A stretch of 43,068 bases of DNA from Candidatus Omnitrophota bacterium (GTDB lineage Bacteria > Omnitrophota > Gorgyraeia > Aquiviventales > Aquiviventaceae): NCBI GenBank assembly GCA_016192545.1, contig JACPTX010000020.1:1-43068 (forward strand), written 5' to 3'. The position numbers were made by a program, and so were the translations under genes. The notes beneath the pieces were generated by a model that saw only the letters and a list, made by a program, of their open reading frames with translations, was not told the DNA's origin and ran no database searches. Of this stretch, positions 1 to 43,068 are shown piece by piece; position 1 is the first letter of the stretch; each line of letters starts with the position of its first letter.

Positions 1-2
1 AC

Positions 3-2021
3 ATCGACACCGGCATGGGGTTGGAACGCCTCACGCGCGTCGTCATGCAGCACGAAACCGGCCGCGCTGACGTGACCGACTATGATACGGATTTATTTAA
101 GCCTATTGTTGATGAGATTGTCGAATTGGCGCGACGCTCTCGGAGAGACATACACAATAACCACGTGGCGGTGAGGACCATCGCTGATCATGTGAGAGCG
201 ATTACGTTTTTAATTGCTGAGGGGGTCTTGCCTTCGAATGAATCACGCGGATATGTCCTCCGTATGCTCATCCGAAGAGCCTATCGGTTTGGCCGCAAGA
301 TCATCAACCTCGATTTCGAAGAATTTAATCCTGGTACGACATCGTTTCTCGCACAGCTTGCGGAATTGCTGGTATCGATGATGGAAGGAACGCCGTACGG
401 GGATAGGCTCCACGAGAAAGAGGGTGTGATCAGTCGTGTAATAGAGGAAGAGGAATCGCGATTTGCAATCACCCTTGAAGCGGGAACAGAGAAACTCGCA
501 GAGTTAATCAAGACCGTTCGTGCAAGAAATCACTCGACCATCTCGGGTACGGAGGCCTTCAAGCTCTATGACACATACGGATTCCCACTGGAATTAACCG
601 TAGAGATTGCACAAGAACAGGGGGTTACCGTGGAACGGTCCGGTTTTGAGGCAGCCCTCAAAACCCAACAGGAGCGTTCGAGGGCGGCCAGCCAGTTCGG
701 CGGGGCGGTGTTCACCCCGACGACGCTCACGTTGAAAAACGTCCCCAGGAGCGAATTCGTCGGCTACGACACGCTCCAGACCGATACGGTGGTGAAAGGC
801 ATCTGGAAGCAGGACGGCTGGGTCCAATCCGCGCGCGAGGGCGACGAAGTCGGGGTCGTGCTGGAGCGCTCGCCCTTTTACGGCGAATCCGGCGGCCAGG
901 TCGGGGACCGGGGCACGATTGAGGCGCCGAAAGGCCGGCTGGACGTGCTCGAAACTCAGTGGGCGGATGAGCTGCTCGTGCACCAGGCGAAGGTCCGGCA
1001 GGGAACCGTGTCGGTGAACGAGCCGGTCCGCGCCGGCGTGGATGCGGCGCGGCGCCTGCAGATCGCCCGCAGCCACACGGCGACGCACCTCCTGCACTGG
1101 GCCCTGCGCAAGGTGCTGGGGCCGGAGACCGTGCAGGCCGGCTCGCTCGTCGAGGCGGAGCGGGTGCGGTTTGATTTCTCGGCCCTGGGCGGACTGAAGG
1201 ATGAGCAGCGCATGAAGGTCGAGCAGCTGGTCAACAGCCGCATCCTTGCGGAAGACCGCGTGCAGACCGACCTGATGAACGTGGAAGACGCGAAACGGGC
1301 CGGGGCGCTCGCGCTCTTCGGCGAGAAATACCACTCGCAGGTGCGCGTGGTCTCCATCGGCGACTATTCCAAAGAGCTGTGCGGCGGCACGCACTTGCGG
1401 CATACCGGCTCGGTCGGGGCGTTCCAGATCGTCGCGGAAAGCTCGATTGCGGCCGGGACGCGCCGGATTGAGGCGATGGTCGGCGAGAGCGCGCTGGCGC
1501 GCCGGCAGCAGGATGCCCAGGTGCTCCGGGCGGTCGCGGAACAGCTCGGGCGGTCGCCGCAGGATGTCCTGCAGGGGATCGAGGACATGGCCGAGCAGGT
1601 CAAGGCGGCCGAGCGGCAGCTCAAGAATCTGAAAATCGAGTTCGCCCGGCTGCAGGCCAGGCAATTCGTCGCGGAGGCCAAGCGCATCAACGGGGTCGCG
1701 TTGGTGACCGCCCGGGTGGACGGGGCGGACCGGGAACTCTTGGCCGCGATGGCGGATGCCATTCGTGGGGCGCTCACGGACGGCGTCGCCCTGCTGGTGT
1801 CTGTCGAGCAACCGTCAACAGTCGCATGGGTGATGGCCCTTACCGCAACGCTCGTCAAGCGCGGGCTTCACGCAGGCCGGCTGCTCAAGCCGATCGCCGC
1901 CATCACGCAAGGCGGCGGGGGAGGGCGGCCGGAGTTTGCGCAGGCAGGCGGCAAGGACCCGTCCCGGATTCCCGAGGCCTTGACGCAGGCCGAGCAGCTC
2001 CTGCGCGAGGCGCTGGCATGA
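3..2021 (+). CDS. alaS: Alanyl-tRNA synthetase, 3' part (5' end outside window)
   Basis: Charges tRNA-Ala with alanine in the cytoplasm. The reading frame is open from the first bases and begins in the family motif IDTGMGLERL, so about 670 C-terminal residues are present and roughly 200 of the aminoacylation domain lie upstream. The editing domain shows the zinc-site signatures RSHTATHLLH and CGGTH. The C-terminal DHHA1-type segment carries the GGGGRPEFAQAGGKD glycine motif. The stop codon is followed at once by a 58-bp repeat leading into hisD. Bases about 61-660 are markedly A+T-richer (301 of 600 G+C by hand count) than the rest of the gene (roughly 65-70% in the following lines), although the protein reads through without a break. 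Family assignment is certain; the origin of the low-G+C block is not. Confidence 0.97.
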   Translation: MDTGMGLERLTRVVMQHETGRADVTDYDTDLFKPIVDEIVELARRSRRDIHNNHVAVRTIADHVRAITFLIAEGVLPSNESRGYVLRMLIRRAYRFGRKIINLDFEEFNPGTTSFLAQLAELLVSMMEGTPYGDRLHEKEGVISRVIEEEESRFAITLEAGTEKLAELIKTVRARNHSTISGTEAFKLYDTYGFPLELTVEIAQEQGVTVERSGFEAALKTQQERSRAASQFGGAVFTPTTLTLKNVPRSEFVGYDTLQTDTVVKGIWKQDGWVQSAREGDEVGVVLERSPFYGESGGQVGDRGTIEAPKGRLDVLETQWADELLVHQAKVRQGTVSVNEPVRAGVDAARRLQIARSHTATHLLHWALRKVLGPETVQAGSLVEAERVRFDFSALGGLKDEQRMKVEQLVNSRILAEDRVQTDLMNVEDAKRAGALALFGEKYHSQVRVVSIGDYSKELCGGTHLRHTGSVGAFQIVAESSIAAGTRRIEAMVGESALARRQQDAQVLRAVAEQLGRSPQDVLQGIEDMAEQVKAAERQLKNLKIEFARLQARQFVAEAKRINGVALVTARVDGADRELLAAMADAIRGALTDGVALLVSVEQPSTVAWVMALTATLVKRGLHAGRLLKPIAAITQGGGGGRPEFAQAGGKDPSRIPEALTQAEQLLREALA

Positions 2022-2079
2022 TGACCCTTCGACGCGGCTCAGGGTCATGGTGAGCGAGCGAGAGCGAGTCGAACCATGA
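2021..2079 (+). repeat. Start-codon-bearing intergenic repeat, copy 1 (alaS/hisD)
   Basis: Copy of a ~58-bp element that begins ATGACCCTTCGACGCG and ends GAAGTCGAACCATGA or a close variant. Here the middle is shortened (CGGCTCAGG) and the right part carries an extra GAGCGAGA. It starts on the last base of the alaS stop and its terminal ATG is the hisD start. It contains nested inverted motifs, ATGACCC/GGGTCAT and TTCGAC/GTCGAA. No Shine-Dalgarno-like GGAG is visible before the ATG. Confidence 0.85.
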
Positions 2080-3296
2080 AAATCATCTCCACCACCGGAC
2101 AGGCGTGGCAGCGGCTGTGCAGCCGGCAGCTGCTCCGGAAGCGGCGGGTCGAGGAGCGGGTGCGCCAGATTCTCGAGGACGTGCGCCAGGACGGGGACGA
2201 GGCGCTGCTGCGCTATACCCGGCGCTTCGACAAGGTGCGGCTCACCGCCCGGCAGCTGCGCGTGACCGAGGCGGAGAGGTCCGGGGCGTTCCAGCACATG
2301 GACCCGAATCTCGTCGTGCACTTCAAGACCGCCATCCAAAAGGTCCAGGCGTTCTACAGCCGTCCCCGGCGGCGGCCGGTGCGGATTGTGGACGATGACG
2401 GCGTCTTCCTCGCGGAGAAGTTCGACCCGGTCGAGCGGGTGGGGGTCTACATCCCCGGCGGCACGGCCAGCCTCGTCTCGACGGTGTACATGACCGTCAT
2501 CCCGGCGCAGCAGGCCGGCGTCAAAGAGATTTTCCTGGCGACGCCGCCTCGGGAGCACGGCGGCGTGGATCCCAACATCCTGGTCATGGCCAGCCTCCTC
2601 CACGTGGAGGAGCTCTACAAGGTGGGGGGGGCGCAGGCGATCGCCGCGTTTGCGTTCGGGACGAAGACCGTCCCCAAGGTGGACAAAATCATCGGGCCTG
2701 GGAACGCCTACGTCGTGGAAGCCAAGCGGCAGGTCTTCGGCCTGGTGGGCGTGGACACCATCGCCGGGCCGTCGGAAATCGCGGTCATCGCGGACCGCTC
2801 CGCCAACGCGCAATTCGTGCTGACGGATCTCATGGCTGAAACCGAGCATGCCGGCGGCATCGGGTTCCTCATCACGACGTCGAAGGCCCTGGCCAAGCTG
2901 GCGCGCAAGCAGATCCCCGCCGGGTATTGCATCGCGGTGAAGAGCCTGCGCGAAGCCGCGGACGCGGCCAACCGGCTGGCGCCTGAGCACCTCCAGCTGA
3001 TGGTGAATTCGCCCAGGAAATTGCTGAAACAGATCCGGCATGCCGGCGCGGTCTTCCTGGGGGCGTATTCGCCGGTCACCATCGGAGATTACATCGCCGG
3101 GCCGAGCCACGTGCTGCCGACCGGCGGCTCCGCCCGGATCTTTTCCGGGCTGTGCGTGGACGATTTCATCCGCAAAACGCACGTGATTTCGTATACCAAA
3201 GGCGCGCTGGAGAAAGTCCGGGAGCCGGTCGAGCGCCTCACCGCGCTGGAGGGCCTGCCCCGGCACTTCGAGTCCGTGAAAGTGAGACTGGCATGA
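2076..3296 (+). CDS. hisD: Histidinol dehydrogenase
   Basis: Catalyses the last two oxidations of histidine synthesis, L-histidinol to L-histidine, with NAD+ and a zinc ion. The 406-residue protein is close to the usual ~430. It contains GPGNAYVVEAKR followed by the GVDTIAGPSEIAVIAD signature region (about residues 208-247), the AETEHAGG region, and RLAPEHLQLMV with a conserved His near residue 308. The start MKIIS matches the family N terminus, and its ATG is the last codon of the preceding repeat. It opens the histidine block. The stop TGA overlaps the left end of the next repeat copy. No Shine-Dalgarno sequence is evident, so translation may depend on coupling or on the repeat's structure (inference). 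Confidence 0.97.
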   Translation: MKIISTTGQAWQRLCSRQLLRKRRVEERVRQILEDVRQDGDEALLRYTRRFDKVRLTARQLRVTEAERSGAFQHMDPNLVVHFKTAIQKVQAFYSRPRRRPVRIVDDDGVFLAEKFDPVERVGVYIPGGTASLVSTVYMTVIPAQQAGVKEIFLATPPREHGGVDPNILVMASLLHVEELYKVGGAQAIAAFAFGTKTVPKVDKIIGPGNAYVVEAKRQVFGLVGVDTIAGPSEIAVIADRSANAQFVLTDLMAETEHAGGIGFLITTSKALAKLARKQIPAGYCIAVKSLREAADAANRLAPEHLQLMVNSPRKLLKQIRHAGAVFLGAYSPVTIGDYIAGPSHVLPTGGSARIFSGLCVDDFIRKTHVISYTKGALEKVREPVERLTALEGLPRHFESVKVRLA

Positions 3297-3350
3297 CCCT
3301 TCGACGCGCTTCGCTTGCTCAGGGTCATGGTGAGCGAAGTCGAACCATGA
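3293..3350 (+). repeat. Start-codon-bearing intergenic repeat, copy 2 (hisD/hisB)
   Basis: Full 58-bp copy with the core CGCTTCGCTTGCTCAGGGTC, flanked by ATGA at both ends. The left ATGA contains the hisD stop and the right ATGA contains the hisB start. If the element is removed with one ATGA, a classic ATGA stop/start overlap is restored. That pattern fits insertion with a 4-bp duplication, or an element whose own ends are ATGA. Confidence 0.88.
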
Positions 3351-3952
3351 GCCGACGCGCAAGCGTGACCCGCACAAGCCGCGAGACCGAGATCCGAGTC
3401 CGCCTCAACCTGGATGGGAAGGGCGCGGCGTCGGTCCGGACGGGCTTGCCGTTCCTCGACCACATGCTGACCCTCTTGGGCACGCATGGGCTGCTGGACC
3501 TCTCCGTCAGGGCCGCCGGGGATTTGGAGGTGGACAGCCACCACACGAACGAGGATGTCGGGTTGGTGGTCGGCCAGGCCCTGAGTCGCGCCTTGCGCGG
3601 GGGCCGCGGGATCCGCCGGTTCGGCTGGGCGTACGTGCCGATGGAGGAAGCCTTGGCCCGCGCGGTGGTGGACATCTCCGGACGGCCCAAGCTGGTGCTG
3701 CGCGACCACCGCCGCCCGCGCACGCGGCTGCAAGGATCCGGCACACGCTATCAGTGGGATGACCTGGAGCACTGGCTGGAGTCATTCGCGCGCAGCGCCA
3801 AGCTGACCGTGCACGTGGACGTGTTTGCCGGCTCGGACTTCCACCACACCTGCGAGGCGGTGTTCAAGGCCGTGGCCCGGGCCCTGGCCCAGGCGGTTCA
3901 GCGAGACCCGCGCGTGAAGGGCGTGCCGTCCTCCAAGGGACGCATCCTCTAG
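3347..3952 (+). CDS. hisB: Imidazoleglycerol-phosphate dehydratase
   Basis: Dehydrates imidazole glycerol phosphate to imidazole acetol phosphate in histidine synthesis. The 201-residue single-domain protein has the manganese-binding motifs DHMLTLLGTHG, DSHHTNEDVG and SDFHHTCEAVFKA. There is no fused histidinol-phosphate phosphatase, so this is the monofunctional form. The start MSRRASVTRTSRETEI aligns with the family N terminus, so the ATG supplied by the repeat at 3347 is preferred over in-frame starts upstream. The TAG stop abuts the next repeat. It belongs to the his block, but the hisB-hisH junction is interrupted by a different palindromic element. Confidence 0.97.
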   Translation: MSRRASVTRTSRETEIRVRLNLDGKGAASVRTGLPFLDHMLTLLGTHGLLDLSVRAAGDLEVDSHHTNEDVGLVVGQALSRALRGGRGIRRFGWAYVPMEEALARAVVDISGRPKLVLRDHRRPRTRLQGSGTRYQWDDLEHWLESFARSAKLTVHVDVFAGSDFHHTCEAVFKAVARALAQAVQRDPRVKGVPSSKGRIL

Positions 3953-4016
3953 AGGGGTCTAGAGGGGTCAGACCCCGTCAGTTGAGACCATCGTTCTTGA
4001 GGGGTCTGACCCCTCT
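3951..4016 (+). repeat. GGGGTCAGACCCC double-hairpin repeat, copy A (hisB/hisH)
   Basis: A 56-bp core (3961-4016) has perfect 16-bp inverted arms, AGAGGGGTCAGACCCC and GGGGTCTGACCCCTCT. Each arm is itself a small palindrome, and the central region includes GTCAGTTGAGACCATCG and TTCTTGA. A partial extra AGAGGGGTCT precedes it. It is noncoding here. In-frame starts inside it would add an MRPSFLRGLTPL-like leader to hisH and are rejected. Confidence 0.9.
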
Positions 4017-4026
4017 ACGATACCTG

Positions 4027-4665
4027 ATGATTACCGTGATTGACTATGGCATGGGGAATCTGCGCAGCGTCGCCAAGGCCCTGGAGCATGTGGGGGCCTC
4101 GGCGCGCGTGACCAGTGATCCCCGCGAGGTGGCCAAGGCGGAGAAGCTCATCCTGCCAGGCGTCGGAGCATTCGGCGCCGCGATGCAGGAGCTCGCGCAC
4201 CGCCGGCTCGTTGAGCCGATCCGCGCGGCGCTCCGGCAGGGGAGGCCCTACCTGGGGATCTGCCTCGGTCTGCAGCTCCTGTTCCAGGACAGCGAAGAAG
4301 ACCCCGGGGTCAAGGGGCTCGGCGTGCTGCAGGGGACCGTCCGGCGGTTTCCTGGCACAGCCGGATCCATGACGCTCAAGGTCCCGCATATGGGATGGAA
4401 CCAAGTAAGTCAAAACGCAAAAGGCAAAAGGCAACACCTGGAGGGGTGCCCGGTGTTGGGGGACATTCCGGACGGCAGCTACTTTTATTTCGTGCACTCG
4501 TACTATGCGGACCCGGCGGATCGCTCGCTCGTGCTGCTGGAGGCCGACTACGGCATCCGGTTCACCGCCATGGTCTGGAAGGACCGGCTCTTTGCGACCC
4601 AATTCCACCCCGAGAAGAGCCAGGCGTTAGGACTGCGGTTGCTCAAGAACTTCGTCGAGCTCTGA
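4027..4665 (+). CDS. hisH: Imidazole glycerol phosphate synthase, glutaminase subunit
   Basis: Releases ammonia from glutamine and passes it to HisF. The 212-residue class I glutamine amidotransferase has the nucleophile elbow YLGICLGLQLLF (Cys near residue 80) and the His-Glu pair in TQFHPEKSQ near the C terminus. The start MITVIDYGMGNLRSV is the family N terminus, so ATG 4027 is chosen over a start inside the upstream repeat. The stop overlaps the hisA ATG by one base. A small A-rich triple 7-mer repeat lies inside the gene at 4412-4432, between the conserved VPHMGWNQV and PDGSYFYFVHSYY segments. Confidence 0.96.
   Translation: MITVIDYGMGNLRSVAKALEHVGASARVTSDPREVAKAEKLILPGVGAFGAAMQELAHRRLVEPIRAALRQGRPYLGICLGLQLLFQDSEEDPGVKGLGVLQGTVRRFPGTAGSMTLKVPHMGWNQVSQNAKGKRQHLEGCPVLGDIPDGSYFYFVHSYYADPADRSLVLLEADYGIRFTAMVWKDRLFATQFHPEKSQALGLRLLKNFVEL
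4412..4432 (+). repeat. Triple 7-mer (AAAACGC, AAAAGGC, AAAAGGC) inside hisH
   Basis: Three adjacent 7-bp units give an A-rich 21-bp patch in an otherwise G+C-rich gene. It adds exactly seven codons in a surface-loop position between two conserved HisH motifs. Confidence 0.6.
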
Positions 4666-5432
4666 TGGTGATTCTGCCGGCGATTGATGTCTTGGACGGC
4701 AAGGTGGTCCGCTTGACGCAGGGCCGGCGCGACCAGGTCACGGTCTACGCGGACGAGCCGGTCGCGGCCGCGCTGCGGTGGAAGGAACAGGGAGCCCAGT
4801 GGCTGCACGTCGTGGATCTGAACGGCGCGTTCGAGGGAACCTATACAAACCTGGGCATCGCCGAGCAGATTATCCAGCGCTCAGGGCTGAACGTCGAGCT
4901 CAGCGGCGGGATCCGGAGCAAGGACACGCTGGCCAAATGTCTGGCCGCCGGAGCCGCACGGGTCATCCTGGGCACCAAGGCCTGCGAGGACCCGGCGTTC
5001 ATCCAGGAGGCCGCGGACCGCTATGGCCCCAAGATCGCGGTCGCGATTGACGCGCGCGCTGGACAGGTCGTGTCGCGAGGGTGGCTGTCCTCCACGACGC
5101 TCACGCCGGAACAACTGGTCCGCAGCGTGCTCATGCTGGGGGTGGAGTGGATTATCTGCACCGACGTGTCGCGGGACGGCACCCTGCAGGGACCGAACAC
5201 CGCCTTGCTGAGGCAGATCCTGGAGCTCGGTCCCATGCACCTCATCGCGTCAGGCGGGATCGCCACGGTGCAGGATCTCGTGAGCCTGAAGGCGCTGGAG
5301 CCGCAGGGATTGGCAGGCACGATTGTCGGGAAGGCCCTGTACGAAGGCGCCATCCGCCTGCCGGAAGCGATCCGTGCCGTCGAGTCGGGGTCAGACACAG
5401 ATGCTCGCCAAGCGCATCATCCCGTGCCTTGA
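4665..5432 (+). CDS. hisA: Phosphoribosyl-formimino-AICAR-phosphate isomerase
   Basis: Amadori isomerase of histidine synthesis that opens the ProFAR sugar ring. The 255-residue TIM barrel shows [14 protein letters not shown] with the first catalytic Asp near residue 8, [12 protein letters not shown], and [13 protein letters not shown] with the second catalytic Asp. The phosphate-binding end is SGGI near the C terminus and GKALYEGAI. The last ~11 codons overlap the start of hisF. Because trpF is missing from the trp block, a dual HisA/TrpF (PriA-like) role is possible, but the sequence alone does not decide it. Confidence 0.95.
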
Positions 5433-6159
5433 TGTCGAGAAGGGGCGGGTCGTCAAGGGCGTCAACTTCGTGAACCTGCGGGACGCCGGCGACCCCGTCG
5501 AGGCGGCCCGCGCCTACAACGACGCCGGGGCCGATGAGCTGGTCTTCCTCGACATCACGGCCAGCCACGAGCGCCGCCCGATCATCCTGGACGTCGTCGA
5601 GCGCACGGCGGCCGTCGCGTTCATGCCGGTGACGGTCGGGGGCGGGATTCGCAGCGTGGACGACATCCGCCGGCTGCTGAATGCCGGGGCGGATAAGGCC
5701 GCGATCAACACCGCGGCGGTCGCGCGTCCGGAGCTGATCGCCGACGCGGCTCGGCGGTTCGGCAGCCAATGCATCGTCGTGGCGATTGATGCCAAACAGA
5801 CGCACCCTGCCGGGTGGGAAGTCTACACGCACGGAGGACGGACACCGACCGGACAAGACGCCATCGAATGGGCGCAGGAGGCCCAGCGGCGCGGGGCCGG
5901 GGAGATTCTTCTGACCAGCATGGACCGCGACGGAACCAAGGACGGCTATGACCTGGCGCTTACCCGCGCGGTCTCAGAGGCGGTCACGATTCCGGTCATC
6001 GCCTCCGGCGGAGCCGGGAGCTCGGAGCATGTTCTCCGCGTGCTCACCGACGGCAAGGCGGATGCCGCGCTGGCCGCGTCGCTCTTTCACTTCGGGGAGC
6101 TGTCCATCGGACAGGTGAAGGACTATCTCAACGCACATCAGGTGACGGTTCGTCCATGA
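5401..6159 (+). CDS. hisF: Imidazole glycerol phosphate synthase, cyclase subunit
   Basis: Uses HisH-derived ammonia to form imidazole glycerol phosphate and AICAR. The 252-residue TIM barrel has the N-terminal motif [19 protein letters not shown] (catalytic Asp near residue 11), the [10 protein letters not shown] phosphate loop, and [13 protein letters not shown] with the second catalytic Asp. ATG 5401 gives the family start [12 protein letters not shown], so the gene overlaps hisA by 32 nt. The bases just before the start (GGGGTCAGAC at 5386-5395) match one arm of the GGGGTCAGACCCC repeat and may be a relic. The stop overlaps hisI as ATGA. Confidence 0.97.
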
Positions 6160-6557
6160 CTCCACGCGTGACTCCCACAATCATCTTGAAGCGCCTGCGG
6201 TTCGACCGCCAGGGGCTCATCCCCGCGGTCATTCAGGATGCGCGTTCCAGGCGCGTCCTGACCTTGTGCTATCTGAGCCGCGAGGCGCTGAAACGGAGCC
6301 TAGCAGAAGGGAAGGTGTACGTCTTCCGCCGGTCCCAGAACCGCCTGATGCTCAAAGGCGAAACCTCGGGGCACACGCAGCGCATCAGGCAAGTCCACGT
6401 CGACTGCGAGGGCCAGTCGCTGCTCTTCCTGGTTGAGCAGCAGGTGGCCGGCTGCCATGCCGGCTATTTCAGCTGCTATTTCCGGCGGCTGGGCCCGCGC
6501 GGTACCCTCGTGGTCCGCGAGCGGCGCGTCTTCAACCCCACGGCCGTCTACCGCTGA
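6156..6557 (+). CDS. hisI: Phosphoribosyl-AMP cyclohydrolase
   Basis: Opens the purine ring of phosphoribosyl-AMP, the third step of histidine synthesis. The 133-residue protein has [33 protein letters not shown], the metal-site VDCEGQSLL and [12 protein letters not shown] with the zinc-binding cysteines. It is the monofunctional form: no phosphoribosyl-ATP pyrophosphatase (HisE) domain is fused and none is found in the window. A 15-residue N-terminal extension ([15 protein letters not shown]) precedes the core. The TGA stop overlaps the trpE ATG, which links the his and trp blocks into one apparent transcription unit. Confidence 0.95.
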
Positions 6558-8056
6558 TGGAGATTCACCCGTCGCTGCAGGAGTTTACGCGGTCGGCCCG
6601 GCGCGCCAATGTGATTCCGGTCTGGGGCGAGCTGCTCGCGGATCTGGAAACCCCGGTCAGCGCGTTCCTCAAGCTCGACGACGGCAGGACGAGTTTCTTG
6701 CTGGAATCCGTCGCGGGGGAAGAGAAGGTGGCTCGATTCTCGTTCCTGGGCAGCCGGCCGAGGCTCCTGGTCACCAGCCGGGGACGCCGGATGGAACTGA
6801 CCGAACGCCCGGGCACGAGCCGGTCCACCGTCCGCCGCTACGACGCCCCGCAGGATCCGTTGAGGGAATTGGAACAGCTCATGACGCGCTTCCATGTCGC
6901 GCCGGCTCCTGAGCTGCCCCGGTTCTACGGCGGCCTTGTCGGGTATCTGGGGTATGACGTGGTGCGATTTTTGGAACGGCTGCCGGCGCACCAACGCGAT
7001 CCCCTGCAGGTCCCCGACCTGATGATGATGCTCACGGAGTCGATCGTCATCTTCGACCACGCACAGCACAAGATCCTGCTGGTCGTCAATGCGTTCACGG
7101 AAGGACGGCAGCCGGCGCAGGCCTATCGCGAGTGCCGTGCGGGAGTCCGGGCGCTGGCCGAGCGCCTGCGAGCGCAGCGAGTCCCGAGCAGAGTCGAAGG
7201 ACGCCGCGCCCCTCGCCGCGGCGTCCGGTCGAACCTGTCGAAAGCCGAGTTCAGCCGGATCGTGAAGCAAGCCAAGCACCACATCCGCATCGGGGACATC
7301 ATCCAGGTCGTGCTGTCTCAGCGGTTCGAGCGGCCCTTCCGCTGCCCCCCGTTTGACGCCTACCGCGCGCTGCGCTCGCTCAACCCGTCGCCCTACATGT
7401 ATTTCCTGCGGTTCGGTCCCTTGTGCCTGGCCGGCGCCTCGCCGGAGATGCTGGTGCGCTGCGAGGACGGGCGGATTGAGACGCGGCCCATCGCCGGCAC
7501 GCGCCCCCGGGGCAGGGACGACCATGACGATGAGCGGCGCATCCAGCAGCTCCTGCGCAGCCCGAAGGAGCGCGCCGAGCACCTGATGCTGGTGGACCTC
7601 GGCCGCAATGATGTGGGGCGGGTCGCGCAGACGGGCTCGGTGTCGACGCCGGAGCTGATGGTGGTCGAAAAATATTCGCACGTGATGCATCTGGTCAGCG
7701 GGGTCCGGGCGAGGCTGCGGCGCGGCAAGACCGCCTTCGACGTCCTGCGGGCGGCGTTTCCCGCCGGCACCGTGACCGGCGCGCCCAAGGTCCGGGCGAT
7801 GGAGCTCATCGCCGCACTGGAGCGCGAGGCCCGCGGCCCCTATGCCGGGGCGGTCGGCTATGTGAGCTTTTCCGGCAACCTCGATACCTGCATCACCATT
7901 CGGACGATCCTCATGCAGCAGGGACGGGCCTCGGTGCAGGCCGGGGCCGGGATCGTCGCGGATTCACACCCGGCCCGCGAGTATCAGGAAACCGTGAAGA
8001 AGGCCCAGGGGTGCCTGGAAGCCGTGGCGCGGGCCGACGCTGGGCTGGACACCTAG
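6557..8056 (+). CDS. trpE: Anthranilate synthase component I
   Basis: Converts chorismate to anthranilate using ammonia from TrpG. The 499-residue protein has an N-terminal ADC/anthranilate-synthase domain and a C-terminal chorismate-binding domain. The latter carries [42 protein letters not shown] and [16 protein letters not shown]. The inter-domain linker near residues 205-217 ([12 protein letters not shown]) is encoded by a 35-bp dispersed-repeat-like sequence, so the repeat is tolerated in frame. The start [10 protein letters not shown] overlaps the hisI stop. Confidence 0.96.
7168..7202 (+). repeat. Repeat-like insertion in the trpE linker
   Basis: The 35-bp segment (GCGAGCGCAGCGAGTCCC then GAGCAGAGTCGAAGGAC) shares its GAGC-AGTCGAA core with the start-codon-bearing repeats. 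It lies exactly in the variable linker of TrpE and keeps the frame together with its flanks. Confidence 0.6.
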
Positions 8057-8057
8057 A

Positions 8058-8077
8058 GGGGCGGCAGGCCCCGCCCC
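8058..8077 (+). other. trpE/trpG intergenic hairpin
   Basis: Perfect 7-bp stem GGGGCGG/CCGCCCC with a 6-nt loop, in the only gap (34 nt) between trpE and trpG. No T-run follows, so it is not an intrinsic terminator. It may be a small repeat or an mRNA stability element. Confidence 0.5.
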
Positions 8078-8090
8078 GAAAGGACATCAT

Positions 8091-8681
8091 ATGCTGCTCA
8101 TGATCGACAATTACGATTCGTTCACCTACAACCTCGTCCAGTACCTCGGCGAGCTGGGGGAGGAGCTGGTAGTCCGCCGCAATGACGCGGTGACCGTGGA
8201 GGAGGTCCGAACACTCCGGCCGGCCGGCATCGTGATTTCGCCGGGGCCCGGCAGCCCCAAAGACGCCGGGGTGTCCAATGAGCTCATCCGGACCTTTGCC
8301 GGCCGGGTTCCGATCCTCGGCGTCTGCCTCGGCCATCAATGCATCGGCGAGGTGTTCGGCGGGGAGGTCGTCCGCGCCAAGCGCCTCATGCACGGCAAGA
8401 CCTCCAAGATCTATCACGCCGGCTCCGCGCTGTTCCGGCATCTGCCGAACCCGTTCGAGGCGACGCGCTACCACTCGCTGATCGTCCGCCGGGAGGGGTT
8501 CCCCAAGAGCCTCGTCGTCACCGCCTGGACCCATGAGGGGGAAATTATGGGATTGGCCCATCGGCGGTTTCCGGTCTACGGGGTGCAATTCCATCCGGAA
8601 TCCATCCTGACGAAGCCCGGCAAAGACCTTCTGCGCAACTTCCTGCAGCTCGTCACGGCCTTCCGTCAGCGACGCCAATGA
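8091..8681 (+). CDS. trpG: Anthranilate synthase component II (glutamine amidotransferase)
   Basis: Glutaminase partner of TrpE. The same subunit often also serves aminodeoxychorismate synthase, and no separate pabA is seen here. The 196-residue class I amidotransferase starts [21 protein letters not shown]. It has the oxyanion segment [12 protein letters not shown], the catalytic Cys in [11 protein letters not shown] (near residue 83) and the His/Glu pair in [14 protein letters not shown] weak Shine-Dalgarno (AAAGGA) lies 7-12 nt before the ATG. It overlaps trpD as ATGA. Confidence 0.96.
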
Positions 8682-9688
8682 GCGCGGCATTCGCCGACCT
8701 GGCCCAGCACCCGCTCTCCCGGGCGCAGATGCTGGAAGCCATGGAGCGGATCATGACCGGGCAGGTGGCGCCGGAGGAGCTCGCGGCCTTCCTGCAGGCG
8801 CTCGCCGCACGCGGAGAAACCGCCGAGGAGATTGCGGGCGCGGTCCAGGCCCTGCGCCGGCAGGCCGTGCCCCTGCCGCTCTCACAGCCGCGCGAGCTGT
8901 GCGATACGTGCGGCACGGGCGGCGACCGGCAGGGAACGTTCAACATCTCGACGCTGGCCGCGCTGACCGCCGCCGCCTGCGGCGTGCGGGTCTCGAAACA
9001 CGGCAACCGCGCTGCTTCCAGCCGCTGCGGCAGCGCCGATGTGCTCGAAGCGCTGGGCCTGAACCTCAACGCGACTCCTGCTCAGGTGGCTCGCTCAATC
9101 GAAGAGATCGGCTTCGGGTTTTGCTTTGCGCCGAAATTCCATCCCGCGATGAAGGCCGTGGCCGAGGTGCGGAAAACCCTGGGCATCCGGACGATTTTCA
9201 ACCTCGTGGGGCCGCTGGCGAATCCCGCGCCGCTGGCCTTTCAACTGGTCGGGGTCCCGGATGAGCGGCTGATGCAGCCGGTCGCCGAGGCCCTGCAGGC
9301 GCTGGGCGTGCGTCATGGGATGGTCGTGCATGGGCTGGATGGACTCGATGAGGCGACGACCACCGAGCAGACGATCTTCCTGGAAGTCTCCGGCCGCTCG
9401 ATTGAATCCGGGCGGCTCCGACCCGAGGAGTTGGGGTATTCCCGGGCGACCGTGGAAGCGCTGCGGGGCGGGGATGCCCAGGACAATGCCCGCCTGGCGC
9501 GGGAGGTCTTGGGCGGGCGGCCCTCCCCCCGGCGCGAGATCGTCGCACTGAACGCCGGCTGCGCCATCTACGTGGCCGACCAGGCCCGCAGTATTCCGGA
9601 GGGCGTGGCGAAGGCCGAAGCCGCCCTGGAATCCGGACGGGTCTTGGCGCTGCTGGACCGCGTGATCGCCTTCTCGAACCAGCCATGA
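8678..9688 (+). CDS. trpD: Anthranilate phosphoribosyltransferase
   Basis: Transfers phosphoribose from PRPP to anthranilate. The 336-residue protein shows an N-terminal helical domain and the PRPP/Mg motif [17 protein letters not shown] near residue 78. The segment [20 protein letters not shown] follows, then the anthranilate-site segment [14 protein letters not shown] and the [10 protein letters not shown] acidic motif. Length and motif order are typical. It overlaps trpG and trpC by 4 nt each, indicating translational coupling. Confidence 0.97.
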
Positions 9689-10470
9689 TCCTCGACGAGA
9701 TCCTGGACTCCAAACGGGCCGAGGTGAAAGCGGCTAAACGCGAGAGGCCGCTCGAGGACCTGGCCCACCGCCTGCGCGGCCATCTGGCCGAACGCAGTTT
9801 CTGCAAGGCACTCGAAGCGTCCCCGAAGCCTCCGGCGCTGATCGCGGAACTGAAGCGCCAGTCGCCCTCGCGGGGGATGCTGCGCGAGCGGTTTGATCCG
9901 GTCAGCCTCGCCCAGCAGATGCAGGACGCCGGCGCGGCGGCCCTGTCCGTGCTGACGGATGAGCCGTTCTTCGGCGGCAAACTCGAGTTCCTCCGGGACG
10001 TCCGGCAATTCACCGACCTGCCGCTCCTGCGCAAAGACTTCATTGTGGACCCGTACCAGGTCTACGAGGCGGCCGCTCACGGCGCGGACGCCGTCCTGCT
10101 GATCGCGCGGATCCTCAGCGCCGATGAGCTGCGCGACTGCCTCCAGGCGGCCGAGACGCTGGGGCTGGACGCGCTGGTCGAGGTGCACGGTGACGCGGAG
10201 CTGGACACCGCGCTGCGCGTCGGATCCCGGCTGATCGGCATCAACCACCGCGACCTGGACACCTTCACGATGCATCCGGACACGACCGCGCGCCTCCTGC
10301 CCAAGATCCCGAAGGGCAAGGTGGTCGTTGCGGAGAGCGGTATTGCGAGCCGCGACGACGTCCGGCGCCTGAAAGACCTCGGGGTCCACGCCGTGCTGAT
10401 CGGGGAGGCGCTCATGACCGCGCCAGACGTGAGCGAAAAAATCCGCGAGCTGTTCACGGACATCTGGTAA
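9685..10470 (+). CDS. trpC: Indole-3-glycerol-phosphate synthase
   Basis: Closes the indole ring from CdRP. The 261-residue TIM barrel carries IAELKRQSPSRGML (catalytic Lys near residue 55), LRKDFIVDPYQVYEA, LVEVHGDAEL, IGINHRDLDTF and VAESGIASRDD. It is a stand-alone domain with no fused TrpF. The next gene in the cluster is a DNA glycosylase rather than trpF, so the phosphoribosylanthranilate isomerase step is not encoded in this block. Confidence 0.97.
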   Translation: MILDEILDSKRAEVKAAKRERPLEDLAHRLRGHLAERSFCKALEASPKPPALIAELKRQSPSRGMLRERFDPVSLAQQMQDAGAAALSVLTDEPFFGGKLEFLRDVRQFTDLPLLRKDFIVDPYQVYEAAAHGADAVLLIARILSADELRDCLQAAETLGLDALVEVHGDAELDTALRVGSRLIGINHRDLDTFTMHPDTTARLLPKIPKGKVVVAESGIASRDDVRRLKDLGVHAVLIGEALMTAPDVSEKIRELFTDIW

Positions 10471-10477
10471 GTCCACC

Positions 10478-11074
10478 GTGGTCACCAACCGGACCATCGA
10501 TCAGGTCATCCGCATCCTCACACGGCTGATCCGCCAGTGGGAGGAGCCGGTCGTCGGCCGCTACAAGGCCGACCCGTTCACGACGCTGATCAGCTGCCTC
10601 CTCAGCCTGCGCACCAAGGACGCGACGACCCGCCAGGCCTCGGAACGGTTGTTCCGGCTGGCGCGCACGCCCCAGGCGATGCGCCGGGTGCCGATCCCCG
10701 TGATGGAACGGGCGATCTATCCGATGGAGCGGTACGGCGGCCGCGTGCCGGACGACCTGGACGAGCTGCTCACCCTGAAGGGCGTCGGCCGCAAGACCGC
10801 CAACCTCGTCGTGACGCTGGCGTACCGGAAACCCGGCATCTGCGTGGACACGCACGTCCACCGCATCACGAACCGCTGGGGCTACGTCCGGAGCCGCACG
10901 CCGGAGGAGACGGAATTCGCGCTGCGCAAGATCTTGCCTCGGCGGCACTGGCGCCTCCTCAATGACGTGCTGGTCACGTTCGGCCAGCATCTGTGCCACC
11001 CGACCTCGCCGTGGTGCAGCCGTTGTCCGATCGAGCGGTTCTGCGCCAAACGCGGCGTCCGCCACTCCCGCTGA
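10478..11074 (+). CDS. nth: Endonuclease III (bifunctional DNA glycosylase/AP lyase)
   Basis: Excises oxidised pyrimidines and cleaves abasic sites. The 198-residue HhH-GPD protein has the hairpin LKGVGRKTANLVV with the catalytic Lys and VDTHVHRI with the catalytic Asp. It also has a complete iron-sulfur loop, C-x6-C-x2-C-x5-C (CHPTSPWCSRCPIERFC). GTG 10478 is the apparent start, seven bases after trpC. It probably rides on the his-trp transcript. No terminator-like hairpin is obvious downstream, but a promoter-like sequence before radC suggests the unit ends near here. Confidence 0.95.
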   Translation: MVTNRTIDQVIRILTRLIRQWEEPVVGRYKADPFTTLISCLLSLRTKDATTRQASERLFRLARTPQAMRRVPIPVMERAIYPMERYGGRVPDDLDELLTLKGVGRKTANLVVTLAYRKPGICVDTHVHRITNRWGYVRSRTPEETEFALRKILPRRHWRLLNDVLVTFGQHLCHPTSPWCSRCPIERFCAKRGVRHSR

Positions 11075-11105
11075 AGTGCCGCGTCATCGGCTCGGCAGGT
11101 GGGGC

Positions 11106-11134
11106 TGGACGGGTGAGCACGTGCACGGTATGAT
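11106..11134 (+). promoter_or_regulatory. Candidate sigma70 promoter before radC
   Basis: TGGACG (11106-11111), a 17-nt spacer, and TATGAT (11129-11134). Only 11 nt separate the -10 element from the radC ATG. A GAAGGAG-like sequence lies inside that interval, so either a very short leader or another start upstream is possible. Confidence 0.45.
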
Positions 11135-11145
11135 GAAGGAGCCGG

Positions 11146-11880
11146 ATGACCGTACGAACTGCACCCGTGAAGTGGAGAGGGAAGCCGCGGGCGAATCTGA
11201 CCATTCGCGAATTGCCCGTGTCCGAGCGTCCCCGGGAGCGCCTGACGGCGCTTGGGCCTGAGGCGGTGTCGGACCAGGAGCTCCTCTGCTGTCTGCTCGG
11301 CAAGGGCATCGCCGGAGAATCGGTGCTGGTCACCGCCCAGCGGCTGCTGGCCGCGTTCGGGGACCTGCCGGGCCTGGCGGAGGCCTCGGTCGAACAGCTG
11401 GCGCAGGTCCGCGGCGTCGGGCCGGCCAAAGCGGTGCAGGTGAAGGCGGCGGTGGCGCTGGCCCGCCGGCTCATCGCCAGCTGGGACCAGGACGCCCCGC
11501 GGCGTCCTGTGGAAACCGCCGAGGATGCCGCAACGATTTTGCGTCCGGCGCTGCTCCAGAAACAGCAGGAGCACTTTGTCATCCTGCTGCTGGACAATCG
11601 CCGGCGGCTGATCCGCCTGAGCCCGATCGCCGTCGGCAGCCTGTCAGCCAGCCTGGTCCATCCCCGCGAGCTCTTCAAAGAAGCCATCGCCGCCTCCGCG
11701 GCCGCGGTCATCCTGGCGCATAATCACCCCTCAGGCGACCCGCATCCCTCAGAGCAGGACCTCACCCTGACGAAACGCCTGGTGCAGGCCGGGAAACTCT
11801 TGGGGATTGAGGTGGTGGATCATCTCATTCTCGGACGCGAAGGGACCGTCAGCCTGAAAGCCCTCGGGGTCGTCTCTTGA
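11146..11880 (+). CDS. radC: RadC/JAB-domain protein
   Basis: RadC family protein of uncertain biochemical role, historically linked to DNA repair. The 244-residue protein has an N-terminal UPF0758-type helix-hairpin-helix region (PRERLTALGPEAVSDQELL, then QVRGVGPAKAVQVKAAVALARR). The C-terminal JAB/MPN metalloprotease-like domain carries AHNHPSGDPHPSEQDL, the HxHPSGDxxxS zinc motif. An N-terminal extension of about 18 residues precedes LTIRELPVSERP. Its TGA stop is part of a half copy of the GGGGTC repeat, so the last codons (VVS) run into the repeat. Confidence 0.94.
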   Translation: MTVRTAPVKWRGKPRANLTIRELPVSERPRERLTALGPEAVSDQELLCCLLGKGIAGESVLVTAQRLLAAFGDLPGLAEASVEQLAQVRGVGPAKAVQVKAAVALARRLIASWDQDAPRRPVETAEDAATILRPALLQKQQEHFVILLLDNRRRLIRLSPIAVGSLSASLVHPRELFKEAIAASAAAVILAHNHPSGDPHPSEQDLTLTKRLVQAGKLLGIEVVDHLILGREGTVSLKALGVVS

Positions 11881-11895
11881 GGGGTCTGACCCCTT
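11876..11895 (+). repeat. Half copy B of the GGGGTCAGACCCC repeat
   Basis: CTTGAGGGGTCTGACCCCTT matches the 3' half of the full repeats and includes the radC stop codon. It precedes the strong Shine-Dalgarno of the next gene. Confidence 0.8.
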
Positions 11896-11910
11896 GTTGA
11901 GGAGGATGGC

Positions 11911-12318
11911 ATGAAATCGTGGGTCGTGATCACCCTGGTCAGCGGATCCCTGCTCCTTGCCGCACCGGCGTCGGCGGCCGTCGAGGTGGAATCATCTCAG
12001 TCCGACCGCGTGGACGCCTGGATGGCCAAGCACCATCTCCACCCCGCATTCGACAAACTCGGCCGCGGCCTCGGCAACACCCTCGGCGGATGGCTGGAAG
12101 TCCCGCTGCAGATTCAGAGGCGCTACACGTCCAAGGACCCCGTGACGACGTTTGTGACCGGCAGCGCGGTCGGCCTCGTCAAGGGCGCGGCCCGGACCGC
12201 CGTGGGGGTCTATGAAACCGTGACGTTCTTCATCCCGTATCCTGAGCAGTACGCTCCCATCCTGCCGCCCCTGGAATATTACCACCGGGACAACACGCGC
12301 TATCGGGGCGTGTTGTGA
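11911..12318 (+). CDS. Exosortase-system-associated protein, TIGR04073-like
   Basis: Exported protein of unknown function. The 135-residue product starts MKSWVVITLVSGSLLLAAP and has a signal peptide with an ASA-A cleavage site near residue 23. The mature part contains DKLGRGLGNTLGGWLEVPLQI, AVGLVKGAARTAVGVYETVTF and YAPILPPLEYY. These match what I recall of the TIGR04073 family, found in genomes with exosortase sorting systems. No PEP-CTERM protein or exosortase is in the window, so that link rests on the family only. A strong GAGGAGG Shine-Dalgarno precedes the ATG. Confidence 0.75.
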   Translation: MKSWVVITLVSGSLLLAAPASAAVEVESSQSDRVDAWMAKHHLHPAFDKLGRGLGNTLGGWLEVPLQIQRRYTSKDPVTTFVTGSAVGLVKGAARTAVGVYETVTFFIPYPEQYAPILPPLEYYHRDNTRYRGVL

Positions 12319-12326
12319 GCCCCGCG

Positions 12327-12434
12327 ATCCCGCCCCTTTGGACCCCGGCGGAACGTTTCACCCTCATCGGCACGACATGGAACATACGAGACCGAATGTT
12401 ATCAGGCGAACCGCCGTCGCCAAAGGGGCGGGAT
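12327..12434 (+). repeat. 108-bp inverted-repeat element ending on the THEP1-like gene start
   Basis: Perfect 15-bp arms ATCCCGCCCCTTTGG and CCAAAGGGGCGGGAT enclose 78 nt. A second partial pairing, GGCGG/CCGCC, lies just inside the arms, which makes a long stem likely. The right arm contains the first two bases of the downstream ATG. A short reading frame across it (about 12315-12500) has no recognisable product and is not called. Confidence 0.8.
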
Positions 12435-13164
12435 GAAGCACCTCCTGATCATCGGACGCCCGGGGGTGGGCAAAACCACCCTCATCAAACACCTGGCTGA
12501 CGCGCTGCGCGGCGGGCCGGTCGATGGGTTCATGACCGAAGAGTTACGGGAGCGAGAGGTCCGGCAGGGATTCTGGCTGAGCAGCCTCGATGGACGCCAG
12601 GCGCTGCTGGCGCACCGCCGGCTCAACAGCCCCTGCCGGGTGGGCCCGTATCGAGTCAACGTCACCGTCTTGGATGACCTGGCCGTCACCATCATCCGGC
12701 GCGCGATGCGCAAAGCGCTCATCCTCTTCCTCGACGAGATCGGCAAGATGGAGCTGTCCTCCAGGGCGTTCCAGCAGGCGGTGCAGGACGCGCTGGACCG
12801 CGGGCCGCGCGTCGTCGCGACCGGCGGCATCCAGCCCCTGCCGTTTCTCACCGCGCTGAAGCACCGGAAGGATGTGGAATTGGTGCCGCTGACCGAGCGT
12901 AATCGCGCCTCGGTGCGGGACGAGCTGGGGCTGCGCCTGGCGGCGCTGTGCGATGAGGATGAGCATGTGCGGGCACTCCAGCGCCAGGCGGATGCGATCT
13001 GCGAGCTGATCGTGTCCGGGGACGTCCCGGAGATCGACATTGAGATCCGGCAGGCGGCGTTGCGCGAGGAAGCCGCCCGCTGGTTTCCGGACAAGCAGGC
13101 GCTCTACCAATTGCTCTATGAGAGCCGCTTCCGGCGGCTCTGGCAGCAGTTTCGGCAGGGATGA
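12433..13164 (+). CDS. THEP1-like nucleoside triphosphatase with C-terminal extension
   Basis: P-loop NTPase of the THEP1 family, whose characterised members hydrolyse NTPs without a settled physiological role. The 243-residue protein has Walker A GRPGVGKTTLIK at residues 8-19, the early GFMTEELRE switch-like motif and the Walker B segment ALILFLDEIGKMEL near residues 95-108. Typical members have about 170-190 residues. Here an extra ~65-residue, probably helical tail rich in Glu and Arg follows ERNRASVRDEL. The start codon lies in the end of an inverted repeat, and the gene overlaps ychF by 4 nt. Confidence 0.85.
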   Translation: MKHLLIIGRPGVGKTTLIKHLADALRGGPVDGFMTEELREREVRQGFWLSSLDGRQALLAHRRLNSPCRVGPYRVNVTVLDDLAVTIIRRAMRKALILFLDEIGKMELSSRAFQQAVQDALDRGPRVVATGGIQPLPFLTALKHRKDVELVPLTERNRASVRDELGLRLAALCDEDEHVRALQRQADAICELIVSGDVPEIDIEIRQAALREEAARWFPDKQALYQLLYESRFRRLWQQFRQG

Positions 13165-14240
13165 GCGCCAAGCTCGGTCTGGTCGGACTGCCCAATGTCG
13201 GGAAGTCCACCCTCTTCAACGCCCTCACGCGCGGCCACGCGCCAGTCGCTCCCTATCCCTTCACGACGACCGACCGCAATGTGGGCGTCGCCCCGGTCGA
13301 CGATGCGCGCCTGACCCGGCTCGCGGCGCTGATCCCGCATGACCAGCTGATCCCCACCAGCCTGGAGTTCGTCGACATCGCCGGGCTGGTCCAAGGCGCC
13401 CATCAAGGCGAAGGGCTGGGCAACCAGTTCCTGAGCCACGTGTTTGCCGTGGATGCGCTCCTGCACGTCGTGCGCTGCTTCGAGGATCCGAACCTGCCGC
13501 ACGTCATGAACAGCGTGGAGCCGCTCCGGGACGTGGACGTGATCAACACGGAGTTGCTGCTCAAAGACCTCGAGATCGTCGAGCGGCGTCTCCAGAAAGA
13601 GCAGAAGCTCGCGAAGAGCGGAGACCAGCACGCCCGCGCCCTGGTCGAGACCCTGGAGCAGTGCCGGCAGGCGCTCGGGCAGGGCACGCCGGTGCGGCGG
13701 ATGCCGGATCCGGCGCCCAACGGGCTGGAGCTGTTGACGCGCAAGCCGGTCATCTATGCCGCCAACGTGGACGAGGCCTCGCTGGACGCGCCGCCCCCCG
13801 CGGCCCAACAGCTGGCCCGGCGCGCCCAAGACGAGCAGGCGCAGTTCGTCGTCGTCTGCGCCAAATTGGAAGCCGAGCTGGCCGAGCTGGACGAGGCGGA
13901 CCGGGTGGCGATGATGCGGGAGCTGGGCGTGAAGGAGTCCGCGCTGCCACTCGTGGTGCGCAGCGGCTACGCCCTGCTGAACCTCATCACGTTCTTTACG
14001 ACGATCTCGCGTATCATCCAGGCCTGGACCGTGACGCGGGGCGCCAAGGCGCCTCAGGCCGCCGGGGTGATCCACACGGATTTTGAACGGCAGTTCATCC
14101 GGGCGGAAGTCATCTCCGTGGACGCCTTCGTGCGCTGCGGAGGCGAGGCGCAGGCCCGCTCCCAGGGGCTCCTGCGGGTGGAGGGGAAGGACTACGTGGT
14201 GCAAGATGGCGACGTCATCCACTTCCGCATCAGCCAGTAA
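13161..14240 (+). CDS. ychF: Ribosome-binding OBG-family ATPase YchF
   Basis: Cytoplasmic P-loop ATPase that binds ribosomes and is linked to stress responses. The 359-residue protein has GLPNVGKSTLFNALTRG (G1), DIAGLVQGAHQGEGLGN (G3) and the nonclassical G4 AANVDE that explains ATP preference. A coiled-coil region lies around residues 130-190, and the C terminus is a TGS domain (FTTISRIIQAWTV to VQDGDVIHFRIS). Length and architecture are standard. It overlaps the THEP1-like gene as ATGA. Its TAA stop touches the next repeat. Confidence 0.97.
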   Translation: MSAKLGLVGLPNVGKSTLFNALTRGHAPVAPYPFTTTDRNVGVAPVDDARLTRLAALIPHDQLIPTSLEFVDIAGLVQGAHQGEGLGNQFLSHVFAVDALLHVVRCFEDPNLPHVMNSVEPLRDVDVINTELLLKDLEIVERRLQKEQKLAKSGDQHARALVETLEQCRQALGQGTPVRRMPDPAPNGLELLTRKPVIYAANVDEASLDAPPPAAQQLARRAQDEQAQFVVVCAKLEAELAELDEADRVAMMRELGVKESALPLVVRSGYALLNLITFFTTISRIIQAWTVTRGAKAPQAAGVIHTDFERQFIRAEVISVDAFVRCGGEAQARSQGLLRVEGKDYVVQDGDVIHFRISQ

Positions 14241-14294
14241 AGGGGTCAGACCCCGTCAGTCGAGACCGTCGTTCTTGAGGGGTCTGACCCCTCT
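14240..14294 (+). repeat. GGGGTCAGACCCC double-hairpin repeat, copy C
   Basis: Same orientation as copy A, with a few differences (GTCAGTCGAGACCGTCG). It starts on the last base of the ychF stop and runs directly into the first family-conserved codons of the cyclodeaminase gene, leaving no room for a normal ribosome-binding region. Confidence 0.9.
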
Positions 14295-15294
14295 AATCCT
14301 GACGCAGCGGGAGGTCCGGCGGCTGCTCGACATGCGCGCCGCGCTGCGGCTCGTCGCGCAGGCCTTCCTCGCGCAGGCCCGCGGCGAGGTCGTGATGCCG
14401 CCGAAACTCTATCTGCCGCTGCCCCAGGCCAGCCCCGTTGGACGGACGTCCTACGGGGCCAGCGATTTCCGGGCGATGCCGGCGTACCTGGCGCATCCGC
14501 CGGCCTGCGGGATGAAATGGGTCAACGTCCATCCCGGCAACCGCGCCAAGGGTCTGCCGACGGTGATGGCGGTCATCCTCATCAACGACCCGCGGACCGG
14601 CGCGCTCCTCGGTATCCTCGATGGGACGCTGGTGACACGCCTGCGGACCGGCGCGGCGGCCGGGGTCGCGGCCAAGGCCTTGGCCCGCCCGGACTCGCGG
14701 ATCGTCGGGTTGGTCGGCTGCGGGGCGCAGGCGCTTGACCAGCTGCTGGCCCTCGAGGCGGGATTCCGCCTGCGTCAGATCCGGGTCTGGGGCTATGACC
14801 CGGGGGAGGCCCGGCGATTCTGCCGTGGCGCGCAGCGGCATCTGCGCGCGGCCTTGGTGCCGGCGGCCGGCGTGCAACGCTGCGTGGAGGGCGCGAACCT
14901 CATCGTGACGATCACCCCGTCGCGGCGCCCCCTCGTCAAGCGTTCCTGGGTCGCGCCCGGCACGCACATCAACGCGGTGGGCGCCGATGCGCCCGGCAAG
15001 CAGGAGCTGGATCCGGCCATTCTGCGCGACGCCCGCGTCGTGGTGGACGATCGCGAACAGGCGATCCACGGGGGAGAGATCAACGTCCCGGTCACGCAAG
15101 GGCTCTTCCGCCCCCGGGACATCCATGCGACCGTGGGCGAGGTGCTGCTGGGCCGTCGTCCCGGCCGGACCCGTCCCCAGCAGATCACGGTGTTTGATTC
15201 AACCGGGCTGGCGGTCCACGACGTCGCCGTCGGCACGGCGCTGCTCGCCCGTGCCCGGCATCTCGGCATCGGCCGGCAATTTCAGCTATCATAG
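14275..15294 (+). CDS. Ornithine cyclodeaminase/mu-crystallin family dehydrogenase (start uncertain)
   Basis: NAD(P)-dependent enzyme of the ornithine cyclodeaminase/alanine dehydrogenase family; the substrate is not predictable. Conserved pieces are LTQREVRRLLDM at the N terminus, MKWVNVHPGNRAKGLPTV, LLGILDGTLVTRLRTGAAAGVAAK, the Rossmann loop GLVGCGAQA, and GTHINAVGADAPGKQELD. The expected start falls right after repeat copy C and no ATG is there. In-frame options are TTG 14275 inside the repeat (used here), CTG 14299, or ATG 14332, which would remove the conserved first helix. The gene may use a repeat-borne start or may be 5'-damaged. Confidence 0.8.
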   Translation: MRGLTPLILTQREVRRLLDMRAALRLVAQAFLAQARGEVVMPPKLYLPLPQASPVGRTSYGASDFRAMPAYLAHPPACGMKWVNVHPGNRAKGLPTVMAVILINDPRTGALLGILDGTLVTRLRTGAAAGVAAKALARPDSRIVGLVGCGAQALDQLLALEAGFRLRQIRVWGYDPGEARRFCRGAQRHLRAALVPAAGVQRCVEGANLIVTITPSRRPLVKRSWVAPGTHINAVGADAPGKQELDPAILRDARVVVDDREQAIHGGEINVPVTQGLFRPRDIHATVGEVLLGRRPGRTRPQQITVFDSTGLAVHDVAVGTALLARARHLGIGRQFQLS

Positions 15295-15308
15295 ATGGTT
15301 CGACTTCG
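15295..15308 (-). repeat. Possible relic of the start-codon-bearing repeat
   Basis: ATGGTTCGACTTCG is the reverse complement of the right end (CGAAGTCGAACCAT) of the 58-bp repeat. It lies in the 32-nt gap before trpB. It is a 14-base match only. Confidence 0.4.
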
Positions 15309-15326
15309 TGACACAGACGCATCCCT

Positions 15327-16547
15327 ATGAATCCACACACAGTCATGCCTGATCGCGGAGGCCATTTCGGGCCGTTCGGGGGGAAGTTCGTCCCTGAAAC
15401 GCTCATGGCCGCGCTGGACGAGCTGGAGCGCGCATTCCGCAAGGCCAGGCGGGATCGCGCCTTCCGCCGGGAACTGGAGGACTACCTGCGCCGCTACGCC
15501 GGCCGGCCGACGCCGCTCTATCCCGCCGCGCGGCTCAGCGAAGCGCTGGGAGGCCGGCGGACGTATCTGAAACGGGAAGACCTCCTCCACACCGGCGCGC
15601 ACAAGATCAACAACACCCTCGGGCAGGCCCTCCTGGCCATCCGCATGGGCAAGCGCCGCCTCATCGCCGAGACCGGGGCAGGGCAGCACGGGGTCGCGAC
15701 CGCGACGGTGGCGGCGCGGTTCGGCCTGCAGTGCGTCGTGTTCATGGGCGAGGAGGACATGGCGCGGCAGGCCCTCAACGTGTTCCGCATGCGGCTGCTG
15801 GGGGCGACGGTCGTCCCGGTCACCAGCGGGACCCGGACGCTGAAGGACGCCTGCAACGAGGCGATCCGCGACTGGGTCACGAACGTCCGCACGACGCATT
15901 ACTGCCTCGGCTCAGTCGTCGGCCCGCACCCGTATCCGATGCTGGTCCGCGAGTTTCAATCCGTCATCGGGCAGGAGGCCCGCCGCCAGATCCTGGAGGC
16001 CGAAGGGCGGCTGCCGGACTATCTGCTGGCCTGCGTCGGCGGGGGCTCCAACGCCATCGGTCTGTTCCACCCATTCGTCCGCGACCGCCGGGTCCGGTTC
16101 ATCGGCGTGGAGGCGGGCGGGACCGGCCTGCGGGCCGGCCGTCATGCAGCCACGCTCGTGAAGGGCTCGCCCGGCGTCCTGCACGGAGCCCGCAGCCTGG
16201 TCCTGCAGGACCGGCACGGCCAAATCCTTGAGACGCGCTCGATCGCGGCGGGCCTGGACTATCCCGGCGTAGGGCCCGAACACGCCTACTACCAGCGCAT
16301 CGGCCGCGCGCGTTACGTCGCGGTGTCGGATGCCGCCGCGCTGAAGGGATGCGCGCTCCTGGCCGAGACCGAAGGCATCATCCCGGCGCTGGAGCCGGCC
16401 CATGCGATCGGCTACCTCGCCCGCCTCGCCCCGACGCTGCCGAGGCGCAGTCTCATCATCCTCGGGCTGTCCGGCCGCGGCGATAAAGACGTGGAAACGC
16501 TGGCGCGCCATTTGACGACTGATGGAACGAATCCGCGCCGCGTTTGA
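15327..16547 (+). CDS. trpB: Tryptophan synthase beta subunit
   Basis: Condenses indole with serine using pyridoxal phosphate. The 406-residue protein has [36 protein letters not shown] with the PLP lysine near residue 94, and [16 protein letters not shown]. The phosphate-binding segment GGGSNAIG and [12 protein letters not shown] at the C terminus follow. It is the TrpB1-type sequence that pairs with TrpA, and it overlaps trpA by 26 nt. It stands 5 kb away from trpEGDC, separated by radC to the cyclodeaminase gene, so the trp genes are split into two clusters. Confidence 0.98.
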
Positions 16548-17340
16548 GCGTCTGCGCCGGGCCCGCCGCAAGGCGCTGATCCCGTTTGTGATGGGCGGCG
16601 ACCCGACCCTCCGCGTCACGCGGGATCTGGTGCGGGCGCTCGCCGAGGCCGGCGCGGATCTCGTGGAAATCGGGATGCCGTTTTCCGATCCGCTGGCGGA
16701 CGGCCCGGTCATCCAGCGCGCCTCCGGCCGGGCCTTGGCCGGCGGCGCGACGCCGCAGGCCATCCTGCGCCTGATTGCACAGATGCGCCGGACCCTCCGC
16801 ATCCCCGTCGTGCTCCTGTCCTATTGGAACCCGGTGATGCAATACGGCGGCGGCCGGGCCCGCGCCGGCGACCCGATCCCCTTCATCCGCGACGCGGCGC
16901 ACGCAGGAGCCAGCGGCCTCATCGTGCCGGATCTGCCGCCTGAAGAAGCCGAGGGACTGCCGCAGGCCGGCAGCCGGTTCGGGCTGGAGACCGTGTTCCT
17001 GGCCGCCCCCACCAGCCCCCCAGAGCGCCTGCGCCGGATCGCCCGGGCCTCCCGCGGCTTCATCTATTACGTGTCCGTGACCGGCACCACCGGGGCCCGC
17101 GCGCGCCTGCCGCGTGAATGGCTGCAGGGGGTGCGCCAGTTGAGGCTCATCACCACGACCCCCATCTGCGTGGGATTCGGCATCTCGACGCCGGCGCAGG
17201 CCAAGATGGTCGCCCGGGCCGCGGACGGGGTCATCGTCGGCAGCGCCTTGCTCCGCACCATCGAACCGCATCTGCGGCACCCGGCCGCGTTGACGAAACG
17301 CGCCGCGGCATTTCTCAGGGCATTGCGAAGGAGCGTGTGA
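16522..17340 (+). CDS. trpA: Tryptophan synthase alpha subunit
   Basis: Cleaves indole-3-glycerol phosphate to indole and G3P and channels indole to TrpB. The 272-residue TIM barrel has [14 protein letters not shown], the catalytic Glu in [19 protein letters not shown], the catalytic Asp in [22 protein letters not shown] and the C-terminal [10 protein letters not shown] and GVIVGSALL. The start [14 protein letters not shown] is typical and lies inside the trpB 3' end. The stop overlaps the next ATG by one base. Confidence 0.97.
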
Positions 17341-18425
17341 TGGCTGCGCCGGTCTTTGTCATCATGGCGGGGGGAAGAGGCGAACGGCTCTGGCCGCTGG
17401 TGCGCGAGAGCCGTCCCAAGGTCTGCGTGGCGCCTGACGGCACGACGAGCCTGTTGGAAGCCGCGCTCCAGCGCCTCGCCCCGCTGTGTTCGCGGGGCTC
17501 ACGGGGCTCGCGCGTGCTGATCGTGACCACCGCGGAGCAGACCGGCGCGATCCGGGGAGTCCTGCCGTCCAGGTGGCGCCGCCATGTGTTGGTCGAGCCG
17601 GAGGGCAAAAACACCGCGGCCTGCCTGGCGCTCGCCGCCGCGTCGCTGCAGGCAGAGCCGGATCGCGTGATGGTGGCCCTCCCGGCCGATCACTGGGTGT
17701 CCTCCCCGGCGTCGTGGCGCCGCAGCCTGCGCGCCGCGATCGCCCTGGCGCGGCAGACCGATGAGCTGGTGATGCTGGGCATCCGCCCGGCGCGCGCGCA
17801 TTCCGGCCTGGGGTATTTGTGCGTCGGCCCCCGGCTCGGAACGCGGCAGGGCTGCCGGGTGTTCGGCTTGAGGCGATTCGTCGAAAAACCTTCGCCGCGC
17901 CTGGCTCGGCGCCTGCTGCGCCGGGGTCAGGTCTTCTGGAACGCGGGCATCTTCGTCGGGAAGGCCGGGGTGTTCCTCCACGCGTTTCGGCGGTGGCTGC
18001 CCGTGCATGCGGCCCGCCTGATCCCGCAGGGGCCGCGGAGGACGTCCGGCCAACGCGGCAGGCCTTCCGCTCAGGCCCTGGCTCGCGCGTATCGCGGCCT
18101 TCGCCCCGTGTCCTTTGATCATGGCGTCATGGCGCATCAGCGCACCGGCCTCGTCGTGGAAGGCCGGTTCGGGTGGGAGGACCTGGGCAGTTGGGACAGC
18201 TGGATCCGGATCGGCCGGGCGGCTCATCCGGCCGTCGCGTTGAACAGCCGCAATGTGCACGTGGTCAGCCAGGAGGACCATCTCGTCGCCGCCGTCGGCG
18301 TGCGCAATGCCGTCGTCATCCAGACGCCGGACGCGACCTTGATCGCGGCTCCCGACCAGACCCAGGCGACCCGTCACGTGGTCGCGCGGCTCCGGCGGAA
18401 CCGGCGCTTGGCGCGTTACGTGTAA
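17340..18425 (+). CDS. manC: Mannose-1-phosphate guanylyltransferase-like nucleotidyltransferase
   Basis: Probably makes GDP-mannose for glycoconjugates. The 361-residue protein has the nucleotide-binding loop IMAGGRGERLWPLVRESRPK, VEPEGKNTAACLALAA, LPADHWVSS, FVEKPSPRLARRLL, FWNAGIFVGKAGVFL and GWEDLGSWDSW. All are in the order expected for the family. The loop residues GRGERLWPLVRESRPKVCV differ somewhat from the usual GSGTRLWPLSR-x-PKQ. There is no fused phosphomannose isomerase domain. A short SRGSRGSR duplication (17491-17514) sits in a loop. Start ATG 17340 overlaps the trpA stop. The symbol is given by family resemblance. Confidence 0.85.
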   Translation: MAAPVFVIMAGGRGERLWPLVRESRPKVCVAPDGTTSLLEAALQRLAPLCSRGSRGSRVLIVTTAEQTGAIRGVLPSRWRRHVLVEPEGKNTAACLALAAASLQAEPDRVMVALPADHWVSSPASWRRSLRAAIALARQTDELVMLGIRPARAHSGLGYLCVGPRLGTRQGCRVFGLRRFVEKPSPRLARRLLRRGQVFWNAGIFVGKAGVFLHAFRRWLPVHAARLIPQGPRRTSGQRGRPSAQALARAYRGLRPVSFDHGVMAHQRTGLVVEGRFGWEDLGSWDSWIRIGRAAHPAVALNSRNVHVVSQEDHLVAAVGVRNAVVIQTPDATLIAAPDQTQATRHVVARLRRNRRLARYV

Positions 18426-18841
18426 TGCCGAGAATCTTGGGGCTCGACCTCGGCGAGCGGCGGATCGGCGTGGCGCTCAGCGATCCCTTGGGCCTGACGG
18501 CGCAGCGGCTGCAGACCATTGAGCACACGACATCCGCCCAGGACCTCGACGCCATTGCCGCGCTCGTCAGCCGGCACGCGGTGGGGGTGATCGTCGTCGG
18601 GCTGCCGTTGACGATGCGGGGCGAGACGGGGCCCCAGGCCCAGCGCGTCTTGTCGGTCGTGGAGGCCCTGCGCAGCCGGGTGGGCTGCCCGGTGGAGACG
18701 GTGGACGAGCGGCTCACCACGGCCCAGGGAGAGCGCGCGCTGCTCGCCACGGATGCGTCACGCCGGAAGCGCAGGCAATTGATCGATCAGGTCGCGGCCC
18801 AGCTGATTCTCCAGGCCTACTTGGATGCCACACGCACCTAA
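18425..18841 (+). CDS. ruvX: Putative pre-16S rRNA nuclease (YqgF/RuvX)
   Basis: RNase H-fold nuclease implicated in 16S rRNA 5'-end maturation. The 138-residue protein has ILGLDLGERRIGVALSDP with the first catalytic Asp, VVGLPLTMRGETGPQAQRV, the Glu in VETVDERLTTAQGERAL and the C-terminal IDQVAAQLILQAYLD with the last Asp. Length is typical. Its ATG overlaps the preceding TAA, and its 3' end overlaps the M16 peptidase gene by 17 nt. Confidence 0.93.
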   Translation: MPRILGLDLGERRIGVALSDPLGLTAQRLQTIEHTTSAQDLDAIAALVSRHAVGVIVVGLPLTMRGETGPQAQRVLSVVEALRSRVGCPVETVDERLTTAQGERALLATDASRRKRRQLIDQVAAQLILQAYLDATRT

Positions 18842-20120
18842 GCACACGCCCTATCAATTCCTTGAATTGCCCAACGGGCTGCTGATCGTCCTGCGGCCGA
18901 TGCCGCAGGCGGAGTCCGCCTCCGTCGGGATGTGGGCGCAGGCCGGCGGCCGGTATGAGCGGGTCGCGCTGGGCGGGATTTCCCACTTCATCGAGCACCT
19001 GCTGTTCAAGGGCACGGCGACCCGAAGCTGCGAGGCGCTCAAACAGGCCGTGGAGGGCGTCGGGGGATTCCTCAACGGCTTCACGGCCGAAGAGTTCACC
19101 TGCTACATGGCGAAGGTGCCGGCCGGCTATCTGCGGCGGGCCATCGCGGTGCTCTCGGACATGCTGCTGCACTCCTCGTTGCGGGCGCGCGACATCGAAC
19201 GGGAGCGCGAGGTGATCCTCGAGGAAATCCGCATGGCCGGGGATGCGCCGGGCCAGCACGTCCACGAGATTTTCAACCAGCTGGTGTGGCCGAATCACCC
19301 GCTCGGCCAGCTGCTGGCCGGCACCGAGGAGACGGTCAAGCGGATCCAGCGCCGTGACCTGACGGCGTACTGGCGCCGGCACTATCAATCCAATCATCTC
19401 CTGGTCTCCTGCGCCGGCGCCCTGGAGCCCGACCGGGTCGTGCGGCAATTGCGCCGGGCGTTCGGCCGCGTGCGCCGCGGGCCTGTCCCGCGGATGACCG
19501 CCGCGCCCAGGCCCCCGCGCGGCCCGCAGGTGCGGGTGCTCAACAAACCGACCGAGCAGACGCACGTGTGCCTGGGCACGCCGGCGATGCCGCGGACCCA
19601 CCGCCATCGCTTCGCGTTGGAGTTGCTCCACGTGCTGCTTGGAGCTAATATGTCTTCCCGGCTGTTCCGGGAGGTCCGGGAGAAGCGCGGCCTGGTCTAC
19701 GAGATCGGCACGCACGTCAAGCGCTACCGCGACACCGGGGCGTTCGTCATCTACGCCGGCTGCGACGTCGGCAAGCTGGAGACCACCCTGCGCACGGTGC
19801 TGGCGGAGTTGGCGCGGGTCAGGCGCCAGCTCGTGCGGCCCACCGAATTGCGCCGGGCCAAGGAGTTCTACCGGGGGCAGCTGTCGATGGGGCTCGAAGA
19901 TACGATGGAGCATATGCTCTGGATGGGGGAACAGGCCGCCACGGTCGGGCGGATCTCGCGTCCGCAGGACGTGTTGGCCGGCATCAGCCGGGTCACCGCG
20001 CACCAGATCCGGCAGGTCGCCCGGGCGCTGTTCCGCCCGGAACGGCTGTACCTGGCGGCGATCGGGCCGGTGCCGGCTTCGCAGGCCGACGGCCTGCGCC
20101 ACCTCTGCGGCCGCGCATGA
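18825..20120 (+). CDS. M16 family zinc peptidase
   Basis: Zinc peptidase of the pitrilysin/processing-peptidase type. The 431-residue protein has the inverted zinc motif HFIEHLLFKG (HxxEH) near residues 50-59 and the distal Glu in EREREVILEEIRM about 75 residues later. The C-terminal non-catalytic repeat contains the R/Y-type segment REKRGLVYEIGTHVKRYRDTGAFVIY. It is a single ~50 kDa subunit like bacterial PqqL/YmxG relatives. The substrate is unknown. Its stop codon is directly followed, in the same frame, by the truncated-looking rpe sequence. Confidence 0.92.
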   Translation: MPHAPKHTPYQFLELPNGLLIVLRPMPQAESASVGMWAQAGGRYERVALGGISHFIEHLLFKGTATRSCEALKQAVEGVGGFLNGFTAEEFTCYMAKVPAGYLRRAIAVLSDMLLHSSLRARDIEREREVILEEIRMAGDAPGQHVHEIFNQLVWPNHPLGQLLAGTEETVKRIQRRDLTAYWRRHYQSNHLLVSCAGALEPDRVVRQLRRAFGRVRRGPVPRMTAAPRPPRGPQVRVLNKPTEQTHVCLGTPAMPRTHRHRFALELLHVLLGANMSSRLFREVREKRGLVYEIGTHVKRYRDTGAFVIYAGCDVGKLETTLRTVLAELARVRRQLVRPTELRRAKEFYRGQLSMGLEDTMEHMLWMGEQAATVGRISRPQDVLAGISRVTAHQIRQVARALFRPERLYLAAIGPVPASQADGLRHLCGRA

Positions 20121-20144
20121 CCCCTGGCCTGTGACTTCACCCGC

Positions 20145-20777
20145 GTGGCCGAGGAAATCCGCGCCATCGAGCAGGCCGGCGCGGACTGGCTCCACCTCGA
20201 CGTGATGGACGGCCACTTTGTCCCGAACATCAGCTTCGGGCCCGTGATCGTCGAGACCGCCCACCGCGTCACCCGGCTGCCCCTGGACGTGCAGCTCATG
20301 ATCGAGCATCCCGAGCGCTATGCGGAGGCCTTCATCGGGGCCGGCGCCAATCATCTGACGGTCCATGTCGAAGCCGAGGGGCTCCGGGACCCCGCCGCCA
20401 TGCGGACGTTCCTGCGCGACCTGCGGCGCCAGGGCCTCAAGGCCGGCTTGTCGGTGAAACCCGGCACCCCGGTGGACGCGCTGCGGCCCTACGCGCAGGA
20501 CGTGGACCTCATCCTGATCATGACGGTCGAGCCGGGATTCGGGGGCCAGGCGTTTCTGCCGCAGACCGTGGAGAAAATCCGGGCCGTGCGCCGGTGGTTT
20601 GAGGGCGACCTGGAGGTTGACGGCGGCATCAACGCGCAGACCGCCAAGCTGGTCTGCGAGGCCGGAGCCGACGTCCTGGTCGCCGGCACCTTCATTTTCA
20701 GGAGCCGGGATTACCGCGCCGCCATCGACAGCTTGCGCGCGGCGCGCCCCAACGTGGAGAGGACGAAGCGTCCATGA
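20145..20777 (+). CDS. rpe: Ribulose-phosphate 3-epimerase, N terminus missing or mis-framed
   Basis: Interconverts ribulose 5-phosphate and xylulose 5-phosphate. Motifs are DWLHLDVMDGHFVPNISFGP with metal ligands, LPLDVQLMIEHPE, LTVHVEAEG, VKPGTPVDAL, IMTVEPGFGGQAFLP and EVDGGINAQTA. Family proteins begin like M-x-IAPSLLSADF. Here the frame gives only LACDFTRVAEE after the in-frame TGA of the peptidase gene. Canonical starts are GTG 20145, which drops the first beta strand, or CTG 20124. ATG 20117 overlaps the upstream stop as ATGA but is out of frame. Removing one C of the CCCC run at 20121-20124 would join it to the rpe frame. An indel or a real 5' truncation is likely. Confidence 0.85.
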   Translation: MAEEIRAIEQAGADWLHLDVMDGHFVPNISFGPVIVETAHRVTRLPLDVQLMIEHPERYAEAFIGAGANHLTVHVEAEGLRDPAAMRTFLRDLRRQGLKAGLSVKPGTPVDALRPYAQDVDLILIMTVEPGFGGQAFLPQTVEKIRAVRRWFEGDLEVDGGINAQTAKLVCEAGADVLVAGTFIFRSRDYRAAIDSLRAARPNVERTKRP

Positions 20778-22189
20778 CCATTCGGTTCGGCACAGAGGGC
20801 TGGCGGGCCATCATGGCCGAGGAGTTCACCGTCGCCAACGTGCGCGCGGTCACCCAGGCCCTCGCGGAGCATCTGCTGGCGACCCGCCCGCGCGGGGAGG
20901 CGCCGAAGGTCGTCGTCGGGTATGACACGCGGTTTCTCTCGGACCACTTCGCCCGGCGCGTCTGCGAGGTGCTGGCGGCCACTGGGGTGTCCAGCGTGCT
21001 CGCGGACCGCGCGGTCCCGACGTGCGCGGTAAGCCGGTATGTGGTCGAGGCCAAGCTGGCCTGCGGCATCATGATCACGGCCAGCCACAACCCGGCCATC
21101 TACAACGGCCTGAAGGTCAAGGAATCGTTCGGCGGCTCCGCCACCACCGAGACGGTCGCCTCGATCGAACGCCGCATCGGCCGCCGGCCGCCGGCCGTGC
21201 TGCCGCTTGAGCAGGCCCTCGCCCAGGGGCTGGTGCGGAACGCGAATCTGCTGCCGGCGTTTCTGAACGGGATCAAGCGGTCGGTGGATCTGCCGGTCAT
21301 CCGCCGCAGCCGCCTGAAGGTGGTCGTGGAGACGATGCACGGGGCAGGCGGCACCCTCACCGGACAGCTCCTGGCCGGCGGACGATGCCGGGTCCACACG
21401 CTCCACGCGAATCCTGACCCGCTGTTCGGGGGGCATGCGCCGGAGCCGATTCCCACGCACCTGACCGAGCTGAAGCGCGAGGTGCTGAGACGCCGGTGGG
21501 ACGTCGGGCTGGCCACCGACGGGGACGCGGACCGCCTGGGCGTCGTCGCCTCCAACGGGATGTTCGTCCCGCCGGGGCAAGTGCTGTGCGTCCTCGCCGA
21601 GCATCTCATGACGACCCGCCGGTGGCGCGGCGCCGTGGTCAAATCCATCTCCAACACCTCGATGATCAACCGGCTGGCGGACGCCCTCGGGCTGAAGCTC
21701 ATTGAGGTGCCGGTAGGATTCAAGCACATCGCCAAGCTCATGCAGGAGGACGACGTCCTGATCGGCGGGGAAGAATCCGGCGGCATCGGCGTCCGGGGGT
21801 ATCTGCCGGAGCGGGACGGCATCTTCATGGGCCTCCTGGTGCTGGAGGCGATGGCCATGCAGGGCCGCGGTCTGCGGGAGATCCTCCGGCGCCTGGAGCG
21901 GCGGTTCGGCCGCTGGTTCTATGCCCGCCGGGATTTGACCGTGTCGCAGGACCGCGTGGCGAAATTTTTCGAGCGGCTCCACCGCCGCCCGCCGGACCGC
22001 GTCGCCGGCGTTCCGGTCAGCGAGGTCAAGCGGCTGGATGGGGTGAAGTTGATCGGCCGCGACGACAGCTGGCTGTTGTTCCGCCGCTCCGGCACCGAGC
22101 CGATCGTCCGCGTCTATGCCGAAAGCCCGGCCGCCGGCCGCGTGAACCGGCTGCTGGCATTCGGCGTCCAACTCGTCAAGCGGACGTGA
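20774..22189 (+). CDS. Phosphoglucomutase/phosphomannomutase family enzyme
   Basis: Alpha-D-phosphohexomutase. The 471-residue four-domain protein begins IRFGTEGWRAIMAEEFT. It has the phosphoserine loop GIMITASHNPAIYNGLK (Ser near residue 103), the metal loop ATDGDADRLGVV, the sugar-specificity loop IGGEESGGIGVRGYLPERDG and the phosphate-binding RRSGTEPIVRVYAE. The GEESGG signature fits glucose/mannose mutases. It could supply mannose-1-phosphate to the guanylyltransferase three genes upstream, but substrate choice cannot be read from the sequence. Confidence 0.93.
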   Translation: MTIRFGTEGWRAIMAEEFTVANVRAVTQALAEHLLATRPRGEAPKVVVGYDTRFLSDHFARRVCEVLAATGVSSVLADRAVPTCAVSRYVVEAKLACGIMITASHNPAIYNGLKVKESFGGSATTETVASIERRIGRRPPAVLPLEQALAQGLVRNANLLPAFLNGIKRSVDLPVIRRSRLKVVVETMHGAGGTLTGQLLAGGRCRVHTLHANPDPLFGGHAPEPIPTHLTELKREVLRRRWDVGLATDGDADRLGVVASNGMFVPPGQVLCVLAEHLMTTRRWRGAVVKSISNTSMINRLADALGLKLIEVPVGFKHIAKLMQEDDVLIGGEESGGIGVRGYLPERDGIFMGLLVLEAMAMQGRGLREILRRLERRFGRWFYARRDLTVSQDRVAKFFERLHRRPPDRVAGVPVSEVKRLDGVKLIGRDDSWLLFRRSGTEPIVRVYAESPAAGRVNRLLAFGVQLVKRT

Positions 22190-22196
22190 GCCCGCC

Positions 22197-23993
22197 GTGA
22201 TTGACCAGCGCCTGATCCGCAATTTCTGCATCATTGCCCACATCGACCACGGCAAGTCCACGCTGGCGGACCGGTTGATCGAGCGCAGCGGGGGCGTGGA
22301 CCGCCGGGATTTCCACGACCAGCTCCTCGATGACATGGAGCTGGAGCGCGAGCGGGGGATCACGATCAAGGCCTCGTACGTCCGGCTGCGCTACCGGGCG
22401 CGCGACCGGCAGGAGTACCTCCTCGATCTCATCGACACCCCGGGCCACGTGGACTTCTCCTTCGAAGTGGCCAAGAGCCTGCAGTCCTGCGAGGGGACCC
22501 TCCTCGTCGTCGACGCGGCGCAGGGGGTGGAGGCGCAGACGGTGGCCAACTATCTCCTGGCGCGGGAGCACGGCCTGACGATCCTGCCGGTCATCAACAA
22601 AATCGACCTGGGCCATGCCGAGGTGGACCGCACCACGCGCGAGATCCGGCAGCTCCTGCAGCCGGCGCCGAGCGCGATCAGCCATGTCAGCGCCAAAGAG
22701 GGGCTCGGCGTTGACGACCTGCTGGAGCGCATCGTGCAGGAGATTCCGCCACCGGGCGGCGACCCTGGCCGGCCGCTGGCCGGCCTCGTGTTTGACTCGA
22801 CCTACGACTCGTACAAAGGCGTCGTCGTCTTCGTGCGCGTGGTGGACGGCGTGCTGCGGCGCGGGATGGGCCTCTCGCTGATGGGCCGCAAGGCGCGCTG
22901 CGAGGTGCAGGAGCTGGGAATCCTGACGCCGAAGCCGGTGGAGGTCGAGGAACTGTCTGCCGGGGAAGTCGGGTATCTCACGGCCAACATCCGCCATCCG
23001 CACGACGTCCTGGCCGGCGATACGGTCACCGAGACCGCCCGCCCGGTCGCGGTACCCCTGCCGGGGTTCCGGCGGGTCAAACCGATGGTGTTCGCCGGGG
23101 TCTATCCCGCCAAGGCGCAGGACCTCGAAACGCTCAAAACCGCGATGGAGAAGTTTTCGCTCACCGATGCGGCCTTTCAGTTCGCCCCGGAGCAGTCCGA
23201 GGCGCTGGGGCAGGGATTCCGCTGCGGGTTTCTCGGCCTGCTGCATATGGAGATCGTGCAGGAGCGCCTGGAGCGGGAGTTCGGCGTGGACCTGGTCCTG
23301 ACGACGCCGAGCGTCGTGTACCAGGTCAAGCCCCGCCACGGCGGGATCCTCGAAATCGAGAACCCCTCGAAGCTGCCGCCGCCGCCCGCGATCGAGGAGA
23401 TCCGCGAGCCCTATGTCGAGGCGGTCGCGCTCATCCCGGCGGATGCGCTCGGCACCGTGATGGACCTGGTGAAGCAGAAACGGGGCGCGCATAAGTCCAC
23501 CGAGTTCCTGAGCGACACGCGCGTCAAGCTGGTGGTGGAGCTTCCGTTGAGCGAGATCCTCGTGGATTTCTACGACCGGCTGAAATCGCTCACGCGGGGC
23601 TATGGCTCCTTCGATTACGAGCTCATCGGCTACCGGCCGGGACAGCTCGTGCGCCTGGACCTGTTGATCAACGGGGAGCCGTGCGAGCCGCTGTCCTCGA
23701 TCGTCGCCAAGGACAAGGCGCAGGAGAAAGGCCGCCTGCTCGTCGAGCGGCTGAAGGGGATCATCCCGCGGCAGCTCTTCGAGGTCACGGTGCAGGCCGC
23801 GGTCGGCAGCCACATCATCGCCCGCGAATCGATCCGCGCGTTGGCCAAGCACGTGACGGGGAAATGCTACGGGGGCGACATCACCCGCAAGCGCAAGCTC
23901 TGGGAACGCCAGCGGGAAGGCAAAAAGCGGATGAAGCAGTTCGGGCGGGTCGAGATCCCGCAGGACGCCTTCCTGGCGGTCTTCAAGATCTGA
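22197..23993 (+). CDS. lepA: Elongation factor 4 (back-translocase) LepA
   Basis: Ribosome-bound GTPase. The 598-residue protein has G1 AHIDHGKST, the switch region ERERGITIKAS, G3 DTPGHVDF, G4 NKIDLGHAE, EF-G-like domains and the LepA-specific C-terminal domain (GGDITRKRKLWERQREGKKRMKQ). The GTG start at 22197 gives MIDQRLIRNFCIIAH, the standard N terminus. It overlaps lepB by one base (TGATG), the classic lepA-lepB arrangement. Confidence 0.98.
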   Translation: MIDQRLIRNFCIIAHIDHGKSTLADRLIERSGGVDRRDFHDQLLDDMELERERGITIKASYVRLRYRARDRQEYLLDLIDTPGHVDFSFEVAKSLQSCEGTLLVVDAAQGVEAQTVANYLLAREHGLTILPVINKIDLGHAEVDRTTREIRQLLQPAPSAISHVSAKEGLGVDDLLERIVQEIPPPGGDPGRPLAGLVFDSTYDSYKGVVVFVRVVDGVLRRGMGLSLMGRKARCEVQELGILTPKPVEVEELSAGEVGYLTANIRHPHDVLAGDTVTETARPVAVPLPGFRRVKPMVFAGVYPAKAQDLETLKTAMEKFSLTDAAFQFAPEQSEALGQGFRCGFLGLLHMEIVQERLEREFGVDLVLTTPSVVYQVKPRHGGILEIENPSKLPPPPAIEEIREPYVEAVALIPADALGTVMDLVKQKRGAHKSTEFLSDTRVKLVVELPLSEILVDFYDRLKSLTRGYGSFDYELIGYRPGQLVRLDLLINGEPCEPLSSIVAKDKAQEKGRLLVERLKGIIPRQLFEVTVQAAVGSHIIARESIRALAKHVTGKCYGGDITRKRKLWERQREGKKRMKQFGRVEIPQDAFLAVFKI

Positions 23994-24550
23994 TGCGGGC
24001 GCGCAGATCGTCCAGGTCCTCCCCGCGGTCCAGCCTGCGCGAGAACCTGGAATCCATCCTCTGGGCCGCGGCGCTGGCCCTGCTCATCCGCACCTTCATC
24101 GTCGCGCCGTTCAAGATCCCCTCGGGCTCGATGCGCCCGACGCTCCTGGAGGGCGACCGCATCCTCGTGAACAAGTTCCTCTATCGTTTCCGGGAGCCGC
24201 AGCACGGCGAGGTGATCGTCTTCCGGTTCCCGGAGAATCCCAAGCGGCCGTTCATCAAGCGGCTCATCGCGGTCGGCGGCGACCGGGTCGAAATCCGCGG
24301 CGGCCGCGTCGTCATCAACGGCCGGCCGGCGGGATCCGCGGTCGTCCAGGAGACGACCTACTACAACCAGGGTGAGTTCGGCCAGGCCCAGCACGCCGTG
24401 GAGGTGCCGGAGGGGATGTATTACGTGCTGGGCGACAACTCGTCCTCCTCGCATGACAGCCGGTTCTGGGGGTTCGTTCCGCAACGCCTGCTGATCGGCA
24501 AAGCCGTCTGTATCTTCTGGCCGCCGAAGCGCATCCGCGCCCTGCAGTAA
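23993..24550 (+). CDS. lepB: Signal peptidase I
   Basis: Removes signal peptides at the outer face of the inner membrane. The 185-residue protein has one N-terminal transmembrane segment (SILWAAALALLIRTFIVAPF). The catalytic Ser lies in IPSGSMRPTLLEGD (near residue 44) and the catalytic Lys in FIKRLIAVGGD (near 87). The box GDNSSSSHDSRFWG and a C-terminal GKAVCIFWP follow. It directly follows lepA. Confidence 0.97.
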   Translation: MRARRSSRSSPRSSLRENLESILWAAALALLIRTFIVAPFKIPSGSMRPTLLEGDRILVNKFLYRFREPQHGEVIVFRFPENPKRPFIKRLIAVGGDRVEIRGGRVVINGRPAGSAVVQETTYYNQGEFGQAQHAVEVPEGMYYVLGDNSSSSHDSRFWGFVPQRLLIGKAVCIFWPPKRIRALQ

Positions 24551-24561
24551 CTCAGCGGGAC

Positions 24562-24590
24562 TTGCGTCCCTGCAGACTTCGTGTTACAGT
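24562..24590 (+). promoter_or_regulatory. Candidate promoter for the glycine-zipper lipoprotein
   Basis: TTGCGT (24562-24567), a 17-nt spacer, and TACAGT (24585-24590). Transcription would begin about 24597, inside repeat copy D, giving a ~60-nt leader that contains the hairpin repeat and a strong Shine-Dalgarno. Confidence 0.6.
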
Positions 24591-24592
24591 AG

Positions 24593-24636
24593 AGAGGGGT
24601 CAGACCCCTCAAGAACTGACGGGGTCTGACCCCTCT
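24593..24636 (-). repeat. GGGGTCAGACCCC double-hairpin repeat, copy D (internally deleted)
   Basis: Reverse orientation relative to copies A and C. Both 16-bp arms are intact, but 12 bp of the centre (GAGACCATCGTT in copy A) are missing. The missing segment is bounded by GTT on both sides, so slippage between short direct repeats can explain the loss. Confidence 0.9.
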
Positions 24637-24657
24637 AAAAAGGGAAGGAGGTGTCCG

Positions 24658-25059
24658 ATGAAGTGGGGAACAGCGCTCATCCTGGGAGTCTGCGCGGTCG
24701 CGATGGCCGGCTGCGAGAGCATGGGCACGGCGGCGCAATCCAAGACCACCCAGGGCGCGGTGCTCGGCGGCTTGCTCGGGGCCGGGACCGGCGCCATCAT
24801 CGGGAACCAGAGCGATCATGCCGGCGCGGGCACGGCGATCGGCGCGGGGCTCGGCGCGCTGGGCGGCGCGATGGTCGGGCACGCCTTGGAAGAACAGGAC
24901 AAGAAAATCGAGCAGCAGCAGTTTCCGCCCGCGGCCTCTCAGCAAGCGCCGGCGGCGACCGGCGGAACGAAATTCTGCCCGGTCGGCGGCGAGGTCTACC
25001 CTGAGACCGTCAAGTACTGCCCGAATCACGGGGTCGAGCTCCGCTACAAAGAGCAGTAA
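24658..25059 (+). CDS. Glycine-zipper lipoprotein with degenerate zinc-ribbon-like tail
   Basis: Likely envelope lipoprotein. The 133-residue product has a lipoprotein signal (MKWGTALILGVCAVAMAGC, Cys19). A glycine-zipper double membrane segment spans about residues 36-79 (GAVLGGLLGAGTGAIIG and GAGLGALGGAMVG), and a Gln/Ala-rich linker follows. The C-terminal motif is KFCPVGGEVYPETVKYCPNH, which looks like a CPxCG...CPxxG ribbon with the second Cys replaced by Gly. Glycine-zipper proteins of the Rick_17kDa/YMGG type are envelope-associated. The tail's function is unknown. The Shine-Dalgarno GGAAGGAGGTG is the strongest in the window. Confidence 0.8.
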   Translation: MKWGTALILGVCAVAMAGCESMGTAAQSKTTQGAVLGGLLGAGTGAIIGNQSDHAGAGTAIGAGLGALGGAMVGHALEEQDKKIEQQQFPPAASQQAPAATGGTKFCPVGGEVYPETVKYCPNHGVELRYKEQ

Positions 25060-25074
25060 GGTCCTCGCTGGGGG

Positions 25075-25133
25075 ATGACCCGTTCGACGCGCTTCGCTTG
25101 CTCAGGGTCATGGTGAGCGAAGTCGAACCATGA
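25075..25133 (+). repeat. Start-codon-bearing intergenic repeat, copy 3 (before pgsA)
   Basis: Near-identical to copy 2 (one extra G in ATGACCCGTTCGAC) although 22 kb away. It again ends on ATGA containing the native ATG of the next gene. Here the left ATGA is 15 nt beyond the upstream stop and is not part of a stop/start overlap. Confidence 0.88.
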
Positions 25134-25672
25134 GCCTCGCCAACAAGATTTCGGTGTTCCGGATCTTGTTGGCGCCGTGCCTCGTCGCCTCCATCCTGTA
25201 TTATCACCCGACCCGCGACTGGCTGCGGTATGTCAGCCTGGCGCTGTTCCTGATCGGGATGCTCTCCGACGCCGCGGACGGCTTCATCGCGCGCTCCAAA
25301 CGCCAGCAGTCCCAGCTGGGCGCGATCCTGGATCCCGTCGCGGACAAGGTCCTCATCCTCAGCGCGCTCATCAGCCTCTCGCTCATCCACGGGCTGCCGG
25401 ACTGGATGCGCATCCCCGCGTGGTTCAACCTCATCGTGATCAGCCGGGATGCCATCCTGATCACCGGGACCCTCCTCCTGTTCGTCCTGACCGGCAAGCT
25501 CGTCGTCAAGCCCAGCTGGCTGGGGAAGGGCGCGATCGCCGCGCAGATGCTGGTCGTGCCCGTGGTGCTCCTGCAGGTGCCGGGGAAAATGGCCTGGCTG
25601 GCCGCGGCGACGGCGCTGACGGTGCTCTCAGGGATGGCGTATCTGCGGACCGGCGTGCGGCTCCTCAGCTAG
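25130..25672 (+). CDS. pgsA: CDP-diacylglycerol-glycerol-3-phosphate 3-phosphatidyltransferase-like protein
   Basis: Inner-membrane CDP-alcohol phosphatidyltransferase that makes phosphatidylglycerophosphate or a related head group. The 180-residue protein starts MSLANKISVFRILLAP, the family N terminus. It has the catalytic signature D-x2-DG-x2-AR-x8-G-x3-D-x3-D, read as DAADGFIARSKRQQSQLG then ILDPVADK near residues 48-73, and several hydrophobic segments. The ATG is supplied by repeat copy 3 and no Shine-Dalgarno is visible. It precedes plsY, forming a short phospholipid pair. Confidence 0.92.
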   Translation: MSLANKISVFRILLAPCLVASILYYHPTRDWLRYVSLALFLIGMLSDAADGFIARSKRQQSQLGAILDPVADKVLILSALISLSLIHGLPDWMRIPAWFNLIVISRDAILITGTLLLFVLTGKLVVKPSWLGKGAIAAQMLVVPVVLLQVPGKMAWLAAATALTVLSGMAYLRTGVRLLS

Positions 25673-25676
25673 CCTG

Positions 25677-26279
25677 ATGGAAGGCCTCGGACTCCTCGCC
25701 TGTTATCTCCTCGGCTCCATCCCGAGCGCCTACTGGCTGGTCAAGTGGGTGAAGCGCATCGACATCCGCACCGTCGGCAGCGGCAACGTCGGCGCGACGA
25801 ACGCCCTGCGCGCGGCCGGTCCCTGGGCCGGGACGACCGTCCTGGTCGTGGATGTCGCCAAAGGTCTCCTCGCCACGGCCCTGCTGCCGCGCTGGTTCCT
25901 CGCGCAGCCAACCCCAGCCTGGGTCCTGGCGTACGGCGTCGCGGCGGTCATCGGACACGTCTTTCCGTGTTTCCTGAGCTTCCGGGGAGGGAAGGGCGTG
26001 GCCACCACGCTGGGCGCGTTGGCGGGCAGCCTGCCGCTGCTGGCAAGCCTCGTCCTCGGCGTGTGGCTGATCGTGTTCACGGCCTGCCGGTACGTGTCCG
26101 TCGCTTCGATGGCGTCCGCGGCCGCGATTCCGCTGGCCCAGGCCGCGCTGCATCGGTCATCCGCTGAAGTCCTCCTGGGGGCGTCGCTGGCCCTGCTGAT
26201 TGTCGCCCGCCATCGAACGAATCTCCAGCGGCTGGTGCGCGGCGCCGAGCCCCGCGCCTGGATGGGAAAACAGGATTGA
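25677..26279 (+). CDS. plsY: Acyl-phosphate glycerol-3-phosphate acyltransferase
   Basis: Makes lysophosphatidate from acyl-phosphate and glycerol-3-phosphate at the inner membrane. The 200-residue multi-pass protein has the three conserved cytoplasmic motifs GSIPSAYWLVKW, GSGNVGATNALRAAG and FRGGKGVATTLGAL. It ends with RHRTNLQRLVRGAE. The TGA stop lies inside the -35 element of the next gene's promoter. Confidence 0.95.
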   Translation: MEGLGLLACYLLGSIPSAYWLVKWVKRIDIRTVGSGNVGATNALRAAGPWAGTTVLVVDVAKGLLATALLPRWFLAQPTPAWVLAYGVAAVIGHVFPCFLSFRGGKGVATTLGALAGSLPLLASLVLGVWLIVFTACRYVSVASMASAAAIPLAQAALHRSSAEVLLGASLALLIVARHRTNLQRLVRGAEPRAWMGKQD

Positions 26280-26304
26280 CCTCGTCGCTGAATCTGCGTA
26301 CAAT
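26276..26304 (+). promoter_or_regulatory. Strong candidate promoter for the SPOR gene
   Basis: TTGACC (26276-26281), a 17-nt spacer, and TACAAT (26299-26304). The ATG is 12 nt beyond the -10 element, so the leader would be about 5-6 nt or absent. Confidence 0.75.
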
Positions 26305-26316
26305 ACAAGGGTTTTG

Positions 26317-26928
26317 ATGGACGAGCGTGACCGACAGCTGGAATTGTTCGACGTGGCGGTCCAGCCCAGCCGCAGGCGGGGCGCCGCGCCGCCGTTCGCC
26401 AACTTCACGCTGCACGCCGACCATCTGGTCCTCCTGGTCATCGTCGGGCTGATTGGGACCTCCGTGGTCTTCGCCCTGGGTGTGGAGCGCGGCAAGCATC
26501 TGGCGCTCGGCGATACGTCGTCATCCGACTTCCGGACGACCGCCGCGGGAAGCCCGGCGTCCCGGCAGCCGCTCGAGGGCAAGACCAAGGCCACGCTGCT
26601 GTCACCGCCGGCCACGACGGTCCCGTCACGGACCGCGCCGAGTCCCACGAAGACGCCGGCGCCGAAGAAGACGCTGAAGACGCCGGTGAGGGTCGCCTCG
26701 GATCCGCCGGCCTCCGCCTTCGCGATCCAAGTCGTGAGCTACCGGAATCCGGCGCTCGCGCAGCAGGAACTGCAGCGGCTGCGCCGGCAGGGGGAGCAGG
26801 CGTTCCTGGTGCAGAAGACCGGCCGCCTGCTGCTGTGCGTCGGGCCGTTTCCGAGCAAAGCCCGCGCCAGCGACAAGCTGACGTCGCTCAAGCCGCGCTA
26901 CGGGGATTGTTTCGTCAGAAGTCTCTAA
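26317..26928 (+). CDS. Membrane-anchored SPOR-domain protein
   Basis: Probable cell-envelope protein that binds denuded peptidoglycan glycans through its SPOR domain. The 203-residue product has a cytoplasmic N terminus with Arg-rich stretch PSRRRGAAPP and one transmembrane helix (HLVLLVIVGLIGTSVVFALGV, about residues 34-54). A Pro/Thr/Lys-rich linker precedes a C-terminal SPOR fold (AFAIQVVSYRNPALAQQEL, QAFLVQK, LLCVGPFPSKARASDKL). ATG 26317 is preferred because the promoter overlaps any earlier start. No division gene is adjacent. Confidence 0.85.
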   Translation: MDERDRQLELFDVAVQPSRRRGAAPPFANFTLHADHLVLLVIVGLIGTSVVFALGVERGKHLALGDTSSSDFRTTAAGSPASRQPLEGKTKATLLSPPATTVPSRTAPSPTKTPAPKKTLKTPVRVASDPPASAFAIQVVSYRNPALAQQELQRLRRQGEQAFLVQKTGRLLLCVGPFPSKARASDKLTSLKPRYGDCFVRSL

Positions 26929-26938
26929 CGGGGATCCG

Positions 26939-27190
26939 ATGTCCATTCATTCTTCACTCAGAAAGTCCGGAGGCAAGACCGGCAGCACCCGCAATGTGCT
27001 GAAGCGGCACGAGCGGCTGCGCCATCTCATGACCCGCGGACTGTGGACCGAAGGCCGGTCAGCGTTCGGGCTGCCCAAGATCAAGCAGGAACGGATCAAG
27101 GCTAAGAAGGCGGCGCCGAAGGAAGCGCCGGCCGAAGGCGCCGCTCCTGAGGCCGAGACCGCCCCGAAAGCGCCTCCCGCCGCCGCGTGA
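26939..27190 (+). CDS. Small basic protein of the Chlamydiae/Verrucomicrobia type, with AKPE-rich tail
   Basis: The 83-residue, very basic protein starts MSIHSSLRKSGGKTGSTRN and continues VLKRHERLRHLMTRGLWTEG and FGLPKIKQ. This matches what I recall of the PVC-specific small basic protein family (TIGR04137-like), whose function is unsettled. Residues about 48-83 are an Ala/Lys/Pro/Glu low-complexity tail resembling histone-H1-type tails and not part of the family core. It is the best taxonomic marker here. The stop overlaps a GTG that could start the next frame, but that start is not favoured. Confidence 0.75.
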   Translation: MSIHSSLRKSGGKTGSTRNVLKRHERLRHLMTRGLWTEGRSAFGLPKIKQERIKAKKAAPKEAPAEGAAPEAETAPKAPPAAA

Positions 27191-27252
27191 TCCGTGCCCC
27201 GTGGAGCCCACCTGACCACGGCGGGATGACACCTGATACACGCATAGGGCGA

Positions 27253-27290
27253 CATCCTGAGCGAGGGCCGGAAGCCCGAGCCGAAGGACC
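27253..27290 (+). repeat. Dispersed-repeat-like sequence upstream of nnrE
   Basis: CATCCTGAGCGAGGGCCGG followed by AAGCCCGAGCCGAAGGACC resembles the CTGAGCG...GTCGAAGG class of bacterial intergenic repeats. The 122-nt stretch 27191-27312 looks noncoding: it also has CCGTGG/CCACGG inverted hexamers and CACGGCGGGAT. Confidence 0.5.
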
Positions 27291-27312
27291 GGTTCCGCCG
27301 AAGGGACGTGCG

Positions 27313-27969
27313 GTGTCCGTCGCCCAGATGCAACGCCTCGATGAGACGGCCATTCACGCCATCGGGATTCCGCGCCTGCTCCTCATGCATCAGGCGGGCC
27401 TCGCCGTCGCCCATACCGCCCAACGATTTCTCGAACCCGCCGCCCCGCTCCTCGTCTGCTGCGGGACCGGCTACAACGGCGGCGACGGCCTGTGCGCCGC
27501 CTGGCAGCTGGCGCGATGGGGCTACCGGCCGCGGGTCCTCCTGCTCGGCACGGCCAGCCGACTGAAAGACGAGCCGGCCGTCTATGCCCGTCTCGTGCGC
27601 GCGTGTGACGTGCCCCTGCATGAATGCACCGCCCCGGAGCACCTGCGTGACGCCGACCGCTGGATGAGGGAGAGCCGCGCCATCATCGATGCGCTCCTGG
27701 GGATCGGCGTGGCGGGGCCGGTGCGGCCGCTCTACGCCGAGCTGATCCGGCGCATCAACACCTCCGGCACACCGGTCGTGTCGGCCGACATCCCCTCCGG
27801 GCTGGACGGCGATACCGGGCATCCGCATGGCACGGCGGTCACCGCCACGGTCACGGTCACCTTCGGATGGCCCAAGCACGGGTTGTTCCTCGCAGAAGGA
27901 CCGGCGCATGCCGGGGAAGTCCTCACCGATGATCTGGGCATGCCCCCGAATCTCTTGAACGCCCCATGA
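27313..27969 (+). CDS. nnrE: NAD(P)H-hydrate epimerase (YjeF N-terminal domain)
   Basis: Repairs the R epimer of damaged, hydrated NAD(P)H. The 218-residue stand-alone YjeF_N protein has SVAQMQRLDETAI, CGTGYNGGDGLCAAWQLARWG (glycine loop near residue 50), AIIDALLGIGVAGPVR with the catalytic Asp, and SADIPSGLDGDTG. The dehydratase domain (NnrD) is not fused and is not nearby. GTG 27313 gives the family start; an earlier GTG at 27187 would translate the repeat-like leader and is rejected. It overlaps aroB as ATGA. Confidence 0.9.
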   Translation: MSVAQMQRLDETAIHAIGIPRLLLMHQAGLAVAHTAQRFLEPAAPLLVCCGTGYNGGDGLCAAWQLARWGYRPRVLLLGTASRLKDEPAVYARLVRACDVPLHECTAPEHLRDADRWMRESRAIIDALLGIGVAGPVRPLYAELIRRINTSGTPVVSADIPSGLDGDTGHPHGTAVTATVTVTFGWPKHGLFLAEGPAHAGEVLTDDLGMPPNLLNAP

Positions 27970-29051
27970 ACGCCGTGACCGTCCGGTTGGGCCCACGGTC
28001 CTACGCCATCCGCCTCACCAGCTCCTACCGGCAGCTGCCGGCGTGGCTGGAGGCCCTGCGCCTTGAGCCGTGGGGCTGCATCGTCTCACACCCGAGCCTG
28101 CTGCGGCGGTTCGGCCGCGAGCTCATCCCGCCGTTGCGCCGGGCAGGCTGGCATCTCCGGACGATCGCGGTGCCGGAATCCGAGCGCAGCAAATCCTCCG
28201 CCATGGCGGAGCGGGTCATCCGCCGGCTGGCCCGGCAGTCCGCGATGCGCGTGCCGGTGCTCTTCGCCTTCGGCGGGGGAGTCATCGGGGACCTGGCCGG
28301 GTTTGTCGCCGCGGTGTTCCGGCGCGGGGTGCCCTACGTCCAGCTGCCGACGACGCTGCTGGCCCAGGTCGACTCCGGCATCGGCGGCAAGGTGGGCGTG
28401 GATCTGCCGACGGCCAAGAACGCGGTGGGGGCGTTCTACCAGCCCCGGCTCGTCGTCAATCACCTGGGGCTCTTGACGCACCTGCCGCCCCGCCAGCGGC
28501 GCTCAGGCGTGTCCGAAATCATCAAGTACGCGGCGATCGGGGACCCGGCGCTGTTCCGCTACCTGGAAGACCACCTCACCGCCTGCCTGCGCGGCGAGCT
28601 GCGGGCGGACCGCGTGATGGTCGAGCGGTGTGTGCGCATCAAAGCGCGGGTCGTCTCGCAGGATGAGCAGGAAACCAGCGGACGGCGCACCATCCTCAAC
28701 TTCGGGCATACGCTGGGACACGCCTTGGAAGCCGCGACCGCCTATCGGCGGTTCACGCACGGGGAAGCGATCGCCGTGGGGATGGCCTGCGCCTCGGCGC
28801 TCGGCGTGGCCATGGGCGTGACGCCGCGCGCGGACCATGCGCGGCTCAGCAGGCTCTTGAAGGCCGCAGGGCTGCCGACGCGCGCCTCGGGGGTCCCGCT
28901 GGCTGCCGTGCGCCGGGCGCTGGTCCACGACAAAAAGTTCCTTCGGGGGACCATGCGGTGGGTGCTGATGACCCGGGTCGGCCGGGTCCTCGTCAGCGAG
29001 TCGGTGTCACCGTCCGTCATGTGGCCGGTGATCCGCCACCACGTCACGTGA
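27966..29051 (+). CDS. aroB: 3-dehydroquinate synthase
   Basis: Second step of the shikimate pathway, making 3-dehydroquinate from DAHP with NAD+ and zinc. The 361-residue protein has the NAD-binding GGGVIGDLAGFVAAVFRRG, LPTTLLAQVDSGIGGKVGVD, the metal site Glu in SGVSEIIKYAAIGD and the His residues in NFGHTLGHALE and THGEAIAVGMA. The motif set and length are standard. It supplies chorismate for the trp genes of the window but is not in their cluster. Confidence 0.97.
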   Translation: MNAVTVRLGPRSYAIRLTSSYRQLPAWLEALRLEPWGCIVSHPSLLRRFGRELIPPLRRAGWHLRTIAVPESERSKSSAMAERVIRRLARQSAMRVPVLFAFGGGVIGDLAGFVAAVFRRGVPYVQLPTTLLAQVDSGIGGKVGVDLPTAKNAVGAFYQPRLVVNHLGLLTHLPPRQRRSGVSEIIKYAAIGDPALFRYLEDHLTACLRGELRADRVMVERCVRIKARVVSQDEQETSGRRTILNFGHTLGHALEAATAYRRFTHGEAIAVGMACASALGVAMGVTPRADHARLSRLLKAAGLPTRASGVPLAAVRRALVHDKKFLRGTMRWVLMTRVGRVLVSESVSPSVMWPVIRHHVT

Positions 29052-29076
29052 GGCGGATCGAGACAGGGAGGACCAG

Positions 29077-29340
29077 ATGCCTGAGCCGAAGATGGAGGAG
29101 ATTGGACGGATCGAGCAGTTCTTCGCCCACCCCTCAGCGGCCATCATCGCGTTGAAGGCGCCGCTGCGGGTCGGGGAGCGGATTTACGTGAAGGGGCACA
29201 CGACGGACTTCCAGCAGGCCATCGAGTCGATGCAGGTTGACCGGCAGGCGATTCAGGAGGCCCAGGCGGGCCAATCCGTCGGCGTGCAAATGGCCCAGCG
29301 TTGCCGGCGGCACGACGTGGTCTACAAACTGGTCGGCTGA
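29077..29340 (+). CDS. Elongation-factor-like (EF-Tu domain 2-like) small protein
   Basis: The 87-residue protein reads IGRIEQFFAHPSAAIIALKAP, LRVGERIYVKGHTTDFQQAI, ESMQVDRQAIQEAQAGQSVG and HDVVYKLVG. This is a translation-factor beta-barrel (EF-Tu domain 2-like) without a GTPase domain, often annotated only as translation elongation factor-like protein. Its role is unknown; related domains occur at the C terminus of U32 peptidases. A GGGAGG Shine-Dalgarno lies 7 nt before the ATG. It ends base to base with the convergent minus-strand gene at 29341. Confidence 0.75.
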   Translation: MPEPKMEEIGRIEQFFAHPSAAIIALKAPLRVGERIYVKGHTTDFQQAIESMQVDRQAIQEAQAGQSVGVQMAQRCRRHDVVYKLVG

Positions 29341-29862
29341 TTACGGGCTGGTCGTGAGAACCAGCTCCTCGTTCCCCCGGCGCAGCCGCGCGCTGTTGGA
29401 TCCCACCTCAAGCAGCACCGCGCCGGCCACGGCGTCCCCCACCTTCACGATCTGCCCGTTAATGATGGCCAGCGGCTCTCCGGGTCCTCCGACCACCCCG
29501 GTGAGCTGAAACGGCGGCTGTTTCCGGAAGACCGGACGCGGCGCGGCAACTGGAGCCGCAGACGTGGGGGCTGGGGCGCGCGGGGAAGACCGAGTCCCCA
29601 ACCAGAACCATGCCAGCACGCCAATCACCAGCAGCCCGGCGCCTGCGGCCAGCCCCGGCTGGAGTCCCGCTGTGGCCGGGGCCGGCTGTGCGGATGGGGC
29701 GTGCGCAACAGGCCGCACCCGCGGGAGGGGAACGGCTCGGGGAGGCGGGTCCTCCACCGCCACCGAAGACGCCTGCCCCGCCACTCCATGGAGTGGCGGG
29801 GCCGACCGCCCGCTCGGCCGCTCGAGCTGCGCTTTTCTGAGGGCTTCCTCGATGAGGCTCAT
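29341..29862 (-). CDS. GspB/ExeB-like type II secretion accessory protein
   Basis: Likely partner of the ExeA-like ATPase. The 173-residue product starts MSLIEEALRKAQLERPS, the signature cytoplasmic start of GspB-type proteins. A Pro-rich segment, one transmembrane helix (LAAGAGLLVIGVLAWFWLG, about residues 79-97) and a periplasmic C-terminal fold (FQLTGVVGGPGEPLAIINGQ, then VKVGDAVAGAVLLEVG) follow. In known systems GspA/GspB insert the secretin into the peptidoglycan layer. ATG 29862 overlaps the exeA stop (ATGA). A perfect 28-bp palindrome lies in the coding sequence before the membrane helix. There is no gap to the convergent upstream gene. Confidence 0.75.
   Translation of the reverse strand: MSLIEEALRKAQLERPSGRSAPPLHGVAGQASSVAVEDPPPRAVPLPRVRPVAHAPSAQPAPATAGLQPGLAAGAGLLVIGVLAWFWLGTRSSPRAPAPTSAAPVAAPRPVFRKQPPFQLTGVVGGPGEPLAIINGQIVKVGDAVAGAVLLEVGSNSARLRRGNEELVLTTSP
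29775..29802. repeat. Perfect 28-bp palindrome inside the gspB-like gene
   Basis: GCCCCGCCACTCCA is followed directly by its exact reverse complement TGGAGTGGCGGGGC. It encodes an APPLHGVAG-like stretch of the linker. A loopless palindrome of this length is very unlikely by chance. Confidence 0.85.
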
Positions 29863-30626
29863 GTCGGGCTGGCGGCTCCGTCGTCGGCCGTCACCGCCAC
29901 CTCCCCCATCAACTCTTGATAGCTGCGCCGCACGATTTCCTGGTCGGAACACTGAAAGACCTCCTCCAGCGCCTCATCCGCCCACACGAGGCTCCCGTCC
30001 GAGCCGGCGACCTGCATCCGGTGCTCGATATAGGTGCGGACCTCGTCGAGATCCAGCGGCTGGATGTGATAGCGCACGGCGATGCGCTGTTGGATCTGCC
30101 GGAGGGAGGGCAGGCTCAGCTTCTCGCGCAGCTGCGGCTGCCCGACGAGGATGATCTGAATGAGCTTTTCCTTGTCGGTCTCGAGGTTGGAGAGCATGCG
30201 GATCTGCTCGAGCACGCGCGGGCTGAGGTGCTGGGCTTCATCGATGATGAGGACGACGTTGTGGCCGCGCGTGGCTTCCTCGATCAGGAAGCCGTTGAGC
30301 TGATTGAAGAGGTTGACGCGGTTGCTGCGCATCGGGTTGAGGCCGAAGTCCTGCACGACGGCCTGCAGCAGCTGCAGCTCCGACAGCCCGGAATGCAGGA
30401 TGAGCGCGGTCTTCGTCGTCTCGTCCAGCTGGCGCAGGAGCGCCTTGCACAGCGTGGTCTTGCCGGTGCCGATCTCACCGGTGATTTCCACGAACCCCTT
30501 GCGCTCGCGGATCCCGTAGCTCATGTGGGAGAGCGCTTCGCGGTGGCGGCGGGACAGATACAGAAAGGCGGGGTCCGACGTGACGGAAAACGGTTTCTCG
30601 CGCAGGCCCAGGAAGTCGAGATACAT
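29859..30626 (-). CDS. ExeA/GspA-like AAA ATPase
   Basis: AAA ATPase that in characterised systems works with GspB to assemble the type II secretion secretin. The 255-residue protein starts MYLDFLGLREKPFSVTSDP, the standard start of the family. It has Walker A TGEIGTGKTTLCKAL near residue 48, Walker B NVVLIIDEAQHLS, and the sensor region QIILVGQPQLREKL. The periplasmic peptidoglycan-binding part of full-length GspA is absent, so it is the short form. ATG 30626 is preferred, since an ATG at 30638 overlaps the -10 element. No other secretion genes are in the window. Confidence 0.85.
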   Translation of the reverse strand: MYLDFLGLREKPFSVTSDPAFLYLSRRHREALSHMSYGIRERKGFVEITGEIGTGKTTLCKALLRQLDETTKTALILHSGLSELQLLQAVVQDFGLNPMRSNRVNLFNQLNGFLIEEATRGHNVVLIIDEAQHLSPRVLEQIRMLSNLETDKEKLIQIILVGQPQLREKLSLPSLRQIQQRIAVRYHIQPLDLDEVRTYIEHRMQVAGSDGSLVWADEALEEVFQCSDQEIVRRSYQELMGEVAVTADDGAASPT

Positions 30627-30636
30627 CCTCCCGTTC

Positions 30637-30665
30637 ATTGTAGGGTGAAACCGTCTCCGACGCAA
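30637..30665 (-). promoter_or_regulatory. Candidate promoter for the exeA-gspB pair
   Basis: On the minus strand: TTGCGT (30665-30660), a 17-nt spacer, and TACAAT (30642-30637). Ten nt separate the -10 element from ATG 30626. GGGAGG directly abuts the ATG, too close for a normal Shine-Dalgarno, so a leaderless start is plausible. Confidence 0.7.
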
Positions 30666-30677
30666 GACGCAAAGAAA

Positions 30678-30731
30678 AGGGGTCAGACCCCTCAAGAACG
30701 ACGGCCTCAACTGACGGGGTCTGACCCCTCT
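30678..30731 (-). repeat. GGGGTCAGACCCC double-hairpin repeat, copy E
   Basis: A 54-bp copy in reverse orientation (centre GAGGCCGTCGTT). It lies exactly between the divergent exeA and pilZ promoters, 12 nt from one -35 element and 6 nt from the other. Confidence 0.9.
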
Positions 30732-30737
30732 CTGATC

Positions 30738-30766
30738 TTGACACCCGGTTCAAGGCGTGCTACGTT
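30738..30766 (+). promoter_or_regulatory. Candidate promoter for the first PilZ gene
   Basis: TTGACA (30738-30743), a 17-nt spacer, and TACGTT (30761-30766). ATG 30780 is 13 nt downstream; ATG 30795 is 28 nt downstream and has a GGCGAGG sequence before it. Confidence 0.65.
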
Positions 30767-30779
30767 GGGCGGTGTCAGC

Positions 30780-31151
30780 ATGGGGGGCGAGGTGATGGGC
30801 GAGGAGCGCCGGCAATCTCCGCGGGTCCAGTCGTATCTGCCGATTCATTTGGTGGTGCTCGGGGAGCAGCGCATTATCCAAACGCTCACCAAGGATCTCG
30901 GCGCCGGGGGGGCGCGGTGCCTCAGCCCGGTGTTTCGGCCCGCCTCGTGCCCGGTATCGGTGGAGTTGTGCCTGGAAGCCGGGGAGCACCCCCTTAATCT
31001 CAAAGCCAAGATTGTCTGGGTCAAGGAGGTTCCCCAGAGCGACCAATACCATCTCGGCCTGATGTTCGAGGATCTCTCTGAAGAAAATACCAAACGCTTG
31101 TCTAGCTATCTCCAGAAAATCTCCTCTGCTCTCGCTCCTGCCGGCCTCTAA
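30780..31151 (+). CDS. PilZ-domain protein 1
   Basis: Probable cyclic-di-GMP-binding or PilZ-like protein. The 123-residue product has ERRQSPRVQSYLPIHLVV, with the RxxxR-type N-terminal motif (RRQSPR), and TLTKDLGAGGARCLSP, matching the second motif D/N-x-S-x-x-G with Ala in the Ser position. A beta-barrel end follows (AKIVWVKEVPQSDQYHLGLMF). Start ATG 30780 or 30795 (118 residues) is open. It is transcribed divergently from exeA-gspB, hinting at control of an envelope or pilus process (inference). Confidence 0.8.
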   Translation: MGGEVMGEERRQSPRVQSYLPIHLVVLGEQRIIQTLTKDLGAGGARCLSPVFRPASCPVSVELCLEAGEHPLNLKAKIVWVKEVPQSDQYHLGLMFEDLSEENTKRLSSYLQKISSALAPAGL

Positions 31152-31197
31152 TCCTCATCTATAACCTATTTAAAATAAACAAGTTAACTCATAAGAC

Positions 31198-31226
31198 TTG
31201 CTACTTGCCTTCCGATATGGTATAGT
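31198..31226 (+). promoter_or_regulatory. Promoter of the 47-residue membrane-protein gene
   Basis: TTGCTA (31198-31203), a 17-nt spacer, and TATAGT (31221-31226), within the most A+T-rich stretch of the window (31151-31230). Predicted start of transcription is about 31233. Confidence 0.75.
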
Positions 31227-31242
31227 TGCAGGTGGAGCACGG

Positions 31243-31275
31243 TAGACAGGAGTCTAGAAAATAGACAAATGTCTA
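31243..31275 (+). promoter_or_regulatory. Tandem TAGAC/GTCTA dyads in the leader
   Basis: Two 14-bp dyads, TAGACAGGAGTCTA (31243-31256) and TAGACAAATGTCTA (31262-31275), start 19 bp apart just after the predicted transcription start. They could be two hairpins in the mRNA leader or two operator sites for a dimeric regulator. Confidence 0.65.
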
Positions 31276-31297
31276 CGGAGGAGGTGAGTTGGAGGAG

Positions 31298-31441
31298 ATG
31301 AAGCTGTCAGAGCGCGGGATGGACGTGTTTGTCGGCGCCATCCTGGGTATCACGATCGGACTGCACTATCCACTCGACTCGTATAAGCTGTTGTTCGTCC
31401 TGTTGAGTGTGATAGGCGTCCTGAAGCTGGCGGTCAAGTAA
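31298..31441 (+). CDS. 47-residue predicted membrane protein, family unknown
   Basis: Not recognised. The product MKLSERGMDVFVGAILGITI and onward has two hydrophobic stretches (about residues 9-27 and 30-45) split by HYPLDSYK, so it may be a small helical hairpin, with charged ends (KLSER, K-x-A-V-K). A near-perfect Shine-Dalgarno (GGAGGTGA at 31280-31287) lies upstream, and an in-frame TTG at 31289 is an alternative start. It has its own promoter, a tandem-dyad leader and an intrinsic terminator 25 nt after the stop, so it is a complete single-gene transcription unit. These signals, more than its length, argue that it is real. Confidence 0.7.
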   Translation: MKLSERGMDVFVGAILGITIGLHYPLDSYKLLFVLLSVIGVLKLAVK

Positions 31442-31466
31442 CCCGCACCCAGGACGGCGAAGACTG

Positions 31467-31506
31467 AGACTGCTCCGCCTTCGACGCGGAGCAGTCTCTT
31501 TTTTTT
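31467..31506 (+). terminator. Strong intrinsic terminator
   Basis: A perfect 12-bp stem AGACTGCTCCGC/GCGGAGCAGTCT with loop CTTCGAC is followed by CTTTTTTTT. It is the only textbook rho-independent terminator seen in the window. Confidence 0.95.
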
Positions 31507-31521
31507 CCGTCGAGATTCCGC

Positions 31522-31551
31522 TTGACCAGCGTCGAGCATCCGACGTACAAT
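31522..31551 (+). promoter_or_regulatory. Promoter of the 35-residue membrane-peptide gene
   Basis: TTGACC (31522-31527), an 18-nt spacer, and TACAAT (31546-31551), starting 16 nt after the terminator T-run. The predicted leader is about 36 nt. Confidence 0.75.
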
Positions 31552-31593
31552 AGCTCCCTTGTCGCTGTAGGGTGTCCTGTTGTGGGGGGAGTC

Positions 31594-31701
31594 GTGTACG
31601 TGCCGTTCTTCAATCCTCGCCTTCCTGACGTGGTCCTGGGGCTCATGATCGGCCTGGGACTCGCGCTCGTCTGGCACTGGGTCGTCTGGACCGTCCACTG
31701 A
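31594..31701 (+). CDS. 35-residue predicted single-span membrane peptide, family unknown
   Basis: Not recognised. The frame from GTG 31594 reads VYVPFFNPRLPDVVLGLMIG and ends LALVWHWVVWTVH, giving one hydrophobic helix (about residues 13-32) with a Trp-rich end. A GGGGGGAG sequence precedes it. GTG 31582 and GTG 31600 are other in-frame starts, and 31600 has the better spacing. A weaker GC hairpin (GGCCGG/CCGGCC at 31707-31723) follows the stop. Its dedicated promoter supports it, but the short length makes the call tentative. Confidence 0.5.
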   Translation: MYVPFFNPRLPDVVLGLMIGLGLALVWHWVVWTVH

Positions 31702-31706
31702 GCCGC

Positions 31707-31723
31707 GGCCGGTTCACCCGGCC
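31707..31723 (+). terminator. Possible weak terminator hairpin
   Basis: A 6-bp stem GGCCGG/CCGGCC with a 5-nt loop is followed by TTCGTT. The T-run is poor, so termination would be partial at best. Confidence 0.35.
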
Positions 31724-31748
31724 TTCGTTGCTCGGTGCCGCTTCAGGT

Positions 31749-31777
31749 TTGACCGGTTTCCTGCGCTGTGTTATCAT
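31749..31777 (+). promoter_or_regulatory. Candidate promoter for the MagIII-like glycosylase
   Basis: TTGACC (31749-31754), a 17-nt spacer, and TATCAT (31772-31777). The ATG at 31787 is only 9 nt beyond the -10 element and has no Shine-Dalgarno, which predicts a leaderless mRNA. Confidence 0.75.
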
Positions 31778-31786
31778 GGCGTCTGG

Positions 31787-32464
31787 ATGTCTTCCAGGAG
31801 CCTCCCGTCGCTGCGAACGATCTACCGGCGGTTGCTCAGACGGCTCGGTCCTCAGCACTGGTGGCCGGCACGCAGCGCGTTCGAGGTCATGGTGGGTGCC
31901 ATTGTCACGCAGAGCACCAACTGGCACAACGTCGAACGGGCGATGGCCAACGTGAAACAGGCCTGCGCGTTGTCGGCCAGGACGATGGCGCGGCTCCGGC
32001 CCTCGGTGTTGCGGCGGTTGATCCGCCCCAGCGGCTATTTCACGCAGAAGGCGGCGCGGCTGAAGACGTTCAGCCGCTGGTACGTCGCGCGCTACGGCGC
32101 GAGTCCCCGCCGGATGTTCCGCACCGAGCCGTGGACCCTGCGGCAGGAATTGCTGGGCCTCCCGGGCATCGGCCCGGAGACCGCGGATTCCATCCTGCTG
32201 TACGCCGGCCAGCAGCCGGTCGCGGTGGTGGACGCCTACACCCGCCGGATTTTCCGCCGGCATCACCTGGCGGAGGGCGATGAGCCCTATGAGGTCATCC
32301 AGCGGTTCGTGATGGACCGCCTGCCGGAGGATCCGAAGGTGTTCAACGAATTTCACGCCCTGCTGGTCGCCGTCGGCAAGTCGTACTGCCACCGGCGAGA
32401 TCCCGAGTGCGACCAATGTCCCTTGGGGGAGTTCCCCCATCACGTTGAGGAGACGCATGCCTGA
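31787..32464 (+). CDS. HhH-GPD DNA glycosylase, MagIII-like
   Basis: Base-excision DNA glycosylase of the endonuclease III superfamily. The 225-residue protein has FEVMVGAIVTQSTNWHNVERA, the hairpin LLGLPGIGPETADSILLYA and the catalytic Asp in VAVVDAYTRRIF. The Lys that makes endonuclease III an AP lyase is replaced by Glu (GPET), as expected for a monofunctional glycosylase such as 3-methyladenine glycosylase III. The iron-sulfur loop has only C-x6-C-x2-C (CHRRDPECDQC), with no fourth Cys at the usual spacing. It differs clearly from the complete nth gene at 10.5 kb. Confidence 0.88.
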   Translation: MSSRSLPSLRTIYRRLLRRLGPQHWWPARSAFEVMVGAIVTQSTNWHNVERAMANVKQACALSARTMARLRPSVLRRLIRPSGYFTQKAARLKTFSRWYVARYGASPRRMFRTEPWTLRQELLGLPGIGPETADSILLYAGQQPVAVVDAYTRRIFRRHHLAEGDEPYEVIQRFVMDRLPEDPKVFNEFHALLVAVGKSYCHRRDPECDQCPLGEFPHHVEETHA

Positions 32465-32708
32465 TCGACCGACGAACTGCCCCACGTGCAATAAGCGGCT
32501 GAGCAAGAAATCGTGGTACTACCGCAACGGCCAGTACGCCTGCAAGAAAGGCTGCTGGCAGGCGGCCCAGGCCAAAGCCAAGCAGGAGCAGACCGCCAAG
32601 CACGCCCCAGGCGAGCCGGTCAAAGAAGCGCCCGCCAAGACTGCGGCGCCCGCGGAGGCCGCGGCCGCTCCGAAGGAAGCTCCAAAAGCAGCCAAGGCCG
32701 GGGGATGA
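32457..32708 (+). CDS. Small zinc-ribbon-like protein with AKPE-rich tail
   Basis: No family recognised. The 83-residue product has four cysteines in NCPTCNKRLSKKSWYYRNGQ and ACKKGCW (CxxC ... CxxxC), compatible with a zinc knuckle. After it comes a ~45-residue Ala/Lys/Pro/Glu low-complexity tail very like that of the small basic protein at 27.1 kb. ATG 32457 has a GAGGAG Shine-Dalgarno and overlaps the glycosylase stop; an in-frame ATG at 32445 would add MRRR. A nucleic-acid-binding role is plausible (inference). Confidence 0.7.
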   Translation: MPDRPTNCPTCNKRLSKKSWYYRNGQYACKKGCWQAAQAKAKQEQTAKHAPGEPVKEAPAKTAAPAEAAAAPKEAPKAAKAGG

Positions 32709-33052
32709 ACGACGACTGCCTCTTCTGCCGGATCGCCCAGCGGAGGCTGCCGGCGGAGATCGTGGCAGAAGATGACGACGTGCTCGCCTTCAAGGACGTC
32801 AATCCGCAGGCGCCGACGCACCTGCTCGTCATCCCGAAATCGCACATCGCCCGCCTGTCGGACCTGACGCCGGAGACGGCCCGCGTGGTGGGACAAACCG
32901 TGCTCATGGCCAACCGCCTGGCACAACAGTCCGGGATTGCGGAGCCGGGCTATCGGCTCGTGATGAACTGCGGCCCGCAGGCCGGGCAGAGCGTGTGGCA
33001 TCTGCACCTGCATCTGCTCGGCGGCCGTCCGATGAAGTGGCCGCCGGGATGA
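32705..33052 (+). CDS. HIT-family nucleotide-binding protein (Hint-like)
   Basis: Purine nucleoside phosphoramidase/hydrolase of the Hint branch. The 115-residue protein starts DDCLFCRIAQRRLPAEIVAE. It carries FKDVNPQAPTHLLVIPKSHI and the histidine triad WHLHLHLLGGRPMKWPPG (HxHxHxx) at the C terminus. The CLFC pair fits the zinc-binding Hint type. Length is typical. ATGA overlaps join it to the genes on both sides. Confidence 0.95.
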   Translation: MNDDCLFCRIAQRRLPAEIVAEDDDVLAFKDVNPQAPTHLLVIPKSHIARLSDLTPETARVVGQTVLMANRLAQQSGIAEPGYRLVMNCGPQAGQSVWHLHLHLLGGRPMKWPPG

Positions 33053-33405
33053 GTGAACGGCGTCGAGCGACCCGGGTCGCCAAGCAGCTCCCGCTGACGA
33101 TTGCAGACCGGGCCGGGGTGTTCACGACCCGGACGGAAAACTTGAGCGCCTCCGGCGTCTGCTGCACGGTCAAACGGTTCCTCCCGCTGCTCACGAAGCT
33201 GCAGATCCGCCTGGAGCTCTTGGACGCCAAACCCCTGTCCATCACCTGCGTGGGGATCGTGGTGCGCATCGAACCGCCTCAAGCGGCTCCCAGGCGCTCC
33301 GGGTATCAGGTGGCGATTTTCTTCAACGACCTGTCCGCGCCCAGTCGCGCGGCCCTGGCCCGCTACGTGCAGCAGCACCGGTCCGGTGCCGCAACCCGCC
33401 AGTAA
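33049..33405 (+). CDS. PilZ-domain protein 2
   Basis: The 118-residue product reads SERRRATRVAKQLPLTIA, with the RRxxR-type motif at residues 3-8. TENLSASGVCCTVKRFLP matches the D/N-x-S-x-x-G motif (N-L-S-A-S-G), followed by a beta-barrel part (CVGIVVRIEP, YQVAIFFNDL). This copy keeps the Ser and Gly that PilZ 1 partly lacks, so it is the better cyclic-di-GMP-binding candidate. No diguanylate cyclase or phosphodiesterase is in the window. Confidence 0.85.
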   Translation: MSERRRATRVAKQLPLTIADRAGVFTTRTENLSASGVCCTVKRFLPLLTKLQIRLELLDAKPLSITCVGIVVRIEPPQAAPRRSGYQVAIFFNDLSAPSRAALARYVQQHRSGAATRQ

Positions 33406-33413
33406 CATTCGCC

Positions 33414-34295
33414 GTGGTGATCGGGTGGCTTCTGGCAGGCGTCGGACTGGCGATCGCGTGGTGGGGAATCCGTTCCACCCGCCGCACGCTGCATCCGGTC
33501 AGCACACCGTTCCCCGCACCCGACCCGTTTCCGCCTTATCGCCGCGTGGCGCTCACAGGCCTGGATGGCGCCTCGTTTGACCTGTGGGTGTTTGAGGCGG
33601 AGCCGCCGCGCGGCGTGGTGGTGGCCTGCCACGGGTATCACGCCAGCCGGCTGCAGCTGGTCGAACTGGCGGACCGCCTGCGCCGGCGAGGCTACACGGT
33701 GATCCTCTTCGACCTGCGCGGGCATGAGACGCGCCCCGGCCGATGCAGCTTCGGCGTGGAGGATGTCCAGGACCTGGAGGCGATCCGGCAGTGGATCCGA
33801 CGGCAGCCTGCGCTGGCCCCGCAGCCGCTCGGACTTCTCGGATTCTCGCTCGGCGGGGCGGTGGCCTGTCAGGCCGCGCTGCGGATGCCGGATCTTCACG
33901 GCGTGGTGCTCGACTCGACGTACGCCCGTCTGTTTCCCATCCTGGCCAAGGCGATCCGGCGGGACTACCGCCTGCCGGCGGTCCCGTGGGCCTGGATCAC
34001 CTGGCTGGGGGTCCAGCTGGCGCTCGGACGTCGATTGGCGGCGCGCGATCCGCTCGTGCTGGCGGCGCAGTGTCCGCAGCCGGCGCTGATCATCCACGGC
34101 GCGCAGGACGCCGCGGTCCCGATCCAGGACGCCCAGGCGATCTTCGCCCGGTGGCGGGGTCCGAAGGACCTGTGGATTGAGCCGCAGGCCAAACACGTCG
34201 GCGCCTTTGCCGCGGACCCGACAGCCTATACGCAACGTGTGGCGGAGTTCCTTGACCGATGGCTGCTTCGCGCACCCCCCTCATCGCCCTCTTGA
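33414..34295 (+). CDS. Membrane-anchored alpha/beta hydrolase
   Basis: Serine hydrolase of unknown substrate. The 293-residue protein has an N-terminal hydrophobic anchor (VIGWLLAGVGLAIAWWGI) and then an alpha/beta-hydrolase fold with VVVACHGYHASR (oxyanion HG). The nucleophile elbow is LLGFSLGGAVACQAAL (Ser near residue 143), the acid lies in HGAQDAAVPIQ and the His in QAKHVGAF. It resembles YqkD/BAHD-type membrane-associated hydrolases. The start is GTG 33414 or 33417. It overlaps the next gene by 37 nt. Confidence 0.85.
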   Translation: MVIGWLLAGVGLAIAWWGIRSTRRTLHPVSTPFPAPDPFPPYRRVALTGLDGASFDLWVFEAEPPRGVVVACHGYHASRLQLVELADRLRRRGYTVILFDLRGHETRPGRCSFGVEDVQDLEAIRQWIRRQPALAPQPLGLLGFSLGGAVACQAALRMPDLHGVVLDSTYARLFPILAKAIRRDYRLPAVPWAWITWLGVQLALGRRLAARDPLVLAAQCPQPALIIHGAQDAAVPIQDAQAIFARWRGPKDLWIEPQAKHVGAFAADPTAYTQRVAEFLDRWLLRAPPSSPS

Positions 34296-35074
34296 CTGAT
34301 TTCGGCACGGCGGACTGGTATGCCGCCTGCATGAAGGGGGTCATCCTCCGGACCCGCCCGCAGACGCATCTGGTGGACATCACCCATGAGATCCCGCCGC
34401 AGGATGTCGCGGCCGGCGCCTTCACGCTCGCCGCCGCGGCCCCGTGGTTTCCCGCGCAGACCGTCTTCGCGTGCGTCGTGGATCCGGGCGTCGGCACCGA
34501 GCGTCCGTTGCTCGCCGCGGAAGCCGACGGCCAGCGCTTCGTGGCCCCGGACAACGGCTTGCTCTCGCTCGTCCTGGAACGGGCGAAGCGGCGGGCGCTC
34601 GTGAAACTGACCAACCCGCGATGCTGGCTCCCGGCGGTCAGCCACACCTTCCACGGGCGGGATATCATCGCGCCGGTGGCCGCGGAGCTGGCCCAGGGGC
34701 GGCCGCTGCGCCAGTTCGGCATTCCCGTCCGCCGCTACCGCACGTTGGCGATTCCGCCGCTGAAGCGCCTCGGGCGGACCCTCACCGGCTGCGTCCTCCA
34801 TCTTGATGCGTTCGGCAACCTCATCACCAACCTGCCGGCCGGTCTCCTGGCCCTGCCCTCGCGGTGGGAAGTCCGGTATCAACAGCGCCGCGTCCGTGTG
34901 GTATCCTCATACGAGGAGGGACGCCCGAACGAGCTGCTCGCGATCGCCGGGTCACTGGGGTATGTGGAGCTGGCGGTGCGCAACGGCTCGGCCGCGGCAC
35001 GCTGCCGGGCCAAGCGGTATGATCCGGTGAGGCTATGCGACACATCGCGTCCCGCCACGGCGGGATCCTCGTGA
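34259..35074 (+). CDS. SAM hydroxide adenosyltransferase (DUF62) family protein
   Basis: Relative of fluorinase/chlorinase; most bacterial members hydrolyse S-adenosylmethionine to adenosine and methionine. The 271-residue protein has LIALLTDFGTADWYAACMKG, HEIPPQDVAAGAF, VVDPGVGTERPLLA, HTFHGRDIIAPVAAELA and FGNLITNLP. The family normally ends near the NGSAA-x-x-GA-x-x-GDPV segment. Here NGSAAARCRAKRYDPVRL is followed by about 12 more residues encoded by the palindrome at the start of the next gene, so the C terminus looks extended by a repeat. Confidence 0.88.
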   Translation: MAASRTPLIALLTDFGTADWYAACMKGVILRTRPQTHLVDITHEIPPQDVAAGAFTLAAAAPWFPAQTVFACVVDPGVGTERPLLAAEADGQRFVAPDNGLLSLVLERAKRRALVKLTNPRCWLPAVSHTFHGRDIIAPVAAELAQGRPLRQFGIPVRRYRTLAIPPLKRLGRTLTGCVLHLDAFGNLITNLPAGLLALPSRWEVRYQQRRVRVVSSYEEGRPNELLAIAGSLGYVELAVRNGSAAARCRAKRYDPVRLCDTSRPATAGSS

Positions 35075-35787
35075 TCGCGCACCGCGGCGCCTCGGCCGAG
35101 GCGCCGGAGGGCACGCGCGCGGCCATCCGGCTGGCCCTCCGATACCGGGCCGACATGATTGAGCTGGACGTGCAGATGACGCGAGACCGGCGCCTGGTCA
35201 TCTTCCACGATGACCGCCTGGAACGAACCACCGACGGCCGGGGCAGGCTCGGCATGCGCCGATACGCCGAGCTCGCACGCCTGGAGGCCGGGGCCTGGTT
35301 TGCGCCGAGGTTTTCCGGCGAGCGCATCCTGCTCGCCTCGCAGGCGCTCTCGCTGATCCCGCCGCCGCGCCGCATCAACCTGGAGCTCAAGCGGACCGCC
35401 AGGCGGCGCGCGCTCATCCGGCAGCTCGTTCGCCGCGTGCGCGGCACGCGGACCGCCGGCCGCGTGCTCATCTCGTCGTTCGATGCCGGGCTGCTGGGCC
35501 GCGTGAAGGCGGCGGCTCCGCGGCTGGCCAGGGCGCTGCTCTGCCGCGACCGCCCCCGCCGCGCCCTGCGCCGCGCCATCCGCCTGCAGTGCCGGGCCTT
35601 CCACCCCCACGTCTCGCTGGTCAGCCCTTCGCTCGTCGCAGACGCGCATGCCGCAGGATTGCGGGTCCATGCGTGGACCGTGGATGACCCGCAGGAGGCG
35701 CGGCGGCTGGCGCGGATGGGGATCGACGGCCTCTTCACCAACGTCCCGGCCCGCATCCGCGCAGCGCTGTCGAGGATCCCGCGATGA
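35035..35787 (+). CDS. Glycerophosphodiester phosphodiesterase
   Basis: Hydrolyses glycerophosphodiesters to glycerol-3-phosphate. The 250-residue TIM barrel has VIAHRGASAEAPEGT with the catalytic His, IELDVQMTRDRRLVIFHDD with metal ligands and the second His, and INLELKRTA. The C-terminal part is HAWTVDDPQEARRL and IDGLFTN. No signal peptide is seen, so it is the cytosolic UgpQ-like type. The first ~10 residues (MRHIASRHGG) are encoded by a palindrome overlapping the upstream gene. The core would begin at ILVIAHRG, and the true start may be GTG 35071. Confidence 0.93.
   Translation: MRHIASRHGGILVIAHRGASAEAPEGTRAAIRLALRYRADMIELDVQMTRDRRLVIFHDDRLERTTDGRGRLGMRRYAELARLEAGAWFAPRFSGERILLASQALSLIPPPRRINLELKRTARRRALIRQLVRRVRGTRTAGRVLISSFDAGLLGRVKAAAPRLARALLCRDRPRRALRRAIRLQCRAFHPHVSLVSPSLVADAHAAGLRVHAWTVDDPQEARRLARMGIDGLFTNVPARIRAALSRIPR
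35050..35065. repeat. TCCCGCC/GGCGGGA palindrome at the gene overlap
   Basis: 7-bp arms around AC lie exactly in the 40-nt overlap of the SAM-hydrolase-type and phosphodiesterase genes. A half copy (CACGGCGGGAT) occurs upstream of nnrE near 27219. Confidence 0.6.
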
Positions 35788-38057
35788 CCACCTTTGATTT
35801 GCCGCGCCCCAAGGATAAGCTCGCGATCCTCAGGAAGATCCCGCTCTTCGCCGCCTGCACGGAAGACCAGCTCCAGCTCGTCGCCGAGCGTTCCCGCCTC
35901 GTCGAATACAAGAAAGGCGAGGCGGTGTATCACGAAGGGGAGCGCGCGCAGGCGTTCTACCTCGTCGCCTCGGGGCGCCTGCAGGTCTACACCGTCGCCA
36001 ACGAGCAGCGGCAGGTCTACACCGTCCTCCACAACGGCGACACGTTCGGCGAAATCTCCCTGCTGACCGGGGAAGTGCACTCGGCCACCGTCGAGGCGAT
36101 CAATGATACGCTCGTCCTGGAGCTCGACAAGCCGTCGTTCGAAGACCTCCTGAACCGGATCCCCTCGCTGGTGCTGTACCTGAGCCGCCTGCTCTCGAAG
36201 CGCCTCCGGACCAAGGCCCAGGCCGGCGGCGTGGGCGAGGCGACCGTCGTCGCGATGTACAGCGCCGCGAAAGGCGTCGGCCGGACCGTGTTTGCCGTGG
36301 CCCTGGCGGCCTCCCTGCGCCGAGAAACCGGCCGCGAGGCCGTGGTCGTCGATCTCAGCACCCCTGAAGGCGAGGTGAACCGGCTGTTCGGCGCGACGCC
36401 GCACGCCCGCACGTTCCCGGTCACGCGCCGCAGTCTCTTGGCCGAAGAGGTGGTCGAACACGACACGACCGCCCATCCGCTCGGGTTCCGCTTCCTCTAT
36501 GCCGGGGAGCTGATGACGGAAGCGGAAGGGGAGGCCCTCATCGCCCCGCTCGTCAGCGGCCTGACCAAGCGCTTTCACTACATCCTCCTGGACCTGCCGG
36601 TCGAGGTGAACGCCGCGGTCCTCAAAGCCCTGACCCAGGCCGACCAAATCTATCTCGTCAGCGACTGCACGCGGGAGAACGTCATCCGGACCTCCGCCCT
36701 GCAGCATCAGCTGCGGGAAGCGGTCAACTATCGCGACGAGCAGATGAAAGTCATCCTGAACCTCATGGACGGCGGCGGGGAACGCCTCAGCCCGCGCGAC
36801 GTCGCCCAAGCCCTCGCCCACCCCGTCAACCATGTCCTGCCGCGCATCGGACCGGAGACCGGCGAGCTGACCCCGGAGGAGCTCGTGCGGCTGCTGGAAA
36901 GCCGCGAGTCGCCGTATACCAGGAACGTCCGGCGCATTGCGCGCGAACTGGGCGGGGTGCTGGTGGGACTGGCGCTGGGGTCCGGCGCCGCGCTGGGCCT
37001 GGCGCACGTCGGCATCCTGAAGGTCCTCGAGCGGGAGCGCATTCAGGTCGATATCATCGCGGGCTCCAGCATCGGGGCGCTGATCGCCGGCCTCTGGGCC
37101 TGCGGCCATACGGCGGACGACCTGGAGCAGATGGCGTTGCGGTTCAAAGAGCCCTGGGACATCCGGCGGCTCTTCGTGCTGGACCTGAGTCTGCCGCTGC
37201 TCAGTGTCATCATCGGCGCCGTGGCCGGTGTGGGCATGGGGCTTCTGACGGGGTTCTGGGCGGGGCTCATCTTGGGAATCTTTGTCTGCGTGTTGCTCGC
37301 GGTGATCATGGGTCCGTTGGTCGGCGGCCCCATCCAGGGCTCGCAATTGATGGCGACGCTCCAGAAGGACTTCGAGGGCAAGACGTTTGAAGACACGTGG
37401 CTGCCGCTGAAAATCATTGCGACCAACCCCATGGCCCGGGAGGAAATCGTGTTCGAATCCGGCCCGATCGCCGAGGCGGTCCGCGCCTCGGTCTCCATCC
37501 CCGGCATCTTCAAGCCGGTCATCCGCCAGGGCAAGATCTGCCTCGACGGCGGCGTGATCAACCCGGTGCCGGTCAGCGCGCTGAAGCAGGCCGGGGCCAA
37601 CCGCGTGATTGCCGTCAATGTCTTCCCCACGACGCCGGAGCTGACGCAGCATCTCCAGGAGGTCCAGCGACATAAAACCGAGTGGGACGCGCAGCTGGCG
37701 TCCAAGAGCTTTCCGGTCCGGCTCTGGATGCGGCTCCGCCAGGAGTTCTTCCGATCCGTGTCCCCGCTGGTGTTCGACGTCATCATGCGCTCCATGCAGT
37801 CGATGGAATTCCAGATCGCGGAGGTGTCCTGCCGCGAGGCGGACCTCATCCTCCGGCCCACCGTCCCGGGCTCGCACTGGCTGGAGTTCTACAACCCGGA
37901 GAAATTCATCCGGCGCGGGGAAGAGGAGGCGTTCCGGCATCTGCCCATTCTCAAACGCCTGACCGGCATCGTGGACGGCTCTTCGGCCGCGGCGCCGTCC
38001 CCGACCACCCCCCCTGCGTTGACAACCCGCGAAGACCCCGGTACGATACTTCCCTGA
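35784..38057 (+). CDS. cNMP-binding / degenerate MinD-like ATPase / patatin phospholipase fusion
   Basis: The 757-residue protein has three parts. (1) A cyclic-nucleotide-binding fold covers about residues 10-140 (FAACTEDQLQLVAERSRL, GDTFGEISLLTGEVHSATV). (2) A MinD/ParA-like domain covers about 150-355; its P-loop reads YSAAKGVGRTVFAVALA, lacking the usual KGGxGKT glycine and lysine, yet AVVVDLSTPEGEVNRLF and YILLDLP keep the fold. (3) A patatin domain runs from about 390 with GSGAALGLAHVGILKVLE, nucleophile GSSIG (Ser429) and DGG (Asp588). Two predicted membrane helices (about 466-486 and 491-511) interrupt the patatin domain between Ser and Asp. It is related in plan to NTE-type lysophospholipases and probably membrane-bound. 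Confidence 0.9.
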   Translation: MTTFDLPRPKDKLAILRKIPLFAACTEDQLQLVAERSRLVEYKKGEAVYHEGERAQAFYLVASGRLQVYTVANEQRQVYTVLHNGDTFGEISLLTGEVHSATVEAINDTLVLELDKPSFEDLLNRIPSLVLYLSRLLSKRLRTKAQAGGVGEATVVAMYSAAKGVGRTVFAVALAASLRRETGREAVVVDLSTPEGEVNRLFGATPHARTFPVTRRSLLAEEVVEHDTTAHPLGFRFLYAGELMTEAEGEALIAPLVSGLTKRFHYILLDLPVEVNAAVLKALTQADQIYLVSDCTRENVIRTSALQHQLREAVNYRDEQMKVILNLMDGGGERLSPRDVAQALAHPVNHVLPRIGPETGELTPEELVRLLESRESPYTRNVRRIARELGGVLVGLALGSGAALGLAHVGILKVLERERIQVDIIAGSSIGALIAGLWACGHTADDLEQMALRFKEPWDIRRLFVLDLSLPLLSVIIGAVAGVGMGLLTGFWAGLILGIFVCVLLAVIMGPLVGGPIQGSQLMATLQKDFEGKTFEDTWLPLKIIATNPMAREEIVFESGPIAEAVRASVSIPGIFKPVIRQGKICLDGGVINPVPVSALKQAGANRVIAVNVFPTTPELTQHLQEVQRHKTEWDAQLASKSFPVRLWMRLRQEFFRSVSPLVFDVIMRSMQSMEFQIAEVSCREADLILRPTVPGSHWLEFYNPEKFIRRGEEEAFRHLPILKRLTGIVDGSSAAAPSPTTPPALTTREDPGTILP
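38020..38047 (+). promoter_or_regulatory. Candidate promoter for the beta-oxidation cluster
   Basis: TTGACA (38020-38025), a 16-nt spacer, and TACGAT (38042-38047), inside the last codons of the patatin gene. The thiolase ATG is 9 nt past the -10 element, with no Shine-Dalgarno. Confidence 0.7.
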
Positions 38058-39250
38058 TGCCTGCAGACGTCGTGATCGTCGACGGACTTCGGACCGCCCA
38101 AGGCGCCTTCGGAGGGGCGCTCAAATCGCTCACCGCGCAGCGCCTCGGCGAGTTGGCCGTGCGGGAGCTCCTCACGCGCACCCGCCTCAAGCCGGCGGAC
38201 GTCGAGGAGGTCATCGTCGGCTGCGTGGGGCAGGCCTCCGACGCGCCCAACATCGCGCGGGTCATCGCGCTGATGGCCGGCCTGCCCAAGCAGGTGCCGG
38301 CGTATACGGTCCAGCGCAACTGCGCCTCGGGTCTGCAGACGATCATCAACGCCTTCCAGAATATCGTCGCCGGGGACCGCGACGTGCAGATCGCCGGCGG
38401 CGCCGAATGCATGAGCGCATCGCCCTACGTCAACCGGGACATCCGGTGGGGCAAGCGGCTGCGCCACTCCGAGCTGATCGACACGGTGTGGGAAGGGCTG
38501 ACCGATCCGGTCTGCGGCCAGATCATGGGCCGGACGGCTGAAAACCTCGTGGAAGAATTCAGCATTTCGCGGCAGGACCAGGACCGCTTCGCGATGCTGT
38601 CCCACCAGCGCGCCTTCCGGGCCACCCGTGAGGGGCGGTTCAAGGACGAGCTGCTGACGGTCATGGTCCCGAAGAAAGCCTACGGCAAGGAGCTGCCTCC
38701 GGAGCCGCTGGCGCAGGACGAGGGCATCAACCCCGCGCTGAATGAGCAGATGCTGAGCCAGTATCCGGCGGTCTTCAAGGAAGGCGGCACGGTCACGCCA
38801 GGCAACAGCTGCTTCAACGCCGACGGGGCCGCCTGCGTCCTCGTGATGTCCGCGGAGCGCGCCAAGTCGCTGGGGTATACGCCGCTGGCCAAGATCCGCG
38901 CCTACACGGTCGTGGGGCTGGAGCCGGAGCGGATGGGGCTGGGGCCGGCGCTGGCCGTTCCGGACGTGCTCAACAAAGCGAAGCTCACGTTGAAGGACAT
39001 CCAGCTCATGGAGATCAACGAGGCGTTCGCCGCCACCTACCTGGCCTGTGAGAAGGCCTTGAACCTGAACCGGGACATCGTCAATGTCAACGGCGGGGCG
39101 ATCGCCCTCGGCCATCCGGTCGGACAAAGCGGCACCCGCATCGCCGTCACCCTCCTGCACGAAATGAAGCGCCGCAACCTGTCCCTGGGCCTGGCGACGC
39201 TGTGCGTCGGCGGGGGGCAGGGGGCCGCCATGATCTTCGAACGCGCCTGA
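38057..39250 (+). CDS. Acetyl-CoA C-acyltransferase (thiolase)
   Basis: Thiolytic cleavage or Claisen condensation of acyl-CoA. The 397-residue protein has the acyl-accepting Cys in VQRNCASGLQTIINAF (near residue 92), EINEAFAATYLACE, the catalytic His in NGGAIALGHPVGQSG and the second Cys in LATLCVGGGQGAAM. Length and motifs are typical of degradative or biosynthetic thiolases. The 3-hydroxyacyl-CoA dehydrogenase and enoyl-CoA hydratase next to it point to beta-oxidation, making it a FadA counterpart. The ATG overlaps the patatin stop. The gene has its own promoter candidate. Confidence 0.95.
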   Translation: MPADVVIVDGLRTAQGAFGGALKSLTAQRLGELAVRELLTRTRLKPADVEEVIVGCVGQASDAPNIARVIALMAGLPKQVPAYTVQRNCASGLQTIINAFQNIVAGDRDVQIAGGAECMSASPYVNRDIRWGKRLRHSELIDTVWEGLTDPVCGQIMGRTAENLVEEFSISRQDQDRFAMLSHQRAFRATREGRFKDELLTVMVPKKAYGKELPPEPLAQDEGINPALNEQMLSQYPAVFKEGGTVTPGNSCFNADGAACVLVMSAERAKSLGYTPLAKIRAYTVVGLEPERMGLGPALAVPDVLNKAKLTLKDIQLMEINEAFAATYLACEKALNLNRDIVNVNGGAIALGHPVGQSGTRIAVTLLHEMKRRNLSLGLATLCVGGGQGAAMIFERA

Positions 39251-40473
39251 TGTACATCTATAAGACCGCCGTGGTGGGGGCCGGGGCGATGGGCGCCGAG
39301 ATCGCCCAGACCATCACCTTCAGCGGCACGCCGGTCGTGCTCAAGGACGTCGACGAGGCCCGCGTGGACAAAGGGCTCGACGTCATCCGCAAGATCTACC
39401 AGCGCCGGGTGGACCGCGGCAAGATGACGCAGGAAGAGACGGAGCAGAAGATGGCGCTGGTGACCGGGGCGACGACCTATGACGCGTTCCGGGAGGTCGA
39501 CCTGGTGGTCGAGGCGGTTCCCGAGCAGCTCGAGCTGAAACGGAAGATTTTCAACGACCTCGACGCCGCCACGCCGGAAGGCGCCATCCTGGCGTCCAAC
39601 ACGTCCTCGCTGTCGATTTCCGCGCTCGGCGCGGCGACGAAGCGCCCCCACAAGGTCATCGGGATGCACTTCTTCTATCCGGCGCATATCATGAAGCTCG
39701 TCGAGGTCATCCCGGGGCTGGAGACGTCTGACGAAACCGCCTCCGACGTCACCGGCTTCGCCGAGCTGCTGCGGAAGCTGCCGGTCCGGGTCAATGAGTG
39801 CCCCGGCTTCCTGGTCAACCGCATCCTCATGCCGTACCTCAATGAGGCCGCCTGCTGCGCCCAGGAAGGCAGCGCCTCGCCGAAACAGATCGATGAGGCG
39901 ATCCGGGAGTTCGGCCTGCCGATGGGGCCGTTTGCGCTCGTCGACAACCTGGGGTTTGACGTCTGCCGGGAAGTGGTCAACGTCCTGGTCGACGCCTACG
40001 GCGAGCGGATGCAGCCGGCCGCCATCTGGGAACGGATGCATGCCAAAGGCCGCTACGGGGTGAAATCCGGGGCGGGGTTCTACCTCTACGGGGACCGGGC
40101 GGACCAGTCTGATCCGGAGCTGGACGCCATGCTCAAGGAGCTGGCGGCTTCCACAACAGTCACAGGGGCGTTTTCGGTCAACCGGCTCATCCTGCCGATG
40201 GTCAATGAGGCCGTCCGATGCCTGGAGGAACGGGTCTGCACCGCGGCGGATGTGGACCTGGCCGTCATCGCCGGGATCGGCTTTCCGCAATCGAAGGGCG
40301 GGCTCCTGCACTACGCCGACGAGGTCGGGCTCGACGTCGTCCTGCAGGACCTGGAACAGCTCACCACGCAACTGGGGAGCCGGTTCTGGCCCTCGCCGCT
40401 CCTGAAACGGAAGGTCGGCGCCGGGCATCTGGGCAGGAAAACCAAGAAGGGGTTCTTCGAGTACAGCGAGTAG
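39250..40473 (+). CDS. 3-hydroxyacyl-CoA dehydrogenase with two C-terminal domains
   Basis: NAD-dependent oxidation of 3-hydroxyacyl-CoA. The 407-residue protein has the Rossmann loop VVGAGAMGAEIAQ, DLVVEAVPEQLELK, SNTSSLSISALG, GMHFFYPAHIMKLVEVI with the catalytic His, and CPGFLVNRILMPYLNEA. A second C-terminal domain follows (FSVNRLILPMVNEAVRCLEE, then GIGFPQSKGG). Single-function HBD enzymes have about 283 residues. This two-C-domain layout is that of FadB/FadJ minus their N-terminal hydratase, which is encoded separately by the next gene. The ATG overlaps the thiolase stop. Confidence 0.94.
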   Translation: MYIYKTAVVGAGAMGAEIAQTITFSGTPVVLKDVDEARVDKGLDVIRKIYQRRVDRGKMTQEETEQKMALVTGATTYDAFREVDLVVEAVPEQLELKRKIFNDLDAATPEGAILASNTSSLSISALGAATKRPHKVIGMHFFYPAHIMKLVEVIPGLETSDETASDVTGFAELLRKLPVRVNECPGFLVNRILMPYLNEAACCAQEGSASPKQIDEAIREFGLPMGPFALVDNLGFDVCREVVNVLVDAYGERMQPAAIWERMHAKGRYGVKSGAGFYLYGDRADQSDPELDAMLKELAASTTVTGAFSVNRLILPMVNEAVRCLEERVCTAADVDLAVIAGIGFPQSKGGLLHYADEVGLDVVLQDLEQLTTQLGSRFWPSPLLKRKVGAGHLGRKTKKGFFEYSE

Positions 40474-40482
40474 GAGCCGACC

Positions 40483-41277
40483 ATGCCGAATCCGACAACC
40501 CAGTCGTTCCTCAAGCGTGCCGTGGAGGAAGGCGTCGCCGTCGTGACGATTGACCGCCCGCCGGTGAATGCGCTCAGCCGGCAGCTGATGCAGGAGCTGG
40601 ACGTCTGCCTCGAAGAGCTGCGGGCGGAGGAGGCGGTGAAGGTGGTGATTCTCACCGGGGGCGGAAGCTTCGCGTTCATCGCCGGCGCGGATATCAAAGA
40701 AATCGGCGGGCTCGCCTCAGGACAGGAGGCCGCCCAGGTGGCGGCGGAAGGCCAACGGATCCTCATGAAAATCCAGCGGCTCGGCAAGCCGGTCATCGCC
40801 GCCATCAACGGCGTGTGCCTCGGCGGCGGCAACGAGCTGGCCATGGCCTGCCACCTGCGCGTGAGCGGCGACCGGGCCCGGTTCGGCCAGCCGGAAATCA
40901 ATCTCGGCATCATCCCGGGATTCGGCGGCACGCAGCGCCTGCCGCGGCTTGTCGGCCGCGCCAAGGCGATCGAGCTGACGCTCACGGGCGACCTGATCAA
41001 CGCCCAAGAGGCGCACCGGCTGGGCCTCGTGAACCTCGTCGTCCCGCAGGACCAGGTGCTCAAGGCCGCCAAAGACCTCGCCCGGAAGATCGCCGCGAAG
41101 GGGCAGGTCGCGGTGCGCCAGGCGCTGCACGCGATCGAGGAGGGGCTGGGGCATTCGCTGGACGAGGGCCTGGCGCTTGAGGTGAAGGCCTTCGGCATGG
41201 TCGCCGACACCGCAGATGCCAAGGAGGGTGTGGCGGCGTTCCTGGAGAAACGGCAGCCGAAGTTCACCAACACATGA
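40483..41277 (+). CDS. Enoyl-CoA hydratase
   Basis: Hydrates trans-2-enoyl-CoA. The 264-residue crotonase-fold protein has FAFIAGADIKEIGGLASG (first oxyanion-hole and CoA site) and NGVCLGGGNELAMACHLR. The second catalytic region is FGQPEINLGIIPGFGGTQRL, with the two Glu positions of hydratases in GGGNE and QPEIN, and LTGDLINAQEAHRLGLVN follows. A GGAG Shine-Dalgarno precedes the ATG. Together with the dehydrogenase it reconstitutes the FadB activities as separate proteins. Confidence 0.95.
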   Translation: MPNPTTQSFLKRAVEEGVAVVTIDRPPVNALSRQLMQELDVCLEELRAEEAVKVVILTGGGSFAFIAGADIKEIGGLASGQEAAQVAAEGQRILMKIQRLGKPVIAAINGVCLGGGNELAMACHLRVSGDRARFGQPEINLGIIPGFGGTQRLPRLVGRAKAIELTLTGDLINAQEAHRLGLVNLVVPQDQVLKAAKDLARKIAAKGQVAVRQALHAIEEGLGHSLDEGLALEVKAFGMVADTADAKEGVAAFLEKRQPKFTNT

Positions 41278-42284
41278 AGGCGGTGTTTTTCGAAACCGCC
41301 CCGTGGGAACGTCGGCATCTCACCCGGGCGCTCAACAGCACGCGATTGAGCGCCCGCTTTGTCACTGAGCCGCTCACCGAACAGACGCTGGCGGACGCCC
41401 GCGGCGCGGCGGTCGTTTCGGTCTTCATCTATTCCACCCTCACCCGCGCCGTGCTCAGGCGGCTGCCCGGGCTGCGGTTTATCGCCACCCGGTCCACCGG
41501 CTTCGACCACATTGATCTCAGGGCCTGCCGGGCCGGGAAGATCCAGGTTTCAAACGTGCCGTCCTACGGCGAGAGCACCGTGGCCGAGCACACCTTCGCC
41601 CTGATTCTCGCGCTCTCCCGCAACGTGCACAAAGCCTACGTCCGGACCGTGAAAGGGGACTTCTCGCTGCAGGGCCTGCAGGGATTCGACCTGAAAGGCA
41701 AGGCGCTCGGCGTCGTCGGCGCCGGCCGCATCGGCATGCACGTCATCAAGATGGCCAAGGGCTTCGGGATGGAGGTGCTGGCCTACGATACCCGGAAGGA
41801 TCCGTTCCTCCGGGATGTGCTGGATTTTCGTTACGTCTCCCTGCCTGAATTGTTGCGGCGGTCTGACATCGTCAGCCTGCACCTGCCGTATGCGCCCGCC
41901 ACGCACCATCTCCTGAACCGGGACACGTTCCGCCTGATGAAACGGGGGGCGCTCTTCATCAACACGGCCCGGGGCGGCCTGGTGGACACCCACGCGCTGG
42001 TCTGGGCGCTGGATGAGGGCATCGTCGGCGGCGCCGGGCTCGACGTCCTGGAAGGCGAGGAGCTGGTGAAGGAGGAGCGCCAGCTGCTGGAAAAGGACTT
42101 TCCCAAGGAACGCCTGATCACCGCGCTCAAGAACCACATCCTCCTGCACCGCGAAAACGTCGTGATTACGCCGCACATCGCCTTCGACAGCCGGGAGGCG
42201 CTGCAGCGCATCCTGGAAACCACCGTGTCGAACATCGCCGGCTTCCTGCAGGGAAACCCGGCAAACGTGGTGAGCCCTGCATGA
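41274..42284 (+). CDS. D-2-hydroxyacid dehydrogenase (D-lactate dehydrogenase-like)
   Basis: NAD-dependent reduction of a 2-keto acid to a D-2-hydroxyacid. The 336-residue protein has TRSTGFDHIDLRACRAG, VAEHTFALILALSRNV, the Rossmann loop GKALGVVGAGRIGMHVI and SLHLPYAPATHHLLNRD. The catalytic Arg lies in NTARGGLVDTHALVWAL, the Glu in AGLDVLEGEE and the His in ITPHIAFDSREAL. The sequence is closest in style to fermentative D-lactate dehydrogenases. Its place between hydratase and acyl-CoA dehydrogenase (ATGA overlaps on both sides) suggests co-expression with fatty-acid or fermentation metabolism. Confidence 0.93.
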   Translation: MKAVFFETAPWERRHLTRALNSTRLSARFVTEPLTEQTLADARGAAVVSVFIYSTLTRAVLRRLPGLRFIATRSTGFDHIDLRACRAGKIQVSNVPSYGESTVAEHTFALILALSRNVHKAYVRTVKGDFSLQGLQGFDLKGKALGVVGAGRIGMHVIKMAKGFGMEVLAYDTRKDPFLRDVLDFRYVSLPELLRRSDIVSLHLPYAPATHHLLNRDTFRLMKRGALFINTARGGLVDTHALVWALDEGIVGGAGLDVLEGEELVKEERQLLEKDFPKERLITALKNHILLHRENVVITPHIAFDSREALQRILETTVSNIAGFLQGNPANVVSPA

Positions 42285-43068
42285 GCCCCACACCCATGGG
42301 ACACGGCGCCCCGGAAGCCCTGGAGGTCACGGAAGCGGCGCGTGAAGCCGTGCAGCACGCCAGCTTTCTTGGCGACCTCTTTATGGGCCGGTTCCGGCTG
42401 GACCTGGTCGTGCCCTATCCGACCCAGAGCGAGGAAGACCGCCGGATCGGCGACGGCTACCTGCGCCGCGTGGAAACGTTCTTGCGGGAACACCTGGACC
42501 CGGACGAGGTCGACCGGACCGGGGAGCTCCCCGCGCACGTCATTGAAGGCCTGGCCCGTCTGGGGTGCTTCGGGATGAAAATCCCTCAACCGTACGGCGG
42601 CGTGGGGCTCTCCCAGGTGAACTACAACCGCGTCATCTCCCTGGTCGCCAGCTACTGCGGCTCGACCGCGGTGTGGCTGAGCGCCCATCAGAGCATCGGC
42701 GCCCCGCAGCCGCTGATGCTGTTCGGCACCGAGGAGCAGAAGCGCCGCTATCTTCCCAGGCTGGCCGCCGGTACGGTCTCGGCCTTCGCCTTGACCGAGC
42801 TCGGCGTCGGCTCGGACCCTGCGAATATGGACACCACCGCCATGCCGGTGGACGGCGGGGACTCCTACCTGCTCAACGGGGAAAAGCTCTGGTGCACGAA
42901 CGGGCCGGTCGCGGAGGTCGTCGTGGTGATGGCCCGGACCCCGTCGGTGACGGTCGGCGGACGCGAGCGCAAACAGATCACGGCCTTCATCATGGAGAAA
43001 TCCATGCCGGGGTTCGAGGTTGTCCACCGCTGCGACTTCATGGGGCTGAAAGGCATCCAGAACGGCGT
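42281..43068 (+). CDS. Acyl-CoA dehydrogenase, 5' part (runs off window)
   Basis: FAD-dependent first step of beta-oxidation. About 262 N-terminal residues are present. The conserved ACAD start (FGMKIPQPYGGVGLSQVNYN) comes only after about 100 residues. It is followed by SAHQSIGAPQPLMLFGTEEQ, FALTELGVGSDPANMDTTA (FAD/substrate loop) and LNGEKLWCTNGPVAEVVVVM. The N-terminal extension (HASFLGDLFMGRFRLDLVV and onward) is longer than in short-chain enzymes and resembles larger FadE-like proteins. The reading frame is open to the last base. ATG 42281 overlaps the previous stop. Confidence 0.92.
   Translation, partial: MSPTPMGHGAPEALEVTEAAREAVQHASFLGDLFMGRFRLDLVVPYPTQSEEDRRIGDGYLRRVETFLREHLDPDEVDRTGELPAHVIEGLARLGCFGMKIPQPYGGVGLSQVNYNRVISLVASYCGSTAVWLSAHQSIGAPQPLMLFGTEEQKRRYLPRLAAGTVSAFALTELGVGSDPANMDTTAMPVDGGDSYLLNGEKLWCTNGPVAEVVVVMARTPSVTVGGRERKQITAFIMEKSMPGFEVVHRCDFMGLKGIQNG

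Follow-up and report, generated by a model that had tools for sequence, protein, structure and literature searches.

A probable, separately transcribed 35-codon membrane-protein gene with a conserved partner in Candidatus Omnitrophota

In this analysis of a 43,068-nucleotide stretch of DNA (the window), which comes from a 1.35-Mb MAG of Candidatus Omnitrophota in the PVC group (label G000, contig C24), we found a 35-codon frame that is very probably a separately transcribed, translated gene for a small membrane protein (the 35-mer) with a conserved partner, a 47-residue protein (the 47-mer) encoded just upstream. Judging from the profile searches, the two represent small membrane-protein families without a clear Pfam or NCBIfam match, and literature searches found no paper on such genes in Omnitrophota. 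Candidatus Omnitrophota is described as not isolated and poorly understood (PMC10066038). The finding matters as a stable partnership of two small membrane-protein families in a phylum of this kind, and it indicates that comparison by itself is enough to recover, from MAGs, genes of fewer than 50 codons that have their own promoters.

The features of the locus are collected in Table 1. The sequence-only reading had placed a TTGACC-18-TACAAT promoter 16 nt past a terminator, and direct reading agrees: the TTGACC box (31522-31527) begins 16 nt beyond the strong terminator of the 47-residue gene and is separated by the 18-nt spacer from TACAAT (31546-31551), with 10 of the 12 consensus positions matched. 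The terminator stem (31466-31498) has nine G-C pairs among its 13, and the T run extends to about 31506. A promoter scan over 3 kb returned three sites, all on the + strand, where 0.4 were expected. The leader of the 35-mer is about 36 nt long and carries GGGGGGAG. The TTG at 31522, with which the mechanically called ORF opens, sits within the -35 box and is therefore an implausible start; the start at 31594 was set by homologues, with MYVPFFNPR here corresponding to the ATG-started MYIPTFNPR, MYMPTFNPR and MYLPTFNPR. The earlier description of a GTG-started 35-codon frame with one Trp-rich helix was borne out, as AlphaFold predicted a single helix over residues 10-34 (mean pLDDT 87.2) and tryptophans occupy residues 27, 29 and 32. 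A scan of the whole window returned no Rfam family at the gathering threshold and no tRNA.

Table 1. Features of the locus in the window (positions counted from its first letter)
Feature	Position	Strand	Remarks
Promoter-like site of the 47-residue gene, TTGCTA-17-TATAGT	31198..31226	+	9/12 matches
Leader hairpins of the 47-residue gene, TAGAC-AGGA-GTCTA and TAGAC-AAAT-GTCTA	31241..31275	+	AGAC-N4-GTCT in 19/24 homologous leaders
Partner 47-residue gene, ATG 31298	31298..31441	+	predicted to have two helices, the first with GxxxGxxxG
Intrinsic terminator of the 47-residue gene	31466..31506	+	13-pair stem, T run
Promoter of the 35-residue gene, TTGACC-18-TACAAT	31522..31551	+	recurs at 37/45 starts, 0.92 expected
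Shine-Dalgarno-like GGGGGGAG ahead of GTG 31594	31584..31591	+	duplex energy -9.3 kcal/mol
35-residue membrane-protein gene	31594..31701	+	GTG start, TGA stop 31699-31701 included; conserved frame in 45 loci

Comparison with relatives makes it close to certain that the 35-codon frame is a translated gene. A single-sequence search recovered it at E <= 4e-5 in 23 of the 27 genomes of the family (f1), its own included, and also in G027 of a sister family (f2). The profile, which was built with those same sequences, recovered it in 24 of the 27 and in G027, and missed G012, G022 and G023; the 24 f1 genomes each hold one copy at a conserved position. Across the 25 sequences, pN/pS was 0.46 and the differences at the three codon positions were 0.41, 0.20 and 0.57, i.e., highest at the third and lowest at the second. 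Over the 78-nt core, frame 0 scored a BLOSUM of 3.30 per site and was stop-free in 25 of 25, and the remaining five frames scored 0.42-1.99 with stops in 3-18 of 25. Moreover, the GxxxG motif was invariant among 41 aligned 35-mers. The sequence-only reading had proposed comparing the frame, and its co-occurrence with the 47-residue gene, across relatives, and the frame proved to be conserved in the manner of a protein.

The first 35-mer profile, which was run on 293 genomes of the class, found f1 and f2 only, with weaker matches to frames of a different kind. More distant genomes were reached with the 47-mer profile, and four 35-mer-like frames came to light downstream of the 47-mers found in this way (G033, G098, G207 and G222). 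A second profile with these four added matched 44 of the 293 genomes at E <= 0.02, of which 38 hold a 35-mer-type frame (24 f1, 1 f2 and 13 others by our tally), the other six being unpaired frames. Each of the ten outside 35-mers that this genome-wide search recovered without their having served as seeds lies directly downstream of a 47-mer found in a separate search. The same kind of frame was read downstream of the 47-mer in G067, G155, G167, G171 and G179; these five, like that of G295, were found by eye below the 47-mer. The five are included in alignment A5, so the 35-mer profile matches on the fetched loci are circular for them, and the 35-mer of G295, which is absent from A5, scored E 0.074. 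In total, profile searches and flank reading gave 45 loci in eight families (f1, f2, f8, f18, f24, f45, f49 and f59), one of which (G295) belongs to another class of Candidatus Omnitrophota.

A 47-mer homologue lies upstream on the same strand in 44 of these 45 loci, related genomes among which do not count as independent events, with gaps of 40-808 nt (median 133). This observation supports the functional pair suggested by the sequence-only reading, as the adjacency holds in eight families with partly differing neighbours, and on these comparisons we consider a functional link between the 35-mer and the 47-mer likely. G001, the genome of which is 65% complete, has a 35-mer without a detected 47-mer; the window's upstream neighbours were not found upstream of it by tblastn, and its 2.6-kb upstream region held no rRNA or other known RNA at the gathering threshold. 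Within the eight families, the only 47-mer locus without a 35-mer is that of the tandem 47-mers on the 3.9-kb contig G244:C219, and in other classes the 47-mer mostly occurs without a 35-mer.

The lone 35-mer of G001 and the mostly lone 47-mers of other classes would also suit a different explanation, in which each of the two small membrane proteins works for a different larger complex and ancestral synteny is the main reason for their adjacency. We regard this as somewhat unlikely. Other genes recur at the locus as well: the order in f1 is mostly ExeA-PilZ-pair-(EndoIII)-HIT-PilZ (some labels are tentative), EndoIII is found upstream in five of the seven f18 loci as well as in G159, and G049 (f24) shares an ExeA/GspB-like neighbourhood by reading. 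Since several families have ExeA-like, EndoIII and alpha/beta-hydrolase genes near the pair, ancestral synteny may account for part of the pairing. However, EndoIII, PilZ and others have disappeared, changed position or given way to other genes, and the pair has remained adjacent in all but one locus, which means that it outlasts several of its neighbours, and both proteins bear glycine helix-packing motifs. Pfam searches on seven neighbours gave PilZ twice, HhH-GPD, AAA and three without a match; AroB, GspB, HIT, rnhA and similar names are tentative labels. A PagL-like gene stands between the two genes in three f18 loci (Pfam on one). In seven of the nine f8 loci, the 35-mer is followed, at -4 to +18 nt, by the start of an M23-peptidase-like gene (Pfam on one, the others by clustering), which is a hint of an envelope link of the pair; in f1, the family of the window, the 35-mer is not followed by any envelope gene.

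The two genes had been described as separate mini transcription units, and this extends well beyond the window. A promoter-like site, defined by at least 9 of 12 matches within 90 nt of the 35-mer start, precedes 37 of the 45 starts, with the expectation of 0.92 coming from dinucleotide shuffles, and a hairpin with a T run separates the two genes in 40 of 44 loci (raw count). In G001, where no 47-mer was found, the promoter is retained as TTGACG-17-TACAAT. In G005, the genes are 449 nt apart and the 35-mer promoter and frame are still present. Compared with its relatives, the G005 locus (L026) carries about 300 nt extra between the 47-mer terminator and the 35-mer promoter, with inverted sequence around GTCCATTTGACGGG.

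The spacing between the -10 box and the start proved to be bimodal, being 6-10 nt in 15 loci and 21-53 nt in 22 (the 'long' label of G222, which has TATAAT 7 nt ahead of its ATG, is probably wrong). The short class starts with ATG in 15 of 15 and the long class with GTG in 16 of 22 (Fisher p = 6e-6; p = 0.003 in f1/f2 alone and 0.011 outside f1/f2), and the mean Shine-Dalgarno duplex energy was -2.0 kcal/mol in the short class vs -7.7 in the long class (p = 1.5e-5); these p-values are weakened because relatives are not independent and the starts were chosen by homology, which leaves the pattern itself unaffected. Starts were picked by N-terminal homology, GTG being preferred over an upstream ATG in G118 and G195. 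Duplex energy was 0 in nine of the 15 short-class loci and -5 kcal/mol or stronger in four, G098 of the long class has almost no Shine-Dalgarno sequence, and G006 and G025, which belong to one genus, fall into opposite classes. In E. coli, leaderless mRNAs are described as beginning at AUG, with other codons far less efficient, GUG being better in some species (PMC9031893). Leaderless translation predicts exactly such a coupling of a short distance with ATG and a weak Shine-Dalgarno sequence. As far as the sequences can tell, the coupling is hard to explain unless the 35-mer frame is translated, and the 35-mer mRNA should be leaderless or nearly so in many relatives. As in the leaderless small genes described, for example, in mycobacteria (PMC4633059, PMC9031893), 15 loci have their ATG at the predicted transcription start or close to it; unlike those genes, the 35-mer homologues come in both leaderless-ATG and Shine-Dalgarno-GTG forms. 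Since both forms occur among relatives, even within one genus, the 35-mer offers a natural test case for start codons following transcription start sites.

For the 47-mer, AlphaFold predicted two helices, 5-28 and 30-46 (mean pLDDT 78.5). The glycines of its GxxxGxxxG motif (G13, G17 and G21) were invariant in 38 aligned sequences, G21 being only nearly invariant once other classes were added. Within the class, it was present in 42 of 293 genomes by our tally (49 with matches) and 251 had no such 47-mer. When 334 genomes of the phylum were searched, 44 matched, 21 of them outside the class and 11 of those with two matches. In the 20 outside-class loci covered (all but G317), the double matches are adjacent genes 40-188 nt apart. 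Tandem 47-mer-like genes outside the class (L217-L227) were seen in G320, G311, G339, G347, G312, G307, G313, G314, G319, G321 and G329, and the gene next after the 47-mer or 47-mers in 15 of the 20 outside-class loci is one that, by reading, looks rnhA-like. On 40 fetched loci, the 35-mer profile gave 59 matches at E <= 10, comprising 19 35-mers of the class, the G295 35-mer, 33 47-mer frames and six others. These matches are a hint, at the level of sequence, of common descent of the 35-mer and the 47-mer, and a hint it stays, because shared hydrophobicity may explain part of them and the hhalign probabilities were just 34 and 49%.

The leaders of the 47-mer share features of their own. A pattern search recovered a TATGGTA-type box in 20 of the 24 homologous leaders, and AGAC-N4-GTCT stands a short way 5' of the start in 19 of the 24 f1/f2 leaders, the full TCTAGAC-N4-GTCTAGA being present in 13. 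Within this element, G010 shows paired changes and G025 a G-U pair. One leader hairpin stands just ahead of the Shine-Dalgarno sequence; in many leaders another one can fold upstream, with GGA inside its loop or close to it. These GGA loops prompted the idea of CsrA control, which we rejected, as CsrA was matched in only two of 28 genomes (G016 and G031, not G000), the MAGs being incomplete. The two CsrA-family matches at G016:C2:13546-13884 (L238 and L239) lie within an open frame reported as 9434 codons. With up to two mismatches allowed, TCTAGAC-N4-GTCTAGA occurred close to the pair in each of the six genomes scanned (without mismatch in five, with two in G000), three of the six had copies with one or two mismatches at other places, and the window held one match where 0.38 were expected. 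A shared operator or regulon is unsupported, since a reversed-pattern control outnumbered the pattern in every one of the six genomes.

Both proteins gave only weak, scattered matches in Pfam, NCBIfam and the PDB, and the PHROG search of the 35-mer was likewise weak (best E 0.0017). A phage origin of the 35-mer was rejected, as a search of 50,697 phage records (E up to 1) returned no match. Matches to NDUF_B4, PetG, PsbJ, CydH, MscL, FUSC_2, YccS and similar families had a best E of 0.005 or worse. XapX/DUF1427 and DUF2273 are short two- or one-helix membrane domains, like the 47-mer and the 35-mer, but they matched only one or two members at E 0.03-0.29 and 0.009-0.05, respectively. The assignment of the 47-mer to XapX/DUF1427 was rejected, with DUF1427 reaching a best E of 0.03 in two of 38 members and XapX 0.066 in one of 35. 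A light-harvesting antenna was also considered for the 35-mer. Antenna polypeptides carry a conserved histidine ligand in the helix, and one of 41 35-mers, a member outside the 11 shown singly, matched Pfam LHC (PF00556) at E 0.0033. His 28 occurs in at least 90% of the 25 f1/f2 35-mers (Lys in G004 and Arg in G006). The antenna reading was rejected because the PDB profile searches, which ran to E 10, returned no antenna chain and the histidine is not conserved outside f1/f2, position 28 being Arg or Lys in 19 35-mers from other families of the class.

The best explanation of the whole may be that the genes, each transcribed on its own, encode two subunits of a single inner-membrane assembly, and we judge this, from sequence patterns, to be about an even proposition. 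The 35-residue protein would be transcribed alone, presumably constitutively, from its near-consensus sigma-70-type promoter and inserted in the inner membrane. Its single helix would pack through its GxxxG face onto the GxxxGxxxG face of the two-helix 47-mer, giving one hetero-oligomeric assembly in which separate promoters would set the dose of each partner. Direct contact of the two proteins has, in our estimation, one chance in two; GxxxG is common in membrane helices and hence is no proof of contact. The cell envelope would be the likeliest site of action, where the pair might act as a scaffold or else regulate an enzyme or transporter of the envelope whose gene lies elsewhere, and such a role is proposed only tentatively. 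Most Candidatus Omnitrophota are described as ultra-small. Speculatively, the pair could be an ancient glycine-zipper membrane assembly of Candidatus Omnitrophota, made of two components and with a structural or gating job in the envelope, the 35-mer having arisen from a tandem 47-mer copy minus its second helix; tandem 47-mers in other classes and the remaining matches of the 35-mer profile, which are mostly 47-mers, point to that origin. AcrZ, CydX and KdpF are stand-alone small inner-membrane proteins that regulate larger complexes. Like these and MgrB, the 35-mer has fewer than 50 residues, a predicted membrane helix and its own gene far from an obvious target complex; unlike them, it is repeatedly encoded beside a second small protein as a pair, and neither a sequence relation nor a target complex was found.

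Further explanations fare much worse than a membrane assembly of the two proteins. The size and hydrophobicity of the 35-mer would fit a type I toxin, a small hydrophobic peptide silenced by an antisense RNA, but we find this very improbable: a consensus scan found no minus-strand promoter-like site in 30000-33000, the gene is single-copy in each of the 24 f1 genomes, where it keeps a conserved position, and many homologues look leaderless, their ATG being exposed. A two-peptide, GxxxG-based bacteriocin is to our mind just as improbable. Class IIb bacteriocins and Caulobacter CdzC/CdzD are described as pairs of small peptides that bear GxxxG or GxxxGxxxG motifs and are encoded by adjacent genes, as here, and Cdz-type systems as often horizontally acquired (PMC6382864, PMC5380434). 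Unlike these, the pair has separate promoters and is widely conserved in the family, no transporter or immunity gene was found among the neighbours tested and no leader peptide is visible, as only about nine residues precede the predicted 35-mer helix. The alternative raised by the sequence-only reading, a small RNA with an incidental frame, would suit a small autonomous unit with its own promoter but is the least probable of all, given the protein-type conservation (the third codon position differing most and the second least, with only the sense frame conserved and open in all 25), the lack of an Rfam family at the gathering threshold in the window, and a start codon and Shine-Dalgarno sequence that track the promoter position, which argues for translation.

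Elsewhere in the window, GGGGTCAGACCCC / GGGGTCTGACCCC palindromes, which are REP- or MITE-like, are repeated as four pairs and one single copy, at 3964-4013, 11881-11893, 14242-14291, 24596-24633 and 30679-30728; this element gave nine matches where 0.13 were expected.
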